NCBI GenBank assembly: GCA_017474235.1
Contig: JAFVIB010000015.1
Coordinates: 1-51,242 of the forward strand
DNA from: Alistipes sp.
GTDB lineage: Bacteria; Bacteroidota; Bacteroidia; Bacteroidales; Rikenellaceae
Length of the DNA: 51,242 nucleotides
Direction of reading: 5' to 3'
Shown here: positions 1 through 51,242 of the stretch, piece by piece
How positions within the stretch are numbered: position 1 is the first letter of the stretch
How the letters are laid out: each line of letters begins with the position of its first letter
Position numbers and translations under genes: made by a program
The notes under the pieces: model-generated
The model's database searches: none
Seen by the model: only the letters and a program-made list of their open reading frames with translations
Told to the model about the DNA's origin: nothing

Positions 1-83
1 AGCTTAACAGCTCTGTGTAACAGAGGACAATTGTGCAAACCGAGCGCAGAGTCAAATTCGTTTGAACTATGCCGAGGTGCCGC

Positions 84-243
84 CAATTGAAGCCGAGAAC
101 AGATTGCGTAGCAATCCTCGGCAAGTTAAGCTCACTAACCCAGTGAGGGGGACTTTGGATAATTGAGTCGCAATTGAAGCCGAACAGATTGCGTAACAAT
201 CCTCGGTAAGTTAAGCTCACTAACCCTGTGAGGGGGACTTTGG
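84..243. repeat. Two-copy tandem intergenic repeat with hairpins
   Basis: Two imperfect copies (84-158 and 171-243, period 87 bp) begin CAATTGAAGCCGA and end GAGGGGGACTTTGG. A third fragment, GGCAAGTTAAGCTTA, follows near 251. Copy 1 folds well: GCCGAG/CTCGGC encloses ATTGC-gta-GCAAT, and CTCACT/AGTGAG follows it. Copy 2 has lost some of these pairs. The first 83 bases also hold small hairpins (CTCTGT-gta-ACAGAG at 11-25, and TCAAA-TTCG-TTTGA near 52-65). No convincing reading frame is present in 1-354. The left end of the element may lie outside the window, and its function is unknown. Confidence 0.75.
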
Positions 244-327
244 TTTGCTTGGCAAGTTAAGCTTATAAAATTTCTGCGGTAATTTTTTCTTTTTTGGATA
301 ATCAGTGCATATATAGACAAAAATTTG

Positions 328-335
328 TACCTTTG
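328..335 (+). promoter_or_regulatory. Putative -7 element for metF-metH
   Basis: TACCTTTG fits the Bacteroidota -7 consensus TAnnTTTG and lies 19 bases before the metF ATG. No good TTTG is seen at the expected -33 distance, so this rests on the -7 match and its position only. Confidence 0.5.
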
Positions 336-354
336 TGTTATTAATATTTAGGTT

Positions 355-1311
355 ATGAGCAGCGTTGCATCTTTTCTCAAGTCAAAGCACGATACAGCAT
401 TCTCATTTGAGGTTTTGCCTCCGTTGAGAGGTAACAGTATTGATACGCTATTTAACAGTGTCGAGCGGTTGATGCAGTTTGAGCCTGCATATATAAACAT
501 CACTACGCATCGTACAGATGTGGTTTACAAGGAGGTCTCTGCCGGTATTTTTCAGCGAACAACACAGAGAAAGCGTCCCGGAACGGTTGCAATTGCGGCG
601 GCATTGAAGAGTCGCTATGGTGTGGCTACGGTTCCACATATTATTTGCAGCGGTTTTACTCCGTCGGAGTTAGAGAATGAGTTGATAGATCTCTCGTATC
701 TCGGCATTAATGATTTATTGGTACTTCGTGGCGATAGAGCCAAAGGTGATAACTCGTTTATACAGGAGAATGGCGGCTATATGCACGCGGCAGAGCTATG
801 TGAGCAGGTGTCGAGGTTTAATGCAGGCGAGTTATTGGATGGAACGATACACGATATGCACACTGTGCCGTTTTCGTTTGGTGTTGCCGGTTATCCGGAG
901 AAGCACGAGGAGGCAATGAATATAGATATGGACATAGAGCATCTGAAGGCGAAGATTGACAGTGGTGCGGAGTATGTCGTAACGCAGATGTTTTTTGACA
1001 ATGCCAAGTATTTTGAGTTTGTTGAGCGTTGTCGTGTTGTGGGCATTGATGTACCGATTATTCCGGGTATTAAACCACTCACATCGCTTACACAACAGGC
1101 ACTGTTGCCAAAGACCTTCCATATCGATTTGCCTATGGAGTTGGCGGAGCAGTTACGAGGGTGCAAGACAAATGACGATGTCAAGGTGTTGGGTGTTGAG
1201 TGGGCTACTATGCAGGCGCGAGAGTTGAAGGCTGCCGGAGTGCCGAGTATCCATTTCTATTCGATGAATGCTGTGGCAAGTATAGAGCAGATTGCGAAAA
1301 ATATCTATTAA
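355..1311 (+). CDS. metF: 5,10-methylenetetrahydrofolate reductase
   Basis: This cytosolic FAD enzyme reduces 5,10-methylene-THF to 5-methyl-THF, the methyl donor for MetH. The 318-residue product covers the whole family domain. It has the N-terminal FEVLPP strand with the catalytic-type Glu (FEFFPP in E. coli), LLVLRGD with the conserved Asp around residue 126, and YVVTQMFFDNAKYFEFV in the second half of the barrel. It is slightly longer than E. coli MetF (296 aa). The ATG at 355 follows a -7 box, and only a weak ribosome-binding site is seen, as is usual in this phylum. The stop codon overlaps the metH start (TAATG), so the two are translationally coupled. No SAM riboswitch was recognised in the short leader. 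Confidence 0.96.
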   Translation: MSSVASFLKSKHDTAFSFEVLPPLRGNSIDTLFNSVERLMQFEPAYINITTHRTDVVYKEVSAGIFQRTTQRKRPGTVAIAAALKSRYGVATVPHIICSGFTPSELENELIDLSYLGINDLLVLRGDRAKGDNSFIQENGGYMHAAELCEQVSRFNAGELLDGTIHDMHTVPFSFGVAGYPEKHEEAMNIDMDIEHLKAKIDSGAEYVVTQMFFDNAKYFEFVERCRVVGIDVPIIPGIKPLTSLTQQALLPKTFHIDLPMELAEQLRGCKTNDDVKVLGVEWATMQARELKAAGVPSIHFYSMNAVASIEQIAKNIY

Positions 1312-4300
1312 TGAGCAGATTTACAGAGATATTAGAGAGCCGAATAGTTGTTCTTGATGGTGCTATGGGCACTATGATACAGCGTTACGGGCTCTCGGAG
1401 GCTGACTTTAGGGGCAGTGAGTTTACTCTTCATCCAAAGCGATTGGAGGGTAATAATGATATGCTTGTGCTGACCCGTCCGGATGTTATATCGGCGATAC
1501 ACCGTCAATATCTTGAGGCGGGAGCTGATATTATCGAGACCTGCACATTCAATAGTCAGCGCATATCACAGAGCGAGTATGGTACAGAGAGCCTTGTTCG
1601 AAGGTTGAACCTTGAGGCGGTAAAGATTGCCCGTCAGCAGGCTGATAGGATGAGTGCCATTACGCCTGATAAACCTCGATTTGTAGCAGGCTCGGTAGGT
1701 CCTACGGGGAAGATGCTCTCGATGTCGCCCGATGTGGATAATCCGGCACTGAGAGAGGTCGATTTTGATACTCTGAAGAGTGCCTATATAGAGCAGATTG
1801 ATGCACTTGTCGAGGGTGGTGTGGATATGCTGCTTGTGGAGACGGTCTTTGATACACTCAATGCCAAAGCGGCTCTTATGGCGGCAGAGGAGGTCTTTGA
1901 GCGTCGAGGGAAGAGGGTTGATGTGATGCTCTCTATAACTGTTGCCGATGCTGCGGGTAGAACTCTCTCGGGTCAGACTCTTGAGGCTGTAGTGGCATCG
2001 ACTGCACATTTTAATCTTACTACAATAGGTCTTAACTGCTCGTTTGGTGCAGCGCAAATGGAACCGTTCTTAAGAGAACTGTCTGATGTAACGCGCTGTT
2101 ATGTAAGTGCTTATCCAAATGCAGGTCTGCCTGATGCAATGGGAAACTATGACCAAACACCACAAATGATGGCTACGCATATTGCTCGATTTGCAAGTCG
2201 CGGAATGGTCAATGTTGTCGGTGGTTGCTGTGGCTCAACGCCTGAGCATATTGCAGCCATTGCAGAGGCTGTTAAGGATATTGCTCCGAGAAAGAGGGTA
2301 GAGCGAAGTGCGGGCTGGCTTGCCGGTTTGGAGGCTTTTGAGAGTAACGGAGCGTTTATAAATGTCGGTGAGAGGTGTAATGTTGCGGGTAGTCGTAAAT
2401 TCTTGCGATTGATTGCCGAGCGTGACTACTCTCAGGCTCTTGCAATAGCCCGTAAGCAGGTGGAAGACGGAGCGATGTTGCTCGATATAAATATGGACGA
2501 TGCTATGCTCGATTCGGAGAGTCAAATGGTTGAGTTTCTGAATATTATGGCATCAGACCCTGATGTGGCGCGTGTGCCGTGGATGGTCGATTCGTCACGC
2601 TTTGAGGTTATTGTTGCAGCACTTAAGGCTATTCAGGGTAAGGCTGTTGTAAACTCCCTGTCACTTAAGGAGGGAGAGGATATTTTTGTCGAGAGGGCAA
2701 AGATTGTCAAGAGCTTCGGTGCTGCGTTAGTGGTTATGGCGTTTGATGAGCAGGGTCAGGCAACGACCTTTGAACGCAAAGTAGAGATATGCAGCAGAGC
2801 CTACCGACTGCTTACAGAGAGGGTCGGCTTTGAGGGGCGAGATATAATTTTTGACCCTAATATTCTGACGGTTGCTACGGGTATTGAGGAGCATAATCGC
2901 TATGCTATTGACTTTATACGGGCAGCGAAGTGGATACGAGAGAATATGCCACAGGTGCATATCAGTGGAGGTGTGAGCAACCTCTCTTTTGCCTTCCGCG
3001 GTAATAACTATATCCGTGAGGCTATGCACGCAGTGTTCCTCTATCACGCCTCGGCAGCGGGTATGGATATGGCGATTGTAAACCCTTCAGCATCAGTGAT
3101 GTATGAAGATATACAGCCTGCTCTCCGTGAGGCTTTGGAGGATGTTGTTCTTGCTCGTCGTACAGATGCAGCTGAGCGATTGACAGAGCTTGCTGCGCAG
3201 TTTATGCAGGGAGATAGTGGTTCAGAGAAGGCAGTTGAGCGTGATAAAATATCGCTTGAGGAGCGACTCTGTTCTGCACTTCAGCGTGGCGATGAGAGTT
3301 TTCTTGAGCAGGATTTGGAGGAGGCTCTGAGGGTCTATCCGTCGGCTGCTGCAATCATTGAGAAACCTCTTATGAGGGGTATGATGAGGGTCGGAGAGCT
3401 CTTTGGAGAGGGTAAGATGTTCTTGCCACAGGTTGTAAAGACGGCGCGAACAATGAAGCGCGCAGTGGCTATTCTGCAACCTCATATCGGCAACCAATCG
3501 GTTACGGCGAGTGCCGGCAAATACCTTGTGGCGACGGTTAAGGGCGATGTTCACGATATAGGAAAGAATATAGCCTCTGTAATCTTGCGTTGTAACGGTT
3601 TTGAGGTTATAGACTTGGGCGTTATGGTCTCGGCAGAGAGTATTGTCGAGGCGGCAAAGAGATATAGTGTCGATTATATCGGTCTTAGCGGACTTATCAC
3701 TCCGTCGTTGGAGCAGATGTCTGTAACGGCAAAGATGCTCCGTGAGGCTGGGGTGGATGTACCTCTGTTTATCAGTGGCGCAACAACATCGCCACTCCAT
3801 ACGGCAGTCAAAATTGCACCATACTATAACGGTGCAGTATTCCATATCAAAGATGCCTCTCAAAATCCTGTTTTGGCTCTACAACTTGCTACTACAGAGA
3901 GAGATACAATTATCGCACAAAATCGTGAGCAACAGCAGACCCTGCGCGAAGAGTTCCGCACGAAGTCTGCTCCGAAGAGTGAAGTTTTGCCGCGACTTGA
4001 ACTCGATTGGCAGAGTGAAATTGTTAAGCACGACGGTTTTTTGATAGGTTGGGAGCCGAAGGGTGTGACTCTTTCAAAGGTGCGCAAATATATCAATTGG
4101 CGTACTTTCCACCACTTCTGGCGTACCTCGCCATATACCAAAGAGGGTAGGGCTTTGAGGGCAGAGGCAGAGCGTATTTTGAACCGCTTTAATGGTCAGA
4201 TGCTCCGCGGACGAGTAATCACGGTCGAAGCCTACTCTGAGGGCGATACTATTGTTGTAAATGGAGTTGGTCTGAGTATTACTATACCTACACCGCGTCA

Positions 4301-4808
4301 GAAGAGTGTAGGGACAGATGGTGTGGCACTATCTCTTGCAGATTTCGTCGCACCAAAGGGTTATGATGACCAAATTTGCCTTTTTGCTGCTACCGTGCCT
4401 AAACGCCTTGTGACTGCTATTGAGCAATTTAAGGCTGTTGGAGATGACTATAATGCACTTCTCTATCAGAGCCTTGCCGATAGGGTTGTCGAGGCTACGA
4501 GCGAATATATGCACCGACAGATGAGGTATCATTGGCTGCATATTTGGGATGAAAATCCTCAGGAGGCTGTGGCAGCCGAGGAGCGACTGACCATTCCGCA
4601 ACTCTTTGCGGCAAAGTATCGAGGCATACGCCCCGCGGTGGGTTACTCCTGCCTGCCGGAGCAGAGAATAATCTTCGATATTGACCGATTGTTGCACCTT
4701 TCAGAGGTTGGTATATCTCTTACAGAGTCGGGTGCTATGTACCCTCAGTCGTCAGTTTGCGGACTCTATATAGGCTCTAAATCGGCAAAATATTTCATAA
4801 TTGCATAA
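1311..4808 (+). CDS. metH: Cobalamin-dependent methionine synthase, full length
   Basis: It transfers the methyl group of 5-methyl-THF to homocysteine through methylcobalamin. At 1165 residues it has all four modules. The homocysteine domain (about 1-320) carries zinc-ligand cysteines in IGLNCSFGA and VGGCCGS. The pterin domain (about 340-610) has the NVGERCNVAGSRKF motif. The B12 cap and Rossmann domain (about 640-880) contains the cobalt-ligand motif GDVHDIGKN near residue 747. The C-terminal AdoMet reactivation domain (about 890-1165) contains RGIRPAVGYSCLPE and ESGAMYPQSSVCG. An upstream in-frame start near 1200 lies wholly inside metF and is rejected: the ATG at 1311 matches the family N-terminus and overlaps the metF stop. 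A terminator follows at 4829. Confidence 0.96.
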   Translation: MSRFTEILESRIVVLDGAMGTMIQRYGLSEADFRGSEFTLHPKRLEGNNDMLVLTRPDVISAIHRQYLEAGADIIETCTFNSQRISQSEYGTESLVRRLNLEAVKIARQQADRMSAITPDKPRFVAGSVGPTGKMLSMSPDVDNPALREVDFDTLKSAYIEQIDALVEGGVDMLLVETVFDTLNAKAALMAAEEVFERRGKRVDVMLSITVADAAGRTLSGQTLEAVVASTAHFNLTTIGLNCSFGAAQMEPFLRELSDVTRCYVSAYPNAGLPDAMGNYDQTPQMMATHIARFASRGMVNVVGGCCGSTPEHIAAIAEAVKDIAPRKRVERSAGWLAGLEAFESNGAFINVGERCNVAGSRKFLRLIAERDYSQALAIARKQVEDGAMLLDINMDDAMLDSESQMVEFLNIMASDPDVARVPWMVDSSRFEVIVAALKAIQGKAVVNSLSLKEGEDIFVERAKIVKSFGAALVVMAFDEQGQATTFERKVEICSRAYRLLTERVGFEGRDIIFDPNILTVATGIEEHNRYAIDFIRAAKWIRENMPQVHISGGVSNLSFAFRGNNYIREAMHAVFLYHASAAGMDMAIVNPSASVMYEDIQPALREALEDVVLARRTDAAERLTELAAQFMQGDSGSEKAVERDKISLEERLCSALQRGDESFLEQDLEEALRVYPSAAAIIEKPLMRGMMRVGELFGEGKMFLPQVVKTARTMKRAVAILQPHIGNQSVTASAGKYLVATVKGDVHDIGKNIASVILRCNGFEVIDLGVMVSAESIVEAAKRYSVDYIGLSGLITPSLEQMSVTAKMLREAGVDVPLFISGATTSPLHTAVKIAPYYNGAVFHIKDASQNPVLALQLATTERDTIIAQNREQQQTLREEFRTKSAPKSEVLPRLELDWQSEIVKHDGFLIGWEPKGVTLSKVRKYINWRTFHHFWRTSPYTKEGRALRAEAERILNRFNGQMLRGRVITVEAYSEGDTIVVNGVGLSITIPTPRQKSVGTDGVALSLADFVAPKGYDDQICLFAATVPKRLVTAIEQFKAVGDDYNALLYQSLADRVVEATSEYMHRQMRYHWLHIWDENPQEAVAAEERLTIPQLFAAKYRGIRPAVGYSCLPEQRIIFDIDRLLHLSEVGISLTESGAMYPQSSVCGLYIGSKSAKYFIIA

Positions 4809-4828
4809 TATTGCAGTCTTAAAAATAG

Positions 4829-4855
4829 GGGAGAGAGTGTTTCTCTCCCTTTTTT
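4829..4855 (+). terminator. Rho-independent terminator after metH
   Basis: GGGAGAGA (4829-4836) pairs perfectly with TCTCTCCC (4842-4849), followed by six T's. It ends the metF-metH transcript 20 bases past the metH stop. Confidence 0.88.
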
Positions 4856-4887
4856 CGCCCTCTGATGTAACTTTTCTCGCCATTTCC

Positions 4888-4918
4888 TTTGAATATTAAT
4901 GAAAAGTGAGTAAATTTG
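4888..4918 (+). promoter_or_regulatory. Promoter of the arginine operon
   Basis: TTTG (4888-4891), 19 bp, then TAAATTTG (4911-4918) is an exact match to the Bacteroides -33/-7 consensus. The predicted start is about 4922, giving a leader of roughly 44 nt before the ATG at 4966. The leader contains the ARG-box-like sites. Confidence 0.75.
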
Positions 4919-4945
4919 CTCGTCTTTTTCAGATAGTTAGGTAAA

Positions 4946-4982
4946 TAGAATAAAATTCATATAAAATGAATAATAATTCAAT
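4946..4982. promoter_or_regulatory. Two tandem ARG-box-like operators
   Basis: The second site (4965-4982) contains TGAAT-AATA-ATTCA, a perfect core of the ArgR box consensus TNTGAATWWWWATTCANW. The first (4946-4961) contains GAAT-AAA-ATTCA, one base shorter. Their centres lie about 20-21 bp apart, the spacing of paired E. coli ARG boxes. The second site overlaps the ATG of the GNAT gene, and the pair lies downstream of the predicted transcription start. The region is AT-rich and the codons ATG AAT AAT AAT TCA could produce the match by chance. No argR gene is in the window. Confidence 0.5.
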
Positions 4983-5583
4983 AAAGGTACTCTTTGCAGA
5001 AGAACAGCATACGGTCTATGCCGAGCAGATTTGTCAGCTGATTTATGAGTCGGCTTTGCAGAGAGGTACAGGTATTGCGCGCCGCTCGCCTGAGTATGTA
5101 TCTGCCAAGATAAAGGGTGGCAAGGCAGTAGTTGCGCTTGATGGAGATAAGTTGGTGGGTTTCAGTTATATAGAGTGCTGGGGTCACGGAGATTATGTCG
5201 CCACTTCGGGTCTTATTGTAGATCCGCAGTATCGCCACGCAGGTCTTGCAGCGCAGATTAAGGCTCGTACTTTTGAGCTTGCTCGTGTGCGTTTCCCGTA
5301 TGCCAAGATATTCAGTATCACCACATCGCTTCCGGTTATGAAGCTCAATACCCGATTGGGTTATAAGCCTGTGACATTCTCGGAACTTACAGATGACGAG
5401 GAGTTTTGGAAAGGTTGTGAGGGGTGTTGCAACTACGATATTTTGCAGCGCAATGATCGTCGAATGTGCCTCTGTACAGGTATGTTGTATGACCCAAAGA
5501 CACCACTGCCCGGAAATTCAAACCTTCAGCCATATTGGATGGTGCTGAAGAATAAGGTAAAGAAGATTTTTCACTTGAAATAA
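4966..5583 (+). CDS. GNAT acetyltransferase, candidate N-acylglutamate synthase
   Basis: This 205-residue GNAT-fold acyltransferase has the acyl-CoA loop VDPQYRHAGLAAQIK around residues 85-99, with the Arg-x-x-Gly-x-Ala pattern, and a cysteine-rich C-terminal tail (CEGCCNYDILQRNDRRMCLC). It is the first gene of the arginine operon, 16 bp ahead of argG and behind the arg promoter. The window has no recognisable argA or argJ, so a reasonable inference is that it acylates glutamate (acetyl or succinyl donor) as step one of the pathway. A GNAT gene beside argG is, to my recollection, also seen in Bacteroides. The family is broad, so the substrate is inferred from position, not from sequence. The Cys-rich tail is unusual for a simple GNAT and may bind metal. 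Confidence 0.75.
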   Translation: MNNNSIKVLFAEEQHTVYAEQICQLIYESALQRGTGIARRSPEYVSAKIKGGKAVVALDGDKLVGFSYIECWGHGDYVATSGLIVDPQYRHAGLAAQIKARTFELARVRFPYAKIFSITTSLPVMKLNTRLGYKPVTFSELTDDEEFWKGCEGCCNYDILQRNDRRMCLCTGMLYDPKTPLPGNSNLQPYWMVLKNKVKKIFHLK

Positions 5584-5599
5584 TTAAAGATTAAATATT

Positions 5600-6799
5600 A
5601 TGGAGAAGAAGAGAGTTGTACTTGCATTTAGCGGAGGTCTTGATACCTCATTTTGCGTGAAGTATCTCAGCGAGGAGTTGGGTTACGAGGTCTATACAGC
5701 CATTGCTAATACAGGTGGCTTTTCGGATGAAGAGCTTAAGTCGATAGAGGAGCGTGCATACGCGTTGGGTGCTGCACAGCACGCCACACTCGATATTACA
5801 GAGGAGTACTATCAGAAGAGTATCAAGTATATGGTCTATGGAAATATCTTGAGAAATGGAACATATCCTATTTCGGTCTCTTCAGAGCGTACTTTTCAGG
5901 CTATTGCCATTATTGAGTATGCAAAGAGCGTTGGCGCACACTGCGTGGCTCACGGCTCAACAGGTGCGGGAAATGATCAGGTGCGTTTTGACCTTACATT
6001 CCAGATTTTGGCTCCAAATATTGAGATTATCACCCCTACGCGCGATATGACCCTTACCCGCGAGTATGAGATAAACTACCTTAAGGAGCACGGCTATCAG
6101 GCAGACTTCGTAAAGATGGAGTACTCTATCAATAAGGGTCTGTGGGGTACAAGTATCGGCGGCAAGGAGACCCTCCGCTCAGAGCAGACACTGCCTGAGA
6201 GCGCATATCCGAGTCAGGTTACAGCCGAGGGCGAGCAGAGCCTGAAGCTGACATTTGCAAAGGGCGAGCTGTCAGCGGTAAATGGTGTCGAGTATAGCGA
6301 TAAGGTGGCTGCAATTCGTGCAGTGGAGGCTATCGGCTCGGCTTACGGCATCGGTCGTGATATGCATATTGGCGATACAATTATCGGTATTAAGGGTCGT
6401 GTAGGCTTTGAGGCTGCGGCACCTATGCTGATTATTGCGGCTCATAAGATGCTTGAGAAGCATACGCTGACAAAGTGGCAGCAGTATTGGAAAGACCAGA
6501 TTGGCACTTGGTACGGTATGTTCTTGCACGAGGCTCAGTATCTTGACCCTGTGATGCGCGATATGGAGGCGTTCCTTGAGAGTACACAGGCAAATGTCGA
6601 TGGTACGGTAGAGATTACTCTGCGCCCATATAGCTATACTCTTGTCGGTGTTAGCTCACAGTTCGATTTGATGAAGACCGACTTTGGCGAGTATGGCGAG
6701 GTTAATAAGGCTTGGAGCGCAGACGATGTCAAGGGCTTTACCAAGATTATGGCAAACTCAATGAAGATATATTACAATAAGAAGAAGGCTAATGATTAA
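5600..6799 (+). CDS. argG: Argininosuccinate synthase
   Basis: It joins citrulline and aspartate with ATP to form argininosuccinate in the cytosol. The 399-residue product is of normal family length. The N-type ATP pyrophosphatase loop SGGLDTS lies at residues 11-17, and HGSTGAGNDQVRF forms the citrulline/aspartate site around residue 119. The end of the gene overlaps the start of argC by 8 bp in another frame, so the two are coupled. The start at 5600 follows the GNAT stop by 16 bp. Confidence 0.97.
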   Translation: MEKKRVVLAFSGGLDTSFCVKYLSEELGYEVYTAIANTGGFSDEELKSIEERAYALGAAQHATLDITEEYYQKSIKYMVYGNILRNGTYPISVSSERTFQAIAIIEYAKSVGAHCVAHGSTGAGNDQVRFDLTFQILAPNIEIITPTRDMTLTREYEINYLKEHGYQADFVKMEYSINKGLWGTSIGGKETLRSEQTLPESAYPSQVTAEGEQSLKLTFAKGELSAVNGVEYSDKVAAIRAVEAIGSAYGIGRDMHIGDTIIGIKGRVGFEAAAPMLIIAAHKMLEKHTLTKWQQYWKDQIGTWYGMFLHEAQYLDPVMRDMEAFLESTQANVDGTVEITLRPYSYTLVGVSSQFDLMKTDFGEYGEVNKAWSADDVKGFTKIMANSMKIYYNKKKAND

Positions 6800-7754
6800 A
6801 GTCGGTATTATAGGTGGTGCAGGCTATACCGCGGGCGAGTTGATAAGATTGCTTATCAATCATCCTGAGGTAGAGGTTGTATTTATCCACTCCACAAGCA
6901 ATGCCGGTAATGCAGTAAGCGATGTCCACGGCGGTCTTATTGGCGAGAGCGAGTTACGATTTACAGATAGTTATGACCTTAATGCAGTAGATCTTCTCTT
7001 TCTCTGCTCGGCACACGGTCAGAGCCGAAAGTTTTGGGAGGAGAATGTTGCACCGGCTACTTTGAAGATTATCGACCTTGCGCAGGACTTCAGAGATGAG
7101 AGTTGTGGCTATGTGTATGGTCTGCCGGAGGTAAATAGGGGGCGAATAGCCACTACATCGCGCCTTGCCAATCCGGGATGCTTTGCAACTGCTATACAGC
7201 TTGCTCTGTTGCCACTTGCATCTGCCGGTCTGCTGACAAGTCAGGTGCATATTACAGCCATTACAGGCTCTACGGGTGCAGGTGTAAAGCCCGGGGCGAC
7301 AACTCATTTCAGTTGGCGAAGTGATAATATATCGGTCTATAAAGCCTTTGAGCATCAACATCTTATAGAGATTAACCGCACTATTAAGGGCTTGCAGCCA
7401 TCGTTTGAGAGTGCGATTAACTTTGTGCCGATGCGAGGTGACTTTGCTCGCGGAATATTCGCCTCGGTATATACCGATTGTGACCTTACTGCCGAGCAGG
7501 CGGTGGCTCTGTATAACGACTTTTATGCAGATGCAGCATTTACATTTGCTGTCGATAGAGATATAGACCTTAAGCAGGTTGTAAATACCAATAAGGCACT
7601 TATAAGGGTGGCTAAGTATGGCGATAAACTCCATATTGTATCGGTGATAGATAATCTGCTCAAGGGTGCATCGGGACAGGCGGTGCAGAATATGAATATT
7701 ATGTTCGGCTTTGATGAGAAGCTGGGCTTGAACCTTAAGCCAAGTGCGTTCTAA
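6792..7754 (+). CDS. argC: N-acetyl(or acyl)-gamma-glutamyl-phosphate reductase
   Basis: This NADPH-dependent enzyme reduces acylglutamyl phosphate to the semialdehyde. Its 320 residues include a Rossmann nucleotide site GIIGGAGYTAGEL at the N-terminus and the catalytic cysteine in NPGCFAT around residue 125. TGSTGAGVKPGATTHFSWR follows. It starts inside the end of argG and its stop overlaps the argD ATG (TAATG). Whether it uses acetyl or succinyl intermediates cannot be read from the sequence. The argF' partner suggests succinyl. Confidence 0.95.
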   Translation: MIKVGIIGGAGYTAGELIRLLINHPEVEVVFIHSTSNAGNAVSDVHGGLIGESELRFTDSYDLNAVDLLFLCSAHGQSRKFWEENVAPATLKIIDLAQDFRDESCGYVYGLPEVNRGRIATTSRLANPGCFATAIQLALLPLASAGLLTSQVHITAITGSTGAGVKPGATTHFSWRSDNISVYKAFEHQHLIEINRTIKGLQPSFESAINFVPMRGDFARGIFASVYTDCDLTAEQAVALYNDFYADAAFTFAVDRDIDLKQVVNTNKALIRVAKYGDKLHIVSVIDNLLKGASGQAVQNMNIMFGFDEKLGLNLKPSAF

Positions 7755-8884
7755 TGAAGATGTTTGATGTATATCCTCTCTACGATATTGAGCCTACGAG
7801 GGGATGCGGAAATTATGTATATGATAAGGATGGGGTGGAGTATCTTGACCTCTATGGCGGTCACGCTGTGATTAGTATCGGTCACGCACATCCTCACTAT
7901 GTTGAGGCTATTCAGAGTCAGGTGGCTCGCTTGGGCTTCTACTCAAACTCTGTGCAGAATAGCCTTCAAACCTGCCTTGCAGAGAAGTTGGGTCGCGTGA
8001 GTGGATATGCGGACTACTCGCTCTTTCTCTGTAATTCGGGTGCAGAGGCGAATGAAAATGCTATAAAGCTCGCCTCGTTCTATACAGGTAAGCATAAATT
8101 GCTCGCCTTTAAGGCTGCTTTTCACGGCAGAACATCGGGTGCTGTTGCGGCAACTGATAATCCGAAGATTGTCGCTCCGTTTAACCGTACTGAGAATGTA
8201 GAGTTTGTGGCATTTGGAGATATTCAGGCTGTGGAGGCAAAACTCTCTACGGGCGAGTTCTGCGCAGTGATTATTGAGGGTATTCAGGGCGTGGCAGGTA
8301 TATACTGCCCGACTGACGAGTTTTTTGTGGCTCTGCGCGAGATGGCAACAAAGTATGGAGTGGTGCTTATTGCAGATGAGATACAGTCCGGATATGGAAG
8401 AAGTGGTGACTTCTTTGCCCACCAGCACGCCGGAATAAAAGCCGATATTATAACTGTTGCAAAGGGTATTGCAAACGGCTTTCCTATGGGCGGAGTGCTG
8501 ATTGCTCCACATATTGAGCCGAAGTATGGAATGTTGGGAACAACATTTGGCGGTAACCACCTTGCCTGTGCAGCGGCTATTGCGGTGCTTGATGTTATTG
8601 AGAGTGAGAGGCTTGTTGAGAATGCCCGCGAGGTTGGAGAGTACCTTATTGCGGAGCTGAAAAAGATAGAGGGCATAAAGGATGTTCGCGGTCGTGGATT
8701 GATGATAGGTATCGAGATTGACGGCTCGGCATCGGATATGCGCAAACGCTTACTCTTTGAGCGTCATATATTTACAGGTGGCGCAGGAGTCTCGACCGTA
8801 AGACTTCTTCCGGCATTGACGCTAAAGCGAGAGCAGGCTGATATATTCCTTACCAACTTTAGAGAATTAATAGAGAAGAGATGA
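7754..8884 (+). CDS. argD: Acylornithine aminotransferase
   Basis: A class III PLP aminotransferase of 376 residues that converts the acylglutamate semialdehyde to acylornithine with glutamate as amino donor. Visible marks are DLYGGHAVISIGHAHPH near the N-terminus, the PLP-binding NSGAEANENAIKLA, the Asp in IADEIQSGYGRSG, the Schiff-base lysine in TVAKGIANGFPMGG, and GTTFGGNHLACAAA. It is slightly shorter than E. coli ArgD (406 aa). Start and stop overlap argC and the DUF418 gene by 1 and 4 bp. Confidence 0.94.
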   Translation: MKMFDVYPLYDIEPTRGCGNYVYDKDGVEYLDLYGGHAVISIGHAHPHYVEAIQSQVARLGFYSNSVQNSLQTCLAEKLGRVSGYADYSLFLCNSGAEANENAIKLASFYTGKHKLLAFKAAFHGRTSGAVAATDNPKIVAPFNRTENVEFVAFGDIQAVEAKLSTGEFCAVIIEGIQGVAGIYCPTDEFFVALREMATKYGVVLIADEIQSGYGRSGDFFAHQHAGIKADIITVAKGIANGFPMGGVLIAPHIEPKYGMLGTTFGGNHLACAAAIAVLDVIESERLVENAREVGEYLIAELKKIEGIKDVRGRGLMIGIEIDGSASDMRKRLLFERHIFTGGAGVSTVRLLPALTLKREQADIFLTNFRELIEKR

Positions 8885-10059
8885 CCTATACACCATCGTT
8901 AAAACCCAATACCCGAATAGATGTTGCCGATATTCTGCGAGGTATAGCCATTGGCGGCATTGTGCTGATACACTTTATCGAGCAACTCAACTTCTATATC
9001 TTTCCGGAGCCGTCAAGTGAGTTGATGGCTAAGGTTAATGGGTGCGTATGGGATAGTACATTTTTCCTGCTTGCGGGTAAGATGTACGCTATATTTTCGA
9101 TGTTGTTTGGTCTGAGCCTATTTATTCAGCACGATAATCAGGCACAGCTGGGTGTCGATTTTCGCCCTCGCTTTGTATGGAGGATGGTGCTGTTGATGCT
9201 CTTCGGACTATTTGATTTGCTCTTCTATAATGGCGATATACTCACTCTATATGCTGTCTGCGGAGTGCTTGTGCTGCCTTTTGTTCGTGCAAGTAACAGG
9301 GTGCTTGTCGGAGCTACAATACTCTTTGCTCTGCAACCGATAGAGATTGCCTATATTGTTATGGGGCTTTTTGATGCCTCGACAACCTCGCTCGATTTGG
9401 GGTCAAGTGAGCTGTTCAAGGCTATACTTCCGGCACAGGCAGAGGGCTCGTGGCTTGATGTGGCTCAAAAGGGTATAGAGAAGGGTTTTCTTGTGAACTA
9501 TACTTGGGCTATCGAGCACGGCAGAGCAACTCAGACTATATTTCTCTTTTTGCTCGGAATATTTATTGGTCGCAAACGACTCTTTTATGATGAGGGTAAT
9601 AACATCACTATCTGGAAGCGTATTCTTGTAGTGTCGTTGTGCGCTTTTGCGGTGCTGTTTCCGCTCTATAAAATTGTGCCGGATATGGTAGATGTTGCAT
9701 CTATTAAACAGAGTTTGAGCGTTATGCTCAATATGTGGAAAAATCTTGCGATGATGTTTGTCTATGTCTCCGGCGTGGTACTTCTCTACTATCGCACCTC
9801 GGCACGCAATATACTTATCAAGATAGCTCCTTATGGAAAGATGAGCCTGACAAACTATCTTACGCAGTCTATTGTGGGTGGCTTTGTCTTCTATAATTGG
9901 GGTCTTGGAATGTACCGTTATTCGGGTCACGCATCGAGCCTGCTGCTTGGAGTGCTATGTGTAGCTTTGCAGTATATCTTCTGCCGTTGGTGGCTTTCAC
10001 GACACTCTCACGGACCTTTTGAGGCTCTGTGGCGCAAACTTACTTGGATTGGAAAATAA
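8881..10059 (+). CDS. DUF418 multipass inner-membrane protein
   Basis: This 392-residue membrane protein opens with RIDVADILRGIAIGGIVLIHF, the typical start of the DUF418/acyltransferase-3-like membrane family, and has about nine to ten hydrophobic segments. The C-terminal motif PYGKMSLTNYLTQS is characteristic of DUF418, whose function is unknown. The odd point is its place. It starts four bases inside argD (ATGA overlap) and is followed after 11 bp by argF', so it is cotranscribed with arginine synthesis although no pathway step needs a membrane protein. A role in export or in sensing an arginine intermediate is only a guess from position. Confidence 0.88.
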   Translation: MTYTPSLKPNTRIDVADILRGIAIGGIVLIHFIEQLNFYIFPEPSSELMAKVNGCVWDSTFFLLAGKMYAIFSMLFGLSLFIQHDNQAQLGVDFRPRFVWRMVLLMLFGLFDLLFYNGDILTLYAVCGVLVLPFVRASNRVLVGATILFALQPIEIAYIVMGLFDASTTSLDLGSSELFKAILPAQAEGSWLDVAQKGIEKGFLVNYTWAIEHGRATQTIFLFLLGIFIGRKRLFYDEGNNITIWKRILVVSLCAFAVLFPLYKIVPDMVDVASIKQSLSVMLNMWKNLAMMFVYVSGVVLLYYRTSARNILIKIAPYGKMSLTNYLTQSIVGGFVFYNWGLGMYRYSGHASSLLLGVLCVALQYIFCRWWLSRHSHGPFEALWRKLTWIGK

Positions 10060-10070
10060 GAGATACGACT

Positions 10071-11024
10071 ATGAAAAAGTTTACAAATGTAGCAGATATT
10101 GGCAATCTGAAAGATGCAGTTGCCGAGGCTTTGGAGATAAAGAAGAACAAGTTTGCATATACCGAACTTGGACGAAATAAGACCCTGCTGATGATATTCT
10201 TCAACTCATCACTTCGTACCCGACTATCGACGCAGAAGGCGGCGATGAACTTGGGTATGAATGTTATGGTGCTTGATGTAAATCAGGGTGCTTGGAAACT
10301 CGAAACTGAGCGCGGCGTGGTTATGGATGGCGACAAAGCAGAGCATCTGCTTGAGGCGATACCTGTAATGGGCAGTTACTGCGATATTATCGGTGTTCGC
10401 TCATTTGCGGGGTTGAAAAATAAGCGAGAGGATTACGAGGAGATGGTTATCGAGCAGTTTATCCGCTACTCCGGTCGCCCTGTATTCTCTATGGAGGCAG
10501 CTACGGGTCATCCGCTTCAGAGTTTTGCCGACCTGATTACAATCGAGGAGCATAAGACAGTTGCCCGCCCGAAGGTTGTCCTTACTTGGGCTCCACATCC
10601 GAAGGCTCTGCCGCAGGCAGTACCAAACTCATTTGCCGAGTGGATGAATGCGGCAGATTATGAGCTTGTTGTGACCCATCCAAAGGGTTATGAGCTTGAC
10701 CCGCGCTTTGTACGCCCTGAGCAGATTGAGTATGACCAGCGCAAGGCTTTTGAGGGTGCAGATTTTATCTATGCGAAGAATTGGTCGGCTTTTGCTGATG
10801 AGAATTATGGTGCAGTGCTATCTACAGACCGTGATTGGACGGTAGATAGTGCAAAGATGGCTCTGACAAATAATGCCTACTTTATGCACTGCCTGCCTGT
10901 GCGTCGTAATATGATTGTGACAGATGAGGTTATCGAGTCTGAGCGCAGCCTTGTAATTCCGGAGGCGGCAAATCGCGAGATTTCGGCACAAGTGGTAATT
11001 AAACGACTTTTGGAGAGCTTGTAA
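10071..11024 (+). CDS. argF': N-succinyl(or acetyl)ornithine carbamoyltransferase
   Basis: Cytosolic transcarbamylase of 317 residues, closely resembling from memory the Bacteroides fragilis N-succinylornithine enzyme: NKTLLMIFFNSSLRTRLSTQ carries the carbamoyl-phosphate STRT-like loop (SLRTR), and FMHCLPVRRN is near the C-terminus. It forms acylcitrulline rather than citrulline. The residue that sets acyl specificity (Pro90 in the succinyl enzyme, Glu92 in the Xanthomonas acetyl enzyme, both from memory) is Ala90 here, in DGDKAEHLLEA. A longer in-frame start at 10029 lies inside the DUF418 gene. The ATG at 10071 gives the family N-terminus MKKFTNVADIG. It overlaps argB by one base. Confidence 0.92.
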   Translation: MKKFTNVADIGNLKDAVAEALEIKKNKFAYTELGRNKTLLMIFFNSSLRTRLSTQKAAMNLGMNVMVLDVNQGAWKLETERGVVMDGDKAEHLLEAIPVMGSYCDIIGVRSFAGLKNKREDYEEMVIEQFIRYSGRPVFSMEAATGHPLQSFADLITIEEHKTVARPKVVLTWAPHPKALPQAVPNSFAEWMNAADYELVVTHPKGYELDPRFVRPEQIEYDQRKAFEGADFIYAKNWSAFADENYGAVLSTDRDWTVDSAKMALTNNAYFMHCLPVRRNMIVTDEVIESERSLVIPEAANREISAQVVIKRLLESL

Positions 11025-11797
11025 TGATAAAGGTTGTAAAGATAGGCGGCAATGTTATCGACAGTGAGGAGGCTCTGAGCAGTTTTGTCTCAGATTTTGC
11101 GTCGATAGAGGGTCCGAAGGTGCTTGTACACGGAGGCGGAAAACTCGCTACGCGCCTTGCAGAGAGGTTGGATATTCCGACGACGATGATAGATGGTCGC
11201 AGGGTGACAGATAGCGATACGCTCGATGTAGTTACGATGGTCTATGCAGGTCTTGTAAATAAGCGTATTGTAGCGATGCTGCAATCGTTGGGCTGTAATG
11301 CCATAGGTCTTTCGGGTGCAGATGGCGGAGCTGTTAGGGCTACGCGCAGGGCTGCTAACCCGATAGATTTCGGCTTTGTGGGCGATATTTCAGTCGAGGG
11401 TGTAGATGCTGCATTTATCAGAAACCTTATAGAGCAGGGTATAGTCCCTGTATTCTGCTCGATTATGCACGACGGTAAGGGGCAACTGCTCAATTGTAAT
11501 GCCGACTCTGTAGCTTCGGCTGTGGCGGTTGGTTTGGCTACGGAGTGCGATACGGAGTTGCTCTTCTGCTTTGAGAAGCGGGGTGTGATGCGAGATGTTG
11601 ATGACGACACGAGCGTAATTGCAAATATCAATCGTGAGGGATATAAGACTCTGCTTGCAGAGGGTGTTGTAAATAAGGGGATGATTCCTAAGATTGACGG
11701 GGCATTTCGTGCTTTGGAGTGCGGAGTTAAGGTTGTAACGATAAAGCACTCGGCAGAGCTTGCAGATAGTAGTGCAGGTACAAAGATAGAGTTGTAG
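11024..11797 (+). CDS. argB: Acetylglutamate (acylglutamate) kinase
   Basis: It phosphorylates N-acylglutamate with ATP, step two of the pathway. The 257-residue amino-acid-kinase fold starts VVKIGGNVID, followed by VLVHGGGKLATRLAERL, and has VNKGMIPKIDGAFRALECGV near the C-terminus. The length equals the E. coli type (about 258 aa) without the N-terminal helix of arginine-feedback-inhibited kinases, so direct arginine inhibition is not expected. The start overlaps the argF' stop by one base and the stop is two bases before the argE ATG region. Confidence 0.95.
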   Translation: MIKVVKIGGNVIDSEEALSSFVSDFASIEGPKVLVHGGGKLATRLAERLDIPTTMIDGRRVTDSDTLDVVTMVYAGLVNKRIVAMLQSLGCNAIGLSGADGGAVRATRRAANPIDFGFVGDISVEGVDAAFIRNLIEQGIVPVFCSIMHDGKGQLLNCNADSVASAVAVGLATECDTELLFCFEKRGVMRDVDDDTSVIANINREGYKTLLAEGVVNKGMIPKIDGAFRALECGVKVVTIKHSAELADSSAGTKIEL

Positions 11798-11798
11798 T

Positions 11799-12890
11799 AT
11801 GGGTAGAGTGGGTGTTGATAGTTGTGTAGAGTTGCTGTTGAAGCTTGTTGCTACGCCATCGGTGTCGGGCAATGAGGGTGGCACGGCAGATATTATTGAG
11901 GGCTTTCTTACGGGTCAAGGTGTAGAGTGCTCTCGTTGCTATAATAATGTCTGGGCAGTGAGCCGAGGCTTTGACAGTAGCAAGCCTACACTGATGCTCA
12001 ACTCACACCACGATACTGTAAAGCCTGCGGGTGGATACACTTTTGACCCCTATGCCGGCAAGGTAGAGGATGGACGCATTTTGGGCTTGGGTAGTAACGA
12101 TGCCGGCGCATCTGTGGTCTGCCTTATAGCTCTGTTTGTCGAGTATTATGATACAACTTCTCTCCCATTTAACCTTCTGCTTGCCATTACAGCCGAGGAG
12201 GAGACTATGGGCGAGAGGGGTATGCGTGCAATGCTTGCACTACTTGATAGCCGCTCGATAAAGATAGATATGGCAATCGTGGGCGAACCTACGGCTATGC
12301 AGGCGGCAGTGGGCGAGAGAGGTCTTGTCGTGCTTGACGGTGTGGCTACGGGCAAGAGTGGTCACGCAGCACGCAACGAGGGCGATAATGCGCTCTATAA
12401 GGCTGTTGAGGATATAGAGTTGCTAAGAAATTACAGTTTTGATAGGGTAAGCTCGGTGCTGGGCGATATAAAAATATCTGTCACACAGATTGCGGCAGGA
12501 ACACAGCATAATATTGTTCCGGATAGTTGCCGATTTGTTGTCGATGTGCGTACAACAGATGCCTATACAAACGAGCAGACTGTAGAGATGCTTCAGGCGG
12601 CTGTAAAACACTCGACACTCACTCCTCGCTCGACGCGTGTGCGTGCATCGGCTATTGCAGAGCACCATCCACTTGTAAAGGCGGCAGTTGCGGCAGGTAG
12701 AGAGTGCTTTATCTCGCCTACAACATCAGACCGCGCACTTATGTCGGCTTTTCCGGCACTCAAGATAGGTGTTGGCGAGAGTTGTCGCTCTCATACGGCA
12801 GATGAATTTGTAAAAATATCGGAGATAGAGCAGGGAATCTCTATCTATTGTTCTATACTGAAAGGACTTGCAAATGAAATTATGGAATAA
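11799..12890 (+). CDS. argE: M20 deacylase, acetyl/succinyl-citrulline or -ornithine deacylase
   Basis: Zinc peptidase M20 family enzyme of 363 residues. Metal ligands are visible in LMLNSHHDTV, in LGLGSNDAGAS (bridging Asp) and in AITAEEETMGERG (catalytic Glu pair). SGHAARNEGDNALYKA marks the dimerisation domain. Next to an argF' gene, the likely substrate is the acylcitrulline made by ArgF', giving free citrulline for ArgG. Acylornithine deacylase is the conventional label. The ATG at 11799 directly follows argB. The last 17 bp overlap argH. Confidence 0.88.
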   Translation: MGRVGVDSCVELLLKLVATPSVSGNEGGTADIIEGFLTGQGVECSRCYNNVWAVSRGFDSSKPTLMLNSHHDTVKPAGGYTFDPYAGKVEDGRILGLGSNDAGASVVCLIALFVEYYDTTSLPFNLLLAITAEEETMGERGMRAMLALLDSRSIKIDMAIVGEPTAMQAAVGERGLVVLDGVATGKSGHAARNEGDNALYKAVEDIELLRNYSFDRVSSVLGDIKISVTQIAAGTQHNIVPDSCRFVVDVRTTDAYTNEQTVEMLQAAVKHSTLTPRSTRVRASAIAEHHPLVKAAVAAGRECFISPTTSDRALMSAFPALKIGVGESCRSHTADEFVKISEIEQGISIYCSILKGLANEIME

Positions 12891-14169
12891 GGGCTTTGAG
12901 CCTGATAAACTTATCGAGGATTTTACTGTCGGAGCAGACAGAGAGCTTGACTTGCGCTTGGCGCGTTATGATGTCGAGGGCTCAATGGCTCATATCAGAA
13001 TGTTGGAGAGTATAGGGCTTATTGAGAGTAGTGAGTTACCACTGCTCTTGGCGGCTTTAGAGCGTATTGCAGCCACTATTGAGCGCGGTGAGTTTACTAT
13101 CGAGGAGGGCGTTGAGGATGTCCACTCACAGGTCGAGCTGATGCTTACACGCGAGTTGGGTGATATGGGAAAGAAGATTCACTCAGGTCGTTCCCGAAAT
13201 GATCAGGTGCTTGTGGATTTGAAGCTCTTTATGCGCGATGAGCTGCGCAGCCTCTCGGAGCATATCGTTACGCTGTTTAATCGCTTGCAGTCACTGAGCG
13301 ATAAGCATAAAGATACCCTTATGCCGGGCTATACACACCTTCAGGTGGCTATGCCGTCATCGTTTGGTTTGTGGTTTGGTGCATACGCAGAGTCTTTGGT
13401 CGATGATATGGAGATGGTCGCTGCGGCGTATAATATTGCCAATCAAAACCCTCTCGGCTCGGCTGCGGGCTATGGCTCCTCTTTCCCACTCGATAGAGAG
13501 ATGACAACATCGTTGCTGGGCTTTGCTACGCTGAACTATAATGTTGTTGCAGCGCAGATGAGCCGAGGAAAGACCGAGCGAGCAGCTGCATACGCTATCG
13601 CTTCGGTGGCATCGACTTTGGGTAAATTTGCGATGGATGTATGTCTGTTTATGTGTCAGAATTTCGGGTTTATATCCTTCCCTGACAACCTTACAACAGG
13701 CTCAAGCATTATGCCGCACAAGAAGAATCCGGATGTATTTGAGATTATGAGGGGCAAGTGCAACCGCCTTCAGGCTGTACCGAATGAGATTTCGCTGCTG
13801 ACAACAAATCTGCCGCTTGGCTATCATCGTGATTTGCAGCTGCTTAAAGATATTATATTCCCTGCAACCACGACCCTCTGTCAGTGTCTTGATATGTGTG
13901 ATTTTATGTTGCAGCATATCATTATAAAGGAGAATATTGTTCAGGGCGAGCAGTATAACTACCTCTTTACCGTTGAGGATGTTAATAGATTGACCCTTGC
14001 CGGAGTGCCGTTCCGCGAGGCTTATAAAGAGGTCGGTATGGCTGTGCAGCGTGGCGAATATACTCCTACCCGCGAGGTAAATCATACCCATATCGGAAGT
14101 ATAGGCAATCTGTGCAATGATAAAATTGCAGAAAAGATGAATAAAGTTGTTAAGAAGTTTGGATTCTGA
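12874..14169 (+). CDS. argH: Argininosuccinate lyase
   Basis: It splits argininosuccinate into arginine and fumarate, the last pathway step. The 431-residue product has VHSQVELML, HSGRSRNDQVLVD and the fumarase-superfamily signature GSSIMPHKKNPD around residues 277-288. The ATG at 12874 gives the family start MKLWNKGFEPD. A TTG two codons earlier is less likely. It overlaps argE by 17 bp. No terminator is seen between its stop and the Phe/Tyr leader: the -33 box of the next promoter lies in its last codons, so arginine-operon transcripts could run into the aromatic attenuator. Confidence 0.96.
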   Translation: MKLWNKGFEPDKLIEDFTVGADRELDLRLARYDVEGSMAHIRMLESIGLIESSELPLLLAALERIAATIERGEFTIEEGVEDVHSQVELMLTRELGDMGKKIHSGRSRNDQVLVDLKLFMRDELRSLSEHIVTLFNRLQSLSDKHKDTLMPGYTHLQVAMPSSFGLWFGAYAESLVDDMEMVAAAYNIANQNPLGSAAGYGSSFPLDREMTTSLLGFATLNYNVVAAQMSRGKTERAAAYAIASVASTLGKFAMDVCLFMCQNFGFISFPDNLTTGSSIMPHKKNPDVFEIMRGKCNRLQAVPNEISLLTTNLPLGYHRDLQLLKDIIFPATTTLCQCLDMCDFMLQHIIIKENIVQGEQYNYLFTVEDVNRLTLAGVPFREAYKEVGMAVQRGEYTPTREVNHTHIGSIGNLCNDKIAEKMNKVVKKFGF

Positions 14170-14189
14170 AAAAAAAATAACTAATTTTG
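14158..14189 (+). promoter_or_regulatory. Promoter of the Phe/Tyr operon
   Basis: TTTG (14158-14161, inside the last argH codons), 20 bp, then TAATTTTG (14182-14189) matches the Bacteroides consensus. The predicted start is near 14193, about 16 nt before the leader peptide ATG. Confidence 0.72.
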
Positions 14190-14208
14190 TAGTATAAACG
14201 GTTAGGTT

Positions 14209-14268
14209 ATGCAAGGCTCACGATTTTTTGGTTACTTTTATTATTACTTCTTTACCCAGATGGATTAA
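14209..14268 (+). CDS. Phe/Tyr leader peptide of the aromatic operon
   Basis: A 19-codon ORF with the product MQGSRFFGYFYYYFFTQMD: nine of the ten codons from 6 to 15 are Phe or Tyr (five Phe, four Tyr). It lies between a consensus promoter and an intrinsic terminator, immediately before prephenate dehydratase. This is the layout of an attenuation leader: ribosomes that stall for charged tRNA-Phe or tRNA-Tyr would uncover the antiterminator. The peptide itself is not expected to have another role. It was found by reading the sequence, being too short for routine gene calling. Confidence 0.88.
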   Translation: MQGSRFFGYFYYYFFTQMD

Positions 14269-14330
14269 GGAGCGGTAACCCGTGTGCAGATATATATGTA
14301 TAGAGCCGTTCCTTTGGGGAGCGGCTTTTT
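14230..14330 (+). promoter_or_regulatory. Transcription attenuator with alternative hairpins
   Basis: Four segments pair as in E. coli-type attenuators. Segment 1 GGTTAC (14230-14235, within the aromatic codons) can pair with segment 2 GTAACC (14275-14280). Segment 2 also includes AAGGAGCGG (14267-14275), which can pair with CCGTTCCTT (14306-14314) as antiterminator, nine pairs with one G-U. That left arm otherwise pairs with segment 4 in the terminator. Stalling on Phe/Tyr codons hides segment 1 and should favour antitermination. A ribosome reaching the stop at 14266-14268 covers segment 2 and should favour termination. Confidence 0.85.
14304..14330 (+). terminator. Attenuator terminator hairpin
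   Basis: AGCCGTTCC (14304-14312) pairs with GGAGCGGCT (14318-14326), nine pairs with one G-U, a 5-nt loop, then TTTTT. It lies 20 bp before the pheA ATG, so it controls entry into the operon rather than ending one. Confidence 0.9.
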
Positions 14331-14349
14331 ATTTGAATAGACAAGATTT

Positions 14350-15195
14350 ATGAAAAAAGTTGCTATACAGGGATATGCAGGGTCGTTTCACCATATTGCA
14401 GCGCAGCAGTATGAGGGTTGTGCGGTAGAGATTCTTCCGTGCGACACTTTTCGCGCTGTGGCTCGTGCAGTAGAGAGTAGAGAGGTTGATTATGGTGTGA
14501 TGGCTATCGAAAACTCTATTGCAGGCTCGATACTTCCGAATTATAACATTTTGCAGCGATGTAATATCCATATTTCGGGTGAGATATATCTTCAAATACG
14601 CCAAAACCTTATGGTTAATCGTGGTGTGAAGTTGGAGGATATCAGAGAGGTTGAGTCGCATCAGATGGCACTGCTCCAGTGCGCCGAGTACCTTGATGCC
14701 CACCCGTGGCGACTTGTCGAGAGTGCCGATACGGCATTGAGTGCATCACTTCTGCAAAAGAGCGGCTCTCGCACTACGGCGGCTGTCGCGGGAGCATTGG
14801 CGGCAGAACTGTTTGACCTCGATATTGTGGCAAAAGATATACATACAAATCGAAATAACTACACCCGCTTCCTTATCTTGGAGTATTGCGATAGGACTGT
14901 TTTTGCGCCGGAGGCAGAGAGTAGTGAGGGTAATAAGGCTTCGCTATACTTCAAAATCCCCGACACTTCAGGCTCGCTGTATGATGTTTTGGGCTCATTC
15001 GAGGGGTTGGGTATCAATATGACAAAGTTGCAGTCATACCCTATTGCCGACCAGCCGTTCCACTATATGTTCCATACAGATATGGAGTTTGAGAATATCG
15101 CAGCCCTTCGTGATGCGGTACAGAATATGAGAGCAAAGGGCGTTGAGGTGCATATCTACGGAGTGTATAACAAGAATACGGATTTTGAGCTATGA
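14350..15195 (+). CDS. pheA: Prephenate dehydratase with ACT domain
   Basis: It converts prephenate to phenylpyruvate in phenylalanine synthesis. The 281-residue product has the dehydratase fold (about 1-180: VAIQGYAGSFHHIAA, MAIENSIAGSI, NNYTRFLIL) and a C-terminal ACT domain (about 193-275: SLYFKIPDTSGSLYDVLGSF, where family members bind Phe). There is no N-terminal chorismate mutase. That activity sits on the last gene of the operon. The gene stands directly behind the Phe/Tyr attenuator and its end overlaps the aminotransferase start by 4 bp. Confidence 0.95.
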   Translation: MKKVAIQGYAGSFHHIAAQQYEGCAVEILPCDTFRAVARAVESREVDYGVMAIENSIAGSILPNYNILQRCNIHISGEIYLQIRQNLMVNRGVKLEDIREVESHQMALLQCAEYLDAHPWRLVESADTALSASLLQKSGSRTTAAVAGALAAELFDLDIVAKDIHTNRNNYTRFLILEYCDRTVFAPEAESSEGNKASLYFKIPDTSGSLYDVLGSFEGLGINMTKLQSYPIADQPFHYMFHTDMEFENIAALRDAVQNMRAKGVEVHIYGVYNKNTDFEL

Positions 15196-16346
15196 GCAGT
15201 AAGTTCCAACCAATACTTTCACAGCGTCTTGATGGCGTAGGCGAATACTATTTCTCTCGTAAGTTGCGCGAGATAGACTCTCTCCGTGCAGCCGGCAAGA
15301 GTATCATCTCTTTGGGTATAGGCAGCCCCGATATGCCGCCACATCCTACCGTTACGGCTCGCTTGGCAGCAGAGAGCGCAAAGAGTACAGCTCACGGATA
15401 CCAATCTTATAAGGGCGCAGCAGAGCTTCGTGAGGCTTTTGCAGGTTGGTATAGCAGAAAGTTCGGTGTGGAGCTTGACCCGTCAAGTGAGATTATGCCG
15501 CTCATAGGCTCAAAAGAGGGTATTATGCATATCTCGATGACATACCTCAATAGTGGCGATAGAGTCCTTGTACCAAATCCCGGGTACCCGACATATACAT
15601 CGGCAGTGACCCTTGCCGGAGGTGTGGCAACTCCATATAGCCTTACGGCAGAGAGTGGTTGGATGCCTGACTTTGAGAGTATTGATACTTCGGGTGTGAA
15701 GATGATGATTATAAACTATCCGCATATGCCTACCGGTGCAGTGGCAACTTTGGAGCAGTTAGAGCGCATAGTTTCATTCTGCCGTAAGCACTCTATACTG
15801 CTGCTCAATGACAACCCTTACGGCTTTATTCGTAATGCAGAGCCGGTAAGTCTGCTTCAGGTTGAGGGGGCAAAGGAGGTGGCTATGGAGCTCAATTCGC
15901 TCAGCAAGAGCCATAATATGGCGGGCTGGCGTATAGGTATGCTTGCCGCATCAAAAGAGCGTATAGATGAGATACTGAGATTTAAGAGCAATATGGACTC
16001 GGGAATGTTCCTGCCACTTCAACTTGCCGCTGCGACTGCTTTGAGTTTGGGTGATGAGTGGTATGAGGAGCAGAACAGAGAGTACTACGCTCGTGAGCAG
16101 ATAGGCAAGGCTATATTCGATGCTTTGGGTATTGAATATGCCGCAAATCAAGCGGGACTGTTCCTTTGGGGCAGACTGCCTGAGGGGGAGAATTGCTACG
16201 ATTTTTGCGATAAACTGCTCTATGAAAAGGGTGTGTTCCTCACCCCGGGCGGTATATTCGGCAGTGAGGGTGACAGATATATGCGTTTGAGCCTTTGCGC
16301 TCCGCAGAGTCTGCTTGTTCAGGTACTTAATAAAGTGAAGATATGA
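15192..16346 (+). CDS. Class I/II aminotransferase, probable aromatic
   Basis: PLP fold-type I aminotransferase of 384 residues. The PLP lysine is in LNSLSKSHNMAGWR around residue 238. YPHMPTGA and NDNPYGF replace the usual NPNNPTG and DEAYxD motifs, and the terminal part carries the arginine that binds the substrate carboxylate (YMRLSLCAP). Its position between pheA and tyrA, with 4-bp overlaps on both sides, argues that it makes the final transamination to phenylalanine and tyrosine. Sequence alone would equally allow an aspartate, alanine or LL-diaminopimelate-type enzyme. Confidence 0.88.
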   Translation: MSSKFQPILSQRLDGVGEYYFSRKLREIDSLRAAGKSIISLGIGSPDMPPHPTVTARLAAESAKSTAHGYQSYKGAAELREAFAGWYSRKFGVELDPSSEIMPLIGSKEGIMHISMTYLNSGDRVLVPNPGYPTYTSAVTLAGGVATPYSLTAESGWMPDFESIDTSGVKMMIINYPHMPTGAVATLEQLERIVSFCRKHSILLLNDNPYGFIRNAEPVSLLQVEGAKEVAMELNSLSKSHNMAGWRIGMLAASKERIDEILRFKSNMDSGMFLPLQLAAATALSLGDEWYEEQNREYYAREQIGKAIFDALGIEYAANQAGLFLWGRLPEGENCYDFCDKLLYEKGVFLTPGGIFGSEGDRYMRLSLCAPQSLLVQVLNKVKI

Positions 16347-17188
16347 GAGTTGCAGTTATAGGTTTGGGTCTTATTGGTGGCTCGTTTGCTTTGGCTCTCA
16401 AGGCAAAAGGCATAGCTACTACGGTTGTGGGTGTTGAGGCAAATCCTCAGCACGCGGCTATGGCTATAGAGTTGGGTATTGTCGATAGCGTGATGCCACT
16501 ACAAGAGGCTGTTGCAGAGGCAGAGTTGATTGCAATAGCTGTTCCGGTGGATGTTATACCACAGGTGGCAATAAAGGTGCTCAATAGAGTTACAGAGAGT
16601 CAGATTGTTATAGATATGGGCTCGACAAAGGAGGAGCTGTGCGAGATGATTAGTCTGCATCCTATGCGCCATCGCTTTGTGGCTACGCACCCTATGTGGG
16701 GTACAGAGTTCAGTGGTCCACAGGCGGCTACGGCAGACTCTTTTGCAGGGAGAAATGTCGTTATTTGCGAGAAGAGTCGCTCGGCAGTAGAGGCTGTTGA
16801 GAGGGTAGAGGCTCTTTACCGCGCTTTGGGTATGGATATCCTTGAGATGGAGGCTGAGCAGCACGACCTTCACGCTGCCTATGTGAGCCATATATCGCAC
16901 ATCACCTCTTTTATACTCTCTACAACCGTGCTTGAGAAGGAACGCGAGGAGGAGGCTATATTTAACCTCGCCGGTGGAGGTTTTGATAGTACTGTCCGCC
17001 TTGCAAAGAGTAATGCAGATACTTGGATTCCGATTTTTACACAAAATAAGTATAATATTCTCGATGTGCTGCGTGAATATATCCACCAACTTAACCTCTT
17101 CCGCAAGGCGTTGGAGAGGGATGATACGGTGGCACTGCGAGAGATTATCACTCGTGCAAACGATATTAGAAAAGTCTTACAAGAATAA
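16343..17188 (+). CDS. tyrA: Prephenate dehydrogenase
   Basis: NAD(P)-dependent oxidative decarboxylation of prephenate to 4-hydroxyphenylpyruvate. The product has 281 residues, with a dinucleotide site VIGLGLIGGSFALAL at the N-terminus, VIDMGSTKEELC, FVATHPMWGTEFSGP (catalytic-type His), and the helical dimerisation domain with YVSHISHITSF. There is no ACT or chorismate mutase domain, so feedback control is expected to sit elsewhere. The start overlaps the aminotransferase by 4 bp. Confidence 0.94.
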   Translation: MRVAVIGLGLIGGSFALALKAKGIATTVVGVEANPQHAAMAIELGIVDSVMPLQEAVAEAELIAIAVPVDVIPQVAIKVLNRVTESQIVIDMGSTKEELCEMISLHPMRHRFVATHPMWGTEFSGPQAATADSFAGRNVVICEKSRSAVEAVERVEALYRALGMDILEMEAEQHDLHAAYVSHISHITSFILSTTVLEKEREEEAIFNLAGGGFDSTVRLAKSNADTWIPIFTQNKYNILDVLREYIHQLNLFRKALERDDTVALREIITRANDIRKVLQE

Positions 17189-17199
17189 TATATTGAGAT

Positions 17200-18255
17200 A
17201 TGCTTGATATTAAGTCAAAGAAACCGTTGATTATTGCAGGTCCTTGCTCTGCCGAGACCGTAGAGCAGACCCTTGAGACTGCAAAAGCCCTTGCTGCATC
17301 AGGTAAGGTTGATATATTCCGTGCAGGTGTCTGGAAACCTCGTACAAAACCCGGAGGCTTCGAGGGTGTGGGTATTCCTGCGCTACCGTGGCTTGTTGAG
17401 GTGAAAAAGAGTACCGGTCTGCCTGTGGCTATCGAGGTGGCAAATGCCAAACATGTCGAGAGCGCGCTGGCTTTCGGTATAGATATGTTTTGGATTGGTG
17501 CGCGCACGACCTCAAATCCGTTTAGTGTTCAAGAGATTGCCGAGTCGCTGCGAGGAACAGATATTCCGGTGCTTGTTAAAAATCCGATGAATGCCGATGT
17601 GGAGCTGTGGAATGGCGCAGTTGAACGCCTTGCAAAGTGCGGCATTAAGCAGTTGGGTCTTATACATCGCGGATTTTCGGGCTATGGGTCAAGTCAGTAT
17701 CGTAATACTCCGATGTGGCACTTGGCTATCGAGATTCAGAAACGCCTTCCGGAGCTACCTATCTTCTGCGATCCGTCACATATCTGCGGTAATCGCGAAC
17801 TCCTCCTTGATGTCTCCCAGCAGGCTGCAGACCTTAACTTTGACGGTATTATGGTTGAGAGCCATATCTCTCCGCAGAGTGCTTGGTCAGATGCAAAGCA
17901 ACAGGTCACTCCGGCAGACCTTGTGGCGATGCTTGATACTATTATTTGGCGTGCCGAGGGGTCAGATTCGGTGGCTTATCAGACCTCGCTCGATGAGCTG
18001 CGTGGTGTTATCGACCGCCTTGATGATGAGATTCTTAACCTTATCTCAAAGCGTATGGAGGCAGCCGAGGGTATCGGTCGTATAAAGCGCGAGAATAATG
18101 TTATGATTCTCCAATCATCTCGTTGGAATCAGGTTGTCGAGCGCGTTCTTGCCCGCTCGGAGGAGCTGGGTCTGAGTCGTGATTTTCTAAATATTATCCT
18201 TGAGGCAATCCATATCGAGAGTATCAACAAGCAAAATCGCGTGATGCAGAAGTAG
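17200..18255 (+). CDS. DAHP synthase-chorismate mutase fusion
   Basis: Bifunctional enzyme of 351 residues. Residues 1-255 are a KDO8P-synthase-like (type I-beta) DAHP synthase: LIIAGPCSAET, FRAGVWKPRTKPGGFEG, IFCDPSHICGNR. Residues 263-351 are an AroQ-type chorismate mutase: LDELRGVIDRLDDEILNLISKR, with the usual Arg, Lys and Glu positions. It therefore supplies both the first step of the shikimate pathway and the prephenate used by PheA and TyrA. Relatives in Prevotella and Porphyromonas show allosteric coupling between the two domains, from memory. It starts 11 bp after tyrA and a strong terminator follows. Confidence 0.95.
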   Translation: MLDIKSKKPLIIAGPCSAETVEQTLETAKALAASGKVDIFRAGVWKPRTKPGGFEGVGIPALPWLVEVKKSTGLPVAIEVANAKHVESALAFGIDMFWIGARTTSNPFSVQEIAESLRGTDIPVLVKNPMNADVELWNGAVERLAKCGIKQLGLIHRGFSGYGSSQYRNTPMWHLAIEIQKRLPELPIFCDPSHICGNRELLLDVSQQAADLNFDGIMVESHISPQSAWSDAKQQVTPADLVAMLDTIIWRAEGSDSVAYQTSLDELRGVIDRLDDEILNLISKRMEAAEGIGRIKRENNVMILQSSRWNQVVERVLARSEELGLSRDFLNIILEAIHIESINKQNRVMQK

Positions 18256-18272
18256 AACACTCAATATACAGG

Positions 18273-18309
18273 TAGTGCGCTCAGACTCTTGTCCAGCGCA
18301 CTATTTTTT
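18273..18309 (+). terminator. Terminator of the Phe/Tyr operon
   Basis: TAGTGCGCT (18273-18281) pairs perfectly with AGCGCACTA (18295-18303), followed by six T's. It lies between this operon and the convergent M64 peptidase gene. Confidence 0.9.
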
Positions 18310-18313
18310 GTTG

Positions 18314-20968
18314 TTATCTTCTCAGAGAGACCTCCTTCCAACCCCCTTCAATAATAGTTGGAGGTGGAGTCAGCTCATATTGTCTAAGCACCATACAATG
18401 CTCTTGTGACGCCTGTTCTGCCGATGTCTTGCGATTAATGGCATCCCACGATACAAATGTCTCGTAGTTGTAGGTCCAATTTTCGCCATAAGCGAGTTTG
18501 TGAATACGATAATATATAGCCTCTCGACTCGGAGCATTAAATCCATCTCTATTATAGCGCATTATGGAGTTTTCTGTTGGTCGCCAAACGCCTGTCCAAT
18601 ATGTCGATCCGCCCTCAAAAGCACCTAAACCTTCGTACTGATAACGGCTGTCTGAGATGAACTTTGCCCAGTGGACTTTAGTAATATCCGGTGTAAAATC
18701 GACATTTTTCCACCAACCATAATTACTATATTGATTCTTTTTTGTCACTTGTTCATCAGCCGGAATATCTCCATTTGCTCTGTATGCATACTCGTCAGCA
18801 AGCTTAGCAAATCCATGACCACACGCTTCATGGTGTATAAGTTCTGCAAATGTCTCTGTTGTGGGGTCTGTTGAGACATAGGATATAGCTACGCCACTGC
18901 CATAGTCGTTTTGCCCTCTGCTATACCAATAACAATGCCCTGCAAAATGGTCGGAATTTAATATTACAATAATATTGGTTTGATCTATGCGTGGCTTACC
19001 TACCACCTTTTGAGCATAGGCTATTGCAAGGTCATTATCTCCATATATGCGAGTTCCTTCTCCGAAACGACAACTTATTGTAGTAACACCGATTCCGCAA
19101 CCCTCATTTGGTGAGACAACATTGACATAGTAGACATTGAATAGATTTTTGAAGCTCTTGTAAGGCTCTACAAGGAATATCTTCTCATAAGCACTTCTCA
19201 TAATTTGCTCGTAAGAACCGTTTGCAATTTGTCGATCCGAGAAACCATCGCCCATGATTACTATATCAATACCTTTACCGCTTGTAGCCTCTGCTAAAAG
19301 GGTACTTTTACCATCATATGAATAATCGGTCGAGGTATAGAATGGTAGATCTGTGTAGTTGAAAGAGTAGATATAGTTGTAGTATCTTGCCCAATCTGAC
19401 TCGTTACGATATTTGTCTAAGGCAAAATTAGGAACAGAGATTCTGAAACCTGTTTCTAATTGTGGGAATATATTTCCACTCAATTTTGGAGGCTCTAAAG
19501 CTCTGCAATAGATAAAGCTCAACTCATCACACTCTTTAAATGGATTCTTGTCTATATAACTGACATAAAAACCGATAGTTACGCTCTTTAGATTACTACA
19601 ACCGCTAAAGGCATAAGAGCCAATAGTGGTCAGATAATCATTTGTTGTTACCGATGTTAAGCTACTACAACCACTGAATGCATAGCTGCCGATTGAAGAT
19701 GCAGTGAGTGGAACTGTATATGTTTCCAACCCGCATCCAAGAGCAAAAGAGTGTAGAACTCCATCTATAATAAGACATCTCTTGTCTTCAGATGCGAACT
19801 TGCCATTAAACTCTTTTATACCGCTACAATGATAAAATGCGCTATCGCCTATTGAGGTCACGCTATCAGGAATAGAGATGCTTTTAATTTTGTTACAGTT
19901 AGAGAATGCAGACTCTCCGATATAGGTGACACTGTTGCCTATATCTATCTTGGTAAGGTTTGTAGAGCCACTAAAAGCCTCATTTCCGATAGATACTACA
20001 TCGTCGGGTATTCTATATTCTGTTATCCCTGCCGGTGCAAATGAACAGAGAGTGCCATTTGCAATAAGGCAACGCCCATCTTCGGAGGAAAATTTACCTC
20101 TGAATTCTGCAAGATTGCTACAATTATAGAAAGGATTGATACCGATAGATGTGATGCCGGTAGGGAGAGTTATGCTTGTAATATTATGACAATCTGCAAA
20201 TGCAAAATCTCCAATAGATGTCAAATCTCTGTCAAAAGTGATTACAAAACTATGAGCCAAATTATCCCACTTGTGAGATTGAATATTGGCTGCAAATAGA
20301 CCATAGTCGTTATAAAATTCGAGCTGTTTATTGTCGTTAGTGGTGTAGCGTATCTGATTATTTGGAATAGCTTGCACTATCTTAAAGCACCTCTTTATTA
20401 CTCGCTTACTGTTGTGGATAAAGATTATCAATTCACTATTATCGGAAATAGTGTTGCTTGCCCTAATCTCTATTGCACCACCCTTATCTACAGCCTTGAT
20501 GCCTTGAGAGATAACTATATCGACCGATATATCTCTGTAATAACTATCTATCTGATAGCCAAGCGTGTAAACGGAGTTTGGAGCAATTGCGATAGACTCT
20601 GTGTCAATGTCAAAACTAATCCCAATGGCAGCGGCTAAAGGTATAGAGATAGTGCTTCCGTTGAAAAATTCAAAATCGACCTGTTCACTGCCTACCGTAA
20701 CACTTTTTACAATGTCAGTAAGTGTCCCAACTGGATTATGCCCGTTATTGTATAGCTCTGCAATACGGATAGTATGTCCGCTTGTAAAGACTATATGATA
20801 TACATCTCCCATCTTTGCAATATCTGTAATATAGCTACCTGAGTTTGATGCATCCATTACAACTCTTGCAGCCTCTTGAGCATTGATATAATATGAGTTA
20901 TCATCCTCATACATTTCACAACTTGTAATACAGAGTAGAGCTATAATAGCAAAAAGGAGTCTTTTCAT
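18314..20968 (-). CDS. Lipoprotein with leucine-rich repeats and M64 metallopeptidase
   Basis: An 884-residue surface protein. The lipoprotein signal ends at the lipobox Cys17 (LLCITSC). An N-terminal beta-sandwich-like part (about 20-200) is followed by BspA-type LRR_5 repeats (about 235-500: IGDSAFYHCSGIKEF, IGSYAFSGCSSLTSV and similar). The C-terminal part (about 560-860) is an M64 (IgA-peptidase family) domain with GKGIDIVIMGDGFSDRQ and the zinc site HEACGHGFAKLADEY near residue 712. The likely role is proteolysis of host or glycoprotein substrates at the outer membrane, with the LRR part as binding module. It has its own promoter and sits downstream of the surface operon. The substrate is unknown. 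Confidence 0.9.
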   Translation of the reverse strand: MKRLLFAIIALLCITSCEMYEDDNSYYINAQEAARVVMDASNSGSYITDIAKMGDVYHIVFTSGHTIRIAELYNNGHNPVGTLTDIVKSVTVGSEQVDFEFFNGSTISIPLAAAIGISFDIDTESIAIAPNSVYTLGYQIDSYYRDISVDIVISQGIKAVDKGGAIEIRASNTISDNSELIIFIHNSKRVIKRCFKIVQAIPNNQIRYTTNDNKQLEFYNDYGLFAANIQSHKWDNLAHSFVITFDRDLTSIGDFAFADCHNITSITLPTGITSIGINPFYNCSNLAEFRGKFSSEDGRCLIANGTLCSFAPAGITEYRIPDDVVSIGNEAFSGSTNLTKIDIGNSVTYIGESAFSNCNKIKSISIPDSVTSIGDSAFYHCSGIKEFNGKFASEDKRCLIIDGVLHSFALGCGLETYTVPLTASSIGSYAFSGCSSLTSVTTNDYLTTIGSYAFSGCSNLKSVTIGFYVSYIDKNPFKECDELSFIYCRALEPPKLSGNIFPQLETGFRISVPNFALDKYRNESDWARYYNYIYSFNYTDLPFYTSTDYSYDGKSTLLAEATSGKGIDIVIMGDGFSDRQIANGSYEQIMRSAYEKIFLVEPYKSFKNLFNVYYVNVVSPNEGCGIGVTTISCRFGEGTRIYGDNDLAIAYAQKVVGKPRIDQTNIIVILNSDHFAGHCYWYSRGQNDYGSGVAISYVSTDPTTETFAELIHHEACGHGFAKLADEYAYRANGDIPADEQVTKKNQYSNYGWWKNVDFTPDITKVHWAKFISDSRYQYEGLGAFEGGSTYWTGVWRPTENSIMRYNRDGFNAPSREAIYYRIHKLAYGENWTYNYETFVSWDAINRKTSAEQASQEHCMVLRQYELTPPPTIIEGGWKEVSLRR

Positions 20969-20994
20969 AAAGCAAAATTTCGAAGTTTACTCTA

Positions 20995-21026
20995 CAAAAT
21001 TAGATAAAGTTTTACAAATAGTCAAT
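20995..21026 (-). promoter_or_regulatory. Promoter of the M64 lipoprotein gene
   Basis: On the minus strand TAATTTTG (21002-20995) is an exact -7 match, with ATTG about 20 bp upstream as a weak -33. It lies 27 bases before the gene start. Confidence 0.55.
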
Positions 21027-21044
21027 ACTTGCCAGTATATAATT

Positions 21045-21076
21045 AAAAATCCACCATGACCGTTCACAGTGGATTT
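21045..21076 (-). terminator. Terminator of the surface-lipoprotein operon
   Basis: AAATCCAC (21047-21054) pairs with GTGGATTT (21069-21076). On the minus strand the hairpin is followed by a T-rich run. It lies 11 bases past the stop of the HD-domain gene. The loop is long (14 nt). Confidence 0.6.
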
Positions 21077-21086
21077 ATATTGGTTT

Positions 21087-21713
21087 TTAATGCGTCTCCT
21101 CGGTAAATATTTGGTTGAAGATGCGGCGTAAGGCGGTTTTGTCTGCGGCTATGGCTTGCAGTTCTTTGAGCCGAGCAGCATTATCGGAGTGGGGTATCCA
21201 CAGCTTTAGGTAGCCATTTGTGCCGTACTTCTCTTCGAGGTGGTCGCAACATCTGTCGAAGTGTTCGTCGGCGGTAAGAGTAGGGTAGTGGCGAAGTCCA
21301 AACTGCACCGTGCGGCGGATGACGGTCATCGGCTCGATACATCTGTCCGCCTCGGCAACAATGCACCCATATATCGTTCTGGGAGCACTCTTAGATGATG
21401 CACGATGGTCTTCGACTGCCTCGCACATAGTTACGATTTGCGCAGTTGTAAAGTGCTTTGTGATAAAAGGGTCGGCGGCAAGAATTTTGGCTGACGAGAG
21501 GTGGTGAAATTCGCGTCCGTCGGCAAGTCCCGTGTCGTGAAATGCTGCAATAGCATAGACCATATCAATATCAATATCGTAGTGTGCGGCAAGTTGCAGA
21601 CTTTGAGCGATAACCTGATTGGCATGGTCGATATTATGAGCCTTATCAAAAGAGAGGTAGAGCGGAAGGATATTCCGCTCTACATACTCTTGAAGTTCTC
21701 TACTGATAGTCAT
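21087..21713 (-). CDS. HD-domain hydrolase-like protein
   Basis: A 208-residue soluble protein with an HD phosphohydrolase signature: KAHNIDHANQV (first His), AAFHDTGLADGREFHHLSS (the HD pair) and a later EDHRASSKSAPRTIYGCIVAEADR. It resembles small HD proteins annotated as phosphohydrolases acting on nucleotides or similar compounds, but the substrate is unknown. A TTG at 21725 is possible, but the ATG at 21713 is preferred. It overlaps the end of the upstream PCMD gene by 14 bp, so it is cotranscribed with surface lipoproteins. A cytosolic enzyme in that position is odd. Confidence 0.85.
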   Translation of the reverse strand: MTISRELQEYVERNILPLYLSFDKAHNIDHANQVIAQSLQLAAHYDIDIDMVYAIAAFHDTGLADGREFHHLSSAKILAADPFITKHFTTAQIVTMCEAVEDHRASSKSAPRTIYGCIVAEADRCIEPMTVIRRTVQFGLRHYPTLTADEHFDRCCDHLEEKYGTNGYLKLWIPHSDNAARLKELQAIAADKTALRRIFNQIFTEETH

Positions 21714-23310
21714 ATAGCAGTTCAAAGTCGTCTAACCACATTATTGAGCCTGTACTGCCGACAAAGTAGTCGCCATAGCTTGAACCGGATGCGACGATAA
21801 TGATATGAGTCGGCGTGCGCTCAAAGTCGCGGTACTTAAGTTCAATGGTAAACTCCTGCCAATCGACACTCTCGTTGTATATCACCTCTCCATAGGCAAT
21901 AATGCCGGCATTAGAGGAGTTGAAGAATGTAGATTCGTCGCGGGTGTCGATAAGTACCGGAGACTCAGGATTACCGCCATAGACATTGTAGTCCCAATCT
22001 CCCAACGCAATATAGATGCTACCCTTGTCAGGCTCGCCTATACCCGGGATTTTGGCGTTTGTACCCGAAGGGTAACAGTCAATGACGCCTCGGTTATACT
22101 TTACCCAACCCTTTAACGCTGTTGGGCGATGTGTAAACATTCGACCGAAGGCTACAAGACCGTGAGTACCGACAATGCGGTCGAAGGAGCCGGTGAAGTA
22201 GTTTCCTGCGGCAAACTTGCCGATACCCATGACAGACGCTTTCTGCGACCAAAGCTGTGCGCAAGTACCACTCTTGCCCGGAGCAAGATGTTCGGTATCT
22301 GGCGATGTAAGGTTAATGCCGGCAATCTTTGATGCAGGGTTTCCTGTACCCCACCAAGCACTCTGCTCATTCATATATGGGTAATATACGCCATCGCTAA
22401 AGCTCCACTCCTCAAAGCCTGCATTTGGCAGAGGTGCAGCGTCGGTAGTAGTTACGGTGACAACATTTGAACACTGCTCTGCTCCGTCGGAGATAGCGTA
22501 TCCGATAATCTCATACTCTGTCTGCTGCTCAAGGTGGCGCAGGGCAAGCTCGATAGTTCCACCCTGCGAAGTGAACCAACTCTGCTCTGCCTCAAGCCAC
22601 TCTTCGCTGCCACTTTTGCGATAGCGAACACCTGTCTGCGCACCGTCAAGGCCTATAGCCTTAAGCCATACAACATTTGCACCCGCAACAACGCGGTTAA
22701 ACTCGATTTGCACCTCCTTTGGCTCAACTATAAGTCGCCAAATATCACGACGACCAAAGGCTGTGACAATAGCCGTCTGCATATGGTTGGCATTGTCAAA
22801 ATTGCGCAGTGCCGAGGCATCAGGATAGTCATACTCAGGCTTTGGACCAAAGCGTAGAGAGGTTACTGTAACCGTGTCAAGACCGAAGTCTGAACGACGA
22901 TATACAGTTGCCTTATGTCTGTCCAAATCCCAAATAGTCTCGCCAATCTGACCGGCAACGCTGAACTTGCGCTCGATAGTCTGACTTGCAGTGATTACCC
23001 ACTCATAGTCCTGATAGAGCGACAGAGTCACACGCTGCGGGTATCGCATATCGAAAGAGCCGACCATCTCGCGAGAGAGGGTAGTGTTTTCGCTACATTC
23101 AAAACGGATAATGTTTACATTCTGAATATCTACATTCTCTGCAAGGGTAAAAGATACCGTGCGATTTATGCGGTCGATTGTCGGCTCGCCAACAGCACCC
23201 TCAACCTCGATATCGAGAACCTCCAACTCCACAATCGGATATGGAATATCGTTCTCTATACAGGAACTGAGTGCCAGCAGGGCTGATATAATAGTTATAA
23301 AACGCTTCAT
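21700..23310 (-). CDS. PCMD-domain surface lipoprotein
   Basis: A 536-residue lipoprotein (signal ALLALSSC, Cys17). Residues about 25-110 and 120-200 look like Ig-like modules, about 200-290 fibronectin-like, and the C-terminal 250 residues form a PCMD (putative carbohydrate metabolism domain, PF13201) unit that opens NAGFEEWS and closes GSSYGDYFVGSTGSIMWLDDFEL. The segment MGIGKFAAGNYFTGSFD is nearly identical to MGIGKFAAGNLFVGRF in the larger PCMD protein of the same operon, so the two are paralogues. Such domains are jelly-roll-like and are suspected to bind glycans. The exact ligand is unknown. Confidence 0.88.
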   Translation of the reverse strand: MKRFITIISALLALSSCIENDIPYPIVELEVLDIEVEGAVGEPTIDRINRTVSFTLAENVDIQNVNIIRFECSENTTLSREMVGSFDMRYPQRVTLSLYQDYEWVITASQTIERKFSVAGQIGETIWDLDRHKATVYRRSDFGLDTVTVTSLRFGPKPEYDYPDASALRNFDNANHMQTAIVTAFGRRDIWRLIVEPKEVQIEFNRVVAGANVVWLKAIGLDGAQTGVRYRKSGSEEWLEAEQSWFTSQGGTIELALRHLEQQTEYEIIGYAISDGAEQCSNVVTVTTTDAAPLPNAGFEEWSFSDGVYYPYMNEQSAWWGTGNPASKIAGINLTSPDTEHLAPGKSGTCAQLWSQKASVMGIGKFAAGNYFTGSFDRIVGTHGLVAFGRMFTHRPTALKGWVKYNRGVIDCYPSGTNAKIPGIGEPDKGSIYIALGDWDYNVYGGNPESPVLIDTRDESTFFNSSNAGIIAYGEVIYNESVDWQEFTIELKYRDFERTPTHIIIVASGSSYGDYFVGSTGSIMWLDDFELLYDYQ

Positions 23311-24650
23311 TACTTATCCTTTTTCTTATTCCACAGATGGATATTGACACCGATGTTTATCTGGGCAAGATTTAGTCCGAAGCGGAGCTTTGAGAAGTCA
23401 CGCTTACCGGTAAAATTACCATCGGCATCCATCTGCTTGATGTGCTTGTACTGCAAACCGCCCATACCGAAAGAGAGGGATGCACATACATTCGGGAAGA
23501 TATATACAGCAACGCCCGGTGCAAATGAGATGGCTGCATTGTAGCTATGTGCAACATTCGATGTCACACTCTCGCCACTGCTAAAGTCAAATCGAGACTC
23601 AGAGAAACCTCCTGACAGCTCCCACTCGGCAAAGAGTCCAAAACGACCCTTGCGGTCAATCGACATATATGAACGATGGTATATCGCAGCAGTATAACCT
23701 CGGCTGCTGTAACCAAGACCTCCAAGCGAAAGGCTTATATCGTTTGCCTCGCCAAGGTTTAGCCCTGCATTGCCAAGATTGCCGTTAGTGTACGAATAAC
23801 CCAAGCGCACACCGATAGCATTGTTGTCGCGATAGAAAAATCCGTAGTGTGGCTTGATTGTAAACATCTGACCGTTGAGATCTATATTGTCTATAATCAG
23901 ACCAATGTCACTATCTTCACTATCTACCGTGCCGTATGATACGGTAAGACCCATCATCGACTCGCCCTTGAATACAAACTTGTTGCTGTTTATCTGACGG
24001 TCAATGCGCGGTGCGCGTGGCACTTTCGCCTTTGGCTCACTCTTTACCGTTGGCTCACTCTTCGCTTTAGCCTCATTTTTTACTTTAGGCTCACTCTTTA
24101 CCTTCGGCTCGTTTTTCACCTTTGGCAACGCATTAACCTCAACTTTTGCAGCCTTCTGTACCTTCGCAGGCTTCTGCTTAGGCTCTGCCTTTACCTTTTC
24201 CACCCTTGGTGCAGGGGCAGTTTTAACCTTTTCTGCCTTTGGCGCAGGAGCGGTCTTGACTTTTTCCGCTTTTGGTGCAGGGGCAGCCTTGACTTTCTCT
24301 GCTTTCGGCGCAGGAGTGGTCTTTACTTTCTCAGCCTTCGGCGCAGGAGCGGTCTTGACTTTCTCTGCCTTTGGCGCAGGAGTGGTCTTTACTTTTTCTG
24401 CCTTTGGTGCAGGAGTGCTCTTGACTTTTTCTGCTTTCGGTGCAGGAGTGGTCTTGACCTTCTCCACCTTTGGTGCAGGAGCAGCCTTTGCCTTATCGTT
24501 AGGATTCTCTACTTTTTTGCTGTTAAGAGCCTTTTTAGCCTCTGCACGCATCTCTTTGGCAGCCTTTTTATCTGCCTTAGTAGTATTGTTTTGCGCATAT
24601 CCTGTGCATACGGCGCAAATCAAAAGCAATATTGTTAGAAACTTCTTCAT
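23310..24650 (-). CDS. Outer-membrane barrel with Lys/Ala/Pro tandem repeats
   Basis: A 446-residue protein with signal peptide (MKKFLTILLLICAVCTGYAQ). Residues 57-155 are nine tandem 11-residue repeats of the type TPAPKAEKVKT, followed (about 177-210) by five-residue repeats of the KVKSEP type, so the first half is a long basic, proline-rich segment. Residues about 225-446 are a beta-barrel-like domain of alternating strands ending NKKKDK, related to the neighbouring barrel (shared DNIDLNGQMFTIKPHYGF / NNIDSKGFSFKVSPMVGY). The basic linker may cross the periplasm and bind peptidoglycan or other anionic polymer, which is inference. It overlaps the PCMD gene by one base. Confidence 0.85.
   Translation of the reverse strand: MKKFLTILLLICAVCTGYAQNNTTKADKKAAKEMRAEAKKALNSKKVENPNDKAKAAPAPKVEKVKTTPAPKAEKVKSTPAPKAEKVKTTPAPKAEKVKTAPAPKAEKVKTTPAPKAEKVKAAPAPKAEKVKTAPAPKAEKVKTAPAPRVEKVKAEPKQKPAKVQKAAKVEVNALPKVKNEPKVKSEPKVKNEAKAKSEPTVKSEPKAKVPRAPRIDRQINSNKFVFKGESMMGLTVSYGTVDSEDSDIGLIIDNIDLNGQMFTIKPHYGFFYRDNNAIGVRLGYSYTNGNLGNAGLNLGEANDISLSLGGLGYSSRGYTAAIYHRSYMSIDRKGRFGLFAEWELSGGFSESRFDFSSGESVTSNVAHSYNAAISFAPGVAVYIFPNVCASLSFGMGGLQYKHIKQMDADGNFTGKRDFSKLRFGLNLAQINIGVNIHLWNKKKDK
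24186..24482 (-). repeat. Nine tandem 33-bp coding repeats
   Basis: Nine in-frame 33-bp units encode the 11-residue APAPKAEKVKT-type repeat. The units differ mainly at third positions and at the Thr/Ala/Ser before PAP. Such arrays often vary in copy number between strains. Confidence 0.92.
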
Positions 24651-24662
24651 TGTACCGATTTT

Positions 24663-25466
24663 TTATAGATAAAACGCAAATCCCAATCCTATCGAGAGGA
24701 TATTGACCTTAAAATTCATCATACTTGACGATGTTTCGCCCGTAGTAACCTGATTGTGTACCTGCTTGGTGTGAGAGTAACCCAAACCGAGGATTCCGAT
24801 ATTAAGCTCCAAAGCAATATTATTTGTCATAAAAGCCACGACACCCGGGTTTGCACCCAAAGAGATGTCAAAACCGCGTGAGAATGTTCCTCGGATAGGC
24901 GAGCCCTCGGCAAATTTAGACTGCGAGCCGCCCACAGCGAGCTGGAACTCGGCAAACAGACCTATTCGCTTTGTCTGTCCAAGCGGAATATATTGACGCC
25001 AAATAAGTGCTCCATTATATGCGTGCTTGAGCATATAGTAGTAATCTACGCTCAAGTTGAGCGCAGCATCCCCCTCGCCCATATTGAGCGAAGCAGAGTC
25101 CATTACAAGGTGTGAACGGCTATAAGCTCCACGAGCTCCGATAATAGAGTTCGGGGTTATAGCGTAACCAACCATAGGACTTACCTTAAAAGAGAAACCT
25201 TTTGAGTCAATATTATTGATTATCAGAAACTTATAATCAGAGTTCGTATGAGTGGAGTAGGTCACACTTCCCCCAAATACCCACTGTCCTTTAGGGACAA
25301 TTTCAGTCTTTAGGTTTGATAGACCTCGATTTTTGCGCTGTTCGCTACGGCTGATTGTCTGCCTATTGCCCTTCTCGATAGATAGCGAGTCGATGCTCTG
25401 GGCGTTAGCACCCAGGCAGAAGGCAACCATAGCGGATAGAACAGCTAATCTTTTGTATAGATACAT
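24663..25466 (-). CDS. Outer-membrane beta-barrel protein
   Basis: A 267-residue protein with signal peptide MYLYKRLAVLSAMVAFCLGANAQ and about eight to ten amphipathic strands (WVFGGSVTYST, FKVSPMVGYAIT, IGLFAEFQLAVGG, INILSIGLGFAFYL-like ending). It has no long repeat and is a paralogue of the downstream barrel with the Lys/Pro segment. A longer reading start (25499) adds an unlikely extension, so the ATG at 25466 is chosen because it begins the signal peptide. It is probably an outer-membrane partner for the lipoproteins of the operon. Confidence 0.82.
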   Translation of the reverse strand: MYLYKRLAVLSAMVAFCLGANAQSIDSLSIEKGNRQTISRSEQRKNRGLSNLKTEIVPKGQWVFGGSVTYSTHTNSDYKFLIINNIDSKGFSFKVSPMVGYAITPNSIIGARGAYSRSHLVMDSASLNMGEGDAALNLSVDYYYMLKHAYNGALIWRQYIPLGQTKRIGLFAEFQLAVGGSQSKFAEGSPIRGTFSRGFDISLGANPGVVAFMTNNIALELNIGILGLGYSHTKQVHNQVTTGETSSSMMNFKVNILSIGLGFAFYL

Positions 25467-25520
25467 TCTACAATTTGTTGTTAAACCGGCTCCCTGCATA
25501 GAGAGCCGGATCTATTTTGT

Positions 25521-27581
25521 TTAGTACACAAACTCTACATCATCAACCATCATCCAGCTGTTTGTAGAGCCGGTGAAGTAGTCGCCATAACCTGAGCAGG
25601 TGAATGTCATAACAAGCTGAGTAGGCTTTGTGGTCATACCCTCTTTGTACTCAATATCAAGTTCCATCATTGTCCACTCGGCGTGGCTCTCAGAGCTCTG
25701 CCAAGTAGCTGTTGCCAATACACCCTCAGTAGTAAGGGCAGGATTGAAGAGAGTCTCCTCCTTATTTGTGTTTACGGTGTACTTACGATCTGTGAAGCAG
25801 CAGTAAACCTTGGCAATGTCTGTACCGGATGTGTGGTTACCCTCATTGATTGTACCCTCATTGTTCTTCATCCAGAAGCGCAACTTCTTAGGGCGTGCAG
25901 AGAAATCGAACTCTCTACCAAACTCTACAATACCACCCATACCGTCAATGGAGACAAATCGACCCACAAAGAGGTTACCTGCGGCAAACTTACCGATACC
26001 CATCACAGCAGCCTTGATAGAGCCCATATATGCCGAGTAAACACCTGTTGCACCGCTACGAACATCGGTTGACTCTGTGGTCAGCTGCTTGCCTACAAGA
26101 CCGGCTGTAGCGTGGTTACCTGTATCCCAGAAAGGTGCATTCGGATTAGCAGCAGGGCAACGAGCCTCGTCAGAAGCTGTGCTCCATGACTCAAAGCCTG
26201 CCTCCGGAATCTGAGGACCAGCTGCGGTTGTAACTGTGAGTGACTTACCAACCTGTGTACCATTTGCAAAGAGTGCATACTCATAGTTCTTCTCTGCACG
26301 GAAGTCGTTTGCAGTGGCTGTGTAAGTGATGTTATCGCTTGTAGTGCTTACAGGGAGATATGTCCACTCGCCGCCACTGACACGGTAACCAACAGTTAGG
26401 TTCTCGCTGCTGAAGCTGATAGCCGCGAAGTCTGCAGTAAGCCACCACAAATCGTATGAGCGGACAGGCATAATACCCTCAATATTATATACGCACTCCT
26501 GATAGCCGATACCGCCACTTGCATCCTTAACATTGAATGCAACGGTGTGAACACCTCCGGAGAATGACTCGAAGAATGGCTCAGAGATAGCCACAGTGTA
26601 CTCCTTATCATTAACCTTTGTTACGGCGATACCTGTATAAGTTGCAGATGTATCGAGCAAATCGTATGTAGTAGCACCGTATGCAATGTTCATCACACTG
26701 ATTCTGTCAAGAGCCTTTACTGTATATGAGCGAGTAACGCCATCATAATTGTAAGGCACATCTGCGCTGAAACCTACACCCTTAACAGTTGGGTCCGGAC
26801 TGAATGGAATACGATCCGGAGCGCAAATCTCAGGATTTGTATTTACTGATGCCGAGAAGAAGAGGCTACCCGGAGCATCAGGAGAGTACTTAAAATTAAG
26901 TGTGTAGAGGTTAAGTGGCTGTGCATCGGCAATAGTACCACTCTTTGTAATCTCCTTATCGCCAGCCTTGCCGTAGAAGTACCAATTGATATCCGATACA
27001 TTGTCAGGCAAGATAAAGTAACCCTTTGCACTCTGAGTATATTTCAGAGTAGGAACTTCGCCATTTACAGCATCCTCAAGTACAAAGTTGTCGGTTGCAC
27101 TTAGATAGGTATAGAACTCGTCGAAGTAGCCATCAACAGTAGCGTCATAAGAGACAGCCACAGGAATATTTGCCATATATGCTACAACCTCTACCTCCTC
27201 AATCTCACCCGGAGTGATGGTAAAGTCAGCAGTTCCGACATAGTACTTCTCTGTAAAGGTTGCCAACTCACGGTTACCGGTCTTAACCTGTACCATATAG
27301 TTGTCCTCAATAAGCCATACATACTGAGGGATATCGCTCTTAGAGGTGTACTTACGCACAAGTTCCTTCTCGCTCTTCTCAGCGTTTGCATAGCGGTATA
27401 TTTTCAGCTCAAAAGGCAGCTCTGTGCTCCCCTCTGCGCGGGTGAGCTTTGGCAGGTTGAGGTTGAGGGCAAGAACACCCTCTCCCTCTGCCATTTCAAG
27501 CATAGGCTCATCTGTCTTGTTACAAGCTGCAGACATTAGCGCGAATGTTGCGCAGATAAAGATATTTATAAACTTTCTCAT
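25521..27581 (-). CDS. DUF4493-PCMD surface lipoprotein
   Basis: A 686-residue lipoprotein (lipobox ALMSAAC). The N-terminal part (about 30-240) is a DUF4493 module (GVLALNLNLPKLTRAEG, LPFELKIYRYANAEKSEKELV, WLIEDNYMVQVKTGNRELA), followed by Ig/fibronectin-like segments (about 240-460) and a C-terminal PCMD domain (AGFESWSTASDE through GYGDYFTGSTNSWMMVDDVEFVY). These fimbrillin-like beta-sandwich folds are typical of Bacteroidales surface proteins. It is the largest member of the operon and shares the PCMD signature with the 536-residue lipoprotein. Its ligand is unknown. Confidence 0.87.
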   Translation of the reverse strand: MRKFINIFICATFALMSAACNKTDEPMLEMAEGEGVLALNLNLPKLTRAEGSTELPFELKIYRYANAEKSEKELVRKYTSKSDIPQYVWLIEDNYMVQVKTGNRELATFTEKYYVGTADFTITPGEIEEVEVVAYMANIPVAVSYDATVDGYFDEFYTYLSATDNFVLEDAVNGEVPTLKYTQSAKGYFILPDNVSDINWYFYGKAGDKEITKSGTIADAQPLNLYTLNFKYSPDAPGSLFFSASVNTNPEICAPDRIPFSPDPTVKGVGFSADVPYNYDGVTRSYTVKALDRISVMNIAYGATTYDLLDTSATYTGIAVTKVNDKEYTVAISEPFFESFSGGVHTVAFNVKDASGGIGYQECVYNIEGIMPVRSYDLWWLTADFAAISFSSENLTVGYRVSGGEWTYLPVSTTSDNITYTATANDFRAEKNYEYALFANGTQVGKSLTVTTAAGPQIPEAGFESWSTASDEARCPAANPNAPFWDTGNHATAGLVGKQLTTESTDVRSGATGVYSAYMGSIKAAVMGIGKFAAGNLFVGRFVSIDGMGGIVEFGREFDFSARPKKLRFWMKNNEGTINEGNHTSGTDIAKVYCCFTDRKYTVNTNKEETLFNPALTTEGVLATATWQSSESHAEWTMMELDIEYKEGMTTKPTQLVMTFTCSGYGDYFTGSTNSWMMVDDVEFVY

Positions 27582-27599
27582 AACTTAAACAAATGCTAA

Positions 27600-29381
27600 C
27601 TATTTAACAGTCTTAATCATAAGTGTCTTTGTGATAGTGTTGCCGTCATTGTCTGTTACGGTCATCACAAAGTCGTGATCTCCGGAACCTGTCATTGAGA
27701 GCAGGCTCAGGAAGCTTGTAATAGAGAAATTAACCTCTGCCTTATCCTTAACATCATCACCTGTAGGGAAGCCAAGACCATCGTCGTTGCTTGGGTCGGA
27801 ATCTTCCTTATTTCCGCTCAATACATACTTAATATTAGATGCATCAAAGGTAGGATCTACTGTAGAGTATGACTTCTCAGGCTCTACAAGGTTGAGAACA
27901 TCGCACAATAGAACTGTGCCGAGTTGGTCAGGTGTAAGCACATCAGACTTAATCTGTACGATGAGCGACTTGATACCCTTTGAAGCCTTAATCATAATAT
28001 CTACTGTAAGATCAGGGGTTACAGTGTAGCGGTTGTTGATGTTGTGACCAACCCAGATGATGTTAGGATCTGCCTGCTGACCGTCCATCTTGATAGTGAG
28101 GGTCTTCTCTGTGATACCACCCTGCTCGTCTGTAACGGTAGCCTTGAAGCTGTGGGTTCCGGCGTACTCCTTGAGCTTTGACATAAGCGATGTAAGGTCA
28201 AACTGTACAGTTGGCTGACCCAATACCTTATCATTGCAAGGAACACCCATCAGATTGAGCATAGTAGCTGCAGTGCCATCCATTGCGCAGAGGTCGAATG
28301 TCTCTGTGAGGTGATATGTAGCAAGAGATGCAATCATATCGTAGTTGTCAGATGCAACATTGACAATCAGAGACTTGATTGCGCTCTTTGTTGCAACATC
28401 TACAACGACGCTCTTAGTGCAGTTGTTGTTAGAGTCGAAGTCGTCAGCAGTGATAAGCAGTGTCTGATCAATATCGCCACCAACAAGGGTTACAGTTGGC
28501 TTGTCAGAGTCATCGACCATCACATCCTCCTTGATTACAGCTGCAAGGTCGAATGTAACAACATCGTCAATCACCCAACCATCAACAGATACGCTGATAT
28601 TGATGTTTCCGTCGTCAGAGTACTTGATATAGAGCTCAATATCACGATACTGACCGGCAACAACATCCTCGATAGAGCTTGTAAACTCAAATGTTGCAGG
28701 AGCTTTACCCTCGGCTGTGTATGTACCGACAATAAGGATGTCGATAGTATTTTTTGCCTCCGGAGCGGTAAAGAAACCGGCACGAGTCTCGGTCATTGAG
28801 TAGTCGAGTGAGCCGTTACCGACAGTGAGAGTTGCAACAGTATCGTCGCTCAAAGCAGCACGGAGGTCTGCTGAGTACTCGATAGTTGCCTGAATGTTCT
28901 GAAGGGTACAAACAAGATCAGAGAGATTTGTGGTCTGCTTGATATTGATTGTAAACGGCTTTGTAAGACCATAAATAGGGCTCTCCCAAGCTGCATCAAC
29001 AGCGTTGCCGCTGCCGTCAGTCATAGTACCCGAGAGCATCTTGAGGGTGTAGTTACCAGCCTTAAGATTGAGCGGGTTGCTCTCTGTTGGGCGGTCGGCA
29101 TACTTGAATGTTCCATTCTCAACAAGGTTGCCCTCTGCATCGTAAATAAAGCAGTCAAAAGTGTTGATATCTACAATAGGAGTTGCACCCTCGTCGAAGG
29201 TCTCAACACCGCCGTTGTTGTGCTTGTGATCAACAACCACATCTACATCAAGACCATCTGAGAAAGCCAAATAGCCTATATTCTCCTTCTGAGGGTTATC
29301 CTCTCCTCTCAGAGGCTCGTGACAGCTTGCTGCCATAGCAACAACGGCTGCCAATATCATTGTATTTTTAAGAAGTCTCAT
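27600..29381 (-). CDS. DUF4493 lipoprotein with tandem Ig-like modules
   Basis: A 593-residue lipoprotein (signal AAVVAMAASC). Residues about 35-260 are DUF4493 (IVDINTFDCFIYDAEGNLVENG, PLNLKAGNYTLKMLSG). Residues about 280-430 and 440-593 are two related modules: each has a KSLIVxxxSD segment and ends in an Ig-like strand pair (SFKATVTDEQGGITEKTLTIKM and DFVMTVTDNDGNTITKTLMIK). Many Asp residues suggest calcium binding in the second part. It lies 18 bp upstream of the DUF4493-PCMD gene on the same transcript. The specific role is unknown. Confidence 0.85.
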   Translation of the reverse strand: MRLLKNTMILAAVVAMAASCHEPLRGEDNPQKENIGYLAFSDGLDVDVVVDHKHNNGGVETFDEGATPIVDINTFDCFIYDAEGNLVENGTFKYADRPTESNPLNLKAGNYTLKMLSGTMTDGSGNAVDAAWESPIYGLTKPFTINIKQTTNLSDLVCTLQNIQATIEYSADLRAALSDDTVATLTVGNGSLDYSMTETRAGFFTAPEAKNTIDILIVGTYTAEGKAPATFEFTSSIEDVVAGQYRDIELYIKYSDDGNINISVSVDGWVIDDVVTFDLAAVIKEDVMVDDSDKPTVTLVGGDIDQTLLITADDFDSNNNCTKSVVVDVATKSAIKSLIVNVASDNYDMIASLATYHLTETFDLCAMDGTAATMLNLMGVPCNDKVLGQPTVQFDLTSLMSKLKEYAGTHSFKATVTDEQGGITEKTLTIKMDGQQADPNIIWVGHNINNRYTVTPDLTVDIMIKASKGIKSLIVQIKSDVLTPDQLGTVLLCDVLNLVEPEKSYSTVDPTFDASNIKYVLSGNKEDSDPSNDDGLGFPTGDDVKDKAEVNFSITSFLSLLSMTGSGDHDFVMTVTDNDGNTITKTLMIKTVK

Positions 29382-29410
29382 AACTTATCGTATTTTATCA
29401 ATTCAAGCTG

Positions 29411-30199
29411 TTAAGCATTTGGGTTAATCTCAGTGTCAATAACCTCAGTAGCAAGAGGTGTCTCATTCAGCGTTACGGTAATAGTTACGCTGCCGGCAGT
29501 AGTGAGGTCGTAAGTGACAACATAACGGGTCTTTGCAACCACAGAAGGAATTGTCTGTGGGGCAAGAGTCTCGTAAGTATCATTTGCCAAGTTGTTCTGA
29601 CGAACACAAGAGCAGTTAATCTTTACATTCTGCTGCGGAGCGATAAAGAGGTGAGAGGTATTCTCCTTCTCAAACTCGTAAGTATCTGTTGCAGTTGTAA
29701 TAGAGAACTTGCTCTTAGGGAAGTAACCGTTAAAGTTGTCGGTTGTGCGGATTGTTACAATTGCATTTGCAAGAGTTGCTGTCATCGGAAGAGTCGTGGT
29801 CTTGTTCTTGTTCTGAACAACAACCTCTGTTGCAGAAGCCGCAAAAGCGGGCTTGTCATAACCCTCAACCGCAGGGTCGCCATAGGTAAGAGTTACATCA
29901 TACAATCCGTGGAAGAGACGCTCCTCCTCGTAGTTGTAACCTGCAAAAGAGCTCCACTCCTTAGAGAATGAAGAGTTGACAGCATCAGATGCAGAACCTG
30001 TAATTTTCAGAGCAAAATCTGCCGCAGTCGGAAGATTTGTAAGAGTAATACCCTCGTCAGCTCTTGTTGCAACCTCTCCCGATGTGGAGAAGTCGATTGC
30101 AATGCGTCCCATATCTGCATTAATATTCTGCTCAGAGAAGTTCTCCTTGCAGCCTACTAACGCCATGGTAGCCATTGCATAAAGTAAGATTTTTCTCAT
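29411..30199 (-). CDS. DUF4493 lipoprotein, short
   Basis: A 262-residue lipoprotein (MATMALVGC). Like the neighbouring proteins it has GRIAIDFSTSGEVATRADEGITLTN, then a compact DUF4493 beta-sandwich. An Arg in the ATRAD segment resembles the gingipain-type processing site seen in fimbrillins, but this is only a resemblance. Of the three DUF4493 proteins it is the smallest and lacks C-terminal extra domains, so it could be a subunit or an anchor. Gaps of 24 and 29 bp separate it from its neighbours. Confidence 0.82.
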   Translation of the reverse strand: MRKILLYAMATMALVGCKENFSEQNINADMGRIAIDFSTSGEVATRADEGITLTNLPTAADFALKITGSASDAVNSSFSKEWSSFAGYNYEEERLFHGLYDVTLTYGDPAVEGYDKPAFAASATEVVVQNKNKTTTLPMTATLANAIVTIRTTDNFNGYFPKSKFSITTATDTYEFEKENTSHLFIAPQQNVKINCSCVRQNNLANDTYETLAPQTIPSVVAKTRYVVTYDLTTAGSVTITVTLNETPLATEVIDTEINPNA

Positions 30200-30222
30200 A
30201 ATTGTATAATTAGTTGTTTATG

Positions 30223-31995
30223 TTATTTTACGATTTTAACCTTTATATTATCAAGGTAGATGTAGTAGTGAGCTTGGGTAGAAGAAGACCAAGTGCTTTG
30301 TACACAGCAAGGTATCCAGCAGAAGCGTGTTGATGATGTACACCCTGTAGCTGTGTAGGTAAATGTCGGGAATGTAGTATTAAAACTATCATTTGTGTAG
30401 TTAGTAAGGTGGTCAGACTGTAGATATACAGTGCTGAACTGTCCTGAAACTCGAGATACATCATCACCTACATTTCCAAAAGCTTTTCTGCTTTGGACAC
30501 CATTTGGTGTACCTGAATTAGAGTGTACGCCTGCCATACAGAAAACTCCGTTATTATTATCATATCCTGAGTTGGCATAAGAGCCCATATCAAACCATAT
30601 TTGGAGTTTTACACTCTTGCCAGCCTTAATGCCGCTAATTGCCGGAGAGTCAAGACGACCTGTATATCGGGTTACACCCAAAGTACTCTCGTGTCGTACA
30701 TTGACACGCATACTCTGACCGGCAACAAGTTTAAATCGCGCAGCACTCCAACCGGCTGTATTCATATAGCTATCCAAAGATGTACCTTCGACGCCTCCGC
30801 TAACAGTACCGCCTCGTGCATCTCCCTTGTCTGCCGAGGTATGAATACCGCTACCATCCTCAAAGAGCAGATATGGCACAACAGATTCGATGCGGTGGGT
30901 CTTTCCGGTCTGAATAGTTGGCGCGGTAACTTTAGTAGTGACATAGGCATTCTCGCTCTCGTAGCCGATTGTAAGTGCTTGACCTGATGTAATGGTAACA
31001 TTTTCAGGTAGATAGTATTCGTCTAAAGCGTTGCGAGCAAAGGTTGAGAGGGTGTTGCCGTTAGCGTCCATTATGGTAATGGTGTGGAACTCCTCGCCGA
31101 GGTTGCTACTGTCTGTAACTGCAATATATACAGCGGTAATAGGCTCGGGAATAGGCATACTCATAGGGGTAACACGCTGAGGCTGAGCCTCCTTGTTGAG
31201 CGAAATAGTGCGCGTTTTAGAGGTGTATTCGCCGGCACATACGCGGTATGCAATATCGCCTGAGAGGGTTGTAGGGAAGATAGTTGCCCAAATATAGTCG
31301 CCCGCTGTATAACCCTCCGGAACGAGTATGGTCATATAGTCGAGCGCATTTCTATATGTAGGAGCTGCATTTGGGTCTGTAACATCTACAAACACATCGC
31401 CAACAACCTCTGTCGGAAACTCTATAATTATCTTATCGATAGCCACACCGTTGAGCTGTGACTCTGCAAGTTGCAGGCGCAGGGTGTGCATCTTATGCGT
31501 AAAGCCGAGATCGAGGTTGAGATACTCGTCTTCTACAAGAGCAGCACCTGTCTCGGGGCGGGCTACCATAATATCGCGAGAGCCGAGTTCACGCGAGCCG
31601 TTCTGCGTTGCAGGAAGGTTGAAGCGTGCAATATTACCATCTACCGACTTTGGTACGGGGTAGGTGGCGTAGTAGGTATAGCTCTGCTCTGTGAGTGTGT
31701 TTGGAATTTTAGAGCTAAAGACTGCACGGTCGTAAGTTGTGCTATAGTGGTGCAGAGAGAATGTCTGATTTGCAAGCGCGAAAGTGCCGTCGCTCTTTGC
31801 TGCCCACAGCGCAATCTTATCTGTCTTGCTCCAAGATGCGGCACCGTCATCTGCAATAGATGTTCGGCTGCCGATAGTTGTACTCTGTCCGAAAAAGACC
31901 TCTATCATATCGCTGCCATTTTCGACCTCGGTAAATGATGAGGTACAAGAGACAGCCAAGAGTGTCAAGAGTGTGTAAATTGAAAATCTTTTCAT
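30223..31995 (-). CDS. Fimbrillin-like surface lipoprotein
   Basis: A 590-residue lipoprotein (signal MKRFSIYTLLTLLAVSC). The N-terminal 300 residues follow the fimbrillin-family pattern: EVFFGQSTTIGSRTSIADDGAASWSKTDKIALWA, then a domain with VFSSKIP and DLGFTHKMHTLRLQL. The C-terminal part (about 390-590) is a beta-sandwich with AGQSMRVNVRHESTLGVTRY and IYLDNIKVKIVK, like a carbohydrate-binding or discoidin-like module. It is the first gene of the surface operon. An extended start (32028) is not needed, since the ATG at 31995 begins the signal peptide. Confidence 0.82.
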   Translation of the reverse strand: MKRFSIYTLLTLLAVSCTSSFTEVENGSDMIEVFFGQSTTIGSRTSIADDGAASWSKTDKIALWAAKSDGTFALANQTFSLHHYSTTYDRAVFSSKIPNTLTEQSYTYYATYPVPKSVDGNIARFNLPATQNGSRELGSRDIMVARPETGAALVEDEYLNLDLGFTHKMHTLRLQLAESQLNGVAIDKIIIEFPTEVVGDVFVDVTDPNAAPTYRNALDYMTILVPEGYTAGDYIWATIFPTTLSGDIAYRVCAGEYTSKTRTISLNKEAQPQRVTPMSMPIPEPITAVYIAVTDSSNLGEEFHTITIMDANGNTLSTFARNALDEYYLPENVTITSGQALTIGYESENAYVTTKVTAPTIQTGKTHRIESVVPYLLFEDGSGIHTSADKGDARGGTVSGGVEGTSLDSYMNTAGWSAARFKLVAGQSMRVNVRHESTLGVTRYTGRLDSPAISGIKAGKSVKLQIWFDMGSYANSGYDNNNGVFCMAGVHSNSGTPNGVQSRKAFGNVGDDVSRVSGQFSTVYLQSDHLTNYTNDSFNTTFPTFTYTATGCTSSTRFCWIPCCVQSTWSSSTQAHYYIYLDNIKVKIVK

Positions 31996-32014
31996 ACTAA
32001 TAGCAATTGCACAG

Positions 32015-32022
32015 CAAAAATA
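32015..32022 (-). promoter_or_regulatory. Putative -7 element of the surface operon
   Basis: TATTTTTG on the minus strand matches TAnnTTTG, 20 bases before the fimbrillin-like gene. No convincing -33 box. It could be chance in AT-rich DNA. Confidence 0.4.
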
Positions 32023-32088
32023 GGACATCTATACATATATATAAAATAATTTCAACGAACACCCCATTTTTATCAACGAATAGTTAAA

Positions 32089-32126
32089 ATTTTAGCACCA
32101 TCTGCTTCTGCAAATGGTGCTAAAAT
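32089..32126 (-). terminator. Terminator of the S9 peptidase gene
   Basis: ATTTTAGCACCAT (32089-32101) and ATGGTGCTAAAAT (32114-32126) form a perfect 13-bp stem with a 12-nt loop, T-rich on the exit side of the minus strand, 23 bases past the peptidase stop. Confidence 0.82.
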
Positions 32127-32148
32127 TTATAAATCGACAGACCGTTTT

Positions 32149-34278
32149 TTACTTCAAATATTTGTCTAACCAACCGAAAAATTCGCGGTTCCAAACAAGT
32201 GAGTTTTGCGGTTTGAATACCTGATGTGCCTCGTTTTCAAATGACACAAGTCGAGCGTCAAGACCCCTCATTTTTGCAGCTGTAAATGCCTGCAAAGATT
32301 GGGTGTAAGGGATGCGGAAATCGTACTCGCCCGTAATAATAAGTATAGGTGTATCCCACTTATCCACTGCCTTGTGTGGAGAGTTTGCATACGAGCGCAT
32401 AGCGGTCTTATTCTTCTTGTCCCAATATGAGCCGCCGTAGTCGTTATTTACAAAGAACAGCTCCTCAGTCTCGCCATACATCGACTCGAAATTGAATATG
32501 CCGCAGTGGGCAATAAACGCCTTGAAACGCTTGTTGTGATGCCCTGCAAGGTAGAATGTCGAGTAACCTCCGTATGATGCACCCACGCAACCCAAGCGGT
32601 CGCTGTCGCACCAACTCTCCTTTGCAACATCGTCGATAGCCGAGAGGTAGTCGCGGATATTCTGACCCGAGTAGTCGCCCGAGATTTGGTCTAACCATTC
32701 CTGACCGAATGACGGCAGACCACGGCGGTTTGGCGCAACTACAACATAGCCCTGTGCTGCCATAAGCTGGAAGTTCCAACGGTAGCTCCAGAACTGCGAA
32801 ACAACGCTCTGCGGACCGCCCTGACAGTAGAGCAGGGTAGGGTACTTCTTTGCAGGGTCGAAATCAGGTGGCAGAATTACCCAAACGAGCATCTGCTTGC
32901 CGTCGGTGGTCTTAACCCAACGCTTCTCGACAGCACCCATCTTGATATTGTCGTATATCTGCTTGTTTACAGCCGAAATCTGTCGCATCTCTCCGCTCTG
33001 CAAATCGACCTCAAACAGCTCGGTCGCCATAGAGATTGTCTGAACGGTCGCAACGCACTTGCCACCTCCGATGGTAAATGAGGTGATATCGTGGTCGCCC
33101 GATGTGATAACCTTGACATCATTGCCGGCAGTAGTTACGCGACAAATCTGATGTGTCGCCTCGATAGGTGAGATAAAGTAGAGGGTATTCTCGTCTGCCC
33201 ACACAACATTACCCGCGTGGTAGTCAAAATTGGCTGTCAGCTCCTTCATCTCGCCACTCTGGAGGTAGTATATAAACAGTCGCTCCTTATCTGCCTCATT
33301 GCCTGCACGACGCTGTGAGCGGAAGGCAATCTTGCTGCCATCAGGTGACCAAACAGGGTACTTGTCATAGCCGACAAAAGCCTCTCGGGTAGCCTTGCCG
33401 TCAAATGTAAGTCGCTCACTGTCAGCCTTGTTGATGTTGATAGTGTGGTTTGATTCGATAAGGTGAATATATACATCCGAGTCGGTCGAAACTGCATACT
33501 CACTGCCTGTGAGAGGCTTGCAAGTGTAGGCAATCTGCTTGCCGTGAGGATGCCAAGCAATCTCAGAGCCGTCAAAGTAAGGTGCAAGCGGAGTGTCCCA
33601 AGCGGCATCTGCCCCTGTGATATCATAAGCCTCGCCAACGGTTGTGCCATCGAGCGGAGCAACAAAGATATGGCGATAGTTACCCTCATCCCAATAGTCC
33701 CAATGGCGCACCATCAAATCGTTATAGATACGAGCCTTCGACTTGTCCATATCGGGATGAACCTCTGCCGAGCGGATAGCCTTAACCTGCACACCCTTGA
33801 TATAGTGGAGTGCGGTGCAGTCGTTGTTTATACCAAAGTCCTCAACTCCGCCCTCGATGTCGGTAATCTGCTCCTGCGAGCTGCCATCTGCCGCCATACG
33901 CCAAACCTGCATACTTCCGCTGCGGTTTGAGAGAAACCATATATTGCCGTCACCACCCCAGCGTGCCGCAGTGTTGTTTGAAGAGGTATCTGTAAGTTCT
34001 GAGGTGTTGCCCGTAGCAATATCGAGGGTGTAGATGCGTGTAACACCGCGATTTTCAGCCATAGAGTAGTCTGTGACGGTGTAGAGTACCGTGCTGCCAT
34101 CTGCCGAGACCTCCGCACTGCCTATGCGGCGCATCTTCCACATAACCTCAGGTGTGAGCCTTGCTGCTGCAATCTCCTCTGCGGTAAGATTATTGTCAAT
34201 AGCAAGAGGCTTTGCAGGCTCAGAACAGCTCGTAAGAGCCATTGCTAAAGTTGCCATAATGATAAAACTTTTTTTCAT
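32149..34278 (-). CDS. S9 prolyl-oligopeptidase family lipoprotein, DPP5-like
   Basis: A 709-residue periplasmic or surface lipoprotein (LAMALTSC). A seven-bladed beta-propeller (about 45-440) with WD40-like PD40 repeats is followed by an alpha/beta-hydrolase domain. The catalytic triad is visible: Ser in GASYGGY (about 569), Asp in GEYDFRIPY (about 653) and His in NEAHQVF (about 682). The pattern resembles Porphyromonas dipeptidyl-peptidase 5 and it probably removes dipeptides from oligopeptides taken up as nutrients. It is divergent from the NUDIX gene with only 27 bp between the two starts. Confidence 0.9.
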   Translation of the reverse strand: MKKSFIIMATLAMALTSCSEPAKPLAIDNNLTAEEIAAARLTPEVMWKMRRIGSAEVSADGSTVLYTVTDYSMAENRGVTRIYTLDIATGNTSELTDTSSNNTAARWGGDGNIWFLSNRSGSMQVWRMAADGSSQEQITDIEGGVEDFGINNDCTALHYIKGVQVKAIRSAEVHPDMDKSKARIYNDLMVRHWDYWDEGNYRHIFVAPLDGTTVGEAYDITGADAAWDTPLAPYFDGSEIAWHPHGKQIAYTCKPLTGSEYAVSTDSDVYIHLIESNHTININKADSERLTFDGKATREAFVGYDKYPVWSPDGSKIAFRSQRRAGNEADKERLFIYYLQSGEMKELTANFDYHAGNVVWADENTLYFISPIEATHQICRVTTAGNDVKVITSGDHDITSFTIGGGKCVATVQTISMATELFEVDLQSGEMRQISAVNKQIYDNIKMGAVEKRWVKTTDGKQMLVWVILPPDFDPAKKYPTLLYCQGGPQSVVSQFWSYRWNFQLMAAQGYVVVAPNRRGLPSFGQEWLDQISGDYSGQNIRDYLSAIDDVAKESWCDSDRLGCVGASYGGYSTFYLAGHHNKRFKAFIAHCGIFNFESMYGETEELFFVNNDYGGSYWDKKNKTAMRSYANSPHKAVDKWDTPILIITGEYDFRIPYTQSLQAFTAAKMRGLDARLVSFENEAHQVFKPQNSLVWNREFFGWLDKYLK

Positions 34279-34293
34279 ATCAATAAATTTTTG

Positions 34294-34301
34294 TAAATTT
34301 G
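34294..34301 (+). promoter_or_regulatory. -7 element of the NUDIX-porX unit
   Basis: TAAATTTG matches the -7 consensus and ends 4 bp before the NUDIX ATG at 34306, so the transcript would start at or within a few bases of the start codon and be leaderless. The -33 position (TTTT) falls inside the start of the divergent peptidase gene. Confidence 0.55.
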
Positions 34302-34305
34302 CGTT

Positions 34306-34920
34306 ATGATTACCATCTACTTCACTGACAACAGTCTAACATTCGTTCCGGAGGATTATCAACCCTCGGCGGGCGATGTTGTGCTTTCGGAGAGCGAGGT
34401 AACGAGTGCGAATTTAGATAATTTATTTGAGAATTGCAACAGCATTGTCGTTCCTACAGCCGATTGTCAGGCTGCCTTTGAGCGTTTTGCAGCACGATTT
34501 TGGTATGTTGAGGCTGCGGGTGGTGTGGTGCGTAACAGTGCCGATGAGGTACTTATGATTTACCTCCGCAATCGTTGGGATTTGCCCAAAGGTCATATAG
34601 ATAGCGGCGAGGATGCCCTTACAGCGGCTGAAAGAGAGGTTGAGGAGGAGACGGCTGTTACGGGTCTGAATTTTGTAGCTCCACTGTGCAATACCCTGCA
34701 TGCCTATTGCGTTTATGGTAAGTGGGAGCTTAAGCGCACATATTGGTTTGCGTTCAGTTGTGAGGGCGGAGAGACTGCGGCACAGCGCGAGGAGAATATC
34801 GAGGCGGCAGTGTGGTGCAGCAGAGAGAAGTTGATGTCAAATTTGGAAAATAGTTATCCGACAATAAGGGAGGTGATATATGAATACGAGCGTACAGGCA
34901 AAAATCCTTTGGGTAGATGA
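34306..34920 (+). CDS. NUDIX hydrolase
   Basis: A 204-residue protein. An N-terminal extension of about 65 residues precedes a NUDIX domain with WDLPKGHIDSGE and the box G-x5-E-x7-REVEEETA, where the usual EExGU ends in EETA. Such enzymes hydrolyse nucleoside diphosphate derivatives. The substrate is unknown. The last 41 bp overlap porX in another frame, so the pair is translationally coupled. The extension is of unknown function. The pairing with porX recalls NUDIX-PorX neighbours in other Bacteroidota only as an impression, not something I could verify. Confidence 0.88.
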   Translation: MITIYFTDNSLTFVPEDYQPSAGDVVLSESEVTSANLDNLFENCNSIVVPTADCQAAFERFAARFWYVEAAGGVVRNSADEVLMIYLRNRWDLPKGHIDSGEDALTAAEREVEEETAVTGLNFVAPLCNTLHAYCVYGKWELKRTYWFAFSCEGGETAAQREENIEAAVWCSREKLMSNLENSYPTIREVIYEYERTGKNPLGR

Positions 34921-36442
34921 TGAGATAGAGCTGCTTAAACCGCATATTATGACGCTGCAAAATCGTGGCTGTCAGGTAGATATCTGCAATAATGGCTACG
35001 ATGCTATAGATATGGCTACCGAGAATGCCTACGATATGATTATCCTCGACGAGATGATGCCCGGAATGACAGGGCTTGAGACCCTGCCACTGATTAAGGA
35101 TGTCCGCCCGACAACTCCGGTGATTATGGTCACCAAGTCCGAGGAGGAGGATATTATGGATAAGGCTATCGGCAGTAAGATTGCCGACTACATTATCAAG
35201 CCTGTAAATCCGAGCCAAATACTACTTCTTGTCAAAAAACATATACACTCGCAACAGCTTGTTACAGAGCAGACTACGGCAGATTATCGCGCCGAGTTCG
35301 GGCGTATATCTCAGATGGTAGATAGTGCCTCGACATTCGCACAATGGACCAATATATATCGTAAGTTGGTTAGCTGGGAGATAGATCTCTCGCAGACCGC
35401 AGACCGCAGTATTCACGAGGTGTTGCAGTATCAGAAAAATGAGGCAAATCAGGCTTTCTGTCGCTTTGTGCGCCGTAATTATCAGGATTGGATAAATAGC
35501 CGCGACAACGACACTCCCGTAATGTCGCATACCCTTATGCGCTCAAAAATTCTGCCTGTGGTAGATAGTTGCAACAAGACCACACTCCTGCTTATCGATA
35601 ACTTCCGATATGACCAGTGGCGTGCCATCAGTCCGATGCTCCATAACTACTACAATGTCCTCTCCGATGAGAACTATTGCGCCATTCTGCCAACCGCAAC
35701 GCAGTATGCCCGTAATGCTATCTTCGCAGGTCTTATGCCGCTTGCCATAGACAAACTTATGCCTAATAAGTGGCTCAATGATAATGAAGAGGGCGGTAAA
35801 AATATGTATGAGGAGGACTTTCTGCGTCGCCAACTTCAGCAATCAGGTAAGAACTACCGCATAAGTTTTGATAAACTCGTGCGTCCCGAGGCGGGTCGTA
35901 AGCTTATAGATAATATCCAGCGCGTCTATGATGCCGATTTCTCGATTATCGTCTATAACTTCCTCGACATCCTCTCGCACGCCCGTACCGAGACCGAGAT
36001 TATCCGCCAACTTACCGAGGATGACGCCTCTTTCCGCTCTCTCACTCGCTCGTGGTTTGAACACTCCGAACTCTTTATCCTGCTCAAGATGCTCTCGGAG
36101 CGCGGTCATACCGTCATTATCACATCCGACCACGGCACCGTGCGCGTAGATAACCCTATTCGAGTGCAGGGTGACCGCGAAACATCATCAAACCTCCGAT
36201 ATAAAACAGGTCGAAACCTCGCTTATAACTATAAAGAGGTCTATGAAATCACCAAGCCTGAGCAGATTCAACTCCCGCAGTCAAATCTCTCTTCCAGCTA
36301 CATCTTCGCCTATAACCACGACTTCTTCGTCTATAATAACGACGCCAATCGCCATATCCGCTACTACCGCGATACCTTCCAGCACGGGGGTATATCTATG
36401 GAGGAGATGATTGTGCCGTTTATAGTGTTACAACCCAAATAA
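34880..36442 (+). CDS. porX: PorX-type response regulator with PglZ domain
   Basis: A 520-residue protein with a receiver domain (1-120, acidic WVDDE and phosphoacceptor Asp57 in IILDEMMPGM, Thr/Lys at VTKSEE) and a C-terminal PglZ/alkaline-phosphatase-like domain (LLLIDNFRYDQW, IIVYNFLDILSHARTE, IITSDHGTVRVDNP). It matches the length and order of PorX, which in Porphyromonas works with the kinase PorY and controls type IX secretion genes. PorX acts as a cyclic-oligonucleotide phosphodiesterase in some reports. No kinase, PorY or secretion component lies in this window. The ATG at 34880 has a clear GGGAGGTG site 5 bp upstream, and a structured repeat follows the gene. Confidence 0.9.
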   Translation: MNTSVQAKILWVDDEIELLKPHIMTLQNRGCQVDICNNGYDAIDMATENAYDMIILDEMMPGMTGLETLPLIKDVRPTTPVIMVTKSEEEDIMDKAIGSKIADYIIKPVNPSQILLLVKKHIHSQQLVTEQTTADYRAEFGRISQMVDSASTFAQWTNIYRKLVSWEIDLSQTADRSIHEVLQYQKNEANQAFCRFVRRNYQDWINSRDNDTPVMSHTLMRSKILPVVDSCNKTTLLLIDNFRYDQWRAISPMLHNYYNVLSDENYCAILPTATQYARNAIFAGLMPLAIDKLMPNKWLNDNEEGGKNMYEEDFLRRQLQQSGKNYRISFDKLVRPEAGRKLIDNIQRVYDADFSIIVYNFLDILSHARTETEIIRQLTEDDASFRSLTRSWFEHSELFILLKMLSERGHTVIITSDHGTVRVDNPIRVQGDRETSSNLRYKTGRNLAYNYKEVYEITKPEQIQLPQSNLSSSYIFAYNHDFFVYNNDANRHIRYYRDTFQHGGISMEEMIVPFIVLQPK

Positions 36443-36569
36443 TTTTATCGTGAAAATACGGCACCTGCTGCCGCTAACAAAAAGTACCCGCAAAGGGAAA
36501 TACGCATAGTATGTCCCTTCGCGGGTATTTTTGCCGAGCGTTGCATTTACCGTATTTTGACAACAAAAT
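36442..36569. repeat. Structured intergenic element, copy 1
   Basis: A 128-bp element bounded by inverted ends: ATTTTATCGTGAAAATACGG at left and CCGTATTTTGACAACAAAAT at right pair with a few mismatches. The middle forms a long hairpin whose centre is AAGGGA-a-ATAC-gcata-GTAT-g-TCCCTT. It also serves as terminator for porX (see next entry). It is one of three related copies between porX and the BspA-like gene. Confidence 0.85.
36485..36532 (+). terminator. Terminator inside repeat copy 1
   Basis: TACCCGC (36485-36491) pairs with GCGGGTA (36521-36527), enclosing the AAGGGA core, and is followed by five T's. It is 43 bases past the porX stop. Confidence 0.75.
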
Positions 36570-36573
36570 GGAG

Positions 36574-36699
36574 ATTTTATCGTGAAAATAGCACAACTAC
36601 TTCCGCTAATCGTCTTGCCCGCAATGGGAAATACAGAAGTATGTCCCATCGCTGTCAATCCGATTGAGCGTGGTATTTGTACCATTTTGACGATAAAAT
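36574..36699. repeat. Structured intergenic element, copy 2
   Basis: A 126-bp element with inverted ends ATTTTATCGTGAAAATA and CATTTTGACGATAAAAT. The core is ATGGGA-a-ATAC-agaa-GTAT-g-TCCCAT: A-T and T-A changes relative to copy 1 keep the pairing. Confidence 0.85.
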
Positions 36700-36791
36700 A
36701 GGTGCAAGGCAGTGACGGAGTGCAAACTCCGACAAAGGGCAGTACACTCAGTACAGCCCTTCGCTTCTTTCGGTGCCGAGCCAACAAAATG
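36700..36791. repeat. Structured intergenic element, partial copy 3
   Basis: A degenerate copy with AAGGGC-a-GTAC-actca-GTAC-a-GCCCTT, and the end ACAAAATGAG shared with copy 1. Compensating G-C pairs replace A-T. A separate CGGAGT-gcaa-ACTCCG hairpin precedes it. The inverted ends are not clear. Confidence 0.65.
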
Positions 36792-36830
36792 AGTGCAATA
36801 AGAAAAATATACAAAAAATGTATTTTGATA

Positions 36831-36861
36831 TTGTATTTTATAAAAATAATATTTACCTTTG
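36831..36861 (+). promoter_or_regulatory. Promoter of the small ORF and BspA-like gene
   Basis: TTGT (36831) and TACCTTTG (36854-36861) are about 20 bp apart. The -7 is exact and lies 45 bases before the ATG at 36907. Confidence 0.6.
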
Positions 36862-36906
36862 CAGTAAGATGAAAGATAGTTATACAAATTTAATATTATA
36901 AATGCT

Positions 36907-37056
36907 ATGAGAAAAACAGGAGATTTTGGAAACAGATTACACTACGAGGTTCCCGAGCTGGAGCTGATGTTGATTGGTGTGGAGCAGGGCTTCTCTATAT
37001 CGAACTATCAAGGTGATGACTATATAGGTGGCTGGAAAGATGAGATAGAGTTATAG
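36907..37056 (+). CDS. Small protein of the YEVPELE-EQGF type, 49 aa
   Basis: An unannotated-size ORF of 49 residues, beginning MRKTGDFGNRLHYEVPELELMLI and containing VEQGFSISN. It sits 45 bases past a consensus promoter and 27 bases before the BspA-like lipoprotein. Small proteins with this PELE/EQGF pattern next to surface lipoproteins are, from memory, frequent in Bacteroidales. It has no signal peptide or obvious membrane segment. The function is unknown. It could act as a leader-like translated ORF, or as a short partner of the lipoprotein. Confidence 0.65.
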   Translation: MRKTGDFGNRLHYEVPELELMLIGVEQGFSISNYQGDDYIGGWKDEIEL

Positions 37057-37083
37057 GCGATTAACCATTAAACTGAATTAGTG

Positions 37084-38841
37084 ATGAAAAAAGTTTTATA
37101 TACATTGATAGTCGGTGCGCTCCTTATGGCGAGCTGTACCAAAGATTCTATGGCTGAGTTGGGTTTGCCAGCTGACAATACGATATTCAAGGTTGAAAAG
37201 TTCCCTGTGTTTGATGACGCTACACGCGCTGTAGGCACTGCCGATGAGGGCAAGAGTGCTTGGGAGGAGGGCGATAAGCTCCTTATCACTACCGATATTG
37301 GAACAAGTACTACGCTCTCTCGCTCTGCGGATGGAGTGTGGACTCCATTAGGGGATGCCAACATCGGCACTGCGGGTGTTATTACCGTGACCTATGCTCC
37401 AAATTGTGAGCTTGTGGAGGGCGCAATTACTCCGAAAGAGGGGCTTGCTCTCGGTACAGACGAGTACTTCTCAACTGTTGCTACTTATACGGATGGTGTT
37501 GTAACTATCTCATTTGCAAGCGTTGAGCGAAATTATTCGCGTCTGCGTTTGGCTACTGCTGCCGGTAAGGAGGTTGAGGCTGTAGTTACAAAATTCACTC
37601 CTGCGGGTGGTGTTGAGCAGAGCGAGGCGACCTACACACTTACTGCTGACAGCAAGGGTAATGCCTACCTCTATGGTCTTTTTGGCAATGGGGCGACAAT
37701 TAGCGTAGTGAATGGCTCAACTGCTACCGAGCGCACGCTTGATAATGGTACTCTTGCCGGTAAGAGTTATGCCCTGCATAGCAATAGCGAATTCCTCCTT
37801 CCACTAGGTGCTGACTTTAATACAGCACTAAAGAGTAATCTGGGCGAGTGTACCAAGTTTAAGTTTGTTGTTAGCAGTACCGCTACATCGGATGTAACTC
37901 TTACGGCAACCGATGGAGAGATTGCCTACTTTATCACAAATGGTGACACCTTAGAGTTGCACACCTCGTGTGACAAGTTTAGAGGCAACGCTAATAGCTC
38001 AAGGATGTTCCGAAACTGTTCTAATCTCACTTCGATTGATATATCGGGCTTTGATACTTCGAGTGCAACGAATATAAGCTATATGTTTGATTCTTGCCAG
38101 AAACTTGCATCGTTAGATTTGTCAAATTTCGATACCTCAAATGTCATTTATATGTCATCTGTGTTTAGAGTCTGCAGAGCTCTAACTTCACTTGATCTAT
38201 CAAGCTTTGATACACAAAAAGTGGAGGGTATGGACTATATGTTCTTTGGTTGTACGGAGCTTGCCTCTCTTGATGTGTCAAACTTTGATACTTCTGCAGT
38301 AACGACTATGATTCAAATGTTCTATGATTGTAAATCTCTTACCTCGTTAGATGTGTCAAAGTTTAATACATCAAAGGTGGAGGTTATGAGTGATATGTTC
38401 TACGGTTGCGAAAACCTTACCTCGTTAGATTTGACAAATTTTGATACCTCAAATGTGGAAGCTATCGCTAGCATGTTCCAAGGCTGCTCTAAACTCACCT
38501 CACTTGACTTGTCAAGTTTTGATACTTCAAAGGTGACTTCTATGGATCGTATGTTTATTGATTGCCATAACCTCACCTCACTTGATGTGTCAAGCTTTAA
38601 TACCTCAAAGGTGAAGAAAATCTCTTATATGTTCAATAGTTGCTACTCTCTTCCGGAACTTGATCTTACGAACTTTGATTTTAGCGCGGTGACTGAATGT
38701 AACTTTACATTTCACGACTTTGCGAAAAATGTTACAAATAAACCTGCCACTATATTGCTATCACAGGCGGGATACGATTTTCTTAGTACAAAATTCGAAG
38801 AGTCGGATGATTATGAGTTTAAGGTGCAGGCTGCCGAGTAG
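37084..38841 (+). CDS. BspA-like DUF285 repeat lipoprotein
   Basis: A 585-residue lipoprotein (MKKVLYTLIVGALLMASC). Residues about 20-270 form a beta-sandwich-like domain typical of Bacteroidales surface proteins, then nine tandem 26-residue repeats at 308-541 of the form MFxxCxxLTSLDLSxFDTSxV. This is the DUF285 leucine-rich repeat known from BspA-like and Mycoplasma-type surface proteins. BspA proteins bind fibrinogen or fibronectin in Tannerella. The ligand here is unknown. The ATG at 37084 is preferred over a GTG three bases earlier. A bidirectional terminator follows. Confidence 0.87.
   Translation: MKKVLYTLIVGALLMASCTKDSMAELGLPADNTIFKVEKFPVFDDATRAVGTADEGKSAWEEGDKLLITTDIGTSTTLSRSADGVWTPLGDANIGTAGVITVTYAPNCELVEGAITPKEGLALGTDEYFSTVATYTDGVVTISFASVERNYSRLRLATAAGKEVEAVVTKFTPAGGVEQSEATYTLTADSKGNAYLYGLFGNGATISVVNGSTATERTLDNGTLAGKSYALHSNSEFLLPLGADFNTALKSNLGECTKFKFVVSSTATSDVTLTATDGEIAYFITNGDTLELHTSCDKFRGNANSSRMFRNCSNLTSIDISGFDTSSATNISYMFDSCQKLASLDLSNFDTSNVIYMSSVFRVCRALTSLDLSSFDTQKVEGMDYMFFGCTELASLDVSNFDTSAVTTMIQMFYDCKSLTSLDVSKFNTSKVEVMSDMFYGCENLTSLDLTNFDTSNVEAIASMFQGCSKLTSLDLSSFDTSKVTSMDRMFIDCHNLTSLDVSSFNTSKVKKISYMFNSCYSLPELDLTNFDFSAVTECNFTFHDFAKNVTNKPATILLSQAGYDFLSTKFEESDDYEFKVQAAE
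38005..38706 (+). repeat. Nine tandem 78-bp DUF285 coding repeats
   Basis: Nine 78-bp units encode the MFxxCxxLTSLDLSNFDTS repeat. The aligned starts at 38005 and 38083 confirm the 78-bp period. Confidence 0.85.
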
Positions 38842-38862
38842 GTAAATTAGGATAGTGATGTA

Positions 38863-38898
38863 AAAAGCGCGTGTTCAACAATTTGAACACGCGCTTTT
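38863..38898. terminator. Bidirectional terminator
   Basis: AAAAGCGCGTGTTCAA (38863-38878) and TTGAACACGCGCTTTT (38883-38898) pair perfectly with a 4-nt loop. It separates the convergent BspA-like and PFK genes and would work in both directions. Confidence 0.93.
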
Positions 38899-38932
38899 GA
38901 AATATATGCAGCAACGCTGCGTTATAGCAGTA

Positions 38933-40162
38933 TTACCACTCGAGAATCTTCTTGAAGTCGAATGCCTCAGGATTAGCTACATACTGCTTTGCAGCCTCGT
39001 AGTCAGCAGGGGTGATATAGTGCATAACATTGCCGATAATCTGCTGAATCTTATCTGAGTTGATATCTACCAAGCGTGGCGGAATCTTGCCCTCTGCATT
39101 CTGAAGATCCTTCAGGTAGAGTGGAGATACATAGCCGTCCTGGCTGATATATACCATACAGCCGGTCTTGCCCTCGCTGAAGAGCTTATAAACACCCATA
39201 CCGAGCTGTGAGCAGTAAACAAGGTCGTATGCGATAGGGGTCTGGCAACGAACCTCGTAACCAATCTCTACCGGACGAGACTTAACCTTCAGACCAAGCT
39301 CCTTAACCTTATTCTCGAGCATCTCGTTGAAGATGTGAGCCTTAGATACCTTACCGAGCTCAGGGTGACCGTGGTCGTCATAAGAGAAGTGTACGCCTGA
39401 CTTAGCAATCTCCTCATTAGAGAGGCTGTGGAATACACCCTCAGAGATCATTGCAACACCGTAGTCGATGCCCATAATCTTACGCTTGATGATAGATGAA
39501 ACAACAAGGTTTACAATCTTCTCAACTGTAATCTCAGTTTTGTTAAACATCTCAGGAATAACGATCATAGGGTAGTGGCAAGCAGAACCGATACCGAAAG
39601 CAAGGTGACCTGCACTTCGACCCATAGCTGCAACTACAAACCAGTTTGCAGATGTGCGAGCGTCGTTATATACAGCGCGACCGATAACGGTACCACCCTC
39701 CTTTGCGCTCTGATAACCGAATGTTGGAGAACCGGCAGGGAGTGGAAGGTCGTTGTCGATAGTCTTTGGAACATGGATATTTGCAATTGGATACTGCTTA
39801 GCCTCGAGGAACTTAGCGATACGGTTTGCAGTAGATGCAGTGTCATCGCCACCAACAGTTACGAGCAACTTAATGTTGTTCTCAGTGAAGAAACTGAGGT
39901 TAAAGTTGTTCTCAAAGTCTGAATCCTTTGGCTTGAAGCGGCTCATTGTAAGGTAAGAACCACCCTGATTGAAGATGTAGTCAGCCTTGAACCAATCCAA
40001 GTCCTCATAGCGTGGAGTTGGGTTGAAAAGACCTGAGTAACCATAGTGCAGACCGATTACGCGATAACCTTTGGCAAGGAATGTCTTTGCCACGCTGCCT
40101 ACAACAGTATTCATACCCGGTGCAGGACCACCACCTGTGAGAATTGCAATAGCTTCTTTCAT
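38933..40162 (-). CDS. Phosphofructokinase, probably PPi-dependent
   Basis: A 409-residue PFK-family enzyme for fructose 6-phosphate phosphorylation. The nucleotide motif is LVTVGGDDTAS rather than GGDGS, and the catalytic segment is VPKTIDNDLP (lysine where ATP enzymes have glycine in PGTIDND). Both residues are the established markers for pyrophosphate-dependent PFKs. It would catalyse the reversible PPi reaction. The first Gly-rich loop is ILTGGGPAPGMN. It lies alone, with its own -7 box. Confidence 0.92.
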   Translation of the reverse strand: MKEAIAILTGGGPAPGMNTVVGSVAKTFLAKGYRVIGLHYGYSGLFNPTPRYEDLDWFKADYIFNQGGSYLTMSRFKPKDSDFENNFNLSFFTENNIKLLVTVGGDDTASTANRIAKFLEAKQYPIANIHVPKTIDNDLPLPAGSPTFGYQSAKEGGTVIGRAVYNDARTSANWFVVAAMGRSAGHLAFGIGSACHYPMIVIPEMFNKTEITVEKIVNLVVSSIIKRKIMGIDYGVAMISEGVFHSLSNEEIAKSGVHFSYDDHGHPELGKVSKAHIFNEMLENKVKELGLKVKSRPVEIGYEVRCQTPIAYDLVYCSQLGMGVYKLFSEGKTGCMVYISQDGYVSPLYLKDLQNAEGKIPPRLVDINSDKIQQIIGNVMHYITPADYEAAKQYVANPEAFDFKKILEW

Positions 40163-40203
40163 AGTTGTTATTATTTAAATGTTAATAGAACTCAAAAATC
40201 GTT

Positions 40204-40211
40204 CAAAGATA
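40204..40211 (-). promoter_or_regulatory. -7 element of the PFK gene
   Basis: TATCTTTG on the minus strand matches TAnnTTTG, 41 bases before the start. The nearest -33-like TTG is about 23 bp further, a poor spacing. Confidence 0.5.
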
Positions 40212-40240
40212 ACACTTTTTTTGATTGGTTGTAACAATAA

Positions 40241-40720
40241 TCAGCCGAAAAATTGTATTTGCACCCCATCGGCATATATATTTATTATTCTTAGCCCTCT
40301 TTTTATCGCTCTATTAACTGTATAACCCGTTCCACTGCGACGCTTTCCCGAGTAGTAACACACTATCGCATCTGCGTTATCACATAGGTAGTCATTGCGG
40401 TCAAAGTAGGCTTTGAGTTGTCGCTCGCTCGCAAGGGTTGTAACTTTGTCCGCTGCCGAACATATAGCCTTGTAACGCTCGCGATCTGAGGCACTGAGAC
40501 TCTGAATATGCCCCTCGAATGGGATGGCACACTCTAACTTTATCGCTTTAAGATCTGCTTTGAGTCTTATAACACACTCGGCGGCAGCGAGGTCAAATCC
40601 CTCTGCCATGCCGCTGATAAAGTGGGTGTAACCTTCCGAGTAGAGCTGCTCAATAACAGTCTCTAACCTCTCAATTTCGGAGGTCGAATATGTGCGATGA
40701 CCGGTAAAAGCTACTTTCAT
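40241..40720 (-). CDS. SLOG/DUF1273-type protein
   Basis: A 159-residue Rossmann-like protein: VAFTGHRTY at the start, FISGMAEGFDLAAAECV and the C-terminal KRRSGTGYTVNRAIKRGLRIINI. This is the DUF1273 subgroup of the SLOG/LOG superfamily, often thought to bind nucleotide-derived ligands. Function unknown. The -7 element at 40725-40732 lies 4-5 bases before the ATG, so a leaderless mRNA is likely. No link to its neighbours is apparent. Confidence 0.85.
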   Translation of the reverse strand: MKVAFTGHRTYSTSEIERLETVIEQLYSEGYTHFISGMAEGFDLAAAECVIRLKADLKAIKLECAIPFEGHIQSLSASDRERYKAICSAADKVTTLASERQLKAYFDRNDYLCDNADAIVCYYSGKRRSGTGYTVNRAIKRGLRIINIYADGVQIQFFG

Positions 40721-40724
40721 ACTA

Positions 40725-40732
40725 CAAAGGTA
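40725..40732 (-). promoter_or_regulatory. -7 element placed for a leaderless transcript
   Basis: TACCTTTG on the minus strand, ending 4 bases from the ATG at 40720. No -33 box is evident, and the terminator of the upstream operon occupies the adjacent bases. Confidence 0.5.
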
Positions 40733-40734
40733 AT

Positions 40735-40760
40735 AAAAAACCGACGAAAATTATCGTCGG
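40735..40760 (-). terminator. Terminator of the SPFH operon
   Basis: On the minus strand CCGACGA (40760-40754) pairs with TCGTCGG (40747-40741), followed by six T's. The stop codon of the last gene (40751-40753) lies in the hairpin loop, so coding and terminator overlap. Confidence 0.88.
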
Positions 40761-41245
40761 CTTTTGTTATTTCTTATTCTCCAATCAATCATAGCAACCG
40801 TTGCGCGTGTTCTGATGCGTACGCGCCATAGTTTGTAGAGACAGAAGAGGAATGCTATCCACATTACGCCTGACCACATACTGTAGTTCAACATCTTTGA
40901 CCAATCGTCATTAGCCCCCGTAGCGTAGAGTATCAGTGGTATGGCAGTCCAGGCTGCTGCCGTCATTCCCGTAGCCCAAGATGAGCGACCCCAACGTGAC
41001 ATAGGGCAGAGGTTGTGGAAGTCGCGATAGATGCTGTAGATTATTAGTACTATCGCTATGGATGTGATGACAACCTCTTTGTATGGAAAATCGGGTATCC
41101 AGTTGAACTTGTCGGCGCGGATAATCATCGTCGCGGCAATGAAGAGTAGGATATCTGCCCACTGAAGTTTTCCATCATCTGGTGTTGGGGTGGATAGCTT
41201 GCGACCTTTATTGCCCCAACTGAAAAATCGAGCTCTTCTCTTCAT
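40751..41245 (-). CDS. Four-helix inner-membrane protein, paralogue 2
   Basis: A 164-residue protein, unrecognised by name. Four hydrophobic segments: LLFIAATMII, VVITSIAIVLIIYSIY, WTAIPLILYATGA and MWIAFLFCLYKLW. It resembles the upstream 167-residue protein: both start M-x-x-R-x-x-FF, both have P-M/I-T/S-RW followed by W-A/T-x-x-P-L/I-I-Y, and both end in a basic tail (RIRNNKSRR here). They are probably a tandem duplication with two basic cytosolic ends. Function unknown. Confidence 0.78.
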   Translation of the reverse strand: MKRRARFFSWGNKGRKLSTPTPDDGKLQWADILLFIAATMIIRADKFNWIPDFPYKEVVITSIAIVLIIYSIYRDFHNLCPMSRWGRSSWATGMTAAAWTAIPLILYATGANDDWSKMLNYSMWSGVMWIAFLFCLYKLWRVRIRTRATVAMIDWRIRNNKSRR

Positions 41246-41247
41246 TG

Positions 41248-41751
41248 TTAGTAGATGTTTTTACGTCGTGTGCGAATCTTCATATCCAATACTGCAGCAT
41301 GTGCCCGAGCCTCTCGACGGTTGTCTATCCACTTGTAGATGCTGATAAATAGGGCAACCCACATAACAATTGACGAGAGCGAGATATAGACCATCTCTTT
41401 ATAATCTTCGGCTGTTCCCTCGCCCGAGTAGTAGATAATTATCGGCATAACCGCCCAGAGCGTTGCACCAATGGCACTCTTAATTGTTGCGTGTCGCCAG
41501 CGGGTAATCGGTCCGTAGTTGAAGCAGTCCCATATAGTTGCAACGACATAGCAAGCCATAGCTATCAGCGCTATAATGCCCGATGCAACCTTGTGAGGGA
41601 TGTAAATCGCGAGAAAAATTAGAGCCATACATACCAGAGCCAAAATCTCAGCCTTGGTAAATTTTACATTCATATCTCGGTTTACTTCAGCCATAGTTTT
41701 GCGCTTCCATCTGCTGATGGAGAACTTGAAAAAGCTATACCTATTTCTCAT
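41248..41751 (-). CDS. Four-helix inner-membrane protein, paralogue 1
   Basis: A 167-residue protein with four hydrophobic segments (ILALVCMALIFLAIYI, GIIALIAMACYVVATIW, LWAVMPIIIYYSG, IVMWVALFISIYKWI) and a basic C-terminus. It is a paralogue of the next gene. The start at 41751 is preferred over an internal ATG at 41694 because the N-terminus MRNRYSFF resembles that of the paralogue. Function unknown. Confidence 0.75.
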   Translation of the reverse strand: MRNRYSFFKFSISRWKRKTMAEVNRDMNVKFTKAEILALVCMALIFLAIYIPHKVASGIIALIAMACYVVATIWDCFNYGPITRWRHATIKSAIGATLWAVMPIIIYYSGEGTAEDYKEMVYISLSSIVMWVALFISIYKWIDNRREARAHAAVLDMKIRTRRKNIY

Positions 41752-41753
41752 AA

Positions 41754-41948
41754 CTATTCGTCAGTTTTAGTTTTGCTCTTTTTTGCACGAGGAGTGCGCC
41801 CAGCTTTGCGCAGTGCCTCGGCAATTATCCACTGTAGCTGACCGTTGGTACTACGAAATTCATCCTCCGCCCACTTCTCGATAGCATCCATCGTTTCAGC
41901 GTCGATGCGTAGCACAAAACTGCGCGTATTGTTCTCTTTCGTAGCCAT
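41754..41948 (-). CDS. Ribbon-helix-helix DNA-binding protein, Arc-type
   Basis: A 64-residue protein: FVLRIDAETMDAIEKWAEDEFRSTNGQLQWIIAEALRKAG is the Arc/MetJ ribbon-helix-helix pattern, with a beta strand FVLRID whose side chains read DNA, then two helices. The C-terminus is basic (RTPRAKKSKTKTDE). It lies 8 bp after SPFH in the same operon. Its likely target is the paired palindrome over the operon promoter (42932-42950), which would make it an autoregulator. Confidence 0.85.
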   Translation of the reverse strand: MATKENNTRSFVLRIDAETMDAIEKWAEDEFRSTNGQLQWIIAEALRKAGRTPRAKKSKTKTDE

Positions 41949-41956
41949 AATCGGTG

Positions 41957-42904
41957 TTAGTTATGCAGAGTTCCTGTGTTTACAACGGGCTGTGCAGCCT
42001 CATCTGCGCAGAGTACAACAAGCAGATTGCTTACCATAGCTGCCTTGCGCTCCTCGTCAAGCTCTACAACCTCTTCTGTCGAGAGACGCTCAAGAGCAAT
42101 CTTTACCATAGATACTGCACCCTCGACAATCTTCTCGCGTGCCGAGATAATTGCATCAGCCTGCTGACGGCGAAGCATTGCAGCTGCAATCTCAGGAGCG
42201 TATGCAAGGTAGTTCAGTCGTGCCTCCATAACCTCGATGCCCGCCATTGCAAGTCGCTCGTTCAACTCGTCGGTAAGGCGGTCGTTAATCTCGTCACCAC
42301 CCGAGCGGAGGGTAATCTCATTGTCGCCATTATTTGAGTTCTCATCGTACGCATACATACCTGCTACCTGACGCAGTGCAGAGTCAGACTGTACAGCAAC
42401 GAAGTTCTCGAGGATATTCATACGGGTTGTAGATGTTGTCACAGCTCCAACCTCACTTGGTGCATCAATCTCAAATACAGCCTTATATGCACCCTCATTC
42501 TTAATCTTCCACACAAGTACAAGACCAATGAGGATTGGGTTACCAGCCTTGTCGTTTACCTTGATAGGATCTACATTGAGGTTGCGGGCGCGCAGAGAGA
42601 GCTTCTTTGCACTCATAAATGGGTTGAGCCACCAGAAACCTGTCTCATAGAATGTACCGCGATAGTTACCAAAGAAGAGCAGCACGCGTGCCTCATTTGG
42701 CTCGAGCATCTTGTAACCACACGCCATAATAATTGCAGCGATAACCGCTACCCAAACCCCTGCAAAGATAAGCCCGTTAAATTCGTCTCTCTCAACAAGT
42801 TCGATAAAGAGCCATACTGCAAGACCTACAAGAGCAAGATTGATAAAAAGAGCCAAAAAACCATTGAGTTTCCAGCCTGAATAGTTGTAATTGCTGTTTT
42901 TCAT
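41957..42904 (-). CDS. SPFH/Band-7 membrane protein
   Basis: A 315-residue protein. Two N-terminal hydrophobic helices ([39 protein letters not shown]) precede the SPFH core ([42 protein letters not shown]) and a coiled/alpha region ([21 protein letters not shown]). It probably forms membrane-bound oligomers. It is the first gene of the four-gene unit SPFH, RHH and two paralogous membrane proteins. Confidence 0.88.
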
Positions 42905-42931
42905 AACTGTAAAGTTTTAAGCATTAAAAAC

Positions 42932-42950
42932 TGATATCATTTTGATATCA
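42932..42950. promoter_or_regulatory. Paired palindromic operator TGATATCA-N3-TGATATCA
   Basis: Two identical 8-bp palindromes (42932-42939, 42943-42950) whose centres are 11 bp apart, so they face the same side of the helix. They lie directly next to the -7 box on the start-site side. Ribbon-helix-helix repressors such as Arc and MetJ use paired short sites like this, and one is encoded in the operon. Confidence 0.72.
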
Positions 42951-42983
42951 CAAAGATACAACATAAAACTTCGAATTTCCAAA
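42951..42983 (-). promoter_or_regulatory. Promoter of the SPFH operon
   Basis: On the minus strand TTTG (42983-42980), 21 bp, then TATCTTTG (42958-42951): both consensus elements. The predicted start falls inside the paired palindrome. Confidence 0.7.
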
Positions 42984-43003
42984 TATTTTACCAACTTTTT
43001 TGC

Positions 43004-43039
43004 AAAAAAAATATGCCGAGCATAAAAATACTCGGCATA
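43004..43039 (-). terminator. Terminator of the typA-phosphoesterase operon
   Basis: On the minus strand TATGCCGAG (43039-43031) pairs perfectly with CTCGGCATA (43020-43012), followed by seven or more T's. It is 20 bases past the phosphoesterase stop and just before the SPFH promoter. Confidence 0.9.
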
Positions 43040-43059
43040 CATATATTTATAGGGGAGAT

Positions 43060-44652
43060 TTACCAAACCTCAGTCACCTTGTACTCCTGTGGAGCTGCCA
43101 ACTCATACTCAGGACCCTCGATAACATGGTCGCATACATACTTTCGACCCTTATCGTCTGTAGCTACAACCTTAACCTTTGCGTTAGGGTTTTTGAGGGT
43201 GTAGATATACATATGGCAACACTTTGTGCAGTAGTTCTTGCGGGTACTTCCCTTGCGGTGTCCGCGACCTACAACGCCTGTATGGTAGCCGATAGCCCAC
43301 CAATCCTTGCTCGACTCGAGTGATGGATGCTCGTCACCACGATAAGGGGAGCTCTTCATCAGCTGCATCTCGCCGGAGAGTTTGCCATCCTCATAGAGCT
43401 CAATCTTCCAATCCTTATCTGCAAACCATACATTTGCCAAAATCTTATCGGCACCAAATGGGAGTGTAGGCTGCTCGTGCTTACCGCCAAACTGAGCATT
43501 ACCACGGTAGAGACGCAACTGATAGTCGAGGTCGAAACCTGTACTCTTATAGCGGTGATCTACAATCTGATTGCCCTTAATATCAAACAGACCGTAGCCA
43601 TTAGGTGTTCCGTCGCCATTGTTGCGGCTCCACCACCAGCAACCTGATGCAGCACCGAGAATATACTCGTGGATGCCGTTGCTATGGGTAAAACGCTGTG
43701 TGTAGTGTGTGTGACCCGACATAATCTTACACTCGGCAAACTCACTAAGCATTGCAAGCACAGCCTGCACATTCTTGCTCTTACGCATATTCTCAAGTGG
43801 AATGTGTACACAGAGGATAACCATCTTATCCTTAGATACATAGCTCAAATCCTTGCGCAACCACTCTACCTGCTCTGCGGTAAAGTCACCGTGATACTTC
43901 TTGAAGTTGTTGATATCATCATAGATAATGTCGTTCATCGACACGATATGTACATCGCCACGATTCCAAGAGTAGTCGATAGGTCCGAATGTAGCCTCAA
44001 ACATACGCTGAAGGCGGACAGTCGGAGTTGAGTTGCGAGTACCTATAGCTACAGGCTCATAGTCGCAGTCGTGGTTACCGATAGTCTGGAACATAGGCAT
44101 ACCGATATTCTCGGCGCGCATCTCCTCCTTAATCATCGGCATAAGGTAGTTTGCATTGCGCGGACCCTCTGAATATACAATATCACCGAGAGAAACGGCA
44201 TAAATCGGAGTCTTTGTCTTCTTTGCTGTCTTCTTGAGGTCAGGAGCGGTTTCAGAGTGGAAACGATATACATGGCGCAAGTTCTGACACTGCGGGTCGG
44301 CAACCATCACAAGACGGAAGTTGCTCTCCTTACCACCCTTAAGAGGCTGAAGGACAAAATCATAGACTTTATCGTCTGTAAGTTTCTTGTAGAAACAAGG
44401 ATGACCCTGACGAAGCGGTACACGATACTCTGCCGGAATAGAGTAATACACATAAGCAGCCTCCTCGTGACGATTAAAGGCATACTTACCCTCGGCATCT
44501 GTCGCAACTACGGTATGACCGTCTGTTACCACTACGCCCGCAATCGGAGTGCCGTCAGTAGTGCGAATAGTACCCGAAACATCGGTTGTCTGTGCTGCCG
44601 CAAACGCTGTAATGCCAAGCGCAAGGGCAAACGAAATGATTAATTTTTTCAT
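43060..44652 (-). CDS. Secreted calcineurin-like phosphoesterase
   Basis: A 530-residue exported protein (signal ALALGITAFAAA). An N-terminal Ig-like domain (about 25-105, GTIRTTDGTPIAGVVV, MetallophosN-type) precedes the metallophosphatase core with VADPQCQN, SLGDIVYSEG, TIGNHDCDY and IMSGHTHYTQ, which supply the metal ligands, and a C-terminal beta-domain (about 395-530, MetallophosC-like). It probably hydrolyses phosphoesters in the periplasm or outside. Its start overlaps the stop of the unknown gene by 4 bp. Confidence 0.9.
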   Translation of the reverse strand: MKKLIISFALALGITAFAAAQTTDVSGTIRTTDGTPIAGVVVTDGHTVVATDAEGKYAFNRHEEAAYVYYSIPAEYRVPLRQGHPCFYKKLTDDKVYDFVLQPLKGGKESNFRLVMVADPQCQNLRHVYRFHSETAPDLKKTAKKTKTPIYAVSLGDIVYSEGPRNANYLMPMIKEEMRAENIGMPMFQTIGNHDCDYEPVAIGTRNSTPTVRLQRMFEATFGPIDYSWNRGDVHIVSMNDIIYDDINNFKKYHGDFTAEQVEWLRKDLSYVSKDKMVILCVHIPLENMRKSKNVQAVLAMLSEFAECKIMSGHTHYTQRFTHSNGIHEYILGAASGCWWWSRNNGDGTPNGYGLFDIKGNQIVDHRYKSTGFDLDYQLRLYRGNAQFGGKHEQPTLPFGADKILANVWFADKDWKIELYEDGKLSGEMQLMKSSPYRGDEHPSLESSKDWWAIGYHTGVVGRGHRKGSTRKNYCTKCCHMYIYTLKNPNAKVKVVATDDKGRKYVCDHVIEGPEYELAAPQEYKVTEVW

Positions 44653-45152
44653 TTTAACCTATCTTTTAGTTTGTCAAATTGTTCTCTGCTCACTATGCGG
44701 TAATGTGGCGTGTAAGCCTCATTATATACCTTGCTGTGGTGCATAACATAGTTGCCACTCGAAATCAGTGTGGCGATATTTGCCGAGTCGCGCTCAAAAC
44801 CCTCCAAGTCGGGATAAAGTTCTCTTACGGCGCGCTCTATCTGTTGCCACTCTGACTGCCAATGCTGAAGGTCATAGCTCTCTGCTGCTACGCTGCTTGC
44901 AATAAATGCCTGCGCAAGGTCGCTAACGCTAATCTTGCCCTCACGAACAGCCTTAAGATTGACCCTGACAAAGTCTCCCCGCCAACCGCAACTCTCGAAG
45001 TAATCGCTTTCAAAACTCTCTGCCTTTGCGCTCTCGTAGGCGATATAGTTCTCTACCTGCTCCGCAGAGCCAAGCGCGTGAGCGACTCCGAAACGATCCT
45101 GAAAGCAACTCTTGTATATATCTTGCAGAGTCGCTTTCGGGTGGGTTGTCAT
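44649..45152 (-). CDS. Uncharacterised 167-residue protein
   Basis: I do not recognise this family. It is a soluble, mostly helical protein (TLQDIYKSCFQDRFGVAHAL, DFVRVNLKAVREGKISVSDLAQAFI, LQHWQSEWQQIERAVRELYPDLEGFERD, HYRIVSREQFDKLKDRL), with no visible signal peptide. Between a DUF362 lipoprotein and a secreted phosphoesterase, with an ATGA overlap to the latter, it is expected to be cotranscribed and perhaps functionally linked to them. Confidence 0.75.
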   Translation of the reverse strand: MTTHPKATLQDIYKSCFQDRFGVAHALGSAEQVENYIAYESAKAESFESDYFESCGWRGDFVRVNLKAVREGKISVSDLAQAFIASSVAAESYDLQHWQSEWQQIERAVRELYPDLEGFERDSANIATLISSGNYVMHHSKVYNEAYTPHYRIVSREQFDKLKDRLK

Positions 45153-45182
45153 TATACGGCTGACGGCAGCTTTTTGGACTAT

Positions 45183-46145
45183 TCAGTCGATATTTACAAG
45201 CTCGTACTGCTTTGAACCCAAGCCAATCTGCTCGGCATAATCGACAATGTGTGTTCCGTGGCGTGATGCAATACGCTCAAGCAGCGGACCGTTGTCGTTA
45301 CCCTCCTCAGGAGTGATATTGAAGACAATGTTCAGACAAGCCTGATCAAGAGCTACAGGGTCTGTTGAGGCGAGAATACCTACATCCTTAAGCAGTGGAT
45401 CTGCCGGATGAGAGCTACAATCGCAGTCGATAGACATATTGTTCATCACATTGATATAGACAATCTTATTACCGTTGTCGAAGTAGTTGTGTACAGACTG
45501 CGCAGCAGCTGCCATAGCCTCAATAAAGCCAATCTGGTCATCTGTGAATTGCCAAATCTTAGTCACCTCCTCATTGCGACCGGCAGAGTGGATGTAAGCC
45601 TTACCGCGAGAAGAGGCGTTGCCGATAGACTGATTCTTCAGCACGCCGCCAAAGCCACCCATTGCGTGACCCTTGAAGTGCGCAAGGTTAATCATAAAGT
45701 CGTAGTTGGCAAGATTCTTACCGACGATGTTGTACTTAAGGCGTGATGTATCCTGCACAGGAATTTTAATCTCGCCCTCGGCATCCATAATATCGACATT
45801 GGCAATATCGAAGAAACCGTGCTCGCGTGCAGCCTCAAGGTGAGCCTCAGTAGTGTTACGGCGACCCGGGTAGGCAGTGTTACACTCTACGATAGTTCCG
45901 TTTACACTCTGCACGAGATTTTTGATAAGCTCAGGCTTGAGGTAGTTGTGACCTCCGGGCTCGCCTGTGCTGATTTTTACCGCTACCTTGCCTGTAGCCT
46001 CTACGCCAAGAGCCTGATAGACCTTAACAAGACCCTCTGCTGAAATGTCGGTGGTCATATAGACCTTTGGAAGTGCGTTCTCGCTCTTCTGAGCGCAACC
46101 GCACAATGTAGCTGTTGCCATAATTGCAAGTATTAACTTTTTCAT
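45183..46145 (-). CDS. DUF362 lipoprotein
   Basis: A 320-residue lipoprotein (MATATLCGC). The body is a DUF362 domain (GKVAVKISTGEPGGHNYLKPELI, INLAHFKGHAMGGFGGVLKNQSIG, GILASTDPVALDQACLNIV). In many relatives this domain is attached to a 4Fe-4S ferredoxin. Here no CxxCxxC cluster is visible, so it may have lost or never had it. It is exported, which is less usual for the family. Function unknown. It lies 13 bp after typA. Confidence 0.88.
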   Translation of the reverse strand: MKKLILAIMATATLCGCAQKSENALPKVYMTTDISAEGLVKVYQALGVEATGKVAVKISTGEPGGHNYLKPELIKNLVQSVNGTIVECNTAYPGRRNTTEAHLEAAREHGFFDIANVDIMDAEGEIKIPVQDTSRLKYNIVGKNLANYDFMINLAHFKGHAMGGFGGVLKNQSIGNASSRGKAYIHSAGRNEEVTKIWQFTDDQIGFIEAMAAAAQSVHNYFDNGNKIVYINVMNNMSIDCDCSSHPADPLLKDVGILASTDPVALDQACLNIVFNITPEEGNDNGPLLERIASRHGTHIVDYAEQIGLGSKQYELVNID

Positions 46146-46158
46146 ATCTTTTAGGTTG

Positions 46159-47958
46159 TTATTTAGATGCTCGTTTACGATCTACCTCATTGAGAAGAAT
46201 CTTGCGCAGACGCATAGATTTTGGTGTTACCTCTACATACTCATCCTCCTTGATATACTCTAAAGCCTCCTCGAGAGTAAAGATTTTTGGAGGGGCAATC
46301 GATGCCTTCTCGTCAGAGCCTGATGCACGCATATTGGTAAGCTGCTTTGCCTTGGTGACATTTACCGTAATGTCATTGCCGCGGGTATGCTCGCCGATAA
46401 CCTGACCCATATATACCTCCTCCATAGGGGAGATGAAGAACTTTCCGCGGTCTTGCAACTTGTCGATAGAGTAGGCGTATGCTGTTCCTGTCTCTGATGC
46501 GATTATAGAGCCGTTTGTGCGCATCTCAATATCTCCAACATAAGGCTCAAAGCCCTTCAGACGGTGTGACATAATAGCCTCGCCGGCTGTTGCTGTAAGC
46601 ATATTTGAACGCAGACCGATAATTCCGCGTGAAGGTATGTCAAACTCAAGGCGAGTACGACCCGAAGATGACTCCATATTTGTCAGTACACCCTTGCGGC
46701 GGGTCGAAAGCTCGATAACGGTGCCGGCAACCTCGTCAGGACAGTCGATAGTCATCTCCTCGATAGGCTCGCACTTATGACCATCAATCTCCTTGATAAT
46801 AACCTTTGGCTGACCAACCTGCAACTCGTAGCCCTCACGACGCATAGTCTCAATGAGTACTGAGAGGTGCAACACACCACGACCATAGACGATAAATGAG
46901 TCTGCATTCAGACCCGGCTCAACACGCAGAGCCAAGTTCTTCTCTAACTCGTGGTCAAGACGCTCCTTGATGTGGCGAGAGGTGACATACTTGCCATCCT
47001 TGCCAAAGAATGGAGAGTTGTTGATTGTAAAGAGCATAGACATTGTCGGCTCGTCAATCTTGATAGGTGGCAGTGGCTCGGGATTCTCTGCATCACAAAT
47101 AGTGTCGCCAATCTCAAAGCCCTCAATACCTACAAGTGCGCAAATCTCTCCGCACTCTACACGCTCAACCTTCTTCTTACCAAGACCCTCAAAGACCATC
47201 AACTCCTTAATCTTTGTCTTGACCTTTGTCACTCCGTCACGCTTTGCAAGAGTTACATTCTGACCGGCAGTAAGCGAGCCTCTTGTAAGTTTACCTACGG
47301 CGATACGACCGATATAAGACGAGTACTCAAGCGAAGTGATAAGCATCTGCGGAGTACCTTCACTTACCTGTGGCTCAGGAATCTCGTCTATAATTGCATC
47401 GAGAAGTGGCTGAATAGAGTCGGTCTTTTCATTCCACTTATGCGACATCCAGCCCTGCTTTGCCGAGCCATATATGGTCTTATAGTCGAGCTGCTCCTCA
47501 GTGGCATCGAGAGTAAACATCAGGTCAAATACCTGCTCATTTACAACCTCGGGGCGGCAGTTTGGCTTATCGACTTTGTTGATAACAACGATAGGTTTCT
47601 TACCGAGAGAGAGTGCCTTTTGAAGCACAAAACGGGTCTGCGGCATAGTGCCCTCAAAGGCATCTACAAGCAGCAGTACACCGTCACACATATTGAGTAC
47701 TCGCTCTACCTCACCACCAAAGTCGGCGTGACCCGGGGTGTCGATGATGTTGATTTTGTAGTCTTTGTATATTACCGATACATTCTTCGAGAGAATGGTA
47801 ATACCTCGCTCTCGCTCAATGTCGTTATTGTCCAATACAAGCTCGCCCGTCTTTGACTGCTCGCGGAGCAGGTTGCCCGCCAAAATCATCTTATCGACAA
47901 GTGTGGTTTTTCCGTGATCGACATGGGCGATGATTGCGATATTTCTAAGTTTCTGCAT
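46159..47958 (-). CDS. typA: Ribosome-associated GTPase TypA/BipA
   Basis: A 599-residue translational GTPase: G1 [14 protein letters not shown]3 DTPGHADF, G4 NKVDK, EF-Tu-like domain II, then EF-G-like C-terminal domains and a TypA-specific end ([24 protein letters not shown]). It assists ribosome assembly and stress translation. It opens a four-gene transcription unit with a -7 box at 47979. Confidence 0.96.
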
Positions 47959-47978
47959 AAAAAAGATTATTTAACGCG

Positions 47979-47986
47979 CAAAGTTA
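47979..47986 (-). promoter_or_regulatory. -7 element of typA
   Basis: TAACTTTG on the minus strand, exact consensus, 20 bases before the ATG. No clear -33. It is in a short divergent region with the aroB promoter. Confidence 0.5.
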
Positions 47987-48009
47987 ACGATTTTATCTGA
48001 AAAATGTAT

Positions 48010-48017
48010 TATTTTTG
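48010..48017 (+). promoter_or_regulatory. -7 element of aroB
   Basis: TATTTTTG matches TAnnTTTG, 33 bases before the aroB ATG at 48051. No clear -33. Confidence 0.45.
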
Positions 48018-48050
48018 CCTACCAATTGTTCCAAAATTTACACAATTGTT

Positions 48051-49727
48051 ATGAATGTAGTCGCAAATAGTACTGTCTATATGGGTAGGGTGGAGCAGTT
48101 GCTCCCTCGCCTGTTGCCCGAGCGCAGAGTTATCGTTATTACCGATAGCAATATTGACCGCTGCCATCGTAACCTTATCGGTGCATACGAGCATATCGTT
48201 ATAGGCTTGGGTGAACAGTCGAAGAATTTTGCCACGCTGGAGCGTGTCTATACTCAACTTATGGATATGGGTGCAGACCGCTCGGTGTTCCTGCTCGGTA
48301 TTGGCGGTGGTATTGTGACAGATATTACGGGCTTTGTTGCAACAACATATATGCGAGGTGTGAGCTTCGGTTTTATCCCGACAACGCTACTTTCGCAGGT
48401 AGATGCCTCTGTGGGTGGTAAAAACGGGGTGAATATTGGCGGATACAAGAATATGGTTGGAACATTCTCCCAACCGGACTTTGTTATCTGCGATACAGCT
48501 CTGCTGGCAACGCTTCCGGAGCGAGAGTTTCGTGCAGGTATGGCAGAGATTATCAAGGCTGCCGTTATTGCCGATGCAGCACTGTTTAAACTGCTTGAGC
48601 AGAGTGATTTAGTGGCTCTGCGAGAGAACGGGGAGCTGCTTGCGCAGGTGGTTGAAGCGGCACTGAAGGTGAAGATTGATGTTGTCGCTCAGGATGAGCG
48701 CGAGAGGGGTCTGCGTCGAGTGCTTAACCTCGGTCATACCATAGGTCACGCAATAGAGAAGAGCAGTAGAGAGTATAACCACGGCGAGGCTGTTGCAGCG
48801 GGGATGTGTTCAGTTGCACAGGTGGCTGTAAGGCTTGGTATGCTCGATAGTCGCAGTGCAGAGCGTATTGAGGCTCTGTGTAAGCACTATAATCTGCCTA
48901 CAACCCTCCCAGAGCCTATCACAAAGTTGCTTAAGGCTATTGTGAAGGATAAAAAGCGCGAGGGTGATAGCCTGCATCTTATCCTGCCGACAGCTATCGG
49001 AGAGGTTAAAGATGTATGCCTGAGTTTTGAAGAGATAGAGGATTTATTTAAACAGAAAACTATGATAAAGGGTCTTATTTTTGATATGGACGGCACGCTT
49101 ATTCAGAATATGCCGTTCCATATGAGAGCATTTGATGTTCAGGCTGAGCGTCACAACTATAAGCTGACACAGCCTGTGACTAATCGTTTCTATGGCAGAC
49201 ACAACGACGAGATTTTTCTCAATGTTGTTGAGCCTTGGGTGGTTGAAAAGTTCGGTCTGCAAACTCTCTCGGAGGAGAAAGAGGCTATATATCGTGAGCT
49301 CTATGCCGGTCATGTAAAACTCACAGATGGTTTGGAGGAGCTTCTTGCAGATGCTAAGGCAAAGGGCGTAAAGTGTTATGTCGGCTCTGCTGCACCACGA
49401 CTCAATGTGGATTTTGTTTGGGGCGAGGCGGAGCTTGATAGTAAGTTGGATGGCTGTGTATGTGGCGACGATATTGTGAACTTCAAGCCACATCCTGAGG
49501 TGTTCCTTACATGCTGCGAGCGTATGGGTCTAAAGCCTGAAGAGTGTGTGGTCTTTGAGGATGCAATTTCGGGCATTAAGGCGGGTGTTGCTGCCGGATG
49601 TAAGGTTGTTGGTCTTAGTTCTACCGCACCTGCAGAGGAACTTATGGCGGGTGGTATAAAGCATGTCATATCCGATTTTGAGGGTATGACAATCGAGAGC
49701 CTTGAGAAGATGTTTGATAACAAATAG
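48051..49727 (+). CDS. aroB: 3-dehydroquinate synthase fused in frame to a HAD phosphatase
   Basis: A single 558-residue open frame. Residues 1-337 are a complete Aro[43 protein letters not shown], and [28 protein letters not shown] with the zinc-ligand His residues. It makes dehydroquinate from DAHP, step two of the shikimate pathway. Residues 338-558 (from the internal ATG at 49062) are a beta-phosphoglucomutase-like [26 protein letters not shown] and [15 protein letters not shown]...[12 protein letters not shown]. There is no stop and no linker between the two parts (FKQKTMIKG). The upstream TTG start (48015) overlaps the promoter and is rejected. Internal initiation at 49062 is possible. 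Confidence 0.88.
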
Positions 49728-49732
49728 CGTGT

Positions 49733-50746
49733 ATGTCTGATATTAGAAATACAAGACGCTCGGAGAGTGATAGCGAGTTTGAGAACCGCATACGCCCACA
49801 AGAGCTTGAGTCGTTTTCGGGTCAGGATAAGACAGTCGAAAATCTCAAGGTCTTTATTAAGGCTGCACTTATGCGTGGTGACTCGCTTGACCATGTGCTG
49901 CTGCACGGACCTCCGGGATTGGGTAAGACAACCCTTGCCAATATTATTGCCAACGAGATGGGTGCGCAGATGAAGGTCACTTCAGGTCCGGTGCTTGATA
50001 AACCCGGCGACCTTGCTGGTCTGCTGACAAACCTTTCAGAGGGCGATGTACTCTTTATTGATGAGATACACCGCCTCTCGCCAATTGTTGAGGAGTACCT
50101 CTACTCGGCAATGGAGGACTTTAAGATTGATATTGTGCTTGATAAGGGTCCGTCAGCTCGCTCTATACAGATTGAGCTTGCTCCGTTTACACTTATCGGT
50201 GCTACAACCCGTAGTGGATTGCTTACCTCGCCACTCCGCGCTCGTTTTGGTATTACCTGCCACTTGGAGTACTACGATGCACCTGTGCTTAATCGAATTG
50301 TTAAACGCTCGGCATCTATTTTGGGTATCTCTATTGATGACGATGCGGCGACAGAACTTGCCCTGCGCTCTCGCGGTACACCTCGTATCGCCAATGCATT
50401 ATTGCGCCGTGTGCGAGACTTTGCAATGGTTAAGGGCGAGGGTCATATCGACTTGGAAATCACTCGTTTAGCCCTCAATGCGCTCAATATTGATTCGAGA
50501 GGACTTGATGAGATGGATAATAAGATTTTGGCAACTATTATTGCCAAATTTAATGGTGGTCCTGTGGGTCTTAATACAATCGCTACGGCTGTGAGCGAGG
50601 AGGCGGGAACACTTGAGGAGGTCTATGAACCGTTCCTTATCAAAGAGGGATTTCTTAAGCGTACACCACGAGGTCGAGAGGTTACAGAACTTGCTTATAA
50701 ACACCTCGGACTTATGCCGGAAGGTAGAGACGGAGAGCTTTTTTAG
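49733..50746 (+). CDS. ruvB: Holliday junction DNA helicase RuvB
   Basis: A 337-residue AAA+ ATPase that drives branch migration with RuvA. Walker [10 protein letters not shown] (residues 58-66), Walker B LFIDEIHR, sensor [18 protein letters not shown] with the arginine finger, and the winged-helix C-terminus ([25 protein letters not shown]). The start is 5 bp after the aroB-HAD stop. The stop codon lies inside the terminator hairpin. Confidence 0.96.
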
Positions 50747-50760
50747 TTCTCCGTTTTTTT
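50730..50760 (+). terminator. Terminator overlapping the end of ruvB
   Basis: ACGGAGA (50730-50736) pairs with TCTCCGT (50748-50754), followed by a run of T's to 50760. The ruvB stop at 50744-50746 is in the loop. Confidence 0.82.
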
Positions 50761-50778
50761 ATGTAAATATGCAATAAG

Positions 50779-50810
50779 TTTGTAATTTTCAATTTTATTT
50801 ATTATATTTG
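50779..50810 (+). promoter_or_regulatory. Orphan promoter upstream of the right-end repeat
   Basis: TTTG (50779-50782), 20 bp, TATATTTG (50803-50810): exact consensus at both elements. No reading frame of useful length follows within the window, so the product is either a non-coding RNA covering the repeat or a gene beyond the right edge. Confidence 0.6.
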
Positions 50811-50877
50811 CTTTTTGAATTGTGCGTATAGTGCAATTGGTGTGTAAAAAGGTTCTTTTTTGTAGATAGAATACGAC

Positions 50878-51242
50878 TTCCGAGGTAACCGCGTCCACAG
50901 GTGAGTAATTGCTTGGGTTACCGAATCGCTTGCAGAGCGAGGTTTTGTTTTTGAGTTATATTGAGCTTGCTCAAATTGAACTATAAAACAAAACCACTCA
51001 AAGAAATTTCTTTGAGTGATTCGTAGTGATTCCGAGCGGATTCGAATGTCGCACGGCGTGCGTCATCACCGAGGAAGTCCCGAGGTCAAACTATGTTTGG
51101 TTCGGGCAAAGAGTTCCGAGGTAACCGCGTCCACAGGTGAGTAATTGCTTGGGTTACCGAATCGCTTGCAGAGCGAGTTTTGTTTTTGAGTTATATTGAG
51201 CTTGCTCAAATTAAACTATAAAACAAAACCACTCAAAGAGAT
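50878..51242. repeat. Structured direct repeat, 236-bp period
   Basis: Copy 1 (50878-51113) and copy 2 (51114-51242, cut by the window edge) match over about 128 bp with one deletion (GAGGTTTTG/GAGTTTTG) and one G/A substitution. Each has GGTAACC/GGTTACC arms. GGTTTTGTTTT (50941-50951) pairs with AAAACAAAACC (50984-50994), enclosing TTGAGC-tt-GCTCAA. A perfect 24-bp palindrome, CACTCAAAGAAA/TTTCTTTGAGTG, is at 50995-51018. Between copies are GCACG-g-CGTGC and CAAAC-tat-GTTTG hairpins. No coding is seen. The region from 50747 holds only the terminator, the orphan promoter and this repeat. Confidence 0.85.

Follow-up and report, generated by a model that had tools for sequence, protein, structure and literature searches.

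The region 5' of pheA in an Alistipes sp. genome of 1.97 Mb (GCA_017474235.1) holds a short open reading frame (ORF) crowded with Phe and Tyr codons in front of a joint Phe/Tyr operon. The window, that is the whole 51,242-nucleotide stretch of contig JAFVIB010000015.1 analyzed here, thereby raises the question whether this region acts as a transcription attenuator, which amino acids it would sense and how widely it is shared. An earlier note on this DNA had proposed a promoter, a 19-residue leader ORF with five Phe and four Tyr in ten codons, three mutually exclusive RNA pairings (1:2, 2:3 and 3:4) and a pheA-aminotransferase-tyrA-DAHPS/CM operon behind them. The features are collected in Table 1.

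Table 1. Positions in the window of the leader region, its predicted pairing segments and the downstream operon
Feature	Position	Strand	Details
Bacteroidota-type promoter	14158..14189	+	TTTG 14158-14161 (-33 element), 20-nt spacer, TAATTTTG 14182-14189 (-7 element)
Leader peptide ORF MQGSRFFGYFYYYFFTQMD	14209..14268	+	ATG to TAA, 19 codons before stop
Regulatory codon run	14224..14253	+	5 Phe and 4 Tyr in ten codons; read from the sequence
Segment 1	14219..14252	+	pairing parts 14219-14222, 14230-14236, 14247-14252
Segment 2	14267..14284	+	forms the protector with segment 1 or the antiterminator with segment 3; starts inside leader stop codon
Segment 3	14302..14314	+	terminator 5' arm, also antiterminator 3' arm
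Segment 4	14316..14331	+	terminator 3' arm and T tract
pheA, prephenate dehydratase	14350..15195	+	first gene of the putatively controlled operon; Pfam PDT, PF00800, E 1.3e-55
Class I/II aminotransferase	15192..16346	+	Pfam Aminotran_1_2, PF00155
tyrA, prephenate dehydrogenase	16343..17188	+	Pfam PDH_N and PDH_C, PF02153 and PF20463
DAHP synthase fused to chorismate mutase (DAHPS/CM)	17200..18255	+	Pfam DAHP_synth_1 and CM_2, PF00793 and PF01817

Organization of the leader region and its predicted folds

The leader ORF was found exactly as described, with codons 6 to 15 reading F F G Y F Y Y Y F F, nine of the ten being aromatic. The Pfam matches of all four downstream genes bore out the position of the region ahead of the operon, the genes of which overlap or are separated by an 11-nt gap. 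On the other side argH ends at 14169, immediately 5' of the putative attenuator region. The proposed promoter was also found, and its type is that of the Bacteroidota (TTTG, 20 nt, TAnnTTTG): the -7 element fits TAnnTTTG, and transcription presumably starts a few bases 3' of it. A scan of 13900-14500 for the sigma-70 consensus gave no site on the plus strand. When the window was scanned generically for amino-acid-rich short ORFs before terminators, the Phe/Tyr site was recovered together with one weak Cys-rich match on the minus strand (3860-3961, a hairpin preceded by a short ORF with 4 Cys in ten codons), which is probably due to chance.

Folding of the complete leader gave the terminating form, in which pairings 1:2 and 3:4 are combined (z -2.0, with 7 of 200 shuffles as good). 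The 3:4 terminator hairpin has a predicted energy of -17.7 kcal/mol, and one intrinsic terminator stem with a T tail was found at 14302-14328, where the shuffle mean was 0.4. The fold predicted for 14266-14314 contains the 2:3 antiterminator, 14267-14276 with 14305-14314; at -18.3 kcal/mol (z -4.7) this fold was equalled by none of 200 shuffles. The 1:2 pairing appears in the predicted fold as 14230-14236/14274-14280, 14247-14252/14267-14272 and 14219-14222/14281-14284, with an energy not better than that of the shuffles (z -0.5, 56 of 200 equal it).

Covariation was counted on an alignment of 16 sequences, including row L042, the terminator of which seems to be misaligned. For 2:3, 3:4 and 1:2 (the two main parts of the latter), 90.4%, 81.3% and 96.5% of the pair cells were kept. 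In the same order, 2, 11 and 9 cells had changed on both sides, and at least as many arose in 28, 0 and 0 of 500 shuffles; when whole pairs were counted, 1, 5 and 4 had changed on both sides (224, 18 and 40 of 500 shuffles). In the close group the 2:3 helix keeps its pairing yet is mostly invariant, with in-register covariation in a single pair, and the case for 2:3 therefore rests on the shuffle tests. The putative 1:2 protector overlapping the regulatory codons is supported by the comparative counts, although it is not significant by energy alone. Predicted folds and comparative counts thus agree with the three mutually exclusive pairings that the earlier note had drawn, and compensatory changes of the kind that it had proposed to look for were seen in all three helices, in 2:3 in only one pair.

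Conservation around pheA and across the class Bacteroidia

To the 110 pheA loci collected we applied two filters, removing five with cut or partial pheA starts and eight with duplicate upstream sequences, which left 97 distinct upstream regions of 350 nt, the window's own locus among them. At a threshold of at least six aromatic residues in ten codons, a Phe/Tyr-dense short ORF lay 5' of pheA in 80 of the 97, versus 71 of 4850 shuffles. Before other genes of the same loci such ORFs occurred in 8 of 535 regions, and three of these eight are probably the Algoriphagus leaders described below. With the threshold at five or more in ten, a terminator stood between the aromatic run and pheA in 78 of 85 leaders (65 of 850 shuffles), the scan giving none after the other 7; the 1:2 energy over 78 loci had a mean z of -1.5, 37 of them lying below -1.64.

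Antiterminator and spacing were evaluated at the threshold of six. The stretch from the last aromatic codon to the terminator was matched against the terminator 5' arm and compared with 200 shuffles of that stretch. The best partner beat the shuffles (p<0.05) in 56 of the 75 loci of the first set (mean z -3.3) and in 26 of 31 loci of the class-wide sample (mean z -3.6), significance not being reached in the remaining 19 and 5. Among 106 loci, 92 distinct segment-2 strings were counted, so that the pairing is kept while the sequence changes. Segment 2 starts at a median of 11 nt past the last aromatic codon; in 105 of the 106 the leader stop codon ends at most 8 nt short of this start, or past it, and in 72 segment 2 lies entirely within the ORF and its stop codon. 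This spacing is what classical attenuation requires, with ribosome coverage assumed from established knowledge.

The peptide itself varies widely among relatives and its Phe/Tyr content stays. In the comparison that the earlier note had proposed, the pheA upstream regions of relatives proved to share Phe/Tyr codons (not an exact peptide), the terminator and the pairings. When the window was aligned with nine close relatives, a set that omits the more divergent L035, the ORF columns were free of gaps (0 of 570 cells); one relative has its leader stop two codons earlier (L038) and another has Met at codon 7 (L046).

The promoter is shared as well. In 86 of 113 loci, versus 8.6% of shuffles, TAnnTTTG lies in the 80 nt that precede the start codon of the leader, the remaining one of the 114 loci being too short for this count; in 59 loci a TTG followed 17-23 nt further upstream (1.2% of shuffles). 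Directly 5' of pheA the same element was seen in 2 of 114 regions. All 114 leaders have an ATG start available, the choice of start having favored ATG, and a Shine-Dalgarno-like motif precedes the leader ORF in 7 of 110.

The named nearest pheA relatives are metagenome-assembled genomes of Alistipes and Rikenellaceae, several of them from cattle, sheep, goat or deer gut according to the record titles. Within the genus, a covariance model of the leader was built from the alignment. It recovered known distant leaders poorly (E up to 0.9, several loci unmatched) and is therefore fit for the close group only. Under stricter filters the model gave one site in the window's genome at E<=0.1 and sites in 10 of 41 same-genus genomes, of which five are strong pheA leaders (the window's own genome and four siblings), two are weak sites just 5' of pheA (G008, G031) and three lie elsewhere (G033, G024, G004), where the ORF scan gave no leader ORF at the site itself. 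A Phe-rich short ORF with a hairpin near the G033 site, on the opposite strand and with the next frame distant, was set aside as chance.

Amino-acid pathways are patchy across the same-genus genomes. A pheA match (E 1e-20) was absent from 25 of 61, many of them incomplete, and from 10 of the 27 most complete. The anthranilate-synthase N-terminal family had no match among 26 same-genus genomes, the window's own included, and chorismate in this lineage may therefore serve mainly Phe and Tyr. In the same 26, hisG was matched in 5, the window's genome not being one of them. Three of the five hisG loci that were fetched (L221, L222, L224) have His-codon leaders followed by terminators 5' of hisG, with the sequences MITAINIHHHHHILQEVR, MTFTLNIHHYHHILRKIG and one third; in this lineage such a leader and terminator likely form a his attenuator.

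Class membership in Bacteroidia was taken from the record names of the pheA loci. Records with a leader before pheA include those of Dysgonomonas, Paludibacter, Reichenbachiella, Flavobacterium, Saprospiraceae and Cryomorphaceae. The expectation that Bacteroidales relatives would carry the element was thus correct and needs one refinement, since Flavobacterium, Saprospiraceae, Reichenbachiella and Cryomorphaceae show that it is not limited to that order. For a sample not ordered by sequence similarity, genomes were drawn evenly from the phylum and the class; PF00800 was matched in 41 of the 149 class genomes drawn and in none of the other 108. Of 50 same-class genomes with pheA, 49 were used (G281, with a partial pheA, was dropped), and at six or more aromatic residues in ten a leader preceded pheA in 34 of these 49, rows that are not independent, five genomes of one family (f44) for example all being negative. 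Among the 15 without a pheA leader, three (G136, G171, G197) have a leader before DAHPS/CM, searched at five or more in ten; one of the three has just five aromatic codons in ten, and a further match in L225, which lies after DAHPS/CM, was left out of the count. The remaining 12 of 49 gave no leader before pheA or DAHPS/CM at the thresholds used. Two of them (L150, L163) have a weaker ORF before pheA, with four aromatic residues in ten and a terminator, and in a third (L226) only 199 nt before DAHPS/CM were scannable. Outside the class, where the search covered the region upstream of pheA, none of the 28 best-scoring loci had a leader, 15 of these being from one family (f16).

In three Algoriphagus records a leader and terminator, absent at pheA, stand before DAHPS/CM at the threshold of six (L086:1377-1472, L105:1377-1472, L108:1378-1473). 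The DAHPS/CM gene of these records is located upstream of pheA and its leader about 3.4 kb upstream of pheA. Because the element precedes DAHPS/CM here and in 3 of the 15 class-sample genomes lacking a pheA leader, it seems to go with whichever gene comes first in the operon. Of the 114 leaders, 100 have a detected DAHPS domain downstream and 73 have tyrA; among the 41 without tyrA are 17 loci, including the short one taken from the window, that do not extend far enough to judge. Finally, three Prolixibacteraceae loci (L073, L085, L099) have short ORFs with weaker Phe runs before pheA, e.g. MEQKAAYLFFGFIE, and no other operon genes were detected in them. On the sequence evidence, the element is real and recurs in much of the class among genomes with pheA.

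Proposed mechanism and competing explanations

The region combines a leader ORF rich in codons for the products of the operon, an intrinsic terminator, an exclusive antiterminator, a 1:2 protector over the codons and a suitable spacing. Sequence and comparison directly show these parts and that they are conserved, as well as the alternative pairings and how the parts are spaced, and we hold with high confidence that the region is a ribosome-mediated transcription attenuator sensing charged Phe-tRNA and Tyr-tRNA. How the leader would be translated and covered by the ribosome, how transcription would end and how each amino acid would act we infer as follows. RNA polymerase would start past the TAnnTTTG promoter and a ribosome would trail it along the 19-codon leader. 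With Phe or Tyr in short supply, the ribosome would stall on one of the nine aromatic codons and hide segment 1, leaving segment 2, which lies beyond the last aromatic codon, free for segment 3; formation of 2:3 would block the terminator, and pheA-aminotransferase-tyrA-DAHPS/CM would be transcribed. With both amino acids plentiful, the ribosome would reach the stop codon and cover segment 2, or 1:2 would re-form after its release; with segment 2 occupied, 3:4 would form and transcription would end near 14330.

The alternative that survives best leaves this mechanism in place and assumes that only Phe is sensed, the Tyr codons being tolerated replacements. For AroR, the mixed Phe-Tyr-Phe leader of C. 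glutamicum, a response to Phe and none to Tyr is reported (PMC11802643), and one leader of our set (L022) has seven Phe and no Tyr. Against it, each of the two amino acids occurs at least twice in 83 of 85 leaders, in a set that had been chosen for Phe and Tyr. A check that avoids this bias, in which ORFs were chosen by Phe alone and a terminator was required, gave leaders in 107 of 146 regions. Of the 531 residues other than Phe that lie between the outermost Phe positions of these leaders, 273 were Tyr, far more than any other residue that a single mutation of a Phe codon can give (Ser 40, Cys 12, Leu 7, Val 6, Ile 2); Gly accounted for 47. Six in ten was reached with Phe plus Tyr in 114 of the 146 regions and with Phe plus any other residue in at most 46. 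Leaders with tyrA detected behind them had a slightly larger Tyr share of Phe plus Tyr (0.44 in 73 leaders versus 0.37 in 24; Mann-Whitney p 0.049, uncorrected for relatedness), a weak trend among related sequences that we do not rely on. Among the window and its nine close relatives, codons 10-12 swap Phe and Tyr, with two Ser exceptions. As Tyr is the commonest residue between the Phe codons of the Phe-chosen leaders and these codons interchange, selection on the leader, judged from these counts and the alignment, acts on a Phe-or-Tyr codon. We therefore consider a leader that senses Phe alone unlikely. That the attenuator senses Phe is very likely; that it senses Tyr is no more than likely, because the mixed Corynebacterium leader was reported to be unresponsive to Tyr. 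The operon would then respond to a shortage of either amino acid, as had been suggested from the mixed composition. Sensing of all three aromatic amino acids was rejected as a general rule, Trp making up 1.0% of leader residues and being present in 21 of 114 leaders; in several leaders Trp is found inside the aromatic run.

Short ORFs and alternative structures also occur in arrest-peptide, riboswitch and T-box systems. Either arrest by the nascent peptide or a small molecule binding the RNA (riboswitch or T-box), in place of stalling at hungry codons, could thus account for such an arrangement. Against these readings stand a peptide that varies widely while its Phe/Tyr content stays, close relatives exchanging Phe for Tyr, and the Rfam searches of the whole window and of 14 related loci, which included T-box and riboswitch families and in which no family attained its gathering score; both are very improbable. 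To the idea that the hairpin does no more than end the transcript of the arg genes that lie upstream, the Phe/Tyr ORF being incidental, we give hardly any credence: the end of argH is indeed close and the hairpin lies before pheA, but promoter and leader sit between argH and the hairpin, an upstream argH was detected only in the closest relatives whereas leader and terminator recur elsewhere in the class, and in Algoriphagus both stand before DAHPS/CM.

Relation to known systems and wider meaning

Ribosome-mediated attenuation by hungry codons is a classical mechanism, and in this respect the putative attenuator of the window is ordinary. The pheL attenuator of E. coli operates with alternative hairpins and a terminator, and its leader is Phe-only, ahead of a single pheA. 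The leader of the window differs in mixing Phe and Tyr before a joint Phe/Tyr operon. Its RNA does not match the Phe_leader covariance model RF01859 (20.2 bits versus a gathering score of 55, E 0.41), and Shine-Dalgarno-like motifs are rare in the leaders studied here (7 of 110). The Thr_leader model RF00506 likewise stayed below its gathering score (30.2 bits versus 55, E 0.00056). What the E. coli system and that of the window have in common is attenuation ahead of pheA and a leader ORF carrying regulatory codons (PMC11802643). The same source describes AroR before aroF in C. glutamicum, where stalling on a Phe-Tyr-Phe leader before a DAHP synthase operon relieves attenuation; this system is actinobacterial, has three regulatory codons named versus nine here and, as stated above, is reported to be unresponsive to Tyr.

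The Bacteroid-trp RNA motif is tied to trp genes. Like the element described here it is a candidate cis-regulatory RNA of the phylum (RF01692; Bacteroidetes, Table 1 of PMC2864571), and it differs in that its model has no gathering-score match in the window and none at E 0.001 in 41 same-genus genomes, including the window's own. In 2010 the authors of PMC2965389 stated that, the ermC leader aside, leader-peptide systems had been known to them only from Proteobacteria and Actinobacteria until their own case in the Firmicutes. PMC6429828 presents, from a set of five bacterial genomes, two candidate regulatory uORFs in which Phe and Tyr codons stand out and which precede shikimate-metabolism genes; the legend of Fig. 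6b there indicates no link to Bacteroidia. In B. thetaiotaomicron, short ORFs reminiscent of leader peptides were reported (PMC7366714). For Flavobacterium psychrophilum, strong clues for leader-peptide attenuation before amino-acid operons were given (ISME Commun 2021, PMC9723704), in passages that leave the operons unspecified and, unlike the case of the window, name no Phe/Tyr leader; the Phe/Tyr element itself may figure in Table S7 of that paper. Among the literature matches listed, covering titles and the starts of abstracts, a Phe/Tyr leader in Bacteroidota was not named, and a text search of PMC10994844, on B. thetaiotaomicron, gave no match to the terms used. Lopatovskaya et al. 2010 reportedly may include predictions for Bacteroidetes. 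The earlier note had called such a leader little described, which is fair, although the F. psychrophilum clues in PMC9723704 mean that undescribed would be too strong.

On balance we favor the view that a two-input (Phe OR Tyr) attenuator is ancestral to the Bacteroidia, tied to the head of the joint operon and not to pheA, with leaders mostly devoid of Shine-Dalgarno signals and an RNA family outside Rfam. In the literature found, leader-peptide attenuation in this phylum is met in passing remarks alone (PMC9723704, PMC7366714, as far as their passages on leader peptides go). A class-wide Phe/Tyr attenuator would mean that transcription-translation coupling can act as a sensor where leader ORFs mostly lack Shine-Dalgarno signals, and it would offer a readout of that coupling. 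The Phe/Tyr leader would moreover be a natural two-amino-acid sensor, the codons of which can be swapped one by one, easing a test of the two inputs.
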